The notes below the pieces were generated by a model. The model had not been told where the DNA came from. It saw only the letters and a list, made by a program, of their open reading frames with translations, and did not search any database. 52,199 nt of DNA, taken from assembly GCA_002070605.1 (NCBI GenBank), contig MWDO01000019.1, forward strand, positions 1-52,199. Reading direction: 5' to 3'. Made by a program: the position numbers and the translations under genes. This stretch comes from Spirochaetes bacterium ADurb.Bin133. Lineage in GTDB: Bacteria > Spirochaetota > GWE2-31-10 > MWDO01. Shown piece after piece: positions 1-52,199 of this stretch (position 1 is its first letter; each line of letters begins with the position of its first letter).

Positions 1-407
1 ATCGAAAGCGACATCATAGGCTTCGAGCCTGTATAGATGGATGATGTTTAGTCGCAATAGCAGATCTTAATCAAACATTTTATAAGGAGGCGCGATGACA
101 ATTATTAAGTAAGTATAAATTGACCTTTAGCTGTTTTACTATAGTATGTAGAAATAAAGCAGGTTAATTTTATTTTTAAAGAGTTTAGTTTATTCAAAAA
201 AACAAAGATTATTGTTGACTTTTACCATAGATGAAGCTATATGCGGCGCCGCGCTACCCGATAGAAATTCTACGCATATGGAGCTACATATGCGCCGCGC
301 CGTTCCTCAATAAAAAATTGACACATATGACGGCGCGCGAATGCCTTACGCGTAAGATCCCCGCTTGGGCGCATCTATTTTGACACATATGCGTCGGTCG
401 GTCGACG
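1..407. other. Left-edge gene-poor region with CATATG repeat units
   Basis: No full gene is visible. Frame 1 reads eleven sense codons to a TAG at 34-36 and could be the tail of a gene cut by the window edge. A strong Shine-Dalgarno (AAGGAGG, 84-90) precedes an ATG at 95 that opens only five codons before TAA at 110-112, so it is a mini-ORF or the relic of a truncated gene. From about 230 to 398 there are CATATG-centred repeat units, with hexamers at 275, 287, 324 and 386, separated by GC-rich segments of the same type as the array at 37998-38258. No terminal inverted repeat was found here. Confidence 0.5.
230..398. repeat. CATATG repeat array, copy 1
   Basis: At least two tandem units of about 49 bp are visible. 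Each has a GAGCT or GAAGCT start, a GC-rich middle with CGCCGCG, a TCCTCAAT-like stretch and an end in TTGACACATATG or TACGCATATG. The units match those at 5027-5079, 17146-17196 and (inverted) 37998-38258. The array lies just downstream of the TPM gene, which is read towards it. Confidence 0.75.
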
Positions 408-1217
408 TTAGAACGAGTGTCCGCCGGAGCTTCCTCCGCCCCCTCCCCCGCCGCCGCCCGACGACGAACCTGAGTCCGAGTCCGAGCTGAGCGTTCTTGT
501 TTGCGATATCATCTTCGAGTTTATTTTCTTGATAAATTTTGTTTTCTCATTGAGATCGATAACCGCGTGCGACCTATCGATCTTGTTTATCGCAACATTT
601 CTCTTTCTGCTAATCGCCGCGACTAAAAAGTTCGCTAGAAGCGCAAGACATAAAGCCATGAGCGCATTTGTCGCATATTTCATCGGCGTGAATATCCTCT
701 CGCCCTTTAGAAGCATGAGAACTTGGTTGAAAGCCTCGTTTGCGCATTCAAAATACTTCTCTTTGGATGCGTATGCGTAAATATTATCCGCAATCTCATT
801 CGACCTCGTATTGTTTATTATCCTTGCAAACTTACCGTCCGAGTAGAACTTAATCATTCTGTTGTCCATGCCCATGTCCAGGTCCATGTCTATCAGGAAA
901 AGCGTCCCCGACTGATCGCCGAAAAGAGCGCCGTATCTGTTTCTGGCGTACTCCTCCGCCGAATAGTCGTTATAGCCGACTGAGATAAAGGCGGCATGTC
1001 CATACTCCGTAACGGCTTTCATATTCTCGAGCAAATTATCTTTTTCTTCTTCGCTGAGAAGATTTGCCAAATCGTCAATTACAACCAGATTCCCGTTATC
1101 GGCGGCGTACTTTATAATCGCAACCGTCGCCTCGTCCGCGAATGAGGCGACTGCAGAAATAGACGCGAACATAAGCGCAAGTAAAATCAGCTCAACAGAT
1201 CTTTTTTTATTTCCCAT
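408..1217 (-). CDS. TPM-domain membrane protein, YgcG-like
   Basis: This 269-aa protein has an N-terminal signal peptide (about residues 1-27), an extracytoplasmic TPM domain (about 30-170), one transmembrane helix (about 184-206) and a tail ending in a serine/glycine run and GGHSF. That layout is typical of YgcG-like proteins of the TPM (formerly DUF477) family. Some family members are phosphatases, others assist membrane-protein assembly, so no activity is assigned. The ATG overlaps the 3-prime end of the upstream zinc-ribbon gene by 11 bp, so the two are probably co-transcribed and translationally coupled. Pairing of a TPM protein with a zinc-ribbon membrane protein suggests an envelope or membrane-protein role. 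Confidence 0.8.
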   Translation of the reverse strand: MGNKKRSVELILLALMFASISAVASFADEATVAIIKYAADNGNLVVIDDLANLLSEEEKDNLLENMKAVTEYGHAAFISVGYNDYSAEEYARNRYGALFGDQSGTLFLIDMDLDMGMDNRMIKFYSDGKFARIINNTRSNEIADNIYAYASKEKYFECANEAFNQVLMLLKGERIFTPMKYATNALMALCLALLANFLVAAISRKRNVAINKIDRSHAVIDLNEKTKFIKKINSKMISQTRTLSSDSDSGSSSGGGGGGGGGSSGGHSF

Positions 1218-2805
1218 GGTCTGCTCCCTCCCTTCTAAAGAAATCCGGTACGGGTCTGGTGGTCAGGTAGTTTAAATAGTTTATCATTGAAATCGTATTC
1301 GCTAACATTGCAAGCAGGCAGAGAATAGCTATTCCGTAATACCAATAGTCGTATACGGGATTTATTATTACTATTACCAGTCCTATTACGAGTACAATTA
1401 TTCCAAACAGCATTGGAATGAAAGCCGTCTTTTTTTCTATTTTAGCGACTCTATCCTTAATCTTTATAAAGAGTATAATATGGAGGAGTAAAGTTACGGC
1501 GTAGATTACGAGGTTAACTTTCCCCACAACATTCGCAATAGCAAAAAACGCGAGTATTATAAATACGGAGAAGCTGGCAACCATTATAAACAAAAATCTC
1601 TTCTTAATTTCCGATTTCGCTTTTTTCTTTCTCCTTTCCTGTTCCTTTTTCTGTTCTGCTTTATTAACGCTCGCGTTTCCGATATTAAAAATATGGTTCT
1701 CTCTGTAGTAGATTTTCAAAATTTCGTAGAAGAACGCGATGGAAGATACCGTTAGGGAGACCGCCGCCGCCCAGGAGATTGTAGTAGGCAGTATGAATAT
1801 CGGCATCAGCGAGAAAATTATAAATAACGCAACCGCCGCGATTCCCGAAGCTAAAAAAAATACTTTTTTATCTACCGGGATATCCATTGAAAGCTTTCCC
1901 GTTTGACCGTTCATAACGGAATACGCCACCCGGCTTTTTTTCTTCCATGTCAGAAACCAAACCGGAAAGAGATCCACCCCGTACCGGTATCCGTCCACCC
2001 CGGTCTGTCTTTTCCTCTCCGAGTATTCTTTCGGAACAACCAGTTCAACATTCCCGGCTTTTTTGCCAATGTCTTCATAAAAAGAATCTATAGCCGCCTT
2101 TTCAGCTATATCGCCGTAGGTCTCGGGCGGAGTCGTTAGCATATCCGAATAAAACCCCGCAATATACGCTTCTTTAAACTCTTTTCCATCCGTAGTATCA
2201 AAAGGAGCAATCTCCCTTGCAATGCTGTCGTCAAACGGAGACGACGCGTCGAAGCTTATACCTTTGATGGTCCCGCCTATTTCGACTTTTACTTCATATT
2301 CTTCATAGTAATCCCATCCGCCTATCGTATAACTCTTTGTCGCCATGAATTCAAAAGCGTTATCCGGAACGTCAAGTTCATAACTCAGATAAGGGATGTA
2401 TATCCCTCTGAAACTGCCGATATACTCGCCTTCTTTAAGCTCTTTCGGAACGTAGGGGCGATATCTTAGAGATTTCTCATAAGCCCTGACCGCCTTTTCT
2501 TTGGAAATCTTAAACGGAATTATCAGCTTAGGTTTTGCAACCTCTCCCTGTTTCATTGTAAGAATGGACTCGCTACCGCAGTACGAGCAATAAGCCGCAG
2601 TCTGTTCGTCCGAAGCTGAGAGCTCGGCTCCGCAGTTCGGGCATGAATACACCGTTACCGAGTATACCCCCTTACTTACTCCCGCCTCGTTTGAAAGATC
2701 GTAGTAATCGACTTGCGTTTCGTTGTCGCAGTTGCGGCATTTCAAACCTTGATTAGGGACGTTGAAAATCATTTTACCCCCGCACGAAGGACATTTTATA
2801 GCCAT
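1207..2805 (-). CDS. Zinc-ribbon multi-pass membrane protein
   Basis: The N-terminus has a CPSCGG...CRNC ribbon followed by a second CPNCG...CSYCG ribbon within the first 80 residues. A soluble middle domain follows, and the C-terminal 200 residues contain about six hydrophobic helices. The start is set at the ATG at 2805, giving 532 aa, because it is preceded by AGGAG and opens directly on the first zinc ribbon. The open frame continues 71 codons upstream, but that stretch is translated CATATG repeat array. The substrate and function are unknown. The zinc ribbons resemble those called TFIIB-type in annotation, which here need not mean transcription. It forms an operon with the TPM gene. Confidence 0.75.
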   Translation of the reverse strand: MAIKCPSCGGKMIFNVPNQGLKCRNCDNETQVDYYDLSNEAGVSKGVYSVTVYSCPNCGAELSASDEQTAAYCSYCGSESILTMKQGEVAKPKLIIPFKISKEKAVRAYEKSLRYRPYVPKELKEGEYIGSFRGIYIPYLSYELDVPDNAFEFMATKSYTIGGWDYYEEYEVKVEIGGTIKGISFDASSPFDDSIAREIAPFDTTDGKEFKEAYIAGFYSDMLTTPPETYGDIAEKAAIDSFYEDIGKKAGNVELVVPKEYSERKRQTGVDGYRYGVDLFPVWFLTWKKKSRVAYSVMNGQTGKLSMDIPVDKKVFFLASGIAAVALFIIFSLMPIFILPTTISWAAAVSLTVSSIAFFYEILKIYYRENHIFNIGNASVNKAEQKKEQERRKKKAKSEIKKRFLFIMVASFSVFIILAFFAIANVVGKVNLVIYAVTLLLHIILFIKIKDRVAKIEKKTAFIPMLFGIIVLVIGLVIVIINPVYDYWYYGIAILCLLAMLANTISMINYLNYLTTRPVPDFFRREGADHGK

Positions 2806-2836
2806 AACCTCTCCTTTTTTTAAGTAAAAATCTTTT

Positions 2837-2962
2837 TTGACGCATATGCGTCGCGTTACTCCTCGATAACGCGCGACAATTGTCGCATAAAAATTCGACG
2901 CATATGGCGCAGAGAATAAATTGACACATATGCGACTTTGATTCGACGCATATGCGTCGCCT
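2837..2962. repeat. CATATG repeat array, copy 2 (5-prime UTR of zinc-ribbon gene)
   Basis: CATATG hexamers lie at 2843, 2901, 2927 and 2949, in both GACGC and GACAC contexts. Between the first two is a variant spacer containing the palindrome GCGACAATTGTCGC (2873-2886). If the zinc-ribbon gene is transcribed from the AT-rich segment near 3006-3060, this array lies in its leader RNA. Confidence 0.75.
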
Positions 2963-3005
2963 CGGCAAAACAATTCCTGAGTATTGCCGTCTTTATTCTT
3001 TAAAT

Positions 3006-3090
3006 CTTGTTGTATCATTTTTTTTGCGTCTGGTAAATATTTCTTGAGTAATTTCCTCGATTTTTTTAATAAAATTATTCTATACTGAAA
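3006..3090. repeat. Direct repeat A, flanking the TRIC/M20 pair
   Basis: This segment starts CTTGTTGTATCATTTTTTTT and runs to ATTCTATACT. It matches 4944-4995 joined to 5150-5196. The join is exactly where the second copy is interrupted by the inverted-repeat element at 4996-5148, so copy A resembles an empty insertion site. Both copies sit upstream of leftward genes and may carry a leftward promoter (TTTAC, then a GATACA-like -10). The TATACT near the other end also points rightward. Confidence 0.6.
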
Positions 3091-3107
3091 AGTTGTCGTT
3101 ACGCAAT

Positions 3108-3725
3108 TTATTCAACTTTCGGTAAACCCCATTCAAATTTAATAGCCAAAATTCTCAACACAAAAACCGCTATTCCGCCGATAATAGCGGCCGCATATTG
3201 ATTAAATTTTAATAATAGGACAAAAATAATCGCCCCTATTAACGAGGCTGTGGCATAGATATCTTTTTGAAAAATAACCGGCTTCCTATTGGCAAAAAGA
3301 TCTCTAATAACCCCGCCGCCCACGCCGGTAATATTGCCGACAAAAACAATGAGAAACGCATTTCCGTAGGAGACGCCTACTAAAGCTCCTGAAATTGTAA
3401 AAACGGCAAGACCGATAGAATCCATAATCCAAAAAAACCAACCTTCGATATTGATTTTTTTTCGAATTACCAATAAAAACGTCAACAAAGAGGCTATGAG
3501 CGCCGTCGTCGCATAGACCGGTTTTTGAAATGCAGTCGGCGGCGTTATACCCAAAATAATATCTCTGACAATACCGCCGCCTACCGCCGTCGTTATCCCC
3601 AATATGCAGATACCCAAAAGATCCATTTTCTCCCGGATAGCAACAGTCGCGCCCGACATAGCAAAAGCTACGGCGCCGATTAATTCTAAAATAAAAATCG
3701 CATTAATCCCGGTCGTAATTTCCAT
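3108..3725 (-). CDS. TRIC-family (UPF0126) cation channel
   Basis: This 205-aa, very hydrophobic protein has about seven helices and an internal duplication. The first half has an SGATVAI stretch and VGGGIVRDI, and the second half has SGALVGV and VGGGVIRDL. These glycine-rich repeats are the signature of prokaryotic TRIC (YadS/UPF0126) proteins, which form homotrimeric monovalent cation channels in the inner membrane. The ATG lies 12 bp after the stop of the M20 gene with no clear Shine-Dalgarno, which fits coupled translation from the upstream gene. No relation to the amidohydrolase is obvious. Confidence 0.85.
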   Translation of the reverse strand: MEITTGINAIFILELIGAVAFAMSGATVAIREKMDLLGICILGITTAVGGGIVRDIILGITPPTAFQKPVYATTALIASLLTFLLVIRKKINIEGWFFWIMDSIGLAVFTISGALVGVSYGNAFLIVFVGNITGVGGGVIRDLFANRKPVIFQKDIYATASLIGAIIFVLLLKFNQYAAAIIGGIAVFVLRILAIKFEWGLPKVE

Positions 3726-3737
3726 GTTTTTTGATTC

Positions 3738-4928
3738 TTAACGGCAATGATTTTTCAACCAGTTTACCGCGGCTTGAGCCATTGTAGCCGGTCCATATAT
3801 CAAGGCTTCTTCATTAAATACTACCTTCGGATGATGAACCGCATAGACCTGCCCGGTTTCGTCCGGAAGCGGACAGGAGACAAAGAAATAACAAGACTCA
3901 GGGAGTCGACTTGCAATATGCGCATAATCTTCCGACGCTAAGAACGGTCCTATATACTCTACGGCATATTCAGCCCCCAAAACCTCTTCCGCCGATTCTT
4001 TTACCAGTTCGGACATTTCTAAAGTATTAATCAATGCGGGAACGTTAGCGACCGCTTCATATTTTGTCTCCGCTCTAAACGCCTTTCCGATATGCTCTAC
4101 GATTTCGGGCAGTCTTTGTCCTATATGTTCGGCGGATTCGGTATATAAAGATCTGGACGTGCCTTCTAAATAGACGTTTGGCGGAATAATATTAATAGCC
4201 CCTCCCGGCGCATTGATATAGCCCATCGAAAGCGAAGCGCCCTTATTGGAAGGAAGTTCTCTGGCTAAAATACCGTTAGCTCCATTAATGATTTGGGAGG
4301 CTACAAACACGGGGTCGATCCCGTTATAAGGCAAAGCTCCGTGAGCCCCCTTACCCCTAATCTCTATTTTAAAGTTTAAGGCTGAAGCCAAAGCCTCCTC
4401 TTTTTGAATTAAAATCCCGGGCTTTTCCCCATTCGGCCACATATGCAAAGCCATACCCGCATCCGGTTTTGGGTTTTCCAGAACGCCCTTTTCCAGCATA
4501 AGTTTGCCTCCGTTAAGGGTTTCTTCCGCCGGTTGGAATAAAAATTTAATTTGCCCCCGTAGCTTATCTTCGTCCTCTTTAAGCATAATCAAAGCTACCA
4601 ATAAAGATACGGCATGAAGATCATGACCGCAAAGGTGAGAACATTCTTTTTTAGATGCAAATTCCAAATCCGACCCCTCCGCCATCGGTATAGCGTCCAT
4701 ATCGGCTCTCAATAAGAGCGTCTTGCCCTTGCCGGGATCTCCCAAAGTCCCCACAAGAGCGTAAGTATCTCCAAGCCGGCTATATGCAATATCGTATTTC
4801 TCAAGTTTTTCCTTAATTAACTCCATTGTCTCGGGAAGTTCAAATCCCACTTCAGGATTTTGGTGTATTTGTCTTCTTACCTCCCTCGCTTCATCAAAAA
4901 GTTTTTTCGCTCTTTCAAAATAAGACAT
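3738..4928 (-). CDS. M20-family amidohydrolase (N-acyl amino acid hydrolase type)
   Basis: The 396-aa protein has the M20D layout. The metal-site motif CGHDLH lies near residue 100, QPAEE (metal ligand and general base) follows about 30 residues on, then LHMWP, a dimerisation/lid domain, and a C-terminal SEDYAH motif. Members hydrolyse N-acyl or amide bonds of amino acids, with two metals in the cytoplasm. The start chosen is ATG 4928, because AGGAGG sits six bases upstream. The in-frame TTG at 4943 and ATG at 4934 are too close to or upstream of that site. It is the first gene of a pair with the TRIC channel. The exact substrate cannot be told from sequence. Confidence 0.87.
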   Translation of the reverse strand: MSYFERAKKLFDEAREVRRQIHQNPEVGFELPETMELIKEKLEKYDIAYSRLGDTYALVGTLGDPGKGKTLLLRADMDAIPMAEGSDLEFASKKECSHLCGHDLHAVSLLVALIMLKEDEDKLRGQIKFLFQPAEETLNGGKLMLEKGVLENPKPDAGMALHMWPNGEKPGILIQKEEALASALNFKIEIRGKGAHGALPYNGIDPVFVASQIINGANGILARELPSNKGASLSMGYINAPGGAINIIPPNVYLEGTSRSLYTESAEHIGQRLPEIVEHIGKAFRAETKYEAVANVPALINTLEMSELVKESAEEVLGAEYAVEYIGPFLASEDYAHIASRLPESCYFFVSCPLPDETGQVYAVHHPKVVFNEEALIYGPATMAQAAVNWLKNHCR

Positions 4929-4995
4929 ATTCATCCTCCTCAAACTTGTTGTATCATTTTTTTAACGCTTAGTAAATATTTCTTGAGTAATTTCA

Positions 4996-5148
4996 GTAAT
5001 CCGTCGGTATTTTGAGGATTGACACATATGGGACTGCATAACCGCCGCGCCGCTCCCCGATGAAAATTTGACACATATGGTATTAAGGATAAAATTCGAC
5101 GCATATGCGTTGAATTTCTCTCCCCGCGTCAAAAAACCGACGGGATAC
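4996..5148. mobile_element. MITE-like element with terminal inverted repeats
   Basis: The left end reads GTAATCCGTCGGTATTTTG and the right end reads AAAAAACCGACGGGATAC, which are imperfect inverted repeats of each other. Inside are CATATG sites at 5025, 5074 and 5102 and one GC-rich spacer unit (CCGCCGCGCCGCTCCCCGAT). It is 153 bp long with no coding capacity. The 70-codon open frame crossing it is just the translated repeat. Confidence 0.7.
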
Positions 5149-5167
5149 CAATTTCCGCGAAAATTGA

Positions 5168-5196
5168 TTTTCAAAAAAATAAAATTATTCTATACT
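5168..5196 (+). promoter_or_regulatory. Putative promoter of the DUF6485 gene
   Basis: TTTTCA (5168-5173) and TATACT (5191-5196) are spaced by 17 bp, 33 bp before the ATG at 5230. TATACT is a recurring -10 sequence in this window. Confidence 0.5.
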
Positions 5197-5229
5197 AAAA
5201 ACAAATAATATTTTTAAAGAGGTTTTAAA

Positions 5230-5418
5230 ATGAATTGTAACAATACCGTCGACTGCTCCTGCACGTATACCTCGTGTTCCCGTCATGGCAAGTGTTGCGA
5301 ATGCGTCGCATATCACCGTAAAAACGGAGAGGCGCCGGGATGCCTTTTTTCTAAATCAGCTGAAAAGAGTTACGACAGGTCGATTGCCAATCTCTATAAA
5401 GATTATATGAATCGATAA
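5230..5418 (+). CDS. Small Cys-rich protein, DUF6485 type
   Basis: The 62-aa protein carries eight cysteines in its first 40 residues, including CSC, CC.C and a later C in GAPGCLF-like context, plus several histidines. The pattern matches small cytosolic proteins annotated as DUF6485. Binding of a metal or Fe-S cluster is a reasonable inference from cysteine spacing, but no function is known to me. It has an AGAGG ribosome site and its own promoter, and it stands alone between two repeat-rich gaps. Confidence 0.7.
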
Positions 5419-5807
5419 ATTCGCGCCCCGCGCGTATGCGAGGGGAAATCGAGGGTTGCGCGCTCCTCATAAAATTCGACGCATATGCGACGCGATAAAA
5501 GCGGGAATTCCCGTTTTGAATATACTAAAACACTAAATCATCCTTCATACCGGGACCTTATTGGGACTCGCGCCGCGCCTCGACGAAAAAATTGACACAT
5601 ATGGGGGCATAGAATTCTTGGGAAGAAATTTGACACATATGTGTCAAATTCCCCCGAGCTATAAAAAAGCGCCATATGCGTTAAATTCCCCTACGATAAA
5701 AAATTAACGCATATGATATCGTCGTAATTGATCGTTCCTACAATGCGCCGATATTCCGAGCTTTCCAAGCAAAAATAAAAAAATTAGCCCAAATTATCAA
5801 AAAAAAG
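5419..5807. repeat. Repeat-rich intergenic region
   Basis: No gene is visible in this gap. It holds CATATG sites at 5482, 5598, 5636, 5673 and 5710, a perfect 24-bp palindrome centred on the third of these (5627-5650), a GC-rich unit fragment (5570-5590), and the first copy of a 35-bp repeat with a CGGGAATTCCCG palindrome (5502-5536). No terminal inverted repeats were found. Confidence 0.7.
5502..5536 (-). repeat. 35-bp palindrome-ended repeat, copy 1
   Basis: Read on the minus strand, this is a TTAGTGTTTTAGTATATTC stretch followed by AAAA and CGGGAATTCCCG. It matches 45178-45212 with about four differences, far beyond chance for two sites 40 kb apart. Confidence 0.75.
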
Positions 5808-5835
5808 TTGAAAATTTAATAAAAAGATGTATACT
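5808..5835 (+). promoter_or_regulatory. Putative promoter of the first dCache receptor
   Basis: TTGAAA (5808-5813) and TATACT (5830-5835) have a 16-bp spacer. The leader is about 50 nt and carries AAGGAG at 5875-5880. Confidence 0.6.
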
Positions 5836-5891
5836 CGGCGGTAGTTTTCTTTAAATATTTAGCGTTTTTTTTAAAAGGAGCGTTGACAAAA

Positions 5892-8081
5892 ATGGAAAAA
5901 AATAACGCAATATCTTCCCCCGATGAACCGGGTTCGCCGTCGAGATATAGGCTTTCAATTTCAAGGAGGATAATACTCTTTTTTTGTTTAATTTTTGCCG
6001 TCGTTTTTACGCTCATTTTTGTTTATTTTACGAGAGCGATTATAGACAACGGAAAACTCGAATTTTATGATTTTGCAGAGATGCAACTTTCGGATATACA
6101 TAAAAGTATTTGTTTTTTCTTAAGCTCCGCGGGAAAAAACCTCGAACTTTTAGCAAAAGATGAATTCGTTAGAAATGCGGACGATACGCTTCATCAATAC
6201 TTTAAAGATTCGCGGGACGTTTTAGTTTCCGAAACGATAAAAAGTCCGACCGAACAAAATCTTGTCCGCATTTTTAAAAGTTTTTTTAACTTCTACCCCG
6301 AATATGCCGAGATATTTTTTGGGACAATTTGGGGAGGATACGCGACCTCCTACGACGGCAAAATGTCGAATAGTTACGACCCGCGAAAAAGAGATTGGTA
6401 TAAAGCGGCAAGCGCCGCCGGCGGCAAACTCATCTTACAGCCCGCCTATCTCTCTACAATAGGCGACGTCGTTATCTGTTTTTCGCGGCAAGTTTTTAAT
6501 AACGACAATCAGCCTATCGGCTGTATCGGAGTTGAGTTTACCCTAAACACAATAACGGATATGATCGCCAAATCAAAAATCGGCGAGACGGGTTTTGTAA
6601 TATTAGCTCAAAGCGACAACGTTATTCTAGCCGAGCCTAAGCGCCCCGACGCGCTTATGCAAAAACTTGACGAATACGCGATTCCCGATTATGCAAAGCT
6701 TGCGCATATGAAAAATGGAGAGGCTTTAGAAATATTCATCGATAAAAAAGCCTATCTTGTGCGGATGTATACCATTGAAAATCTTGATTATAAAATTTTT
6801 GCGCTTATGCAAAAAAGCGAGGTTATGAGAGGTTGGTACAAAACTTTAACGAGCGTAGGCGTTGGCGCGGTTGTAATTTTTGCAATATCTTTGATAATTA
6901 TTATATTAATTATTCGCGGCATCATATCCCCTCTAAAGAAAACAATACGAGCTTTAAGAAACATCTCGGAGGGCGACGGCGATTTAACGGCGCGTTTAAA
7001 TATTCAAAGTAACGACGAATTTTCGGATTTGGCTCGCTTTTTTAATCTAACTATAAAAAAAATTCAAAAATCGATACGCTCTGTAAACGATAACGCAAAT
7101 ACCATGCAAAAAACGGGCGACAATCTCGCAACCGACGTTATAGAGGCGGCAAGTTCGATGGCGCAAATCAACGCAAACATTAAAAGCGTGAAGTTGCAAA
7201 TGACAGATCAAGCAAAAAACGTAGAGCAAACTGTTTTTATAACGGAAGAGATACTCCAAGCCATTGAAAGTACGGATAAAATGATTGAGCGTCAAGTCGT
7301 TAACGTAACGGAATCGGTAGCTTCAATAGAGGAGATGCTTGGAAACATCTCCTCTATTGGAAATATGATAGAGGAAAGTTTTGAAACGGTGAATAATTTG
7401 CATAATCAAGCGGAGAAAGGACAAGGCAGCGTTAAAGCGTTAAATCAAGATGTGGGGCAAATTGTAGTTATGACCGACAGCCTGATAGAAGCGAGTAACG
7501 TCGTTCGCTTGATTGCAAGTCAAACGAACCTGCTTGCGATGAACGCGGCGATTGAAGCGGCGCGCGCCGGCGAGTACGGAAAGGGCTTTGCAGTCGTCGC
7601 AGACGAGATCAGAAATCTTGCCGAAAATTCAAGCGCGCAAGGTAAGCAAATTGTGGAGATGCTTAAAGAGTCGACGGACGTAATTAACAAAGTGAAAGAT
7701 TCCGGCTTGACGGCGGCGACCGTTTTTGACGAGGTTTTTGATTTGATTGAAAAAGTACAAAGGGTTATTGGTCAAATTGTATCGGCAATGCAGGAGCAGG
7801 AAAAAGGGAGCCATGAGGCGCTTAAAGCGATAACCGATATTATGGATATTACGAATAAAATTAAATTTGATTCAAATAATATGATTGAGGGGAGCGGACA
7901 AATTTCCGTTGCAATGGAAGCGCTTTATAATCTCGCTCACGGCATTGCCGAAAGAATGAATGAAATGACGACGGGCGTTACGGGTATTAATAGCGCTATT
8001 CAAAAAATAAACGAAGTTACTCAAAACAACAAAGCAAATATCGAAAATTTGATTGGCGAGGTCAAGCGATTTAAGATATAA
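5892..8081 (+). CDS. Methyl-accepting chemotaxis protein, dCache sensor
   Basis: The 729-aa receptor has a first membrane helix (about residues 25-47), a periplasmic double-Cache domain (about 50-305) with an RDWYKAA motif and a following QPAY, a second helix (about 322-345), HAMP with [11 protein letters not shown], and a long cytoplasmic coiled coil. The hairpin tip ([20 protein letters not shown]) docks CheA/CheW. RDWY-type motifs occur in dCache domains that bind amino acids. The position where these usually have Asp reads GVEF here, so the ligand is uncertain. ATG 5892 is preferred over TTG 5883, since the latter is only two bases from the AAGGAG. It is a close paralogue of the next gene. 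Confidence 0.92.
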   Translation: MEKNNAISSPDEPGSPSRYRLSISRRIILFFCLIFAVVFTLIFVYFTRAIIDNGKLEFYDFAEMQLSDIHKSICFFLSSAGKNLELLAKDEFVRNADDTLHQYFKDSRDVLVSETIKSPTEQNLVRIFKSFFNFYPEYAEIFFGTIWGGYATSYDGKMSNSYDPRKRDWYKAASAAGGKLILQPAYLSTIGDVVICFSRQVFNNDNQPIGCIGVEFTLNTITDMIAKSKIGETGFVILAQSDNVILAEPKRPDALMQKLDEYAIPDYAKLAHMKNGEALEIFIDKKAYLVRMYTIENLDYKIFALMQKSEVMRGWYKTLTSVGVGAVVIFAISLIIIILIIRGIISPLKKTIRALRNISEGDGDLTARLNIQSNDEFSDLARFFNLTIKKIQKSIRSVNDNANTMQKTGDNLATDVIEAASSMAQINANIKSVKLQMTDQAKNVEQTVFITEEILQAIESTDKMIERQVVNVTESVASIEEMLGNISSIGNMIEESFETVNNLHNQAEKGQGSVKALNQDVGQIVVMTDSLIEASNVVRLIASQTNLLAMNAAIEAARAGEYGKGFAVVADEIRNLAENSSAQGKQIVEMLKESTDVINKVKDSGLTAATVFDEVFDLIEKVQRVIGQIVSAMQEQEKGSHEALKAITDIMDITNKIKFDSNNMIEGSGQISVAMEALYNLAHGIAERMNEMTTGVTGINSAIQKINEVTQNNKANIENLIGEVKRFKI

Positions 8082-8139
8082 AAGCGCGCTTGAAAAAATA
8101 TAAATTTTATTTTAAAACTGCAATTTTTTTTTAAAAATA

Positions 8140-8168
8140 TTGCTTTATATCTATTTTTAATATATACT
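8140..8168 (+). promoter_or_regulatory. Promoter giving an apparently leaderless mRNA
   Basis: TTGCTT (8140-8145) and TATACT (8163-8168) are 17 bp apart. The ATG of the next gene is at 8177, only eight bases beyond the -10, so transcription would begin within a few bases of the start codon. No Shine-Dalgarno is present. Confidence 0.6.
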
Positions 8169-8176
8169 ACCCCACT

Positions 8177-10345
8177 ATGAACAATCAAAATATTTTTAAT
8201 AAATCAAAAAAGCCAAAGAAAAGCGTTTCTCTTCAAGCGCAGGTTGCGCTCTTTTTTTGTATAATTTTTATCGTTATGTTTGTATTTTTTTCGAGAGCGA
8301 TTATAAAAAGAGGAAAACTTGAATTTTATGATTCTGCAGAAAAACAACTTTCGCATATCGATAAAAGTATCTCGTTTTTTTTAGACTCCGCAAAATACAA
8401 CCTGGATCTTTTAGCAAAAAATGAAGCGGTAAAAAATGCGGACGATACGCTCCATCAACATTTTAAGGACGAGCGGGATATGTTGGTTACCGAAACGATA
8501 AAAAGCCCGACCGAACAGAGTCTGAGACGTATTTTTAAAAGTTTTTTTAACTCTTATCCTCAATATGCCGAGGTGTTTTTTGGCACAATTTGGGGAGGAT
8601 ACGCGACCTCTTACGACGGCAAAATGTCGAATAGCTACGATCCGCGAAAAAGAGATTGGTATAAAGCGTCAAGCGCCGCCGGCGGCAAACTCATCTTACA
8701 GCCCGCCTATCTCTCTACAATCGGCGACGTCGTTATCTGTTTTTCGCGGCAAGTTTTCAACGACAACAATCAGCCGATCGGCTGTCTTGGAATTGAGTTT
8801 ACCTTAAACACAATAACGGATATGATCGCTCAATCAAAAATCGGCCAAACGGGTTTTGTTATGTTAGCGCAAAGCGACAACGTTATTTTAGCCGATCCTA
8901 TGCGCTCCGACGTACTTATGCAAAAACTTGACGAATGCGCGATTCCCGACTATGCGAAGCTTGCGGCAATGCTGGAGGAAGATACTTTAGAGATACGCAT
9001 CGACAAAAAAGCCTATCTTGTACAGATGCATACTATTGAGAATCTCAATTATAAAGTTTTTGCGCTTATTCAAAAAAATGAAATTTTAAAAAAATTGTAT
9101 ACAACCTTGTTAAACACCGCGGGAATGGTGTTTATAATTTTTGTAGCGTCGCTTTGCGTCGTTATGTTAATTATGCGCAACATAATAATTCCTCTTAAAA
9201 AAACAAAAGAGGCTCTAAAAAATATCGCGGAAGGCGACGGCGATTTGACGGCGCGTCTGGAGGAAGTTCAAAGTTATACCGAACTTGCCGGGTTGATACA
9301 ATATTTTAATCAAACGATAGAAAAAATTCAATCTTCAATGATTTTGGTAAACGATAACGCAAATACCATGCAAAAAACCGGCGACGACCTTGCAGATAAC
9401 GTTAAGGAAGTAGTAGTCTCGATGATACAGATTACTGCAAACATTGAAGAAGCAAAACAGAAAACGGAAGATCAGTTTGACAGCTTTGAAGAGACGGTCT
9501 TGATCAGCGATAAAACTATTCAAGAGATCAAAAATTTAAACGAAATAATTGAACAACAGACTATCAATATAACGCAGGCGGTAACGTCGATTGAAGAGAT
9601 GTTTGCAAACATCTCCTCTATTGGAAAAATGATAGACGAAAGTTTCACGGCGATAAATAATTTGCATGATCAAGCGAGAAAGGGGCAAGACGGCGTTAAA
9701 GCGTTAAATCAAGATGTGGCGCAGATTGTAGTTATGACGGACGGCATAATGGAAGCAAGTAACGTCGTTCGCCTGATCGCAAATCAAACAAACCTGCTTG
9801 CGATGAACGCGGCAATCGAGGCGGCGCACGCCGGCGAGTATGGAAAGGGCTTTGCCGTCGTTGCCGAAGAGATCCGAAAACTTGCAGAAAATTCAAACGC
9901 GCAAGGCAAGCAAATTGCGGCAATGCTTAAAGACTCGACGAGTATAATCGAAAAAGTAAAATCTTCCGGCGCGACGGCTGGGGCTGTTTTTCACGAGGTT
10001 TTTGGTTTGGTTGAACAAGCGCAAGAGATTATTGGTCAAATTGTATCGGCAATGCAGGAGCAGGAAAAAGGCAGTCATGAGGCGCTCAGCGCAATAGTTG
10101 AAATCAACGAAGTTACGCATAAAGTTAAATCCGACTCAAACGACATACTCGGCGCAACCGAGCGGGTTTCCGGCAAAATGGAAGAACTTAATAAGCTCAG
10201 CCGAGTTGTAACCGAGAACATGAATGAAATGGCGACGAGCGTTACGATGATTAATAGAGCCATTAGAGGAATAGATGAAATTACTCAAAATAATAAAAAT
10301 AATATTAAAAATTTGATCGACGAAGTTAGACAATTTAAGGTTTAG
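8177..10345 (+). CDS. Methyl-accepting chemotaxis protein, dCache sensor (paralogue)
   Basis: The 722-aa receptor is laid out like its upstream neighbour: short cytoplasmic N-terminus, helix (about 22-40), dCache with RDWYKAS and QPAY, second helix (about 312-335), HAMP with [11 protein letters not shown], signalling coiled coil and tip [20 protein letters not shown]. The sensor core is almost identical to the upstream paralogue while the membrane helices and coiled coil have diverged, so they may sense similar ligands but signal differently. Unlike the other receptors here, it has no ribosome-binding site and its -10 box nearly touches the ATG. Confidence 0.92.
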
Positions 10346-10423
10346 GAACGCTTTTGTCCAAAAGTTTTTTTTAAATAATGTTTTAAATAATATAGGAAAA
10401 TTAATTATTAATAAGGAGTTTTT

Positions 10424-12511
10424 ATGGCTAGATGCGGACGTTACGACGAGTGTCCTTTTTTAAAATTATTTGACGGAAAACGTCCCGAAATACAAGAAAA
10501 ATGGAAAAAAGAGTATTGTAACGACAGCGTAAAAAGTAAAAAATACTGCCGCCGTATAAAATATCTTGAACGGGAAAAGAGAGAACCTGTAGATAATTAC
10601 GCGCCAAGCGGCTCGTATATGACAAGCCGTTTTACTTATAACCTTACTAATACCGACGAAATTCAAGAAAACAAAGTTCCAAACGCTCTTTTAGCGTATT
10701 TGCTGCTCGGGAAAGTTTTTACAATGGCGGCTTTTTTCGTTGTAAATAGTCTATACGGTTTTTTTGGAAACATAAAAAACCTTTTGGAATATATGGTAAA
10801 TCCCGGTTTACTCTTGTTCTTTTATCCCGCTATAGCGCTTATTTGCGTTTTAGGCATTCAAAGACTAAAAAAACTTACGGCAAACTACAATAAGGGCAAG
10901 GTACTCGATTTTGAAATACTCAAATATATTACTTTTTTACAAAGGATATTAATTTTATTTTTAGGTATTTTCCCTTTGCTTGAACCCCTAACGCTCCGTT
11001 TTTGCAGTTTTACGCTCGCGCCTATAAAAATCTTCGGAATAGCAATGACTCAAACCTTTAGCACATTTGCATTTACCCTTGCTTTTTATATTATATTTAT
11101 TCAAAGAATTGAACGATTTGTTCAATTCTTACCTTTTTTAGACGAACGCAGGGCGATGTCGTTTACAATAAAGTTTCTTTTCGTTGTTGGTTTTGCAGCT
11201 ATCGCATTATGCGCGCTTTTCATGGCGTTATTTGCAAACTTCGACAAAATTACGTGCGAAAACTTTTTCCGCCATATGTCGACAAATGTAGCGCGCGCAT
11301 TTATTCTAGGGTTCGTAATCTTAATGACAGAAGTATATCTTCTATTAAAAAGCGTAACGCGGCGGTTAAAGATAATGAACAATTTTTCCTCAGGTCTCGT
11401 AAAAGGCGACTACTCAATAAAACCTATGCCCATAATTAGCCGCGAAGAGATCGGCGCGCTTATGAACGACATGAATACCCAGCTTGAAACTACAAGAACT
11501 CTTGTTGCTGGAATTCTTGAGAATATCGACTCCAACAAACTTATTTCTCAATCGCTTGTTTCCAACGTAAACGAAACTACAAGCGCCACCGACCGAATGA
11601 ACCAAAATATCGAAACGGTTAAGCAAAGTATGGGAAGCCAAGCGGCGGCGGTAGACGAAAGCGCGGCGACCGTAGAGCAGATTACGCATAATATAGAAAA
11701 GCTTAATAACAACATCGAAGCGCAAAGCGCCACAATTGTAGAATCGGCAAGCTCTATCGAGGAAATGGTAGCCAATATCCGCTCCGTTTCAAATATCCTC
11801 AAAGAGAACGCCGAAACAATGAAAGAGCTTTTAGAAGAGAGCGCTAATGCGAAAGACCTCGTGCAAAACGCTACTTTGATCAACGCCGAGGTGCAGGGCG
11901 CGAGCGAGGGGCTGCTTGAAGCCGCCGACGTTATTCAAAATATTGCAAGTCAAACAAACCTGCTCGCGATGAACGCGGCGATTGAAGCGGCGCACGCCGG
12001 CGAGTATGGAAAGGGCTTCGCAGTCGTCGCGGACGAGATCAGAAAACTTGCCGAAGAGTCAAGCGGGCAAGGAAAAAGTATTTCAAACGTTTTGCAATCG
12101 CTTAAAGATAAAATTGCCGGTATCTCGACCGCTACGACCGACGTCGATAATCAATTTATACAGATGCAGGAAAAAATTACCAAACTCGACAATCAAGAGC
12201 GGATTATCCAAAACGCAATGCGCGAGCAAGCGTCGGGCGGAGCGGAGCTTTTAGAAGCGATAAAGCAAATAAATAATATTACCGAAAACGTCAAGTCCGG
12301 CTCGGCGGAGATGCTTGCGGGAAGCAGAGAGATTTCAAACGAAATGATAAAACTCGTAAATTCCACTAGCGAAATAAATATAAATATGGATCTGATGCTT
12401 GACGGGACAAAGCAGATTGCGTCTGCCGTCCGCGAAATACGCGAAGTTGCCAAAGCAAACGAAGCGGGAATAGATAAACTTGACGATATTACAAAACCGT
12501 TAAAAATTTAA
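10424..12511 (+). CDS. Chemoreceptor with N-terminal four-Cys motif, paralogue A
   Basis: The 695-aa protein starts with a cytoplasmic segment carrying Cys4, Cys10, Cys32 and Cys42 in a CGRYDECPF...YC...YCRR pattern, then about six hydrophobic helices (roughly 85-310), a HAMP-like linker ([12 protein letters not shown]) and an MCP signalling domain with the tip [20 protein letters not shown]. There is no periplasmic sensor domain, so sensing is likely within the membrane or by the Cys module. A similar short Cys motif is found, from memory, at the N-terminus of assorted signalling proteins in other bacteria; metal or redox sensing is inference. AAGGAG precedes the ATG. It is the first of three tandem paralogues. 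Confidence 0.88.
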
Positions 12512-12580
12512 AATAATAAATTTGAGTTTTGGAAAGTTCTTTGTTATATTATATTACATTAAAGTAATAAAGGAGGTCTT

Positions 12581-14668
12581 ATGGCCAGATGCGAGCGTTA
12601 CGACGAATGTCCTTTTTTAAAGTTATTTGACGGAAAGCGTCCAGAAGCGCAAGAAAAATGGAAAAAAGAGTATTGTAACGACAGCGCAAAAAGTAAAAAA
12701 TACTGTCGTCGTATAAAATATCTTGAGCGGGAAAAGAGAGAGCCTGTCGATAATTATACCCCAAGCGGCTCGTATATGACAAGCAAATTTACTTACAACC
12801 TTACGAACGTAGACGAGGCGCGGGAAGTTGAAACTCCGACCATAATTTTAGCGTTCCTTTTAGCGGGAAAATTTGTTTCAACGGCGGCCGCGTTTGTTAC
12901 GAATATTTTATTCGGTTTTTTTGGAGACATAAAAAACCTCGTAGAATATACTTTTAACCCCGGATTACTCTTTTTCTTCTATCCGGTTGCGATACTTGTC
13001 TGTCTTTCAGGATTTATACGTCTTAAAAAACTTGTCGCCGGTTATAACAGGGGCGAAACGCTTGATCACGAAATTCTAAAATTTACAAAAATTTGGCAGG
13101 TATCATTAATTTTTATTTTGGCTCTTCTCCCATTATTTGAGCCTTTAACGCTAAAGTTTTGCAGTTTTACATTAGAATCCATAGAGATTTTCGGATTAGT
13201 AATGGCAAGCGTTTTTAGCGTATACACGTTCAATCTTATCATATACATTTTATTTACCCGAAGGATTGAAAGGTTTCTTCAGTTTTTACCTTTCTTGGAT
13301 GAACATAGAAATATGGCTTTAAAAGCAAAATTTATTCTGGTAATGGCGTTCTCGTCTGCCGGAATGGCGAGTCTTTTTGCCGCTTTAATTGCGAATTTTG
13401 ACAAAATTACGCGCGAAAACTTTTTTGCGTACGCTTCGACAAATGTTTTACCCGCATTTATCTTGGGTATCGCAGTCGTAATCGGAGAGTTATATCTTGT
13501 GCTAAGCAGCGTAATTCACCGGATAAAAATAATAAACAAATTTTCAAGCAATATGGCAAATGGAGACTACTCCTCTCCGCTTATGCCCATTCTCAGCCGC
13601 GAAGAGATTGGCGCGCTTATGAACGACATGAATGTTCAGCTTGAAACTACAAGACTTCTTATTACCGCGATTCTTGAGAATATCGACTCCAACAAACTTA
13701 TTTCTCAATCGCTTGTTTCCAACGCGAACGAAACTACAAACGCTACAGATAGAATGAACCAAAATATCGAAACGGTTAAACAAAGTATGGAGAGTCAAGC
13801 GGCGGCGGTAAATGAAAGCGCGGCGACAGTAAACCAGATTACGTATAATATCGAAAATCTTAATAACAATATCGAAGTTCAAAGCGCCACAATTGTAGAG
13901 TCGGCAAGCTCTATCGAGGAGATGGTAGCCAATATTCGCTCTGTTTCAAATATCCTCAATGAAAATGCAGAGACCATGAAAAACCTTTTAGAAGAGAGCG
14001 CTAACGCTAAAAATCTCGTACAAAACGCTACTTTGATCAACGCCGAGGTGCAGGGCGCAAGCGAGGGACTGCTCGAAGCCGCCGCCATTATTCAAAATAT
14101 TGCAAGTCAAACAAACCTGCTCGCGATGAACGCGGCGATTGAAGCGGCTCACGCCGGCGATTATGGAAAGGGCTTCGCAGTCGTCGCAGACGAGATCAGA
14201 AAACTTGCCGAAGAGTCAAGCGAACAGGGGAAAAGTATTTCCAACGTTTTACAATCGCTTAAAGATAAAATTACCGGTATCTCAACCGTTACGACCGACG
14301 TCGACAATCAATTTATACAGATGCAAGAACAAATTACCAAACTTGATAATCAAGAGCGGATTATCCAAAACGCAATGCGCGAGCAAGCGTCGGGCGGAGC
14401 GGAGCTTTTAGAAGCGATAAAGCAAATAAGCGCTATTACCGAAAACGTCAAGTCCGGCTCGGCGGAGATGCTTGAGGGAAGCAAAGAGATTTCAAACGAA
14501 ATGGCAAAACTCGTAGATTCCACTAACGAAATAAATATAAGTATGGATCTGATGCTTGACGGTACGAAGCAAATCGCATCCGCCGTCCGCGAAATAAGCG
14601 AAGTCGCCGAAGCAAACGAGGCGGGAATAGATAAACTTGACGGAGTTACAAAAGCGTTAAAAATTTGA
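12581..14668 (+). CDS. Chemoreceptor with N-terminal four-Cys motif, paralogue B
   Basis: This 695-aa paralogue of the preceding gene has the same four cysteines (4, 10, 32, 42), the same [11 protein letters not shown] membrane stretch and the same signalling domain. The cytoplasmic half is nearly identical at the protein level, while the membrane part has drifted, which is where any difference in stimulus would lie. AAAGGAGG provides a strong ribosome site. The 69-bp gap before it matches the sequence around the mobile element that follows this gene and can be read as a related empty site. Confidence 0.88.
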
Positions 14669-14684
14669 AATAATATAGAACTTT

Positions 14685-14811
14685 GTAGCCCTTTAGTTTT
14701 TTGGGGTTGGGGAAATGACACATATGGCGCTTGCAGTTAAATTGACACATATGATACAAATATTTTTAATCGGTAAATTATTTGTTATTCCCCAAAAAAC
14801 TGACGAGTTAC
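14685..14811. mobile_element. MITE-like element with perfect 9-bp target duplication
   Basis: The left end is GTAGCCCTTTAGTTTTTTGG and the right end CCAAAAAACTGACGAGTTAC, inverted repeats with a few mismatches. The 9 bp TAGAACTTT occur immediately left (14676-14684) and right (14812-14820). The 127-bp interior has two CATATG sites (14721, 14748) and no gene. This is the cleanest member of the family and defines its ends. Confidence 0.82.
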
Positions 14812-14851
14812 TAGAACTTTGAAAAGTTCATTGCTAATACAAGGAGTTTTT

Positions 14852-16951
14852 ATGGCTAGATGCGAACGTTACGACGAATGTCCTTTTTTTAAGTTATTTG
14901 ACGGAAAGCGTCCCGAAGTACAAGAAAAATGGCGAAAAAAATACTGTAATAATGAAGAGAATAGCAAAAAATTTTGCCGTCGGTTAAAATATCTTGAGAG
15001 AGAAAATACCGAGCCTGCCGACAATTACACGCCAAGCGGCGCGTATATGACGAGCGATTTTACGTATAACCTTACAGATAGCGACGAGGCGAAAAAAAAT
15101 ACGATACCGATCAGGATTTTGATTATTCTTTTAATAGCTCAAACTGTGTGGATTGTTGCGGCAACTCTTATAACTCTCTCATTTGGGGTATTTGAAAACA
15201 AAAAGGATTGGCTGGAATATTTCTTCAATCCGGCGTTACTTTTTTTCTTTTATCCCGTTACGGCTTTGCCTATTTTTTTGGGTTTTATACAACTGCGAAG
15301 ACTTGTTGCGGGCTATAACGCGGGCAAAGTACTCGACCATGAAATTTTAAAGTTTTATAATATTTGGCAGCCCGTCTTAATTTTTTTTATAGGCGTTATT
15401 CCTATCTGCGAACCTTTTTTTGTAACAAAGCTTTGTAGTTTCACCTTATCCTCTATAAAAGTTTTTCAATTAACGATGTTTACGCTGTATAGCGTCGCCG
15501 CATTTACCCTTGTCGTATACATCTATTTTGTCTTAGAACTTGAAAAGATCTTAAAATTTATCCCTTTTTTAGAAGAACATAATAATATGTCGTTTAATCT
15601 AAGATTTGTTATGGTCGTAACGTATGCAACCGTATCTTTGGGGGCTTTGTTTTTAGCTTTAATTGCGGGCTTTGGTCATATTACGGAAGAAAACTTTTTT
15701 AAAATGATAGCAACCCGCGCTCTGCCTCTGATTGCGATAGGAATAGCTATTACGGTTGCCGACGTTATCTACTTAGTTAATTCTGTCAAAGAAGTAGTGG
15801 TTTTAATGAAGGATTTTTCAGGAAACATTGTAAAAGGCAACTATTCTGGAAAGAGTTTGCCCATTATTAGGCGGGATGAGATCGCTTCGCTTATGCATGA
15901 CATGAATATACAGCTTGATACGACAAAACATACTATTGCCGGTATTCTTGGTATTCTTGAAAACGTCAATACCAGTAAGGAGGTCTCTCAATCGCTTGTT
16001 TCCAACGTAAACGAAACTGTAAATATTACAGAGCAAATGAATCGTAATATCGAAACGGTTAAACAAAGTATGGAGAGTCAAGCGGCGGCGGTAGGCGAAA
16101 GCGCGACGACGATAGAGCAGATTACGCGCAACATTGAAAGTCTTAACAACAATATCGAAACGCAAAGCGCCACAATCGTAGAGTCGGCAAGCTCTATCGA
16201 GGAGATGGTAGCCAATATTCGCTCAGTTTCAAATATCCTCAATGAAAACGCCGGTACTATGAAAGACCTTTTAGAAGAGAGCGCTAACGCTAAAAATCTC
16301 GTACAAAACGCTACTCTGATCAACGCCGAAGTACAAGGCGCAAGCGAGGGACTGCTCGAAGCCGCCGCTGTTATTCAAAATATTGCAAGTCAAACAAACT
16401 TACTTGCGATGAACGCGGCGATTGAAGCGGCTCACGCCGGCGAGTATGGAAAGGGCTTCGCAGTCGTCGCGGACGAGATCAGAAAACTTGCCGAAGAGTC
16501 AAGCGGACAAGGAAAAAGTATTTCCAACGTTTTAAAATCGCTTAAAGATAAAATTGCCAGTATCTCAACCGTTACGACCGACGTCGACAATCAATTTGTA
16601 CAGATGCAAGAACAAATTATCAAACTCGATAATCAAGAGAGCGTTATTCAAAACGCAATGCGCGAGCAAGCGTCGGGCGGAGCGGAGCTTTTGGAAGCGA
16701 TAAAGCAGATAAGCCATATTACCGAAAACGTCAAGTCCGGCTCGACGGAGATGCTTATAGGAAGCAGAGAGATTTCAAGCGAAATGACAAAACTCGTGAA
16801 TTTTACAGGAGAAATAAATAGAAATATGGATTTGATGCTTGCCGGTACAAAGCAAATCGTATCCGCCGTCCGAGAAATAAGCGATGTTGCCGAAACAAAC
16901 GAGGCGGGAATAGATAAACTTGACGATATTACAAAAACGTTAAAGGTTTAG
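14852..16951 (+). CDS. Chemoreceptor with N-terminal four-Cys motif, paralogue C
   Basis: The 699-aa protein is the third tandem paralogue. Cys4, Cys10, Cys32 and Cys42 are kept ([10 protein letters not shown]...FCRR), followed by about six helices, a HAMP-like linker and the MCP tip [20 protein letters not shown]. The start is ATG 14852 after AAGGAG. An upstream in-frame TTG (14819) would add eleven residues made from the flank of the mobile element. It is the most diverged of the three in the membrane region. The sequence after its stop repeats the left junction found after paralogue B, including the start of an inverted-repeat element. Confidence 0.88.
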
Positions 16952-16967
16952 AATAATATAGGACTTT

Positions 16968-17260
16968 GTAGCCCGTCGGTTTTTTGGGGAATAAAAAATA
17001 TTTGTTCCATATGTGTCAAAATTTAAGATAAAATATAGCGCCCATATGTGTCAATTTTTTTTAATGCATATGCGACGCGTCGATAACGCGCGACAATTGC
17101 CGCATAATAAAATGACACATATGATACCGAAAATAATTTGACACATATGAGCTGCATAGCCGCCGCGTCGCTCCTCGATGAAAATCGACGCATATGTGTC
17201 AATTTTTTTAAACGCATATACATCGAATTTCTCCCGTCCCCAAAAAACCAATAGGAATAC
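16968..17260. mobile_element. MITE-like element with internal CATATG array
   Basis: The left end GTAGCCCGTCGGTTTTTTGG and right end CCCCAAAAAACCAATAGGAA bound about 293 bp. Inside are six CATATG sites (17008, 17043, 17067, 17118, 17144, 17191), a variant spacer with GCGACAATTGCCGC (17090-17103) and a canonical GC-rich unit (17150-17185). The left flank TAGGACTTT is nearly the same as the flank of the 14685 element. The right flank is only weakly similar, so the target duplication has decayed or been rearranged. Confidence 0.72.
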
Positions 17261-17292
17261 TTAGCTTTATCCAACTATCAAGGTCTGAAAAA

Positions 17293-19200
17293 TCAGGGGA
17301 TTTCAAGAAATTCGGAACTGTCGGCGTCCGCGGGCATACGTAGCGAACTGCGCGGCGAGAGATCTACCGAGCCGACCTTAACTCCGGCCGGCGCGCAGTC
17401 CCTTTTCCATTGATTTTGAAAAAATCTTTTTATGAATATCTTCAAAACTTTTTTTATCTCTTCGTCGGAATATTTACCTGAAAACGCCCGGCGCGCCAGA
17501 AATAAAACTTTTTTTGCGCTAAACCTGCATCTTACAAAATAGTATAAAAAGAAATCGTGGAGTTCGTAAGGTCCGATTATATCTTCCGTCTTTTGAGTAA
17601 TAGACGATCCGTCGGACGGCAACAACTCGGGCGATATCGGTTGTTCGGCGATTTCGTCAAGTATCGTCGATATTTCTCCCGAATACTCGTTCTTTGAAGC
17701 CCAACTAACAAGATATTTGACCAACGTTTTTGGAACTCCCGAATTGACGTTATACATGCTGATATGATCGCCGTTGTAAGTAGACCACCCCAGAGCTATC
17801 TCCGAAAGATCGCCCGTGCCGACGACTATGCCGTTATGTTTATTAGCAAGCGTCATGAGAATATAAGTCCGGGCTCTGGCTTGAATATTCTCATAACAAG
17901 TATCTCTCGAATCCCTGCTATGATTGACTTTATCAAGAACCATATCCGAAATATCCGTAATAGGAATATCGAAAAGCGTTACTCCCATTTTTTTGCAAAG
18001 CGAAAGAACGTTTTCGTAAGTTCTACTCGTAGTCCCATACCCTTTCATCGTAACAGCTATTATCTCTTTGGGATTTTTATTCAGAATCTTGTAAGCTCTA
18101 TATATAACTAAAAGCGCTAAGGTAGAGTCAAGTCCGCCCGAAACTCCGACGACGCATTTTATACCCGGTATCGATTCCATTCTTTTACATAATCCCGCCG
18201 ATTGAATATTTAGTATCTCTTTGCAACGTTCGTCGAGTATCGCTCTATCGCTTGGAACAAACGGGCGGGGATCGATATATCTGTTTAGTTCGAATTTTTT
18301 TTTGTTTCCCGAAAAATATATCGCCTCAACTCCGGCTCTGTTTTTAAAACTGTTTATTTTTAACCTTTCATAATAGAGTTTATCAATATCAATATCTCCA
18401 TATATTATCTGATCGTCTCTTAAAAACCTTTCCGACTCGGCTACCGTCTCGCCTTTCTCGCATATCATAGCGTCTGCGTCGAAAACCATATCGGTCGTAG
18501 ACTCCCCTACTCCGCTTGAAACGTAAATATATCCCGAAATACAGCGGGCCGACTGATTTTTGACGAGTCCGGTTATATATTCCTTTTTTCCGACCAAAGC
18601 GCCGCTCGCAGATAAATTGCATACAATTGTCGCGCCCGATAACGCCAATAAACTAGACGGAGGTATAGGCGCCCGCAGATCTTCGCAAATTTCAACGCCG
18701 ACGACCAACTTTTCGTAATCGGAGCATTTGAATAAAAAATTGACGCCGAATTTTACCTCTTCGCCGTTAATATTGATCGCGCTCGAGCATTCTTCATCTC
18801 CGCCGGCGAACCATCTGTTTTCGTAAAATTCGTTATATCCCGGAACGTAGCTTTTTGGTATAAGAGCTAATATTTTACCTCTGTTTAGCGCCGCCGCGCA
18901 ATTAAAAAGTTTGCCGCCGTTTGCAATAGGAAGCCCGACTATAGAAAGTATATCAAGTTCTTTGGTCTCGTCTTTTATATAAGTAAGCGCGGCTAAACTT
19001 TGTTCCAAAATAGTTTGATGATTTATCAAATCCTGGCAGGTATAACTTGTTATCGACAATTCAGGAAATACGACAATTGTCGCGCTATTTTCGTAAGCGG
19101 ATTTTATCATATTAACGATGTTCTTTTTATTGTATTCTATCCCGCCTACTTTGTTAAAAGGTACGGCGCCGGCTATTCTGACAAACCCATATTCACACAT
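17293..19200 (-). CDS. nadE: Glutamine-dependent NAD+ synthetase
   Basis: This 635-aa enzyme makes NAD+ from nicotinic acid adenine dinucleotide, ATP and glutamine-derived ammonia. The N-terminal nitrilase-type glutaminase domain shows the triad Glu47 (FPEL), Lys116 (IPKSY) and Cys172 (VEICEDLR). The C-terminal synthetase domain has the pyrophosphate loop SGGLDST and the GTGDLSEIALGW motif. Length and layout are those of the fused, glutamine-using form. The ATG lies six bases beyond the dinB stop, so both are probably on one leftward transcript with the PilZ gene. Confidence 0.95.
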   Translation of the reverse strand: MCEYGFVRIAGAVPFNKVGGIEYNKKNIVNMIKSAYENSATIVVFPELSITSYTCQDLINHQTILEQSLAALTYIKDETKELDILSIVGLPIANGGKLFNCAAALNRGKILALIPKSYVPGYNEFYENRWFAGGDEECSSAININGEEVKFGVNFLFKCSDYEKLVVGVEICEDLRAPIPPSSLLALSGATIVCNLSASGALVGKKEYITGLVKNQSARCISGYIYVSSGVGESTTDMVFDADAMICEKGETVAESERFLRDDQIIYGDIDIDKLYYERLKINSFKNRAGVEAIYFSGNKKKFELNRYIDPRPFVPSDRAILDERCKEILNIQSAGLCKRMESIPGIKCVVGVSGGLDSTLALLVIYRAYKILNKNPKEIIAVTMKGYGTTSRTYENVLSLCKKMGVTLFDIPITDISDMVLDKVNHSRDSRDTCYENIQARARTYILMTLANKHNGIVVGTGDLSEIALGWSTYNGDHISMYNVNSGVPKTLVKYLVSWASKNEYSGEISTILDEIAEQPISPELLPSDGSSITQKTEDIIGPYELHDFFLYYFVRCRFSAKKVLFLARRAFSGKYSDEEIKKVLKIFIKRFFQNQWKRDCAPAGVKVGSVDLSPRSSLRMPADADSSEFLEIP

Positions 19201-19206
19201 AATCGT

Positions 19207-20268
19207 TTACCCCGAAATATCAAAAATAGTCGCGCAATCCGCTTTATCGGTAAAATTCGAAAAACTTACCCCGATCAATCTAATTTTTTTCTCAATATTC
19301 AGATTTCTAAGCAAAGACTCGATTTCATCGCGAATTTCGTCAAACGAATCGGTGGCGCAACTAAAAGTTTTGGATCTGCTAATCCTTGTGAAATCAAAAA
19401 ACTTTACTTTCAACGTAACCGTCTTGCATAAAATATTATACTTCTTTAACCGATTATACGCAATATTAATTTCATTATTAAGGTATATTATCAAGTCGTC
19501 CACGTCGTCTGTGTCGATCGGCAAAGTTATTTCCGAACCGATTGATTTAATTCCTCCGCCGTCGTAAACCGGAGAATCGTCTATACCCCTACAGTAATAG
19601 TATAGCGTTTCTCCAAAAACGCCAAATATTTTAACTAAATCCAATATAGAATATCTCTGAAGGTCGCCGCAAGTTTTGACCCCCATCTCTTTAAGCTTAG
19701 CGTTCGTAACTTTACCTACTCCCCATAACTCGCCGACTTCGAGATTTTTGACAAAATCCTCGACGTTTCTCGGTTTAACCACAAAAAGTCCGTCGGGTTT
19801 GTTTATATCGGACGCGATCTTTGCAAGGAGTTTGTTTGGAGCGACGCCCGCGGACGCCGTTAAATTCAAATTACTTTTTATTCTGCTTCTTATCTCTTTG
19901 GCTATTTCAGTAGCGTAAGGAATATTTTTTTTGTTCACAGTCACGTCAAGGTAGCACTCGTCAAGCGATATCGGCTCGACCAAGTCGGAGTATTCAAAAA
20001 AAAGCGCCCTTATCTCTTTTGAAACTTTTTGATATTTGCGAAAGTCCGGTTTTAAGATAACCGCTTCGGGACAAAGCCTCGCCGCCGTCTTCACGGGCAT
20101 AGCGGACCTAACGCCGTATCTTCTGGCTTCATACGACGCGGCGCAAACGACCGACCGCTCGTCCGGACTGCCGCCGACAATCACCGGACGACCGTATAGC
20201 GCCTTATTATCCCTCTGTTCGATAGACGCGTAAAAAGCGTCCATATCTATATGTATGATTTTTCTTAT
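19207..20268 (-). CDS. dinB: DNA polymerase IV (Y-family), non-AUG start
   Basis: This is the lesion-bypass polymerase, with the Y-family core (YSDLVEPISLDECYLDVT, catalytic Asp-Glu), helix-hairpin-helix thumb (GVGKVTNAKLKEMG) and little-finger domain. The first ATG in frame (20244) would start within the conserved HIDMDAFYAS block and delete the first catalytic Asp. The frame stays open upstream to a TAG at 20290-20292 but has no ATG, GTG or TTG. The codon ATA at 20266-20268 gives (M)RKIIHIDMDAFYAS, matching the usual N-terminus, and lies one base past the PilZ stop. I place the start there, giving 353 aa; a point error turning ATG into ATA is the alternative. Confidence 0.85.
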   Translation of the reverse strand: MRKIIHIDMDAFYASIEQRDNKALYGRPVIVGGSPDERSVVCAASYEARRYGVRSAMPVKTAARLCPEAVILKPDFRKYQKVSKEIRALFFEYSDLVEPISLDECYLDVTVNKKNIPYATEIAKEIRSRIKSNLNLTASAGVAPNKLLAKIASDINKPDGLFVVKPRNVEDFVKNLEVGELWGVGKVTNAKLKEMGVKTCGDLQRYSILDLVKIFGVFGETLYYYCRGIDDSPVYDGGGIKSIGSEITLPIDTDDVDDLIIYLNNEINIAYNRLKKYNILCKTVTLKVKFFDFTRISRSKTFSCATDSFDEIRDEIESLLRNLNIEKKIRLIGVSFSNFTDKADCATIFDISG

Positions 20269-20269
20269 C

Positions 20270-20611
20270 TTATTTATAAATTTCCAACTCTAAAAGTTCA
20301 TGATATTTATCGAGATCTTTTTCTTTATTGAAACAAACCCCAAATCTGATCTTATCATCGCCAACCTCTTTCGCATAAGTAACCCTAGACTTTAATTTAT
20401 AATTAAAAGGCAATACTTTCAGCGTCAAATTCTGGCCGTTATATAAAACGTTATCGCCCATACCTTCTATGAAAAAACCCATTCCCGAATTACTCGCGTC
20501 TACCGTTACAGCCGTATGCTCTTGGAAAAAACCGGTTGTAATGACAACGTTCTTCAAACATTCCGGTAGGTTCTCTACTGGAATTCTAACCTCTCGCCTC
20601 TTTTCAAGCAT
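20270..20611 (-). CDS. PilZ-domain protein, probable c-di-GMP receptor
   Basis: The 113-aa protein is a single PilZ domain with the RREVR motif near the N-terminus and DASNSGMGF about 30 residues later. These correspond to the RxxxR and (D/N)xSxxG motifs that bind cyclic di-GMP. ATG 20611 is chosen because GGAGG lies five bases upstream; the in-frame TTG at 20623 is part of that site. It heads a likely operon with dinB and nadE. The partner acted on is unknown. In a cell with many chemoreceptors, motility or adhesion control is a plausible inference. Confidence 0.87.
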   Translation of the reverse strand: MLEKRREVRIPVENLPECLKNVVITTGFFQEHTAVTVDASNSGMGFFIEGMGDNVLYNGQNLTLKVLPFNYKLKSRVTYAKEVGDDKIRFGVCFNKEKDLDKYHELLELEIYK

Positions 20612-20732
20612 TTTCTCCTCCAAAAATATAGCTAAGTATTTATTATTGCCAAAAAAATATTAATTGTCAACAACAATGATAAAAATTCATACAAAATTAA
20701 AAATAAATTTATTTTTTTTTAAAATCTGTTAT

Positions 20733-21056
20733 TTATTTAACCTTGTAGCCCTTATCAATTAATATTTTTTTTACAAATTCCGCTTTATCGCCCTGTAACT
20801 CTATCCTATCTTCTTTGACCGTACCGCCGCAACCGCATCTGGTTTTTATCTCCTTACAGAGCCCCTCTATATCGCTATTGCTTACAAATCCGAATATAAC
20901 GGTTACGATTTTACCGCCTCTGTTGTTCTTCTCAAGTCTTATCCTTAAAACTCCGTCGTTTCGCGTCGAATATTTACTGTTTTTTTCTTCAAATTCCCGA
21001 TATTTTGTCGGAACTTCGCCTAAACTGTACGAATAAACTATCTTATCTTCGCCCAT
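20733..21056 (-). CDS. yciH: SUI1/YciH-like translation factor
   Basis: The 107-aa protein carries an SUI1 (eIF1-like) domain in its C-terminal two thirds. LRIRLEKNNRGGKIVTVIFGF is followed by LCKEIKTRCGCGG and a closing KGYKVK. Bacterial YciH proteins resemble eukaryotic eIF1 and can influence start-codon selection, though many bacteria lack them. An AGGGGG ribosome site precedes the ATG. The presence of such a factor is notable in a window with non-AUG and leaderless starts, but no link is shown. Confidence 0.85.
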   Translation of the reverse strand: MGEDKIVYSYSLGEVPTKYREFEEKNSKYSTRNDGVLRIRLEKNNRGGKIVTVIFGFVSNSDIEGLCKEIKTRCGCGGTVKEDRIELQGDKAEFVKKILIDKGYKVK

Positions 21057-21322
21057 TTTATATCCCCCTTATTATAATAATAAAAATATTTAATTCGGTC
21101 AAATGATAAATCTTTTTCTCGACAATTGTCGCGCTTAATATTTTTTTTGACACATATGTGTCAAATTTATAGGGGCTGTCTCAATCCGACGCATATGCTC
21201 CTTGCAATTAAATTGACATATATGAGATAAATATTTGTCATTTATTAAAAATTTATCCAAATTTTTGTACAACGTTTTCTACTTCTAGTTGTTATATATA
21301 TAAAAGAAAAGGAGAAAATTTT
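21057..21322. repeat. Intergenic region with CATATG and CAATTG palindromes
   Basis: The gap holds a GACAATTGTCGCGC palindrome (from 21121), a full TTTGACACATATGTGTCAAA palindrome around 21153-21158, and a second CATATG at 21192 in GACGC context. A left terminal inverted repeat was looked for and not found. Confidence 0.6.
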
Positions 21323-21838
21323 ATGAAAAACAAAAAACATCTATTTCACTTTATAGTGTCAGAATCTATGAATAAGAACGTCATAGATTTTCTACTAAAG
21401 GAGTTCAAAATTAATACGTTCAGCGAATTATTTGAAACTATGTTTCGCCTTATTGACAAAAAAATCTCAAAAATGAAGAGAGTAATCGGAAATCATCGCT
21501 CCGAATACGCCGTTATAGACAATACCGACGATAAAAGGTTGGATAAATACCTTAGAATCAGCGAAGCGGACTATCTTCAAATAAAAAGATGGCATTCCTT
21601 GTATAACGAATTCGGTATGGCTTCAACGGTTCGAGATATTATCTTGTTTTTTTATAACGGCGTTATGAAATACGGGTTGGAAGGATTTCTTGAGCTTGTT
21701 GGTAAGAAATTAAGGGTCGATAAGTTGGAAAAGGACTTTTTGGATAAAATGACACAACTGTTAAATATAACCGCTCAAAAACGGCTATTATACGAGCTCG
21801 TAATCGAAAATTACCCCCAATACGTCTACTCTACGTAA
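21323..21838 (+). CDS. Unknown 171-aa protein, possible tandem ribbon-helix-helix
   Basis: I do not recognise this gene. It has a good AAGGAG site. Residues 6-45 (FHFIVSESMNKNV...FSELFETMFRLI) and 77-113 (YLRISEADYLQIK...TVRDIILFF) each read as a short strand followed by two helices, which is how ribbon-helix-helix DNA-binding domains look; this is a visual inference only. It has no signal peptide or membrane helix. It lies between CATATG palindromes on its left and a lone copy of the mobile-element right end 11 bp past its stop, so it could be a passenger or a repeat-associated protein. Confidence 0.5.
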   Translation: MKNKKHLFHFIVSESMNKNVIDFLLKEFKINTFSELFETMFRLIDKKISKMKRVIGNHRSEYAVIDNTDDKRLDKYLRISEADYLQIKRWHSLYNEFGMASTVRDIILFFYNGVMKYGLEGFLELVGKKLRVDKLEKDFLDKMTQLLNITAQKRLLYELVIENYPQYVYST

Positions 21839-21848
21839 AATTATTTTT

Positions 21849-21875
21849 TATTCCTCAAAAAACCGACGGGAATAC
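21849..21875. repeat. Solitary terminal inverted repeat
   Basis: The sequence CCTCAAAAAACCGACGGG followed by AATAC is the right end of the mobile-element family. It abuts the stop codon of the leftward glycosidase gene (21875-21877). No matching left end was found nearby. Confidence 0.65.
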
Positions 21876-24172
21876 TATTCTATTTCTCTAACTCTCAAAA
21901 GGTCTACGTTTATTTTGATCAACCTTTTTTTCTGACTGTAACAATTTTCATCGTTTAGTATCTGGAAGGTATGTTTTCCTTTTTCGAGTTCGATAACCAG
22001 CGGGGAAGAAAATCCCCAATCCACCCAGGAACCTCTTTGCGGAAAGTATATAGTTCGAGTTTGCTTTCCGTCGAGAAATGAAGACCTTATAGCGGCTCTC
22101 TCTCCTGTATTGACGGCGCCGGCGCCGTTTTGATATCTTATATCCAACATATATTTTCCGGATTTTTTGACGTTAAAGACGAAATTTATATAGTCGCCTA
22201 ACTTTTTTCCCCAATTTCCTATGTAACCCGACGAGTTATAGGTCGATTTGTCGAGATAGAACGATATTTTAGCGTTAGTTCTTTTTACGTTAGAAATATT
22301 TTTGGTTAGAATTTCTCCGCCGCTAAACTTCATTCTTTCCGCTTCGACGAAAAAGGCGTTTTTGGCGCTTTCTACCCAAATCGGCGTCCCTTTTAAAGCG
22401 GGGAGATCGCCGCTTTCCGAAGTCAGAAAGTATTCTATCGCTTTATCTTCCGGTTTGAGCTCGTAAGAGCCGCCGTCGATTGTCGTTTGAAAAACCCCAT
22501 TTCTGAAGAGGTTGAATCCTTTTTGATTTTTTTGATTCCATTCCATATAATATTTATTTTTGTAAATATCCAAAACGGGGTAAGGTATCTGAGGAGCGTA
22601 GGACGCGGCGTCGTATTTTGGCGTAACCGGCTCAAAACTTTTGGGGGAGTTAACGAGTTCGATTTGAATATTATGTTCGCCTTTCATATCTTGCGGGACG
22701 ACAAAATCGACCGGCGCGATCTTGCCGTCGAAGTAGTATGCCGATATTTTATCGCCGGTTCCCGTAATCTTAACGTTTAATATTGAGTCCTTGTATGCAA
22801 ATCCTTCAAGAATCGCTCCGTTTTTCATAGAGTCAAAAATAACGGGATTCAGCGATAGTCCCTTTTCATTGAAACTCATACCAAACATTACTCTGTATAT
22901 AAAGGAGAGGAATCCGGCGACGGACCACAGTTGTCTGTCTGAATTTATCGCCGTCCCGGCGCTGTCGCCCGTCGTCGCGACAAGATTTTCTTTGAACGTC
23001 AAAAAATGCGCCGCCGATCTGACGGAAGTTGCAAACTCAAATTCAAGCGTCTTTACGTCGCCGGCTTTTTTTGCGGCAAGCCCCCTGTACGCCTGGACAA
23101 AAGGCCATATAGCGTCGTTGTGATAGGGAGATATGCCGGTCAGTTGCGGAGCGACGACGGGAAAGCCGTAATCCGAAGGGGCGACGGAGTTTAAAACTAA
23201 GTAGCTTTTTTCCGCCGATATTAAGCCCGAAGTAATCGCAAGAGATTCTCCAAGACTTTCGTACCCCTCGTAAAGATAAGGGTAGGCTCCGTCTATTAAG
23301 TACGCTCCAAAATAGCCTCTGTTTTCAATCCAGAAATTTTTAATGATAGATTCCTTTAAATTTGCCGACTGTTTGGTCCAAATATCCGTATCGGAGTTAA
23401 TTCCAAGTTTATTCGACATAATTTCAAGAATTTTAAAGGCTTTATAGTATAAAACGTTTACGTTTAAGGCGAAAGAGTCGCCGATATTTACCGGCTCCAT
23501 CCATATAGGATAGGTTTGTTCTCTCCAGTCTAAAAAGGACTCTTCGCCTCTAAAAAGCCCGTTGTTTTGGCAGAAATTTACTTTTAAATCCTGCAATACG
23601 CTGTTTTTGATAGTATCGTAGACTTTTTTATAAAAATCGGCGTCTTTTGAGCATAGAGCGGTCTCATAAGCCGCCAAAGCCCATACGATACGATCGGAGC
23701 TTATAGGGTAAGAGCCTCCGGTGCCGGTATCTTGTAAGATCAAACCGTTATCTATTCTGGTTTCGAGAGACTTGACGGAGGTTTCGGTAAGTAAAAATCC
23801 CAGCGACAGATAAATCGAGTAGGACATATCGCGCGTCCACGCCTGATTCCACTTCTCGCCGGCCGCGAAGTATCCATCTTTGTTAATATCCAAATACGCC
23901 TCTTCTATCGCCAATAAATACAAAGCGTCAATCAAAGGATCCGAGCAACTGAATTTTGGAAAATACAAGCCGGCGGTATTAACGGTTCTTGTTTTAGAGG
24001 CGCCGTAATAATTTGAAGTAATATTCGGCGAACCTTTAATCGCGTAAGACGCGGCGTTTGTAGTTTTATCGATTACTTTGCCGTCGGCGATCGAAAACAT
24101 TTTTGAATCGTAATTATACGAATAGAGCGCGACAATTGTTGCAAAATAAATAAAAATAAAAAAATTTTTCAT
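21875..24172 (-). CDS. Secreted (alpha/alpha)6-barrel glycosidase with C-terminal carbohydrate-binding domain
   Basis: The 765-aa protein has an N-terminal signal peptide (about 1-20). The body resembles six-hairpin glycosidases: EKWNQAWTRDMSYSIYLSLG, a WMEPVNIGDSFALNVNVLYYKAF stretch and YHNDAIWPFVQAYRGLAA. The C-terminal 160 residues read as a beta-sandwich of CBM35/CBM6 type (FVEAERMKFSGG...GDYINFVFNV...GKYMLDIRYQNG). It would act on oligo- or polysaccharides in the periplasm or outside. The substrate and exact GH family cannot be fixed by eye. It begins 26 bp after the stop of the histidine kinase, so the pair is probably co-transcribed. Confidence 0.75.
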   Translation of the reverse strand: MKNFFIFIYFATIVALYSYNYDSKMFSIADGKVIDKTTNAASYAIKGSPNITSNYYGASKTRTVNTAGLYFPKFSCSDPLIDALYLLAIEEAYLDINKDGYFAAGEKWNQAWTRDMSYSIYLSLGFLLTETSVKSLETRIDNGLILQDTGTGGSYPISSDRIVWALAAYETALCSKDADFYKKVYDTIKNSVLQDLKVNFCQNNGLFRGEESFLDWREQTYPIWMEPVNIGDSFALNVNVLYYKAFKILEIMSNKLGINSDTDIWTKQSANLKESIIKNFWIENRGYFGAYLIDGAYPYLYEGYESLGESLAITSGLISAEKSYLVLNSVAPSDYGFPVVAPQLTGISPYHNDAIWPFVQAYRGLAAKKAGDVKTLEFEFATSVRSAAHFLTFKENLVATTGDSAGTAINSDRQLWSVAGFLSFIYRVMFGMSFNEKGLSLNPVIFDSMKNGAILEGFAYKDSILNVKITGTGDKISAYYFDGKIAPVDFVVPQDMKGEHNIQIELVNSPKSFEPVTPKYDAASYAPQIPYPVLDIYKNKYYMEWNQKNQKGFNLFRNGVFQTTIDGGSYELKPEDKAIEYFLTSESGDLPALKGTPIWVESAKNAFFVEAERMKFSGGEILTKNISNVKRTNAKISFYLDKSTYNSSGYIGNWGKKLGDYINFVFNVKKSGKYMLDIRYQNGAGAVNTGERAAIRSSFLDGKQTRTIYFPQRGSWVDWGFSSPLVIELEKGKHTFQILNDENCYSQKKRLIKINVDLLRVREIE

Positions 24173-24198
24173 TGTCGATCGATCCTTGATAAATAAAA

Positions 24199-25707
24199 TT
24201 ATTTGAAAATTAATAAGAACTCGGTACCGCTTCCCATTTTTGAATTTAGTACAATATCGATTTTTAACCTTTCCGCAACGGCTTTTACGATAGAAAGCCC
24301 CAACCCGGTCCCTTTTTCTTCAGAATTGCTGTTTATTCGATAAAATTTTTTAAAAATATTCTCTTTTTCATTTTCCGGAATTCCCGGACCGTTATCTTTT
24401 ATAGATAGAGCCGTATTATCGTTGTCGTAATAGATGTTAATATCAATTTTACCGTATTTTTGAGTATATTTTATAGCGTTATCTATAATATTTATCAAAA
24501 TTTCTTTTAACATTCCGCGGTTGGTATTAACTTTTGCGCCGCTATCGTCGCAAAACGTCTCAATATCTATAAATTTACCGGCGGCTTTATTCTCTAAAAG
24601 GGCGACGGTATCTGAAACTATAGGATATAGTTCGTACTCTTTTAGTACGGGCTTGTTTAGATCGGCTTCGATTTTTGATAGATTGAGGATAGAATTGACC
24701 ATATCCGAAAGGCGAATCGATTCTTTAAGGATTATTTTGAGAAAATCTCTCTGTTTATCTATAGATAAGTCGTCGTTGTATATCAGCATCTCGGAAAAAC
24801 CTTGTATCGAAGAGAGCGGAGTTCTGAGTTCGTGGCTGACGTTTGATACAAAATCAGCTTTTAATTTATCCATCTCTTTTTCTTTTGTAATATCGATAAA
24901 AACCAAGATAAATCCGAGCAGCTTCTCTTTATTGTTAAAGAATTTAGTCATCTGGATTGAATATATTCTGTTATTGATACTCCATTCTGTTTTATCGCTT
25001 TTAGCGGAACTGTGAATGAAAAAAAACACCTTCTGTTTAATATAGTCGTTTAATTTGGTATCCATAATCGATTTGTCGTCCGCCGTTTCGTCTTCGTCGT
25101 CAAAAAGGAGGTGTTTAGCCCTTTCGGTTACTATGTTTATTTTACCGTCCGGGAAAAGAACTATTACTCCGTCGAAGATGTTTTTTAGAATATATTCCAT
25201 ACGGATAAGCAATTCTTCAAATATCAAGTTTTTGTTCTCAATCTCTTCCCTATATTCGAGGTTCGTCTTTTTTAGAAAATAGAGTTCTAAGCCGTCTAGA
25301 ATGATTTTCATTAGATCTTCGATACAATACGGCTTTTGGAGGATTTTATAAAAACAGTTTGAATTAACGGCTTCCATAAGTTTTTCTTTAGAGTTTGCGT
25401 TGTCTATAAGAATGCAGGGGATATTTGGGTTTAAATTTAATATCTCTTTAACAATCTCCAAAATGTTTTTTCCCCGAACCATATAAGTTAATATTGCCAG
25501 ATTTACTTCGCGGTTGGTTAATTCTTTGATGATATCCGAAACTTCGTTTAGATATAAATAAACGCAGCATTTTGAAGTCGACGGGATAGATTGGATATCG
25601 TTTTTGATAAGATCGCCGTCGTCTACAACTAATATGGTAAATTTATCTCCGTTATTAACGCGATTGTTTAAGACTGTCTTATTTTTAAGTAAAACTGAAC
25701 TATCCAT
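24199..25707 (-). CDS. Histidine kinase with N-terminal pseudo-receiver and PAS domain
   Basis: The 502-aa protein has a receiver-like domain (about 25-145), a PAS-like domain (about 165-280), HisKA with the phospho-acceptor in FVSNVSHELRTPL, and an ATPase domain with NIIDNAIKYT, DNGPGIP and GTGLGLSIV. The receiver keeps the acidic pair (VVDDGD) and the Lys (KPY), but the phosphorylated Asp position reads LAILTYM, with Thr instead of Asp, so it should not accept phosphate. No membrane helix is present, so it is cytoplasmic. It lacks a Shine-Dalgarno and its -10 box lies nine bases from ATG. No cognate response regulator is adjacent. Confidence 0.87.
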   Translation of the reverse strand: MDSSVLLKNKTVLNNRVNNGDKFTILVVDDGDLIKNDIQSIPSTSKCCVYLYLNEVSDIIKELTNREVNLAILTYMVRGKNILEIVKEILNLNPNIPCILIDNANSKEKLMEAVNSNCFYKILQKPYCIEDLMKIILDGLELYFLKKTNLEYREEIENKNLIFEELLIRMEYILKNIFDGVIVLFPDGKINIVTERAKHLLFDDEDETADDKSIMDTKLNDYIKQKVFFFIHSSAKSDKTEWSINNRIYSIQMTKFFNNKEKLLGFILVFIDITKEKEMDKLKADFVSNVSHELRTPLSSIQGFSEMLIYNDDLSIDKQRDFLKIILKESIRLSDMVNSILNLSKIEADLNKPVLKEYELYPIVSDTVALLENKAAGKFIDIETFCDDSGAKVNTNRGMLKEILINIIDNAIKYTQKYGKIDINIYYDNDNTALSIKDNGPGIPENEKENIFKKFYRINSNSEEKGTGLGLSIVKAVAERLKIDIVLNSKMGSGTEFLLIFK

Positions 25708-25716
25708 AATCTATAG

Positions 25717-25745
25717 AATATAATAAAAATATTTTTAATTGTCTA
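25717..25745 (-). promoter_or_regulatory. Promoter of the histidine kinase gene (leaderless)
   Basis: On the minus strand TAGACA (25745-25740) and TATATT (25722-25717) have a 17-bp spacer. ATG starts at 25707, nine bases past the -10, so little or no leader is expected. Confidence 0.55.
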
Positions 25746-25761
25746 CTTTACTATAAATAAT

Positions 25762-25790
25762 TTTACATTTATAAAAAAATATTCTATAAT
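25762..25790 (+). promoter_or_regulatory. Promoter of the 314-aa unknown gene
   Basis: TTTACA (25762-25767) and TATAAT (25785-25790) have the optimal 17-bp spacer. The ATG is at 25817. It is divergent from the histidine kinase promoter, and the two are separated by 16 bp. Confidence 0.7.
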
Positions 25791-25816
25791 CTAAGTAGAG
25801 GACGGCGCTGAGTATT

Positions 25817-26761
25817 ATGATTACTACGGATATCAAACCGGACATATTGATAGACTACTTCGACGATAGAGAGAATACCAATCCGATGGTTGTGGTTTAT
25901 GTAAGACCCGAGACCAACGAGGTGCAATACGAGAAGGCGTTGATTCTCGGCGTTTCGCCTTACGCCGACGTGGTTTATCTTGCGAATCTAAACGGTAAGG
26001 TTTTTCTTCAAAACGCGCTAATTCTCGATCATTACGCTAGTCAATACAGATTTTCTATAAACGCGGGAAACGAGATCGAACAATATCCGGAAATGGTCGA
26101 GCAATTTGAAAAACATTTCGGCGTAAATTTTGATAAAGACAAGATCGTCGGATCTTTCGACGCTATGCCAAAACTTGATCTCACCGCCGACGATATGTTC
26201 GATATCATCGTCGATAGCAAGGATTTTTTGAATTTTTACGGACAGACTATAAAAAAAATCAAGGGTTATTACGTTGTGAATTATAACATCCCCGCCTTAG
26301 TTAAGCGCTATACTCCGGACGTTAATATTTTTGTCATGGCGGCTAGATCCAAAACGCCGGATTGCAAGTTTGAAGAGATCAATCAATCGATATTCGAACA
26401 GATGGAGCAAAACGTAAGGACGCCGATAGTCGACGAAGATCTACTGAAGGAACTCAAATGGAATGAAAAAATCAAGCGGACGTATCATATTTCTAAGAAT
26501 CATATCATGGCGATGTTTGATATGATGGACTTTATATTCAGATCGAATGGGGAGAGAATCGGTTTCATCGAAACTCCGCTTGGAAGAAGACTCGTCGAGG
26601 ATCTTAAATTTACTGAAGATATGTTGTTTAAATTGAAAGAACATCCCATCGTTTATATTAAGGAGAAACAAAAAAAGAAGAAACTTGTCAATATAATCAA
26701 CTATGCCAGAGATAAAACTATGGAAGAATCGGTCGAAATTATCGGTTCTATAGTATTTTAG
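25817..26761 (+). CDS. Unknown 314-aa soluble protein
   Basis: I do not recognise a family. The protein is acidic to neutral with no signal peptide or membrane helix. The first 120 residues look beta-rich (VVVYVRPETNEVQYEKALILGVSPYADVV...). The middle has a KGYYVVNYNIPALVKRYTPDVNIFVMAAR stretch, and the C-terminal 100 residues are helical and lysine-rich. It is transcribed from its own strong-looking promoter, divergently from the histidine kinase. It ends 3 bp from the end of the convergent radical SAM gene. Divergence from a signalling gene hints at shared regulation, nothing more. Confidence 0.75.
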   Translation: MITTDIKPDILIDYFDDRENTNPMVVVYVRPETNEVQYEKALILGVSPYADVVYLANLNGKVFLQNALILDHYASQYRFSINAGNEIEQYPEMVEQFEKHFGVNFDKDKIVGSFDAMPKLDLTADDMFDIIVDSKDFLNFYGQTIKKIKGYYVVNYNIPALVKRYTPDVNIFVMAARSKTPDCKFEEINQSIFEQMEQNVRTPIVDEDLLKELKWNEKIKRTYHISKNHIMAMFDMMDFIFRSNGERIGFIETPLGRRLVEDLKFTEDMLFKLKEHPIVYIKEKQKKKKLVNIINYARDKTMEESVEIIGSIVF

Positions 26762-26764
26762 TTT

Positions 26765-27691
26765 TTACCAAACTTCAAAATTGTTTTTTTCGTTAAAATC
26801 CGGTAAATATTGGTCGTTTCCGTATATATAATCTTGAATAAACCCGTTTTTGAAATTAAGCTCGCGAGCAAGATTGACGATTTGTTCGTATTCGTCCCTG
26901 CGTAGTTTTCTGTTTATTTTATCATATCCTATTTTGAGGTATTTTGGAGAATATTGGCTCATAATACTAATAAATATCTTATTTCCGAAACTAAAGTAAA
27001 GATTATTAAGAACTTCTTCGCTATTTTTGATAAAATCAGGCATTACCAGATGCCTGACTATGACGCCGCTGAGAGCTTTTCCATTAGCGTCGAGTCTGAG
27101 ATTTCCCTTTTTTTTAAATAGGAATTCCAAACCGCGCAGAGCGACGACGTTATAATTTTCAAGATTTAGGAGGTATTTCGACGCCGAGGCGTCGGCGAAT
27201 TTGTAATCAAAAAGAAAAATATCCATATATTCGCTCGCCGTTTCAAGAGATTCGAGAGATTGGTAACCGCTGCAATTGTAGACCGTCGGAATATCAATCC
27301 CTTTTGAACGTAAATATTTAACACCTTCGATAATATGAGGAAGAAAGTGGTCGGGAGTAACGAAATTAACGTTTTCAGCGCCGGATTCTACAATTTTATC
27401 GAGACTATAGAAGAAATCCTTTAAATTATAGAACTTTTTATCTATCGGATTTTGACTTATTTGCATATTTTGACAAAATGGACAACGAAGCGAACATCCG
27501 GTAAAAAATATTGTTCCCGAACCGTTTTTAAATGAAATCGGCGGCTCTTCCCCTTTATGCAATAAAATAGAATCTACGCTCAATTTCGCCGTTTCTCCGC
27601 AGAATCCGGCTTTACGATACCTATTTACGCCGCATTTTCTTGGACACAACAAACAGTTCTCATATTCGATAAAATATTCTCTAAAATTCAT
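26765..27691 (-). CDS. Radical SAM protein, PflA-related
   Basis: The 308-aa protein has an N-terminal Cys cluster (CLLCPRKCGVNR...AGFCGE) and then the radical SAM motif in GCSLRCPFCQNMQIS (CxxxCxxC). This layout is shared with the pyruvate formate-lyase-activating-like proteins often annotated as AmmeMemoRadiSam-like or PflA-like. It would bind a 4Fe-4S cluster and cleave S-adenosylmethionine. The target is unknown. Its ATG overlaps the TGA of the DUF1848 gene by four bases, showing tight coupling, so the two Fe-S proteins probably act together. Confidence 0.85.
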   Translation of the reverse strand: MNFREYFIEYENCLLCPRKCGVNRYRKAGFCGETAKLSVDSILLHKGEEPPISFKNGSGTIFFTGCSLRCPFCQNMQISQNPIDKKFYNLKDFFYSLDKIVESGAENVNFVTPDHFLPHIIEGVKYLRSKGIDIPTVYNCSGYQSLESLETASEYMDIFLFDYKFADASASKYLLNLENYNVVALRGLEFLFKKKGNLRLDANGKALSGVIVRHLVMPDFIKNSEEVLNNLYFSFGNKIFISIMSQYSPKYLKIGYDKINRKLRRDEYEQIVNLARELNFKNGFIQDYIYGNDQYLPDFNEKNNFEVW

Positions 27692-28626
27692 AATATCAAC
27701 TCATTCGGACTAAGCCATAACGACTTGGGATCTATATTTTGTTCAAACGCTCCGTCGCGGTTGGCGTAGCAATATATACAGCCGTTTTTGCACGTTCCCC
27801 TACCGCCGATATCTTTCGATTCGACGCATTGGCAAGGCGCATAGTTTTGAACCGCCGAGCCCTTTCTTTGAGATTTTGATATAGGAATTTCTTTAAGATC
27901 GGGAATAACTTTTCTCAAATATTTCATAGACAAACATTGAGATTGAGGCAATAACGCCGAATCCCTCTCTTTTATCCCGGGAGAACAGCATACGCTCAAC
28001 TCTATGCCGAATTGTTTTGCTATATCTCTCATTTTTAGACACAAATCTACAAAATCGTCGTAACCGATCGCAATCATTTTGTCGCCGTTTTCTCGAAGAA
28101 TTTTGTCTAATTTTGGCGCTATATTTTTATAAGCCCCGTCGATATGACATTTGCTGACTATTACTCTCTCCGTTTTATCCCGCCATATTTTGCAAAGGCT
28201 CTCAAAATTTGAAAGATGCCATTCGATAGATAATTTTTCGGTAATAATTATGGGATCGTAACGCGCCCAAACGGCGTATTTGGAGAATTTGTCGACTATA
28301 AGATCAAGCGCGGCGCTTGTATCTACTAAGTCGGGCGAGTTGGATTCTAAATACCCGGGATAGTTGGTCGCGGTTATAAAAAACGTCTGGTATTTAAAAC
28401 CCCTATTTATCAGGTCGTCTAAATGCGGAGTTAATTTTGCCGGATTTTTCGTCCAAAAATTCAGCGCTATTACGTCGTCGGGATTCAAACTGACTTTATA
28501 AGGCTTGTCGTTGAAAGGATTGGGGACGTAGCAATATCCAAGTTCGACCTTATCCGTAAACCAATCCATAAAGAAAGCCGGATCGGTTCTCCTTGAAAAT
28601 GTTATAATATATCTCTTTGGCTTCAT
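27688..28626 (-). CDS. DUF1848 protein, probable Fe-S enzyme
   Basis: The 312-aa protein matches DUF1848: it opens with ITFSRRTDPAFF, contains the FWTKNPAKL block, and ends with a Cys cluster (PCQCVES...GTCKNGCIYCYANRDG). The C-terminal CxxGCxYCYA pattern resembles a radical SAM cluster motif, although at the other end of the protein from usual. The function of the family is not established to my knowledge. It is the first gene of a two-gene operon with a radical SAM protein. Confidence 0.85.
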   Translation of the reverse strand: MKPKRYIITFSRRTDPAFFMDWFTDKVELGYCYVPNPFNDKPYKVSLNPDDVIALNFWTKNPAKLTPHLDDLINRGFKYQTFFITATNYPGYLESNSPDLVDTSAALDLIVDKFSKYAVWARYDPIIITEKLSIEWHLSNFESLCKIWRDKTERVIVSKCHIDGAYKNIAPKLDKILRENGDKMIAIGYDDFVDLCLKMRDIAKQFGIELSVCCSPGIKERDSALLPQSQCLSMKYLRKVIPDLKEIPISKSQRKGSAVQNYAPCQCVESKDIGGRGTCKNGCIYCYANRDGAFEQNIDPKSLWLSPNELIL

Positions 28627-29042
28627 AATATTTACCCCAAGCGCCCGCTTCGTAGTTTAATATCAAATTCTCCGATATTTTACAATCTTATTTTAATAAA
28701 ATAAGCGCCCGACATTTTTTTGGGAATAAAAATATTTGTTTCATATGCGTCGAATTTGTTTATCATGGAAAGATAAGCCTATTGATGAAATAATGGCGTT
28801 AAATTTTACAAAGGTCGATAGCGAAGCATGGTTAGGGCATCCCTAACTTGCGCACGGAGAATAACGGCAATATCTTACCAAATTGACACATATGCGTTAA
28901 ACCAAAGACGCGTATGCGTCATAATCTTTCGGGAAATTTTTTGTCGTCCATATAATGTTGGGAACAAATAACATAAGGAGACAAATCAGTCCAACGTATG
29001 AAAATCCGAAATTCAAGTCTGCCTCGCTTTCTTGAGTTTATA
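28627..29042. other. Gene-poor region with degraded element and hairpin
   Basis: No gene is visible. A degraded left element end (GCGCCCGACATTTTTTTGGG, from 28705) leads to CATATG at 28742; a second site is at 28889 and a degenerate one lies near 28910. Between them is a perfect 7-bp hairpin GTTAGGG-CAT-CCCTAAC (28831-28847) without a T run. A TATAAT (28951-28956) and an AAGGAG (28975-28980) precede no convincing ORF and could be the relic of a lost gene. Confidence 0.5.
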
Positions 29043-30350
29043 TTATTTAGATAGATGATCTTCTATAGATCGTTCATCTAATAGAAAACTTTCAGCTCCT
29101 ATATATAAAATACCGTCATCGTCGTGTCTTGGGACGATGTTGTCGCGTACAACAACAATTTTTTTAAAAGAATCGCCTATTTTTTTTAGAGGAGCCGTTT
29201 CTTGTTCTCGTTTTTCGTTACTTGAGATAGACAGCGCCGTTTGAATATAATATCTTTGATGCCCTTTATTTATTACAAAATCAACTTCTAGCTGGACTTT
29301 TTTGCGTTCTCCATTCACATTAATTTCATGTTCAACTACGCCGACATCGACGTTGTATCCTCTACGAACTAAATCGTTATAGATAATATTTTCCATGATG
29401 TGTGTTTCTTCAACTTGCCTAAAATTCAACCGGGCATTTCTAAGACCGACATCCGCAAAGTAATATTTTAACGGCGTGCTAAAATATCGGGAACCTTTGA
29501 CATCGTATCTGTTGGCGCGATAGAGTACATACGCTTCTTCAAAATAATTCAAATATTTTGAAATAGTTGTATGCGAAATGTTTATGCGTTTTTCCGATAA
29601 AAATCTTCGGGATAATTTGTGAGGATTAGTCAAAGAGCCAATCGCCGATGAAACAAAATCGAGCAATACTTCAAGCGCTTCATAGTCGTTTTGAATATTA
29701 TTTTTCTCAATAATATCTTTGATATATGTTTCTTGGAATAAATTTTTTAGATACTTGCTCTTTTGCTCATCGCTTTCTAACGAATAAATGTAGGGCATAC
29801 CGCCGAAAACAATATAGTCGTTAAATACCTGAGATTTATTTTCGTACAAGTTATATATTTCCGAAAAAGATAACGGATGCAGATGAATTTCGTCGCCCCT
29901 GTCTCTAAACTGCGTCAAAACATCCTTTGAGAGCATTTTTGAATTGCTACCGGTAACATAAATATCGACATTGTCTACCTTCATTAGCCCAAGAACAGTA
30001 TCGACAAATGTTATATTTTTTTCTGAATTTTCGATATATGGATTTTTAACAGACTCAGACAACTGTATTTCATCGATAAAAACATAATATTTTTTGTTCT
30101 TGTTTGTTATCTCGCCTTTGATATATTCATTTAAATTAAACGGATTTCGATATTTTAGGTTGTCGATGTCGTCCAAAGCAATGGCGATTATTTGATTTTC
30201 TTTAACGCCTACCGACGACAAATACTCTTTATATAACTTGAATAGCAAATATGATTTTCCGCAACGCCGAATACCCGTAATAATTTTTACTCTTCCGTTG
30301 TCTTTTTTATCGATTAATTGTTTTAAATAAAAGTCTCTTTTAATACGCAT
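29043..30350 (-). CDS. AAA-type ATPase with DUF4143 domain
   Basis: The 435-aa protein has a Walker A GIRRCGKSYLL near residue 25, a Walker B YVFIDEIQ near 95, the sensor stretch YVTGSNSKML, and a C-terminal DUF4143 nuclease-like region (YFADVGLRNARLN...EVDFVINKG). Such ATPases are very common in gut and oral anaerobes, vary between strains and have no firm function; a role in defence or mobile DNA is often suspected. It sits alone in an accessory-looking patch, between degraded repeats and a block with inverted repeats at its promoter (30360-30480). Confidence 0.88.
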   Translation of the reverse strand: MRIKRDFYLKQLIDKKDNGRVKIITGIRRCGKSYLLFKLYKEYLSSVGVKENQIIAIALDDIDNLKYRNPFNLNEYIKGEITNKNKKYYVFIDEIQLSESVKNPYIENSEKNITFVDTVLGLMKVDNVDIYVTGSNSKMLSKDVLTQFRDRGDEIHLHPLSFSEIYNLYENKSQVFNDYIVFGGMPYIYSLESDEQKSKYLKNLFQETYIKDIIEKNNIQNDYEALEVLLDFVSSAIGSLTNPHKLSRRFLSEKRINISHTTISKYLNYFEEAYVLYRANRYDVKGSRYFSTPLKYYFADVGLRNARLNFRQVEETHIMENIIYNDLVRRGYNVDVGVVEHEINVNGERKKVQLEVDFVINKGHQRYYIQTALSISSNEKREQETAPLKKIGDSFKKIVVVRDNIVPRHDDDGILYIGAESFLLDERSIEDHLSK

Positions 30351-30359
30351 ACATATCCT

Positions 30360-30480
30360 AACTTGAACAATTTGGCGTATTTTCGCCTTTTTTGCTCGTG
30401 TTTATAATATCATATTTTAAATATATAAATCAATACGACTCGAACAATTTCGGTGGAATTCCACCTTTTTTGTTCAAGTT
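30360..30480. repeat. 121-bp block with 11-bp inverted ends and two T-run hairpins
   Basis: AACTTGAACAA (30360-30370) and TTGTTCAAGTT (30470-30480) are perfect inverted repeats bounding the block. Inside are two similar modules, GAACAATTT then GGCG-TATTTT-CGCC-TTTTTT (30374-30393) and GAACAATTTC then GGTGGAATTCCACC-TTTTTT (30452-30471). Each hairpin plus T run looks like a rightward intrinsic terminator. The block covers the promoter region of the leftward ATPase gene, starting 10 bp before its ATG. Confidence 0.6.
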
Positions 30481-30495
30481 CATACTAGCATTGGT

Positions 30496-30582
30496 CTATT
30501 TCTTTTTTTTAAGTTTTTGATTTGGCAATTCATCAAACATAGCGTTAAACAGTCCTGCCAAATATTCTTTGCTCGAAGCCAT
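30496..30582 (-). CDS. Possible 28-aa small protein
   Basis: The ATG at 30582 lies three bases after the stop of the alpha/beta hydrolase, with AAGG in the preceding bases. The frame encodes a lysine-ended peptide (MASSKEYLAGLFNAMF...) of 28 residues and ends in TAG at 30496. No family is known to me. The position suggests coupling to the hydrolase, but at this length it may be chance. Confidence 0.35.
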   Translation of the reverse strand: MASSKEYLAGLFNAMFDELPNQKLKKKK

Positions 30583-30585
30583 CTT

Positions 30586-31695
30586 CTACCTTATCATATC
30601 TTCCAACGCCTTCAATCCTCTGATAAATTCGTCGGGGCGGTCGTGGTGAATGTCGTGCATCGAGCCTTCGATATTGCCGATAAGCGCGTTGTTCGGCAAA
30701 AGTTTGTGAACGCGCTTTGCATCCTTGTCGTCGAGCGCCGCCATGAGAATGCCGTCTTCGTCGTAGTACGATTTTGAGCCTTTCGGTTTTGCGACGTGGA
30801 GAAACACCGACGGGCATTTGACCGCTTGCAACGTCTCGGCTTGGTTGAAGCCTTCAAACCACGAGAAGTCATAAAACATCAAACCGAATCGCAAATCGTA
30901 CTCGCCGTTGCCGTCCTGCATATTTGCGGCAAGCGTGTACAAATTGTTCAGTTGCGTGAACTCAGGATAATACCAAATTCTCGGAATAGTCCCGGGATTT
31001 TTTTCCAAATATTTCATCGCCGGATCTACGACTAAGAATTTCCATACGTCGGTTCCGCCTTGATTGAAATATTTTTGTATAAAATTATTTTTAATATAAT
31101 ACTTGGTATACGAGTCTTCTCCGCTTTCAAAAAAGTCGCGCATCAATTGGAAACCTTTGTACGCGAATGTTTTTTCCGCGCGACCTTTTTCCGTTGTGAA
31201 AAACGGCGCGTCTTCGATCAATAGCCCGTCGATTTTGTCGGGAGCATTGGCCGCTACCCACGTCGCCAAAAGTCCTCCCGACGAATGCCCGGAGATGATA
31301 ACGTTTTCGCCGACGACATTGTCGATAAACCAGATAATATCGGCGCCGTTTTTTAAGATAGGATATTTTTCAGGATTTTTGCTCGAACCTCCATGCCCGT
31401 AGCAATCGATCGCAAAAACGCGATAGCGCTTGACCAGATACGGCAATACGTTGGCGTAATCTTCCCACGTCGTTTCCTGACCGTGAATTAATAACAACGC
31501 CTTTTTATCGCTCGCGTTTTCTCCATAGTTGATAATAGAACCGTCGGGCAACGTTACCTGTTTTTCAACGACGCCTAACTTTTGAATCTTCTTTATTCTT
31601 TGCTTGGGCAGATTCATGTTGTACGATTTGAAGCTAAGTAAACCGACCGTTATCAAAACGATAACGCTCGCTAAAACAATTAATATTTTTTTCAT
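30586..31695 (-). CDS. Alpha/beta-fold hydrolase with membrane anchor
   Basis: The 369-aa protein has an N-terminal hydrophobic anchor (about residues 4-24). The hydrolase fold follows, with the oxyanion motif LLIHGQETTWEDY, the DCYGHGGS turn, the nucleophile elbow SGHSSGG and a late SMHDIHHDRPDEF likely holding the catalytic His. It is probably an esterase or lipase-type enzyme on the outer face of the inner membrane or exported; the substrate is unknown. Its ATG overlaps the stop of a short upstream frame in an AATGA arrangement. GC content is higher than in its direct neighbours, which may reflect separate acquisition. Confidence 0.82.
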   Translation of the reverse strand: MKKILIVLASVIVLITVGLLSFKSYNMNLPKQRIKKIQKLGVVEKQVTLPDGSIINYGENASDKKALLLIHGQETTWEDYANVLPYLVKRYRVFAIDCYGHGGSSKNPEKYPILKNGADIIWFIDNVVGENVIISGHSSGGLLATWVAANAPDKIDGLLIEDAPFFTTEKGRAEKTFAYKGFQLMRDFFESGEDSYTKYYIKNNFIQKYFNQGGTDVWKFLVVDPAMKYLEKNPGTIPRIWYYPEFTQLNNLYTLAANMQDGNGEYDLRFGLMFYDFSWFEGFNQAETLQAVKCPSVFLHVAKPKGSKSYYDEDGILMAALDDKDAKRVHKLLPNNALIGNIEGSMHDIHHDRPDEFIRGLKALEDMIR

Positions 31696-31831
31696 TTGCT
31701 AGTCCTTTTATGCCACTCCGCCATTTTATTTATGAGAATTTTAACGCTCTCTTCTTCAGCCTTTTTGTTCGCTTCCGAGTTGCCGCCCATTCTCAAAAAA
31801 TATTTCGTATGACGATAAAAAACAATCTCAT
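31692..31831 (-). pseudogene. Small ORF with apparent frameshift at a T run
   Basis: A textbook AAGGAG (31842-31837) and ATG (31831) start a frame that ends after only 12 codons. The frame shifted by one at the TTTTTT near the sixth codon is open and would give about 46 aa ending ...SVKILINKMAEWHKRTSK, with its stop overlapping the start of the hydrolase gene. Either an indel broke the gene, or there is slippage at the T run, or the true start is the ATG at 31790 inside the second frame. The function is unknown. Confidence 0.4.
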
Positions 31832-31896
31832 GTAATCTCCTTGCGATAAATGTAACGTTTTTTTTAAATTTAAGCAATGCAAATTATTATTTAAAA

Positions 31897-32071
31897 TCCT
31901 CGTCGGTTTTTTGGAGGCGGGAAAAATTGGACGCATATGTACTCCGTCAGTTTTTTGGAGGCGGAAAAAAATTGGACGCATATACGTTTTTAATTTAACG
32001 CATATGCGGCTTTGATTCGACGCATATGAAACAAATATTTTTATTCCCCCAAAAAAACCGCCGGGATACAT
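31897..32071. mobile_element. MITE-like element with duplicated left end
   Basis: The left end contains CTCGTCGGTTTTTTGGAGGC and is followed about 44 bp later by a second, near-identical copy (CTCCGTCAGTTTTTTGGAGG, from 31944). The right end is CCCCAAAAAAACCGCCGGGA before TAC at 32071. CATATG sites are at 31936, 32003 and 32025. No gene lies inside. Confidence 0.65.
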
Positions 32072-32104
32072 TTCAAATATTTTTATTATTAGAACACTAT
32101 TATC

Positions 32105-32133
32105 TTGCCAAAATGTCTAAGTAAATTTATACT
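32105..32133 (+). promoter_or_regulatory. Promoter of the polyphosphate kinase 2 gene
   Basis: TTGCCA (32105-32110) and TATACT (32128-32133) have a 17-bp spacer. GGAGG at 32148-32152 and ATG at 32159 follow directly. It lies 34 bp past the right end of the mobile element. Confidence 0.65.
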
Positions 32134-32158
32134 AGAGGAAGAGGTATGGAGGCGCGTT

Positions 32159-33652
32159 ATGCTCGAAATGGTTGATTTAAAATCGAATCTTTCAAAAAAG
32201 GAATTCAAAGAACGAAAGGATAATTTCAAAAAAGAATTAATGACGTTGCAGCAAAAAATTCATAATGTCGGAATCCCTGTCGTTATTATTTTAGAAGGCT
32301 GGGGAGCTTCCGGCAAGGGAAGTCGAGCCCGGGATATTATTTCTTATTGGGATCCTCGAAGGTATAAGACGCATTCGATTGGCGAGCCCAATACCGGCGA
32401 ACTACGATTTCCTCGAATGGCGCGCTATTGGAAAAAAATACCGCAAAAAGGCGAGATAGCTGTTTTTGTTAGGAGTTGGTATCAGGAGGTGCATACGGCG
32501 ATTTTGGATACCGGCGAGACGTTTAAAACTTCTCAGGCAAAATGGCGGGAGCGAATTCGCGACATTCAAAATTTTGAGCGACAGCTCGCCGATAACGGCT
32601 ATTTGATAATTAAGTTCTTTCTGCATATATCCCGCAAAGAGCAAGACCGCCGTTTTAAGGAGCTCTTGTCAAATAAAAACACAAAATGGCGGGTGACCGA
32701 TCTTGACCAAAAGCATCACGAAAGATATGAAGAGTATTATGAAATATTTGATTCTATTTTGGAAGAAACGCATAGAATGTATGCGCCTTGGTATGCCGTG
32801 TCCGCGACCGACGAAACTTACGCGATAAACGAAATGTATCAAACTATTATCGAGCAGATGAATAAGGCTATTGAAAGGAAGGAATCCGATTTTAAACACG
32901 ACTTTTCAGTATTTGCAACAAAGAATTTTCATCTGTCTCCCAAACTACGTTTAGCCGACGTTGATTTAACGCAAGCGCTCGAACAAGAGGAGTACAAAGA
33001 ACGACTAGAGAAAACTCAGGCAGAGTTGAGCGACTTGCATAATAAATTGTATCGTAAAAAAACGCCTATGATTATTATCTTTGAAGGTTGGGACGCCGCG
33101 GGCAAGGGCGGCGCAATACGACGGCTAGTCTCCTGTCTCGACCCTCGAGGTTGCGAAGTAATTCCTATAGCCTCCCCTACCATATATGAAAAAAATCGTC
33201 ATCATCTGTGGCGTTTTTGGAATGCGTTGCCAAAAACCGGACATATTAAAATTTTTGATCGCTCCTGGTATGGTCGTTGTATGGTAGAACGCGTCGAAGG
33301 GTTTTGCACGGAGGACGATTGGAAACGTTCGTATACTGAAATCAACGAGTTTGAGGAATATTTGCGCCGCCAAGACTTTATTATTGTAAAATTTTGGTTG
33401 CATATCGACAAAGACGAGCAATTGCGGCGCTTTGAAGAACGAAAAGCCTCGCCTGAAAAACAATGGAAAATTACCGACGAAGACTGGCGAAATCGAGAAA
33501 AATGGGAGCAATATGAAACAGCCGTCGAAGAAATGTTTGCTAACGCCTCGACTGATTTTGCCCCATGGACTATTATTGCCGGCAACGATAAATACTTTGC
33601 GCGCATTCAAGTAATCGAGCGAGTTATTCAAGCGATAAAGGATCGGCTGTGA
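32159..33652 (+). CDS. pap: Polyphosphate:AMP phosphotransferase (two-domain PPK2)
   Basis: The 497-aa protein is a tandem fusion of two PPK2 domains. The first (about 20-240) has a changed P-loop GWGASGKGS and RSWYQE. The second (about 270-497) keeps the canonical GWDAAGKGG, FDRSWYGR and VERVEG. In studied two-domain enzymes the C-terminal copy is the active one and makes ADP from AMP and polyphosphate. The same is inferred here from motif quality. The start ATG 32159 follows GGAGG by six bases. The frame extends upstream through the promoter, so the longer reading is rejected. The next gene overlaps no coding region but starts 11 bp after its stop. Confidence 0.9.
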   Translation: MLEMVDLKSNLSKKEFKERKDNFKKELMTLQQKIHNVGIPVVIILEGWGASGKGSRARDIISYWDPRRYKTHSIGEPNTGELRFPRMARYWKKIPQKGEIAVFVRSWYQEVHTAILDTGETFKTSQAKWRERIRDIQNFERQLADNGYLIIKFFLHISRKEQDRRFKELLSNKNTKWRVTDLDQKHHERYEEYYEIFDSILEETHRMYAPWYAVSATDETYAINEMYQTIIEQMNKAIERKESDFKHDFSVFATKNFHLSPKLRLADVDLTQALEQEEYKERLEKTQAELSDLHNKLYRKKTPMIIIFEGWDAAGKGGAIRRLVSCLDPRGCEVIPIASPTIYEKNRHHLWRFWNALPKTGHIKIFDRSWYGRCMVERVEGFCTEDDWKRSYTEINEFEEYLRRQDFIIVKFWLHIDKDEQLRRFEERKASPEKQWKITDEDWRNREKWEQYETAVEEMFANASTDFAPWTIIAGNDKYFARIQVIERVIQAIKDRL

Positions 33653-33663
33653 AAGGAATTTCT

Positions 33664-34335
33664 ATGACAAAGGAACTTTTTATACAGGCGATATTAAAAT
33701 TTACTTTGGGAGTAATACTTGTCGGATTGTTGATTTTTGGGTCGGCGGGAACAATCGCGTTTTGGAATGGCCGATTATTTATGGGGATTCTTTTTATTCC
33801 AATGCTTATTGCCGGAATTATACTGATGGTTAAAAATCCGACATTGCTAAAAAAACGCTTAAACGCTAAAGAAACTCAACGCGAACAGAGTATGGTAGTC
33901 AAACTGGGAGCTCTTATGTTCGCGGTCGGATTTATTGTCGCCGGATTGAATTTTCGTTTTAAATGGCGCATATTGCCGGCAAGCGTTTCGATAATCTCGG
34001 CGATAGCGTTCTTGCTTGCATATCTGCTTTACGCCGAAGCGCTTCGCGAAAACGCTTATTTGTCTCGAACGGTAGAAATTCAAGAAAATCAAAAAACGAT
34101 AGATACGGGTTTATATGGAATTGTGAGACATCCGATGTATAGCGCAACGATACTTCTGTTTTTGTCGACGCCGCTTGTACTAGGTTCTCTTCTATCTTTT
34201 GCGATTTTTCTTATATATCCTTTCTTAATCGCTAAGAGAATTAAAAATGAAGAAACCCTGCTTGAAAACGAGCTGGAAGGGTATCGCGAGTATCAAAAAA
34301 AGGTGAAATATAAATTAATTCCTTTTGTATGGTAA
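33664..34335 (+). CDS. ICMT/PEMT-like membrane methyltransferase
   Basis: The 223-aa protein has about five membrane helices. The C-terminal half has the motif GLYGIVRHPMYSA and, further on, RIKNEETLLENELEGYREYQKKVKYKLIPFVW. These are the hallmarks of the isoprenylcysteine carboxyl methyltransferase/phospholipid methyltransferase superfamily, which binds S-adenosylmethionine at the membrane face. The natural substrate in bacteria is usually unknown. ATG 33664 with AAGGA six bases upstream is preferred over the GTG at 33649 that overlaps the previous gene. It likely shares a transcript with the polyphosphate kinase. Confidence 0.82.
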   Translation: MTKELFIQAILKFTLGVILVGLLIFGSAGTIAFWNGRLFMGILFIPMLIAGIILMVKNPTLLKKRLNAKETQREQSMVVKLGALMFAVGFIVAGLNFRFKWRILPASVSIISAIAFLLAYLLYAEALRENAYLSRTVEIQENQKTIDTGLYGIVRHPMYSATILLFLSTPLVLGSLLSFAIFLIYPFLIAKRIKNEETLLENELEGYREYQKKVKYKLIPFVW

Positions 34336-34383
34336 GCGCGGAGGGGATTCGTTATAATAAAAAAAAACGCAGGGGACTAAAAA

Positions 34384-35307
34384 ATGAACGCGATCGTATC
34401 GGGCTTGATTAATATTGAAACAACGCTCAAAGTTAGAGGCTTTCCGATCAACTATTATCCGGTCGACTACCCTTTTTTCGGCATTCAGTCGAGCGTATCG
34501 GGCGTGGGATACAACGTTGCAAAAGCGCTTTTGACGTTAGGCAATAATATCGAGCTTGCGTCTTTTATCGCCGACGATGAAGAGGGAAAGCGCATTTTAT
34601 CAAAGTTGAAAGCCGACGGAATTGGCGCGCGGTTTTTATATCAAGAATTAAAAGAAACTCCCGTTACGGTTGCGTTGAACGATAGCGAAGGCAAGCGACA
34701 GATACATTGCGACCTAAAAGATATTCAGGAAAAAACCGCAGACTTTGTCAAACTGGAATCGTCGATACGAAAAAGCGATTTGGTTGCGTTATGTAACGTC
34801 AATTTCAATCGCCCTTTGTTGAAAAAAGTAAAGGCGCTTGGAAAATTGATAGCGACCGATGTCCATGCGTTAAGCGATATCAACGATGAATACAACAAAG
34901 ATTTTATGGAGCATGCCGATATTTTATTTTTGAGCGACGAGCGCCTGCCGAGCGCTCCGGAAGAGTTTATTCTTGAACTAAAAAAAAGGTATCTTCCCAA
35001 AATTATCGTCGTCGGGCTCGGCAATAAGGGAGCGCTTTTATACGCCCGCGCCGAAGATAAAAGATACAAGTTGGAGCCGGCTCATGTCGGAGAAGTTGTT
35101 AACACGCTTGGGGCGGGCGACGCGTTGTTTTCCTCCTTTATACACTATTATATAAAGGGCTGTTCGGCGGTAGAAGCCTTGACCCGGGCGCAAATTTTTG
35201 CGGCGCTAAAAATTCGTCATAACGGCGCGGCAAACGGATTCAGCGACGAAGATGTTATCGAAAAGTTTTATCGACAAATCAAAGTCGTTGCAAAAGAAGT
35301 AAATTGA
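34384..35307 (+). CDS. PfkB-family carbohydrate or nucleoside kinase
   Basis: The 307-aa protein has the ribokinase fold. The N-terminal substrate region is GVGYNVAKALLTLG, and the C-terminal ATP/anion-hole motif is NTLGAGDALFSSF, with the catalytic Asp in GAGD. Family members phosphorylate sugars or nucleosides. The substrate cannot be assigned from sequence. AGGGGA precedes the ATG. It is third in the run of rightward genes after the polyphosphate kinase, ending 21 bp before a mobile element. Confidence 0.88.
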   Translation: MNAIVSGLINIETTLKVRGFPINYYPVDYPFFGIQSSVSGVGYNVAKALLTLGNNIELASFIADDEEGKRILSKLKADGIGARFLYQELKETPVTVALNDSEGKRQIHCDLKDIQEKTADFVKLESSIRKSDLVALCNVNFNRPLLKKVKALGKLIATDVHALSDINDEYNKDFMEHADILFLSDERLPSAPEEFILELKKRYLPKIIVVGLGNKGALLYARAEDKRYKLEPAHVGEVVNTLGAGDALFSSFIHYYIKGCSAVEALTRAQIFAALKIRHNGAANGFSDEDVIEKFYRQIKVVAKEVN

Positions 35308-35327
35308 TAAAATATAGGACGTCCCGC

Positions 35328-35506
35328 GTAAACCGTCAGTTTTTTGGGGTGGGGAAATGAGCGCATATGTGTCAAAAACAAAATTCGACGCATATGCGAC
35401 GCGGTCGCTCCTCGATGAAAAATGGACGCATATGGCGCTAAGAATAAAATGACACATATGGGACAGACATTTTAACCGGCAAATCCCCAAAATACCGACG
35501 GGTTAC
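35328..35506. mobile_element. MITE-like element
   Basis: The left end GTAAACCGTCAGTTTTTTGG and right end CCCCAAAATACCGACGGGTT (then AC) are inverted repeats. CATATG sites lie at 35364, 35391, 35429 and 35455, with a partial GC-rich unit (GGTCGCTCCTCGATGAAAAA). No target duplication is visible. It has no gene; the 94-codon frame crossing it is translated repeat. Confidence 0.72.
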
Positions 35507-35525
35507 ATTAAATATATTTTATTTC

Positions 35526-35555
35526 TTGACAAAATATGTAGTTTTATTAAATAAT
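35526..35555 (+). promoter_or_regulatory. Putative promoter of the 7TMR-DISM receptor
   Basis: TTGACA (35526-35531) is a perfect -35 box, followed after 18 bp by AATAAT (35550-35555). The leader is about 80 nt, with GAGG before the ATG. Confidence 0.5.
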
Positions 35556-35638
35556 ATTATTTATAATTATGAATACTTGTTGTAGAATTATTATCGTTAA
35601 TTAAGTTTTTTAGTATGTTAGTATGAAAGAGGAAAAAT

Positions 35639-37867
35639 ATGAAAAAGTACTGCAGCGCGATTTTGTTTTTTTTAATAGGAACTCTTTGGGCAAGCGAGAT
35701 AAGAGTCGTCGACAAAGTTATCGATCTTTCGCGCTGGGATTATCGCTCTCAACCGGAAGCGCTGCTCAGAGGGGATTGGGGGTTTAGTTTTAAGCGGTTA
35801 CATACTTCGGTCGCTCAAACTGATAAAATAATAACCGTTCCGAATGGGTGGGAAAAAATTGGCGAAGAAAAATTCGGTTGGGGAACGTACGGGTGCGCTA
35901 TTATTTTGCCCGAGCATCATGGAAACTTAAGCCTCTATGTTCCCTCTATGTATTCAACCGTGAGGATTCTCATTGACGGCGAGCTTGTCGCTTCTCAAGG
36001 CGTCCTTGGAACGAACGCAGAAACGTCCAAGCCCGATGAAAAAAAGTTTGTAATTGATATTGCTCCCGATAAAAAACAAATTGATTTAATAATACAAATT
36101 TCAAATTATCATTTAGCAAAGTCGGGGATGTATTCCGTTCCGAGTATTTGCGAAAGCGATTGGATACATAAAAAAGTCTCTAATGAAAGAATTTTGGACG
36201 CTCTAGCGCTCGGTTTTGGTTTATCAATTATGCTTGCGACATTAATGCTTGTTATTTTACGCGCGTCTCATGCGAGCAAACTTTGGTTTTGCAGTTTTAT
36301 TCTTATATTTCTGATTCGCATCGGCGCAACAGGATCGCAAGCGTTGCGTCAACTTACCGGAGCGGGATATGTCTTAAATTTACGACTTGAATATCTTTCG
36401 ATGGTCGGTATCCCGGTTTTATTTTTTGCAACTTTTTATTATCAATATAAAAAACATTTTATTAAGCCTGTTATCTTTACGCTTATAACGATAGGCGGAG
36501 CTTTTATGCTTATTAATATGGTTACGCCGACGTATTTTTTTACGGGCGCGCTTTCATTTCAACAGTTATATTTATTAGTTTCATTAGTATATGTGTTAAT
36601 TTTTATTGGACGGCTTGTCAAAAGACGAGCGGATGGCTCGGCTTTTTTATTAGCGGGCGCTCTAAGCGTGGGATTATTTGGCGTCCACGATATTTTCGTT
36701 TCGTTAAGTATTCTTAATGGAGAATTTCTTCTATCGTTTGGATTTTTAATTTTTATTCTTTCGAATAGTTTGGGAGAAAGTTACCGACAGTTTCAAGAAA
36801 AAAAACGCGCCGAAGATATTGCGACGCAATTAAAAATTTCTTCCAAGCAAAATGAAACTCAGCTGCGCGAAATTCGCGATGCGATTTTACGACTACAAGA
36901 TGGAAAAAAACTGTTACAAAACGCAAAAGATAGTTTGTTTTTAGCCGCGCAAAATATAACGGATTGTTTGACGCAAGTAAGAACTCAAATGGATTTGCAG
37001 GATACGTTTATTGAAGATAGTAAAAGCTCATCTGATTTAATGAGCCGGTTTTTAGTTTCGCTTGGCGACGGCTTAGAAAGTCAAAGTCAAATTTCTTTGA
37101 AATCCATTAATAATATTGACGAATTGGCGGTTAATACGGGCAAGCTTGTCGAAGAGTTTGCTGTCGCCGAGCAAAGTTTCGCCGGCATTTTGGAAAGCAA
37201 CGAACTTGGTAAAGACAGTTTAATTAATATGTCGCAAACGATTGCCGATATTTCCAATAAATCCGCCGCGCTTGCCGATACGAACGAAGTTATCTCGCAA
37301 CTTGCCGAGCAAACAAATCTTTTGGCAATGAATGCGGCAATTGAAGCGGCGCACGCCGGCGAGTATGGAAAGGGCTTTGCCGTCGTCGCCGAAGAAGTTC
37401 GTCGTCTCGCCGTGATGTCGACGGAACAAGCGAGCGAGACGGGAAAAATTTTGAAAGAGATCGGCGAATCAATACATAATACGGTCGTCGCTTCAGAAAA
37501 AATGGAACAAAGTTTTGCCGAAATTAACTCGCAAGTAAATAATTTCTCGACCGTCTTGCAAGGCATCTCTTCCTTTATTTATAAAACGAGTTCGCAAGGA
37601 AAAGTTATTGCCGGCTCGCTTGAAGATATGCGCGCCGAGTTTTCAAACGTGCGAGTTGAAAGCGAGAATGTAACAAACATACAAAAAAGCGTAATGGAAA
37701 ACTTTGCAAAATTATTTGACGCCGCAAAGACTATCAACGGTAAAATCGAAACGATGATTCAAAGCGTCGACAAACTTTCCGGCGTGCTTCAACAAACTAC
37801 CGACGCTTACAACGAAAACGATGCCGTCGTTTCGCGCTTGATTATGTTTATCAATGAAGATAAGTAG
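35639..37867 (+). CDS. Chemoreceptor with 7TMR-DISM sensor
   Basis: The 742-aa protein has a signal peptide (about 1-19), an extracytoplasmic jelly-roll domain of 7TMR-DISM type (about 25-180, with LRGDWGFSF and [12 protein letters not shown]), seven membrane helices (about 185-390) and an MCP signalling domain whose tip is [20 protein letters not shown]. 7TMR-DISM domains usually sense small carbohydrates or other external ligands. Fusion to a chemotaxis output instead of a kinase or cyclase is less common. There is no HAMP domain. The signalling-tip DNA is almost identical to that of the five receptors 20-30 kb away. Confidence 0.88.
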
Positions 37868-37970
37868 GTTTAGATTCTGAAATGCGCAAACTCTACGATC
37901 TAACTCGCGCGATTGAAGTTTCTCCTTTTTGACGATCTGATTGCCGTTTTTGAACGAATTGCCGGCGATC

Positions 37971-38302
37971 AAGCGTCGGGTTCTTGGGGGATTGACACAT
38001 ATGTGTCGAATTTTCATCGGGGAACACAGCGCCGCATATACAACCCCATATGTGTCAATTTCTGTCAAGGAGCGACGCGGCGAGTATAGCTCCATATGTG
38101 TCAAATTATTCATCGAGGAGCGACGCGACGCATGCAGCTCCATATGTGTCATTTTAAGAGACCGCCGCCCTAACCTATCCATATGTGTCAAATTTTTATC
38201 GAGGAGTAGCCGCGGCGAGTATAGCTCCATATGTGTCAAAATAAATTTGACACATATGCGTCCGATATATTTCTCCCGCCCAAAAAACCGACTAAAAAGT
38301 AT
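37971..38302. mobile_element. Large MITE-like element containing a tandem CATATG array
   Basis: Degraded ends are visible: AAGCGTCGGGTTCTTGGGGG on the left and CCCAAAAAACCGACTAAAAA on the right. Between them CATATG occurs at 37998, 38047, 38093, 38141, 38180, 38228 and, inverted, 38253, with a period of 46-49 bp apart from one shorter unit. Most spacers carry GGAGC ... GCTCC arms that could form a hairpin. The 122-codon open frame across it is repeat translation. Confidence 0.7.
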
Positions 38303-38375
38303 TTCTTAATCAAAATATTAATGATAAGATATTAGGATTTTAATTTTACAAATCAGGGTTTAGCGCGGAGGAATA

Positions 38376-39566
38376 ATGAAGTTTGCTCACTGCTCCGACA
38401 TTCATCTCGGAAGAAGACCTATAGGTCCCAGGGGGGACTACTCAAACATTCGTTTTGAAGATTACTTTACGGTTTTCAGAAATACCATAGAGGAGTGTTT
38501 GAAGTTAAATATAGACGCTATGATTATAGCCGGCGATCTTTTTGATAGAAAAGAGTTGATACCCGAAGTTCTTGAAAAAAGCGAGGAGCTGTTTAGTATC
38601 CTTAAAGATAACGGCATACCCGTAATAACGATAGAGGGCAATCATGATAATATTTCCTTCGGCAAGGAATACGATTCGTGGATATTATATCTTGAGAAGA
38701 AAGGCTATCTATCTCGACCGTATTATATTCGCGATAATGAAGATTATCTATTTTATCCGATAAATATAAAGGGTTACAATTTTTACGGACTCGGATACCC
38801 CGGATGTTTCGTTAACGAGACTATAAAAGCTCTATCGGAACGTCTCGACGCCGAAGATACCGCCGACAATATCGTCATAGTCCATACGGCTCTATCGGGC
38901 AGCGAAATGTTTCCCGGTACGGTCGATAAAGAAACTATAGATCTGTTAAAAAATAAAGTTACGTATATCGCAGGCGGTCATTTTCATTCTTACTCGCAAT
39001 ACCCCAAAGAGTCGCCGTTTTTTTTTGTCCCGGGTTCGCTTGAATATTGGGATATAGCCGAAAGCGTCGAAGGTAAGGGTTTTATAATATTCGATACCGA
39101 TACTAAAACCGGCGTTTTTTACAATTCTTCGCCGCGAAAAAAAATCGATATTTCTATAACTTCGGATCATTCCGATTTCGAAAGTTTCAAAGAGAGTTTT
39201 ATTGAAGAAATCGATAAATATTCGATTAATCGGAACGAAGATATAGTCTACGTCAAAATCAAATTGTTAAAATCTTTCAACATCGATTCGTCGCAGATAG
39301 AAAATTACATTTTATCAAAAGGCGCGTTAAAAGTCGCCGTAAAAATACGGTATCCCGGAGAGGCAAGCGTTCTCGACGGCAAACTAAGAATTCTCGGAAC
39401 AGACGAAGTAGAGATGGAGTTGATATCGCAATGGGAGTTCGTCGGGGAGAATAAAGAAGTAATTTTCAACTCTTTGAGCAGGCTCAAGCGGTATCAATCT
39501 GAAAATAACGAAACGCTTTTTTTTGAGGAGATGGAAAAATTGATTGATAACGTCGGCGGTAAATAA
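38376..39566 (+). CDS. sbcD: Exonuclease SbcCD subunit D
   Basis: The 396-aa Mre11-type nuclease has the metal-binding phosphoesterase motifs CSDIHLGRR, AGDLFDRKE, EGNHDN and GGHFHSY, in order within the first 215 residues. A C-terminal capping domain follows. With SbcC it forms the SbcCD complex that processes hairpins and double-strand ends in the cytoplasm. GGAGG precedes the ATG. The sbcC gene starts 23 bp after its stop. Its substrate class (DNA hairpins) is of interest next to the hairpin-rich array just upstream, but no functional link is shown. Confidence 0.93.
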   Translation: MKFAHCSDIHLGRRPIGPRGDYSNIRFEDYFTVFRNTIEECLKLNIDAMIIAGDLFDRKELIPEVLEKSEELFSILKDNGIPVITIEGNHDNISFGKEYDSWILYLEKKGYLSRPYYIRDNEDYLFYPINIKGYNFYGLGYPGCFVNETIKALSERLDAEDTADNIVIVHTALSGSEMFPGTVDKETIDLLKNKVTYIAGGHFHSYSQYPKESPFFFVPGSLEYWDIAESVEGKGFIIFDTDTKTGVFYNSSPRKKIDISITSDHSDFESFKESFIEEIDKYSINRNEDIVYVKIKLLKSFNIDSSQIENYILSKGALKVAVKIRYPGEASVLDGKLRILGTDEVEMELISQWEFVGENKEVIFNSLSRLKRYQSENNETLFFEEMEKLIDNVGGK

Positions 39567-39588
39567 AAATACTATCTGAGGAACCGTA

Positions 39589-42453
39589 ATGAAAATCAAC
39601 AAAATAGTATTAAAAAATTATAGAAATCACGCTTTAAAAGAATTTACTTTTGACGAGGGGATAAATCTTATTTTAGGACCTAACGGCTCCGGCAAGTCGT
39701 CGATTGTCGAGGCGTTGGGCGTCGCGCTATTTAACGCCGAACCCCGAAACGGCAATTTATCCGACGCGATAGGCGTAGACGGTAAAAACGCAACTATAAC
39801 CGTCGATTTTATAGGCGCCGACGACAACAACTATATTATTGAAAGAAAAATCGGGCAAGGAAGTTACGCAAGGCTATATTTAAACGGCGAACCCGGCAAT
39901 CGCGCGGAGACTATGGATGAAGTCTACGAAAAAATGCGAAGTTTAGCCGGAATAAAGAAAAATGAAAAAAAGATATTTCAAAATATAATCACGGCTAGTC
40001 AAAATAAGTTTGTCAACATTTTTCTGGAAACTCCCGGCGAGAGAGAAAAGATTTTTAACGAGATATTTGATACCGAAATTTACAGAAAAATGTCCGAAGA
40101 CTTTCTCAAAAAATTCGGGGACAGCCGAAACAGCGCTCTTCAAATAAAACAAAATCTATCTTTAGAAAAAAGCCGCTATATAGTCGACGCTTCCGAACTT
40201 GAGCAAATCCGTTTAGACCTAACCGAAAAAAGAGACGTTATAGAAAAAGAGTTCGCCGGGCTTAAAAATACTCAAAAAGAGCTCTCGATAGAAAAGAGCG
40301 CGCTGGAAAAAATTCAAAACGAAATAGGAGTTTTAAATAAAGACGTCGCTAATAAAAAAGAAAATTATGAAAATATAAAAAGAGAAATAGAGCAGAATTC
40401 AAATAATTTAAAAGAATCGGAAAACGCTCTAAAAATTGTCCGCGATAATAAATCAAATTACGATTTATACGAAATTAAATCGGCGGAACGCGCCAAAATA
40501 TTTGCAGAGATAAGCAAGCTGGAAAAAGATAAAATTGTCTCCGACGAATTAAAACGCGAAATTAGCGAGTTGAGTATAAAAATTGCAGAATCGCAAGAGA
40601 AAATAAAAGGAAAAGAGGATACTTTAGCCGAAAAAAAAGAGGAAATAGCGGAAAAAAAAGAGGAATTTGAGTTATTTGAAAGAGATTTTGAATCAAAGAG
40701 AGCGGTAACAAAGGATAAATCAATATATTTAGAAAAGTTAGCTTCCGAATATTTAGAATTCTCCGATTTACGAACCGCTATAATCGATTTAAAAAAAGAA
40801 AACGATAAGCTCGAAGCGCTAATCGAAAATTTCAAAGATAAACTCGTCGATCCCGATTGTATTCTTCAAAAACTAGAGCTTTTAAAGAAAAAACAGAACG
40901 AGCTTCAACTGAATAAAAAAACGATGGATACTCTATCGCTTGATATAGAAACTTATCGAACAAGATTAAACGACCTTCGCGAAACCAAGACAAAATTATC
41001 GTCGGGTTATTGCCCGTATCTAAACGAAGAGTGTTTGAATATCAAAAACGACGTATCCCCGGATAAATATTTTGAAAGCAAAGAGAATGAATTTACGGTT
41101 AAAATCGACGATTTGAATAACGAATATCTGAAATTTAAAGGTTTAAGTTCGGAAATTGATAAAAATATCGGAGATATTTCCGAACAAAATAGAGCGCTGG
41201 AAGAAAACGCTCAAATAAAAGCTCAAATAAGCGATAATCAATATTCTATCGAACTAAATAATAAAAATATCGAGATTGATAAACTCAAAATTACTAATTT
41301 GTTATCCCAGTCGCATGCAGACTTATGCAAATATTTAGATAACGAAAATCTCGACGAGATAAATTTAAAGCTTTCGGGAAATATTTCTTCATTAAAAAGG
41401 GAGCTGGAATTAAACGAAGCCGAATTGTCAAAAATGCAAAAAGAGTTAGATCGAAAGAGAGCCGATATAACCGGCGAAGATAAATACGTTGAAAACTTAA
41501 ACGACGAAATTATTAAATTAAAAGAGTCGTTAGATGAAAATTCCGCTAAAAAAAACAACTTAATTGAAGAAAAAGACAACTACGATAAGATAATATCGGA
41601 TCTTCCGCAAAAAAAAGAGGAGTTAAACGCAATTAATAGCGAACTGCAAGAATTAAAAAATTCATACGATTTGTATATGTCCAATTTTAGTAAATCCGCG
41701 GAATTAGAAAAATATAAAAATAAAATCATAGAGTATAAAGACAATTTATTAAAAACTGAGGCGCATATAAAAAAATGCGAAACGGAGATTCTCAATAAAA
41801 ACAAAATCTTCTCCGTTGAAAAATTAAACGAATTGACAGATTTGATCGCGCTTAACGATAATAAAATCGAAAATACGCTAAGTTCTTTAAGCGCGACAAA
41901 AATAGAGCTTAATAATATCGTAGATAAGATTGAAAAAAATATTTGCATAATAAAAGAAAAAGAGACGCTTGACAATGAAATAAAAAGATTAGATCTGACG
42001 CTGGACGTAACAAAAAAACTCAGAACAAAACTAAATGAAATGGGTAAACTTGTCGCGGCTCGTTTGATCGAGAAAATCGAACAAATATCTACAAATAATT
42101 TTAGAAATATTACCGGCAGAAACGAAGAGATTGTCTGGAAAAACAGCTCGACGGAGTCTTACGCGGTTTATCTCCGTAAAAATTCGGACGCTGCAAATGA
42201 AACGAGATTTGACATACTATCCGGCGGCGAGCAAGTCGCCGTCGCTTTATCGATAAGAGCGGCGCTGGCGAGCGCGTTTACTGCTACAAATCTGGCGATC
42301 TTCGACGAACCGACCATAAATCTGGACTCGGAGAGAAAAGAGGCTTTGGCTGAAAATCTTTCCGAAATATTTAAAAACTTGGAACAGACTATAATTATCA
42401 CGCACGACGATACTTTTAGAGAGACGGCTCAGAAGGTTATTACTATTCCTTAG
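39589..42453 (+). CDS. sbcC: Exonuclease SbcCD subunit C (Rad50-like)
   Basis: The 954-aa SMC-like ATPase has Walker A GPNGSGKSS near residue 30 and long coiled coils on both sides of a central hook. The signature LSGGEQVAVALS and Walker B AIFDEPTINLD lie near the C-terminus. The hook apex reads YCPYLNEECLN, so the two cysteines are six residues apart instead of two as in the usual CxxC zinc hook. It partners with SbcD. The 3-prime end overlaps the convergent next gene by 11 bp. Confidence 0.93.
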   Translation: MKINKIVLKNYRNHALKEFTFDEGINLILGPNGSGKSSIVEALGVALFNAEPRNGNLSDAIGVDGKNATITVDFIGADDNNYIIERKIGQGSYARLYLNGEPGNRAETMDEVYEKMRSLAGIKKNEKKIFQNIITASQNKFVNIFLETPGEREKIFNEIFDTEIYRKMSEDFLKKFGDSRNSALQIKQNLSLEKSRYIVDASELEQIRLDLTEKRDVIEKEFAGLKNTQKELSIEKSALEKIQNEIGVLNKDVANKKENYENIKREIEQNSNNLKESENALKIVRDNKSNYDLYEIKSAERAKIFAEISKLEKDKIVSDELKREISELSIKIAESQEKIKGKEDTLAEKKEEIAEKKEEFELFERDFESKRAVTKDKSIYLEKLASEYLEFSDLRTAIIDLKKENDKLEALIENFKDKLVDPDCILQKLELLKKKQNELQLNKKTMDTLSLDIETYRTRLNDLRETKTKLSSGYCPYLNEECLNIKNDVSPDKYFESKENEFTVKIDDLNNEYLKFKGLSSEIDKNIGDISEQNRALEENAQIKAQISDNQYSIELNNKNIEIDKLKITNLLSQSHADLCKYLDNENLDEINLKLSGNISSLKRELELNEAELSKMQKELDRKRADITGEDKYVENLNDEIIKLKESLDENSAKKNNLIEEKDNYDKIISDLPQKKEELNAINSELQELKNSYDLYMSNFSKSAELEKYKNKIIEYKDNLLKTEAHIKKCETEILNKNKIFSVEKLNELTDLIALNDNKIENTLSSLSATKIELNNIVDKIEKNICIIKEKETLDNEIKRLDLTLDVTKKLRTKLNEMGKLVAARLIEKIEQISTNNFRNITGRNEEIVWKNSSTESYAVYLRKNSDAANETRFDILSGGEQVAVALSIRAALASAFTATNLAIFDEPTINLDSERKEALAENLSEIFKNLEQTIIITHDDTFRETAQKVITIP

Positions 42454-43411
42454 ATCCGAGATTCATAACCTCGTAAGATTCGATATACCAAACGCTCCCC
42501 TTCTTAAAAAGGAAGTAAGTATAATATTTCTTCTCTATATAATCAATGTACTTATATTCTACGATAGTTTCAACTTTGGCTTTTCCCTCAGTATATTCGG
42601 TCCTCATAATTTTATAGCCGTGAGGTAAATAACTTATTTCATCTATCGAATTCTGCTTCAGATACTCTTTATATTCCGTTAATATCTCTTTTTTTCTTTC
42701 AATATCCGCTTTCCTGTAACGCGAGTTAAAAATATTATTCCATTGAATCAACTTTTCAAGCTCTATGTACAGAAAGAATTTCTCCCACTCCCCCTTCATT
42801 CTGGCGTCTAAAACGTATCTAACGACTTCGTCGGGAGACTTTTTCTCGGCAAATAGTCTTTTTTCATCTTCAAGACTTTTAAGTTCGACAATATAATCTT
42901 CCTCTATATCGCCCGGTCTTAGATTTATAGTTAATTGATTAGATACAATTTTTGCGTCGTTTTCGCTCCCCTTTTTGAGGTTGGGATAATAATAAACTTT
43001 CAAAAAAAACTGCCCGGATATATCCAGATCGTAATAATCGTTAAGCCGAAGCGTATAAGTAAATCCCTCGTCGGAATTCAATTTTATAATATTATAAAAA
43101 ACAGGCTGAGTTTTATGAAAAGATATATAATAATCTTTATTTCTATAGACGCTTCTATTTTGCATATTTACCAAATCTATATCAAAACTATATTTTTTAT
43201 CGTTAGATATTAGCGAGCTTTTCTCAATATTTTCAGGATTGTAAATATTAACTTTAATAAATATCTCGTCGTTTTGTTTATATATTTTAGGATTGGCCAG
43301 TTCCGCTTTAAGTTTCAATCCGGAAAAATCTTCCGACAATAATAAAAGGCTACCTTCAGAATATAAATTGGAAACAGACAAAAGTATTAAAAGTAAAAAC
43401 AATTTTCTCAT
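42443..43411 (-). CDS. Unknown secreted protein, 322 aa
   Basis: A clear signal peptide (about 1-18) precedes a beta-rich domain (LKAELANPKIYKQNDEIFIKVNIYNP), which resembles immunoglobulin-like or macroglobulin-type domains in shape only. The C-terminal 130 residues (WEKFFLYIELEKLIQWN...) contain a helical part followed by strands ending in VWYIESYEVMNLG. I do not recognise a named family. It is likely periplasmic. It is transcribed towards sbcC, with an 11-bp convergent overlap. Confidence 0.75.
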   Translation of the reverse strand: MRKLFLLLILLSVSNLYSEGSLLLLSEDFSGLKLKAELANPKIYKQNDEIFIKVNIYNPENIEKSSLISNDKKYSFDIDLVNMQNRSVYRNKDYYISFHKTQPVFYNIIKLNSDEGFTYTLRLNDYYDLDISGQFFLKVYYYPNLKKGSENDAKIVSNQLTINLRPGDIEEDYIVELKSLEDEKRLFAEKKSPDEVVRYVLDARMKGEWEKFFLYIELEKLIQWNNIFNSRYRKADIERKKEILTEYKEYLKQNSIDEISYLPHGYKIMRTEYTEGKAKVETIVEYKYIDYIEKKYYTYFLFKKGSVWYIESYEVMNLGSKE

Positions 43412-43512
43412 TGTAGAGATTATCGGAGTTTTTTGTTAATAATAAATATTATTTTACAAAATATTTTATTTTTTTTTGTTATTATGTTAGTATCCTAAAA
43501 AGGAATATTAAA

Positions 43513-43878
43513 TTGAACTCTAAAAACAATAACGTCGGCAATGGACCTATCGCTTATTCTATCATTTTCGGAGCTATAACCGTTTCAGCTTTGATTGTTT
43601 TTATAAATATCAGCAGGCGGTTGAAATATAACGTTTTTATTTCAATTTTAACTCTGATTTTATCCAGATCTATAAGAAATAGAGATAAAGAAGCCGTCGA
43701 GTTAATATTAAACGAACTTTTTAAATCTAAAAATATCACAAAAATTGAGTTTTATTCAAAAATTATAACAATCAACAAAGAAAAGCCGGATTTTCATAAG
43801 AACAATAAATTATTGACGAAAAATTTTTATTACAGAAATATATACTTAGGTTCGTTGGACGCTTACGTCGCAAACTAG
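43513..43878 (+). CDS. Unknown 121-aa membrane protein, TTG start
   Basis: One or two hydrophobic helices span about residues 12-53 (YSIIFGAITVSALIVFINI; NVFISILTLIL), followed by a basic soluble tail. The start is TTG at 43513, with AAGGA about eight bases upstream. No ATG occurs in a suitable place. The 3-prime end overlaps the convergent AI-2E permease gene by four bases. I recognise no family. Confidence 0.6.
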   Translation: MNSKNNNVGNGPIAYSIIFGAITVSALIVFINISRRLKYNVFISILTLILSRSIRNRDKEAVELILNELFKSKNITKIEFYSKIITINKEKPDFHKNNKLLTKNFYYRNIYLGSLDAYVAN

Positions 43879-44966
43879 ATTGTCGCGTTTAGACCCCTTT
43901 TTTTCTTCTTGCGTTTCTTAGCGCTGATAAGGTAATGGATAGGTTTTAGAACGCTAATATTCTCGCATATCACATTCAACGCCGACATAAGAGGAACCGC
44001 CAAAAATATACCGGCTACTCCCCAGATATATCCCCAGGCAAACAACGAAGTAAATACCACTATGGAACTTAAATTGGAACTCTGACTTTGAAATTTAGGC
44101 TCCAATAAATTCCCCAACACTTGTTGCAAAGTCGTCAGAGAAATTAATAAAAATACCGGCTTAATTATAGCGCTAGATTCGATCAACGACATAGTAACCG
44201 GTAAAATAACCGCAATAATAGATCCGATGTATGGTACAAAATTGAATAAAAACGCTACCGATCCCCATAAAATCGAATACCTGACGCCAAACAGATAACA
44301 AATTAAAAAAGTAAGAGCGCCGGTGATTAAACTAATTACAGATTTAACTACCATATAGCGCTGAATCTGCTGTATAATGTTAGAAATAATTTTATTAATT
44401 TTTGAACTGTTTTCGGGATAAGCTCTCGATATCCTTGAAGATATCTTGTTGATTCCGGGAATAATAAACACTAACGAAAAAATAAAAACCAAAAAGTCTT
44501 TGATTATAGATATAGTTTTACTCATAGATAACATTAAATAAGCGCCAAAATTCATCTTGGCAAAAAGTTCAAATATTGAGGTTTTAAGTTTTTGTTCGCT
44601 AAAATATTCTTTGACAATCGGTAATTTTGATACGTCTGATAATAAATTGAGAAGTCTTTTCTGAATGGCTTCGGATAAATTCGGAAAATCTTCTAAAAAG
44701 TTCTGAAAAGTAATGAATAATAAGAAAATAAAAGCAGATATGAGAGATACTGATAAAATAACCACTATAATGGTAGAAATCCATGTAGGAATCTTGGTCC
44801 TACTCATTCTGATTAAAAAAGGCTGCAACATCAAAGAGACAAAAAAACCAAAAAAAATCGGAATCAAAAAGGCGGACATATAATGCGTAATATAAAGAAT
44901 TAATATAATAAAAAAAGAGCACAATATCAGAAAAATATTTTTTAAAGTCTCTTCAATATTACTCAT
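43875..44966 (-). CDS. AI-2E (YdiK/TqsA-like) family permease
   Basis: The 363-aa protein has about eight membrane helices with the family pattern: paired N-terminal helices, a soluble central stretch (about 75-150), then SLITGALTFLICYLFGV, FNFVPYIGSIIAVILPV and a C-terminal GVAGIFLAVPLMSALNVI. Members are proposed exporters or Na+/H+ antiporters; the autoinducer-2 link holds only for some, so no substrate is assigned. The C-terminus is strongly basic (KKRKKKKRG). Confidence 0.85.
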   Translation of the reverse strand: MSNIEETLKNIFLILCSFFIILILYITHYMSAFLIPIFFGFFVSLMLQPFLIRMSRTKIPTWISTIIVVILSVSLISAFIFLLFITFQNFLEDFPNLSEAIQKRLLNLLSDVSKLPIVKEYFSEQKLKTSIFELFAKMNFGAYLMLSMSKTISIIKDFLVFIFSLVFIIPGINKISSRISRAYPENSSKINKIISNIIQQIQRYMVVKSVISLITGALTFLICYLFGVRYSILWGSVAFLFNFVPYIGSIIAVILPVTMSLIESSAIIKPVFLLISLTTLQQVLGNLLEPKFQSQSSNLSSIVVFTSLFAWGYIWGVAGIFLAVPLMSALNVICENISVLKPIHYLISAKKRKKKKRGLNATI

Positions 44967-45245
44967 AAACCGCCCGCCGAATAAGTAAAAAAATATTAAG
45001 GAAAACTATCATATATGCATCGAATTTGTTTCAATAATTTAATTATTATTTTAATATTTGTCAAGAAAATTATACATATTGTTGACCCGCCGGTTTTTTT
45101 GGGAAAAAAATGACACATATGAACAGACGTTTCCGACTTACTCTTAAGCGGCTCAAATTTAAGGGATATTGAGAACATTAGGTTTTTAGTATATTCGAAA
45201 CGGGAATTCCCGTATTCTCCCCGGACGATCGCTTCAAAAAAAATC
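44967..45245. other. Intergenic region with lone element end and 35-bp repeat
   Basis: A left mobile-element end (GACCCGCCGGTTTTTTTGGG, from 45084) leads to one CATATG at 45116. No right end follows. A degenerate CATATATGCATCGAATTTG lies near 45010. The second copy of the 35-bp palindrome-ended repeat is at 45178-45212. No gene is visible. Confidence 0.55.
45178..45212 (+). repeat. 35-bp palindrome-ended repeat, copy 2
   Basis: It reads TTAGGTTTTTAGTATATTCG, then AAA and CGGGAATTCCCG, and matches the minus strand of 5502-5536 with about four differences. Both copies lie in gaps that also contain CATATG sites. Confidence 0.75.
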
Positions 45246-46031
45246 TTAAAGCAAAAGCCCTTCCCTATAAAATTGCTCTCGTTTTTTTAAAACGCTATAA
45301 GGCGCGTCAAAAACCTCTTCAATATTTTTTTTGCCGAATAATTCTGAAGTTTTTCCAATAATCGGATTGGATTTTTTATAAAAAAAGATAACGTATTCGG
45401 AATATTTTTCCGTTAGCTCCAATTCGTGAGCCGAATACAATATCGATATATTATATTTTTTTGAATAACCGATCAGATAGTCAAACATTTTATTTTTAAT
45501 ATAGTCTTCGCACGCAAAGACCGGTTCGTCCATCATTATAATCTGAGTTCCATAAAGAATTGAGAATGCGACAATTGTTCTTTGCAGTTCGCCTTTACTA
45601 ATTTCTTGAGTTTTTCTATCTAATATTTTTTCCAGCTCGCATACGTCGATAACTTCATCGATAATGTTTTCCGATACGTTTTTACCGGCTAGAAATCCGT
45701 TATTGTAAACCTCTTTCAATAATGCGCTAATATTTTCTTCCGTTTCAAATTCCATATTTTGATATATAAACGAGACCAGCTCCCTACGCGTTAATTCGTC
45801 GGAGTATACGTCTCTAGAATTTATACCGTTTATATAAATATCGCCGCTCTGCGGAAGCAAAAGTCCTCCGCACAACAACATAAAGGTAGACTTTCCAACG
45901 CCATTCTGTCCTACCAAACCGGTTACTCCGTAGGGTATCGATAGAGTTACATTTTTAAAAATCTCAACAGGGTCGGACTCCTCATATTTCGGATAAGTAA
46001 AACTGATATTATTAACCTCTATTTGCGTCAT
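45246..46031 (-). CDS. ABC transporter ATP-binding protein
   Basis: The 261-aa ATPase has Walker A GQNGVGKST, a signature that is degenerate (EISKGELQR in place of LSGGQ), Walker B IIMMDEPVF and a switch His in YSAHELELTEKY. ATG 46031 opens directly on MTQIEVNNISFTY. It overlaps the 3-prime end of the lipoprotein gene by 20 bp. No permease gene is adjacent, so it is an orphan or its partner lies elsewhere. Linkage with a lipoprotein is compatible with an envelope transport or lipoprotein-trafficking role, which is inference. Confidence 0.85.
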   Translation of the reverse strand: MTQIEVNNISFTYPKYEESDPVEIFKNVTLSIPYGVTGLVGQNGVGKSTFMLLCGGLLLPQSGDIYINGINSRDVYSDELTRRELVSFIYQNMEFETEENISALLKEVYNNGFLAGKNVSENIIDEVIDVCELEKILDRKTQEISKGELQRTIVAFSILYGTQIIMMDEPVFACEDYIKNKMFDYLIGYSKKYNISILYSAHELELTEKYSEYVIFFYKKSNPIIGKTSELFGKKNIEEVFDAPYSVLKKREQFYREGLLL

Positions 46032-46653
46032 AATACTCTTCCACGTCAATATTTTTTATTATAATTACTTTAAACTTAAACGTTTCTCTATACTCGATTC
46101 TTTCTAACTTCTTTTCAATTTCTCCGATATATTTGATCTGTTTCATACTATTTTCAAGTTTGATCAGACAACATTTGTCATATTTGTAGTAGTTATTTTT
46201 ATCGTCTACTACGACTATAAAATCGTCTCTTGTTTTGTATATATTTTTATAGTCAGATTTAACGTCCGTAATCGTTATCATCTCCAGCAGTATTTCTCGA
46301 ATTTTAAAGTAGTTAAAATCTTCTTTTGTTCTCTCGACAGATTCTTTTTTATTTTCAATTCGCGCATGAAAAACCTTATCCGAAGTCGCCATACTATAAA
46401 AGATCAAATTAAAATTTTCGTTTCCAAAATCGTAAAAAAAATCAAAATCATAACTGAGATTTTTTTCGGTATAAACGCCTTTAACAACGCCTTTTTTTTG
46501 AAAATACAAATTTTGAGATATTTTAGCTTGAATATCTAGCGCATTTTTTCCGACCAGTTTTTCAGAAAATTGATAATTAATGGTTCTACACCCCGTAAAA
46601 ATCGCAATAAAAACTAATATCAACATAAAATATCTATTAATAACCATATTCAT
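46012..46653 (-). CDS. Predicted lipoprotein, unknown
   Basis: The 213-aa protein begins with a short hydrophobic stretch and a lipobox-like FTGC, with Cys22 as the acceptor. The rest is charged and beta-rich, with no family I recognise. The ATG overlaps the rsmI stop in ATGA form (four bases), so translation is coupled. It overlaps the downstream ABC ATPase gene by 20 bp. The dense packing rsmI-lipoprotein-ATPase argues for one operon. Confidence 0.7.
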   Translation of the reverse strand: MNMVINRYFMLILVFIAIFTGCRTINYQFSEKLVGKNALDIQAKISQNLYFQKKGVVKGVYTEKNLSYDFDFFYDFGNENFNLIFYSMATSDKVFHARIENKKESVERTKEDFNYFKIREILLEMITITDVKSDYKNIYKTRDDFIVVVDDKNNYYKYDKCCLIKLENSMKQIKYIGEIEKKLERIEYRETFKFKVIIIKNIDVEEYYDANRG

Positions 46654-47327
46654 CTTAAAGCCTCTATTATTATCAAATATTCCCCTTTATTTATATTTTT
46701 CATAGCAATCTCTTTTTCAACTTTGACAACGTCCCCATAAAAAAGCGTTTCGTCGGGTTGCGTTAAGTTATACGATATAAATAGCGCTCTACTTTTTAAT
46801 TTTTTCTTTAATAACTCTAAAATATTTTTTAATCTGTAAGGCGACTCCATTAATACAATCGCCTCTCTACGTTTTAACAATATATCAATCTCTTTTTCTC
46901 TGTTCTCTTTTTTTTGAGAAACAAAGCCTGCAAAATAAAACTCTTTTACTCTAAACGGAACCAAAGTTAAAGCGTTTATTATAGAATTTGCCCCCGGAAG
47001 CGCCGTGATTTTTATATTTTTTTTCCTTAAAAAATTTATTAATTCAAAACCCGGATCTTCAAACAGAGGAGTTCCGCAATCCGATATTAGCGCTCCGCTC
47101 TCCCCCTTTTTTAAAAGTTCGTAAGAAATTTCCGTAGCCTCGCGTTCGTTATCTCTCGAACAAACGACAAATTTTTTTTTTAGTATTCCCAATGCCCCAA
47201 ACAATTTATCGTATTCTTTCTCCGACTCGCAAACGACAAAATCAACCTTTTGAAGAGTTTCATGGGCTCTAAATGTTATATCTTTATAATTACCGATAGG
47301 CGTCGCAACTATATAAAAATCGCTCAC
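46650..47327 (-). CDS. rsmI: 16S rRNA (cytidine-2'-O)-methyltransferase
   Basis: The 225-aa enzyme methylates C1402 of 16S rRNA in the decoding centre. It shows the tetrapyrrole-methylase-fold motifs ATPIGNYKDIT at the start, ISDCGTPLFEDPG in the middle, the LPGANS turn and VLMESPYRL. It is shorter than the usual 270-290 aa because it lacks the C-terminal extension. The start is GTG 47327 after a strong GGAGGGGGG. It lies just downstream of the 6S RNA terminator. Confidence 0.92.
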   Translation of the reverse strand: MSDFYIVATPIGNYKDITFRAHETLQKVDFVVCESEKEYDKLFGALGILKKKFVVCSRDNEREATEISYELLKKGESGALISDCGTPLFEDPGFELINFLRKKNIKITALPGANSIINALTLVPFRVKEFYFAGFVSQKKENREKEIDILLKRREAIVLMESPYRLKNILELLKKKLKSRALFISYNLTQPDETLFYGDVVKVEKEIAMKNINKGEYLIIIEALR

Positions 47328-47340
47328 ACCCCCCCTCCAT

Positions 47341-47531
47341 AAAAAAACCCCGCAGATGCCGTGGCAAAGAGTAGTTTAGCGCCCGGATATAATCCAGGTG
47401 GGTCTCCTCAACTCTGCTTCTTATAATTTCGCAGGGCAGCCCGCAAAACAGATAATCGACAAAATTATACTGGAGTCCCTTAATAATAGGTTGAGCAGAA
47501 AACAATTCTCATTTCACCAACACCGCAGGGC
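47341..47531 (-). ncRNA. ssrS: 6S RNA
   Basis: The minus strand encodes a roughly 190-nt RNA. Its 5-prime arm GCCCTGCGGTGTTGGTG can pair with the 3-prime arm CCACGGCATCTGCGGGG as an imperfect closing stem, followed by a run of seven U. These ends resemble 6S RNA ends (compare the GCGGTTGGTGAGC and GGCGGCATCTC segments of the E. coli RNA, recalled from memory). A strong promoter precedes it, its length is typical, and it sits directly downstream of zapA, as in many bacteria. 6S RNA binds and sequesters the housekeeping RNA polymerase holoenzyme. Confidence 0.85.
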
Positions 47532-47536
47532 GCTTC

Positions 47537-47565
47537 ATTCTATCACAACTTTAATGAAACTTCAA
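47537..47565 (-). promoter_or_regulatory. Promoter of 6S RNA
   Basis: On the minus strand TTGAAG (47565-47560) and TAGAAT (47542-47537) have an exact 17-bp spacer. The -35 box and spacer lie within the last codons of zapA; the -10 begins one base after its stop. Confidence 0.75.
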
Positions 47566-47845
47566 GCTGTTTTATCGCCTGGGTAATTATTTCATCGATT
47601 TTTTGATTGTCCCCGTTCATCGTCGTTTTCTTAGATTTCGCTAAATTATACAATTCGTCGGTTACCGTTAGCCCCGCCAAAACAGCTATATCTAATTGCG
47701 ATTTATTAGGAGCTCTTTTCTGTATAGACTCCACTATACTCTTGAAGTAATTGCCAACCTTTATTAGCTCGTCCTTTTTGCCATCCTTCGTTACCAAACT
47801 AAAATTTTGACCAAAAAGTTCTAAATTATATTTATCGCCATTCAT
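47543..47845 (-). CDS. zapA: Cell division protein ZapA
   Basis: The 100-aa protein has the ZapA pattern: an N-terminal strand pair (YNLELFGQNFSLVT), a helix with VGNYFKSIVESI, the block LDIAVLAGLTVTDELYNL and a C-terminal coiled coil. ZapA binds and bundles FtsZ at the division site. ATG 47845 is chosen; the frame extends 21 codons further only within the end of the upstream gene. It is preceded by a coiled-coil protein gene and followed by 6S RNA, both typical zapA neighbours. Confidence 0.88.
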   Translation of the reverse strand: MNGDKYNLELFGQNFSLVTKDGKKDELIKVGNYFKSIVESIQKRAPNKSQLDIAVLAGLTVTDELYNLAKSKKTTMNGDNQKIDEIITQAIKQLEVSLKL

Positions 47846-47849
47846 ATAA

Positions 47850-48662
47850 CTATAAAACCCCTCTTGGCAAATCTTCGTCGTTTTGCTCTTCAGCGTTATC
47901 AATGTCAAAATCTATTTCAGGAAGTTCCTCATTATCTATAAGCAGTTTTTTATAATTTTCCTCATAATCGTTTTCAAGACTATTTTTTGAATCAAATATA
48001 TCGTCTTCGTCGGACTCGTTATCGTTCGTTTCGACAATATCGTCGTTTTCAACTGATTCGGCGGCAATATCTTCTTCTTCGTCAAAAAGACTACCTTCCT
48101 CAGAGTCGTTTCCCGAAACTACTTCCGCTTCGACGTTCTCATCCGAGCCGCCGGTAAATAAGTTCTTACCCTCTCCGGTATTTTCGGCGTTAATAAACTT
48201 TTTAAGTATCTCCTCTTCATCGATTGAAGCGTCATCATCGATTGAAGCGTCGGTCTCTTTGTTTATTACAAAATCCTCTTCGACGTCATTATCAATTTTA
48301 TCGTCAATTTTTTTATTATCCGCGCCAACATATTCGGACGTTTCGCTTTCCATTGAAAGCTGTTCAGAAACAACCTCCTCTTGATCATTCTCAACGTCGC
48401 CGTTATCGTCGGGCAAATACTGTAATATTTCTACAATTTTATCTTCAAGACTTTTATATAATACGTCTCTACGCTCAGAATCCTGTTTTAATACCTTTAT
48501 CTCATCTTTTAAAGAGGCAATAACGCTCTCCTTATCCGCCAGACTCTCTTTAAGCTCTTTTATCTCTAAATTCTTGCTCTTTTCAACCTCTTTCAGTCTC
48601 TGAATCGACTTAGCCGCTTGAGTTACTCTGTTAAGCAATAATTCAAATTTTTGTAAATCCAT
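47850..48662 (-). CDS. Coiled-coil protein with acidic tail, possibly division-related
   Basis: The 270-aa protein starts with a leucine-heptad coiled coil (about 1-90, FELLLNRVTQAAKSIQRLKEVEKS), a pattern seen in ZapB-like proteins, followed by a very acidic low-complexity region of about 160 residues rich in Glu, Asp and Ser. It lies just upstream of zapA, so a role in the divisome is an inference from context. The start is ambiguous: ATG 48662 gives MDLQKFELL; ATG 48674 would add MGGR. Neither has a clean ribosome site. Confidence 0.65.
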   Translation of the reverse strand: MDLQKFELLLNRVTQAAKSIQRLKEVEKSKNLEIKELKESLADKESVIASLKDEIKVLKQDSERRDVLYKSLEDKIVEILQYLPDDNGDVENDQEEVVSEQLSMESETSEYVGADNKKIDDKIDNDVEEDFVINKETDASIDDDASIDEEEILKKFINAENTGEGKNLFTGGSDENVEAEVVSGNDSEEGSLFDEEEDIAAESVENDDIVETNDNESDEDDIFDSKNSLENDYEENYKKLLIDNEELPEIDFDIDNAEEQNDEDLPRGVL

Positions 48663-48683
48663 TCTCCCCCCCATAAAGTAAAC

Positions 48684-48702
48684 AAGGGGGTAAATCCCCC
48701 TT
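48684..48702. terminator. Perfect hairpin between rplT and the coiled-coil gene
   Basis: AAGGGGG-TAAAT-CCCCCTT is a 7-bp perfect stem with a 5-base loop. Only a weak T-rich stretch follows on the minus strand, so it could be a partial terminator or an mRNA end-stabilising structure after the ribosomal protein operon. Confidence 0.55.
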
Positions 48703-48734
48703 ATTACTATTTATATTTTATATAAATTTCTTTT

Positions 48735-49088
48735 TTACAACGCAGATTTAGCTTTTTCAACAATCGCGTTGAAAGCGTTAACGTCGGTAATAGCAAGATT
48801 TGCAAGATTTTTTCTATCAATTATTATTCCGGCTTTTTTAAGTCCATTAATAAACTTTGAATAAGGAATTCCGGCGTTTCGGCAAGCCGCGTTTATTCTT
48901 GCAATCCATAATCCTCTAAAATCTCTCTTCTTTCCTTTCCTTCCCTCGTACGCTCGAGAAAGAGCCTTCAACATAGCGCCTTTCGCTACCCTATAAAGTT
49001 TTGATCTCGCGCCTCTAAATCCTTTTGTTCTTTTTAAAACGGTTTTTGCTCTTTTTTTATGAACTCTTCCTGTTACAGCTCTAGCCAT
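48735..49088 (-). CDS. rplT: 50S ribosomal protein L20
   Basis: The 117-aa protein starts [20 protein letters not shown] and contains the L20 signature ([31 protein letters not shown]). It is an early assembly protein of the large subunit that binds 23S rRNA and, in several bacteria, represses its own operon. It begins 12 bp after rpmI, in the conserved thrS-infC-rpmI-rplT order. Confidence 0.97.
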
Positions 49089-49100
49089 TCTCTATCCCTC

Positions 49101-49304
49101 CTATGCATATGGTAATAATTTTCGAGCTCTTTTCACTTCGCAACTCTTCAATACGTCGAGTTTTCTAAGTTTTCTCTTTCTTTTCGACGATTTTTTCGTT
49201 AAAATGTGCCGTCTGCCCATTTTACTAAAAAGAACTTTGCCGTTTTTAGTAATTCGATACCTTTTAGCCGCGCTTTTTTTTGTTTTGACCTTTATTTTTG
49301 GCAT
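49101..49304 (-). CDS. rpmI: 50S ribosomal protein L35
   Basis: The 67-aa, highly basic protein starts [16 protein letters not shown], with [15 protein letters not shown] in the middle, as in L35. ATG 49304 is the true start; upstream codons in frame are leader. About 120 bases of leader separate it from infC and contain an AAGAGG/CCTCTT hairpin (49391-49410), a possible control site for the operon. Confidence 0.95.
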
Positions 49305-49390
49305 AACCTTTTCCTTTTGATCTAACAGACTTTTATCTGTCAACATTTTTCGCGAAATAACATTCCGCTTATTAATTAAATAAACAGTAA

Positions 49391-49410
49391 AAGAGGCAGC
49401 TAAACCTCTT
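49391..49410. promoter_or_regulatory. Hairpin in the infC-rpmI spacer
   Basis: AAGAGG (49391-49396) and CCTCTT (49405-49410) form a 6-bp stem in the 120-bp gap before rpmI. In other bacteria this gap carries L20-dependent or processing sites; that role here is an inference. Confidence 0.35.
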
Positions 49411-49424
49411 ACCGTCCTATTTTT

Positions 49425-49943
49425 TTATTTCTTTTTCAACGGAGCTACTATCATACTCATATTCTTACCTTCGACGCTCGGCGCTTTTTCTATAACGCCA
49501 AACTCTTTAAGATCCTCTTCGTACTTTTTCAGCACCTCTTCGCCGAGATACATATGAGCTAATTGCCTACCCCTAAACCTAATCGTAATCTTAACCTTGT
49601 CGCCCTCGGTAAGAAAATTTTTAATATGTTCCAACTTAAAATCGTAATCATGCTTATCGATTTTAGGTTGTAACCGAATTTCTTTAAGCTTAATAATCTG
49701 CTGGTTTTTCTTCGCCTCTTTAGCTTTTTTCTCCAATTCGAACTTATACTTGCCGTAATTGATAATCTTACAAACGGGAGGTTTGCTATTCGGCGAGATC
49801 TCAACTAAATCGAGTCCCGCTTCTTCCGCCATCTCCAAAGCTTGACCGATAGGCGTTACCCCAATATTGGTTCCATCTTGATCGATAAGAAGAATCTCTT
49901 TAATTCTTATCTGATCGTTAACTCTTAACTCTTTTGTAGACAG
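49425..49943 (-). CDS. infC: Translation initiation factor IF-3, non-AUG start
   Basis: The protein has the IF-3 N-domain (ELRVNDQIRIKEILLIDQDG, TNIGVTPIGQAL) and C-domain (EIRLQPKIDKHDYDFKL ... VKITIRFRGRQLAH). The first ATG in frame would remove the N-terminal 37 residues. Upstream the frame runs back to an AAGGAG (49955-49950) followed by ATT ATT CTG. CTG at 49943 has ideal spacing and gives 172 aa beginning (M)STKELRVND; ATT at 49946 is the alternative. Rare start codons in infC allow IF-3 to repress its own synthesis, as known in E. coli. It starts 18 bp after thrS. Confidence 0.9.
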   Translation of the reverse strand: MSTKELRVNDQIRIKEILLIDQDGTNIGVTPIGQALEMAEEAGLDLVEISPNSKPPVCKIINYGKYKFELEKKAKEAKKNQQIIKLKEIRLQPKIDKHDYDFKLEHIKNFLTEGDKVKITIRFRGRQLAHMYLGEEVLKKYEEDLKEFGVIEKAPSVEGKNMSMIVAPLKKK

Positions 49944-49961
49944 AATAATCTCCTTATTATA

Positions 49962-51866
49962 TTATTTTTTTTTATCCCTTATATCGACAAAAAAATTTAC
50001 AAGGTTGTCAAAAGAAACTTCGATATTATCCTCCCCGTCGGCTTTCCTGACCGTCATAGTTCTGTTTTGAACTTCTTTGTCGCCGATAACGCCCAAATAA
50101 CATACTCTCTCCAATCTGGCGTTCTTTATCTTACCGCCAAGTTTATCAAGAGATTTATCTACGGTAATAGTAATGTTCTGTTTTTGCAGCATATTTTTTA
50201 TCTCGTCGGCAAAAGCAAAATGATTTTCAGATAAAGGCAACAACCTTATCTGTTCGGGAGCAAGCCAAAAAGGAAATTTACCTTTATAATGCTCTATCAA
50301 AATTCCTATAAATCTCTCGCACGATCCCAATATCGCTCTGTGCAACATAACCGGCCTACGTTTCAAACCGTCCTTCCCTACGTACGATATATCAAATCTC
50401 TCAGGCATTGCAAAATCGCACTGAATAGTCCCGCATTGCCAGCTTCTGCCAATCGCGTCCCTAATATGAAAATCAATTTTTGGACCGTAAAAAGCCCCGT
50501 CGCCAGGGTTGATTTTATAATTTATATTTAATTCAGTCAAAGCATTTTTAAGAGAATCTTCGGCTAATTCCCACATAGCGTCGGAACCTATCGACTTTTC
50601 CGGCCTCGTAGACAACTCAATAGCCACGTCGTTAAATCCAAAGTCCGAATATATTTTCTTAATCAACTCTATAACCTTTATTACCTCTTCTTTGACCTGA
50701 TCCTCGCTACAATATATATGAGCGTCGTCCTGAGTGAACTGCCTTACTCTCATCAAACCGTGTAAGACGCCCGATTTTTCGTGTCTATGCACTAATCCCA
50801 ATTCGGCTATCTTCAACGGCAACTCTTTATAAGAGTGTATCCCGTCTCTAAAAATCAAAAGTCCTCCGGGACAGTTCATTGGTTTTACCGCATACTTAGT
50901 TTCATCTATTTCCGTAAAATACATATTCTCTTTATAATTATCCCAATGCCCCGATCTATGCCATAACTCTTCGTTTAGTATAATCGGCGTCTTTACCTCG
51001 AAATACCCCGCGTCCCTGTGAACCCTTTTCCAATAATCCATAATATTGTTGTAAAGCGCCATCCCGGCCGGTTTCCAGAAAGGAAAACCGGGACCTTCCG
51101 GATAAAAACCAAACAACCCCATCTCTTTACCGATTTTTCTGTGATCTCTCTCCATAGCCTCTTCGAGAAATCGGAGATAAGCTTTTAACGATTTGGAATC
51201 GGCGTAAGCCGTTCCATAAATCCTTTGAAGCATCTTGTTTTTCTCGTCGCCTCTCCAGTAAGCTCCGGCAATCTTCATCAGTTTAAACGCTTTTATATAT
51301 CCCGAAGAAGGAACGTGCGGTCCTTTGCATAAATCCGTGAATTCGCCCGACGTATACAAAGTTATAGAGCCGTCTTGCAACTCTCCGATCAATTCGGTCT
51401 TATAAACTTCGCCCTGATTTTCAAACATTTTCAAAGCTTCTTCCTTAGAAACCGAAGCCTTAATAAACTTAACGTCGGCGTCGATTATCTTCTGCATCTC
51501 CTCCTCTATCCTAACAAAGTCCTCCTCGTTAAACCTTGTATGAGAATCAAAATCATAGTAAAAACCGTCGTCGGTAGAAGGGCCTATCGCTATTAACGTT
51601 CCCGGGAAAAGCCTCTTAACGGCTAAAGCCATAATATGCGAAGCAGAGTGCCTCAATATTCTTAATCCTTCGTCCGACGCCGCCGTAATCCATTTTATAT
51701 TTATATCCGCATTTATGGGCTCAAAAAGTTCTATCGTGTTGCCGTCCGCCTCTGCGGCTAAAAAATTACTCTTAGCTCCGGGAAAATTTTTCATAACCAA
51801 ATCAAATAAAGTCTTCCCCGACTCAAGAGCGTACGATTTGTCGTTTATTGTTACTGAAATATCCAT
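49962..51866 (-). CDS. thrS: Threonyl-tRNA synthetase
   Basis: The 634-aa enzyme is full length. It has an N-terminal TGS domain (1-60), an editing domain with HSASHIMALAVKRLFP, a class II catalytic core with the zinc-ligand motifs MNCPGG, HRHEKSG and MLHRAILGS, and a C-terminal anticodon-binding domain (FPFWLAPEQIRLLP). It charges tRNA-Thr. It heads the leftward thrS-infC-rpmI-rplT operon. No T-box leader or other riboswitch is apparent in the roughly 200 bp upstream. Confidence 0.97.
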   Translation of the reverse strand: MDISVTINDKSYALESGKTLFDLVMKNFPGAKSNFLAAEADGNTIELFEPINADINIKWITAASDEGLRILRHSASHIMALAVKRLFPGTLIAIGPSTDDGFYYDFDSHTRFNEEDFVRIEEEMQKIIDADVKFIKASVSKEEALKMFENQGEVYKTELIGELQDGSITLYTSGEFTDLCKGPHVPSSGYIKAFKLMKIAGAYWRGDEKNKMLQRIYGTAYADSKSLKAYLRFLEEAMERDHRKIGKEMGLFGFYPEGPGFPFWKPAGMALYNNIMDYWKRVHRDAGYFEVKTPIILNEELWHRSGHWDNYKENMYFTEIDETKYAVKPMNCPGGLLIFRDGIHSYKELPLKIAELGLVHRHEKSGVLHGLMRVRQFTQDDAHIYCSEDQVKEEVIKVIELIKKIYSDFGFNDVAIELSTRPEKSIGSDAMWELAEDSLKNALTELNINYKINPGDGAFYGPKIDFHIRDAIGRSWQCGTIQCDFAMPERFDISYVGKDGLKRRPVMLHRAILGSCERFIGILIEHYKGKFPFWLAPEQIRLLPLSENHFAFADEIKNMLQKQNITITVDKSLDKLGGKIKNARLERVCYLGVIGDKEVQNRTMTVRKADGEDNIEVSFDNLVNFFVDIRDKKK

Positions 51867-51963
51867 TTAAAAATCCGTTAAAAAAATCAATAATACTGAC
51901 GAAAATTACACTTTTTATCGTAATATGTCAAGAAAATAAGAAAGATATTTGCCCCGTCGTGTC

Positions 51964-52010
51964 ATTCAAAAAATGAAAGTTTACACTTATTTCAAAAAAT
52001 GAGACTTGAC
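51964..52010. repeat. Two tandem 21-bp repeats, probable insertion-sequence end
   Basis: ATTCAAAAAATGAAAGTTTA (from 51964) and TTTCAAAAAATGAGACTTGA (from 51990) are direct copies with a 26-bp period, matching at 17 of 21 positions. Short direct repeats of this kind at an insertion-sequence end often bind transposase. They lie just before the partial HTH ORF. Confidence 0.5.
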
Positions 52011-52033
52011 GTTTTTTTTAAACATAATATTAT
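52006..52033 (+). promoter_or_regulatory. Putative promoter of the right-edge ORF
   Basis: TTGACG (52006-52011) and TATTAT (52028-52033) have a 16-bp spacer; GGGGA precedes the ATG at 52068. Confidence 0.45.
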
Positions 52034-52067
52034 TCAAAAAAACAAAAAATCTTTTGGGGATAATAAT

Positions 52068-52199
52068 ATGATATTAAAAAGGAATATAAATAGTTATATG
52101 GAAAAAATAAAGAATAATGAAATCTCTAAATCTGAAGCGGCTAGAAAACTAAATTGCTCAAGGCAATGGACGCATGAACTTTATAATAGATATATAAAT
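52068..52199 (+). CDS. N-terminus of a helix-turn-helix protein, probable transposase (cut by window edge)
   Basis: Only 44 codons are present. The stretch SKSEAARKLNCSRQWTHELY is a helix-turn-helix of the kind that opens transposases of IS481, ISNCY or IS21 type. The upstream tandem repeats support an insertion sequence, but the family cannot be decided from this fragment. It could be the autonomous source of no other element here: its end repeats do not resemble the mobile-element ends found elsewhere in the window. Confidence 0.55.
   Translation, partial: MILKRNINSYMEKIKNNEISKSEAARKLNCSRQWTHELYNRYIN

Follow-up and report, generated by a model that had tools for sequence, protein, structure and literature searches.

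The results indicate that short noncoding elements dispersed through the genome of Spirochaetes bacterium ADurb.Bin133 probably belong to a DNA-transposon family of two classes, one MITE-like and one carrying a gene for a 171-aa protein (ORF171), that have in common the end sequence GTANYCCGTCRGTTTTTTGGGG and a target duplication of 9 bp or, in some cases, 8 bp. We analyzed bases 1-52199 of contig 19 (52,199 nucleotides; 'the window') together with the draft genome to which it belongs (G000; 2.99 Mb, 103 contigs, 95.6% complete) and 60 relatives, with one draft genome per species in the comparison; the sole congener compared, G001, matches Spirochaetes MAG Go_SlDig_bin_318.

All six paired elements to which a first-pass annotation of the window had assigned shared inverted ends were recovered, and the ends are not all that they have in common: every one also contains TTGACACATATG-type sequences, here termed boxes. 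The element at 14685-14811 (127 bp) has ends GTAGCCCTTTAGTTTTTTGGGG and GTAACTCGTCAGTTTTTTGGGG and two inner boxes, and the flanking duplication described for it is exact, with copies of TAGAACTTT at 14676-14684 and 14812-14820; this is the sole perfect duplication inside the window. The other paired elements lie at 4996-5148 (153 bp, three boxes, duplication decayed), 16968-17259 (292 bp, seven boxes), 31895-32069 (a composite nested element with left ends at 31895 and 31939 and a single right end), 35328-35506 (179 bp, four boxes) and 37968-38299 (332 bp, eight boxes; the end adjoining an sbcD-like gene is common to G001). The left ends of the 16968 and 14685 elements are at the same place behind tandem gene copies. 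Three further ends had been read as lone. That at 21849 in reality closes, on the right, a unit that holds the 171-aa gene; those at 28705 and 45084 are each the one recognisable end at their site, but boxes follow them, and they belong to decayed copies at 28704-28900 (left end, three boxes, right end not recognised) and 45082-45121 (left end, one box). Boxes are also clustered where no ends are recognisable: six at 5476-5715, four at 2837-2954, and two at 318-391, adjoining the repeat at the contig start. A core match at 31226, within a gene, unpaired and boxless, is probably due to chance.

The end core, CCGTCGGTTTTTTGGGG, has 16 matches in the window vs. 0.17 expected (at most three mismatches), and 407 matches in G000 vs. 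none for the reversed pattern (at most two mismatches). Alignment of 116 ends shows that the full conserved end, GTANYCCGTCRGTTTTTTGGGG, starts five bases further out than the core. A scan of 43% of the genome counted 74 short end pairs, and we compared 67 distinct paired elements, with lengths of 70-332 bp; the median length of noncoding elements is 121 bp. Only 7% of ends fall within ORFs, though ORFs span 83% of the sequence. A preference of noncoding elements for promoter-side insertion was considered and rejected: 18, 33, and 10 lie in divergent, tandem, and convergent gaps, vs. 17, 34, and 10 expected from length, and placement thus tracks gap length. With a G+C content of 40%, compared with 39% in the window and 25% in flanks, elements are AT-rich in absolute terms but not relative to the genome; AT-richness is usual in MITEs but does not strictly define them. 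The proposed MITE nature of the noncoding elements is borne out by inverted ends, a length of about 70-330 bp, noncoding and intergenic character, hundreds of copies, and 9-bp duplications above chance. Among the 60 relatives the end is near-absent, with one or two matches apiece in five genomes; matches in relatives other than G001 are unpaired and boxless, and those in four distant genomes (L009, L010, L012, L013), which have neither pairing nor boxes, were discarded as chance. The end pattern has no match in IMG/VR. We conclude that the expansion of the end sequence is particular to the ADurb.Bin133 species.

Target duplications were assessed by comparing flanks genome-wide. A perfect 9-bp duplication at offset zero is present in 17 of the 67 paired elements, and an 8-bp duplication in six. 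Of the 31 elements whose two ends both carry CCGTCAG, 18 have duplications with at most one mismatch, vs. 0.67 expected (z = -11.4 when partners are shuffled); CCGTCGG elements give a z of -2.6, and gene-bearing copies one of -3.4. We conclude from the values for the three groups that CCGTCAG-type MITEs are young and that CCGTCGG-type elements and gene-bearing copies are old. When the flanks of the 14685 copy are joined, they align with the element-free gap at 12489-12600 behind the neighbouring tandem gene, a paralogous empty-site match, the only empty site seen, that is suggestive; the paralogues differ by small gaps, and the match is therefore no strict test. According to a hypothesis in which the repeats are REP- or BIME-like regulatory palindromes of the host that recombination, and not transposition, has dispersed, one would expect the intergenic location of ends and boxes, the mosaic interiors, and rearrangement breakpoints at element ends. 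The exact 9-bp duplications at 17 copies oppose this hypothesis, as they do REP/RAYT, and we consider it scarcely credible.

The statement that the window holds no full-length parent stands insofar as no transposase-bearing parent was found there; a gene-bearing sister, however, is present at about 21147-21874. In 1.28 Mb, or 43% of G000, a search between end pairs 400-6000 bp apart for the expected parent, with a transposase gene inside such ends, found none. Such pairs enclose ORF171 (two cases), HicA + DUF1902, GNAT, host genes, or nothing. At L238 17958-18769, a HicA toxin gene and its DUF1902 partner lie between two ends as cargo; at L265 2270-3455, two ends enclose a double GNAT acetyltransferase gene, the start codon of which comes directly after the left end. 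A candidate parent at C9:45814-46910, with ends 1.1 kb apart, proved to be two separate elements flanking what, by eye, resembles a toxin-antitoxin pair. Domain searches of the whole assembly detected none of PF01609, PF03050, PF12762, PF00665, and PF03400; for PF00872, they detected two IS256-type fragments with no copy of these ends adjoining. The 9-bp duplication suggests that the mover may be a DDE-type enzyme supplied in trans; both classes would have been moved by a transposase, lost or not found, that acted in trans on the ends.

The gene-bearing member of the window occupies 21147-21874 (+) and comprises three boxes, a leader, the gene for the predicted 171-aa tandem ribbon-helix-helix (RHH) DNA-binding protein (ORF171, product P0001; 21323-21838, +), and a right end at 21853-21869 plus 5 bp; its left limit is approximate, because a left end is not recognisable. 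The right end begins about 14 bp past the stop codon, and the box cluster upstream of the gene (21147-21224), which includes TTGACACATATGTGTCAA, is a putative operator. ORF171 has 83 matches in G000, more than 50 of them full length; contig ends truncate many of the remainder. The genome contains some 60-80 gene-bearing units of about 0.7-0.9 kb, each with a single gene behind a conserved leader. Among 61 units inspected (that of the window and L110-L169), many have one end 150-350 bp upstream of the gene and a second some 14 bp past its stop codon, about a third have no recognisable end on one side, and a few retain clear 8-9-bp duplications. In the last 150 bp of the leader before the start codon, a stretch that includes TTGACACATATGTGTCAA, copies differ by 0.06-0.17 over most of the length, less than at synonymous sites. 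By inspection, the right ends of MITEs repeat the start of the ORF171 leader, as if the gene had been excised. The gene upstream of gene-bearing copies is divergent in 36 of 49 cases.

G001 contains an 82%-identical ORF171 copy between two such ends, adjoining sbcD- and mraZ-like genes, and end-like sequence is present beside some of the copies of its ORF171 homologues. The copy at L112 was considered as the same insertion as the G001 copy and was rejected: only the mraZ-side end is common, and the gene is in the reverse orientation. The sbcD- and mraZ-side ends (window 37968-38299, L112, and L170) are common to G001, and the genes joined across them differ, which marks a genome rearrangement with breakpoints at elements.

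The ORF171 protein has no significant sequence match in Pfam, NCBIfam, PHROGs, or PDB, RHH families included, and neither P0001 nor its family was found in IMG/VR, phage, or plasmid records. An AlphaFold2 model computed with nine sequences has two beta-alpha-alpha units and a helical tail, at moderate confidence (pLDDT 70, pTM 0.73). The nearest solved folds in Foldseek are chains of the F relaxosome and VirC2, with weak E-values; the relaxosome chains, which we take to be TraY, have TM scores normalised by target of 0.49-0.58 and a best E of 0.28, and there is no PDB match at E 0.001. The nearest viral fold matches include RHH proteins. The model predicts that the ORF171 product is a tandem RHH DNA-binding protein and not a transposase. 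The presumed DNA-facing strands, KHLFHFIVS and DKYLRIS, are near-invariant among copies, and the copies therefore give no sign of diverging binding specificity. G005, which belongs to a different family of the order, contains five or more open tandem-RHH paralogues at dispersed sites (L083, L086, L089, L095, and L098), which have neither the box nor the ends of the ADurb.Bin133 family. A different reading of the protein is that it serves as recombinase in a transposon of a new kind, either as a small enzyme with an RHH fold or as the DNA-binding half of such an enzyme. ORF171 is indeed the only gene that is regularly found between ends, and end-like sequence accompanies some congener homologues; however, the modelled fold and the invariant residues resemble those of a pure DNA-binding protein, homologues are multi-copy in G005 without ends and box, and transposase copies normally decay. 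We regard this reading as highly improbable.

Genes borne on mobile DNA usually decay copy by copy. All 53 of 53 full-length ORF171 copies in the draft genome G000 are open, with no early stop and no frameshift. Between paralogues, median dN is 0.057 and dS, a simple count estimate, is 0.46 (smallest 0.18), giving a dN/dS of about 0.12, with copies that are non-independent if conversion acts among them. Neutral simulation at the observed divergence yields about four stops per copy, and the chance that all copies would be open is negligible. The ORF171 tree is star-like with short inner branches, and dS for other genes between G000 and G001 is about 0.6-1.05, a range that exceeds the 0.46 of ORF171, which dates the burst to a time somewhat after the two species separated. 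The copies thus derive from an old burst, and their open state at such divergence, together with the simulation, indicates that each seems since to have been kept by selection. Retention of each copy is unexpected for a transposase or a passenger.

These results bear on the hypothesis that the noncoding elements are an ordinary MITE family of an IS absent from the assembly, and that the RHH gene was captured once and is a mere passenger. Gene-bearing copies without a transposase, other genes between such ends (HicA + DUF1902 and the double GNAT), and the existence of MITEs that keep no transposase trace (PMC4596501) are consistent with it. A passenger, however, should decay, yet 53 of 53 copies are open at a dS of about 0.46, and the box common to the ORF171 leader and the MITEs indicates that the gene and the MITEs belong together; we consider the passenger hypothesis unlikely. 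Returning to a family of two classes with a selected gene, each gene copy would benefit the host or its own locus, because about four stops would be expected in every copy that evolved without selection. Why purifying selection should act on more than 50 similar copies that work in trans is not simply explained, and this counts against the explanation that we consider best.

The box, TTGACACATATG(TGTCAA), has variants that include TTCGACGCATATG, occurs in either orientation with recurring spacers between copies, and frequently forms the palindrome TTGACACATATGTGTCAA; a GACGCATATGCGTC variant is another form. The noncoding elements are mosaics in which the same ends enclose one to eight boxes. 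Exact boxes number 791 in G000, 39 in G001, and 0-1 in five other relatives, and reversed controls give 0; 15% of boxes are inside ORFs, which span 83% of the sequence. A box is present about 125 bp upstream of nearly every ORF171 copy in G000, and 120-190 bp upstream of nearly all of the ORF171 homologues of about 40% identity. In G001, some box arrays lack these ends, one of them with five copies spaced at 22 bp upstream of a gene, and the box is therefore not simply a transposon part. At four G001 loci (L180, L181, L185, and L194), boxes lie within low-complexity, probably coding, GTCGTAGTCGTT-type sequence. From position and conservation, we infer that the box is a putative operator of the ORF171 protein. 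The RHH protein would bind the box, control its own promoter, and coat box arrays. A tentative extension, which we consider possible but would not assert, is a self-spreading operator network in which a tandem RHH repressor and about 1000 or more sites, selected copy by copy, would make mobile DNA a nucleoid or silencing system that spans the genome, and not a decaying parasite. Should the protein bind the box, the family would be a natural regulatory or chromatin-like network, built from mobile DNA, in a bacterium. More than 50 intact copies of a mobile-element gene are present in one genome, with the box scattered through intergenic gaps, and the gene points to a protein family that is matchless in Pfam and NCBIfam.

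Other repeats and features were observed alongside the family. A second repeat, with ends CTAAGGTAAAAGT and CTATGGTAAAAGT and copies that are 98-100% identical, breaks at least ten contigs, including at the window start (copies at window 1-230, L271 1-222 (-), L037, L254, L239, L197, L202, L204, and L209). It seems to be inserted at boxes, contains promoter-like sequence, is predicted to encode a structured RNA (z -2.7), and has no match in Rfam; it is probably a young noncoding mobile element. The palindrome AACGGGAATTCCCGTT (window 5500-5515 and 45199-45214), often followed by TTGAATAT, recurs in G000 and G001. The window contains a 6S RNA gene at 47343-47534 (-). Three contig ends (L207 5', L202 3', and L210) have in common an IS-like stretch that starts with a helix-turn-helix (MEKIKNNEISKSEAARKLNCSRQW...) and has ends unlike those of the ORF171/MITE family.

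Comparison with known systems begins with the ends. IS66-family elements have ends of the form GTAA... and an 8-bp duplication; the ends here also begin GTAA and are alike over some bases, whereas most duplications in the present family are 9 bp long, and G000 has no IS66 transposase domain. To our knowledge, the sequences of BOX elements differ from those of the present family. In the parts of the published account available to us, BOX elements of Streptococcus pneumoniae consist of end modules around variable inner modules, are 67-637 bp long, and are intergenic (PMC3049150), an organisation resembling the one seen here, in which the ends are fixed and the inner modules vary in number; the same parts describe neither a gene-bearing class nor a DNA-binding protein for the inner module (PMC3049150). 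BrickBuilt of Porphyromonas gingivalis is a MITE with a minisatellite of 23-nt units arranged head to tail without spacers (PMC4596501). Both families have a short repeated inner unit and no transposase remnant; unlike BrickBuilt, the present family has a conserved partner gene, and its boxes lie in both orientations with spacers that vary. MITEAba12 of Acinetobacter, about 110 bp with inverted ends, 9-bp duplications, and many copies, has a proposed resident parent in ISAba12, whose ends match and which has a DDE transposase (PMC6382973). The present family is like MITEAba12 in ends, 9-bp duplication, and copy number, but no such parent was found here, and its sisters carry the RHH gene. A single TraY chain comprises an entire RHH dimer fold, and TraY binds DNA at three sites (PMC12117103). 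ORF171 resembles TraY of the F plasmid, and VirC2, in having two RHH units per chain, with no sequence similarity detected; unlike them, its family was not found in phage or plasmid records and has at least 53 copies in one genome. Relative to BOX, as far as the available parts of its account extend, and to BrickBuilt and MITEAba12, what sets the present family apart is an RHH gene in the larger class, the presumed operator of which is repeated in the small class.
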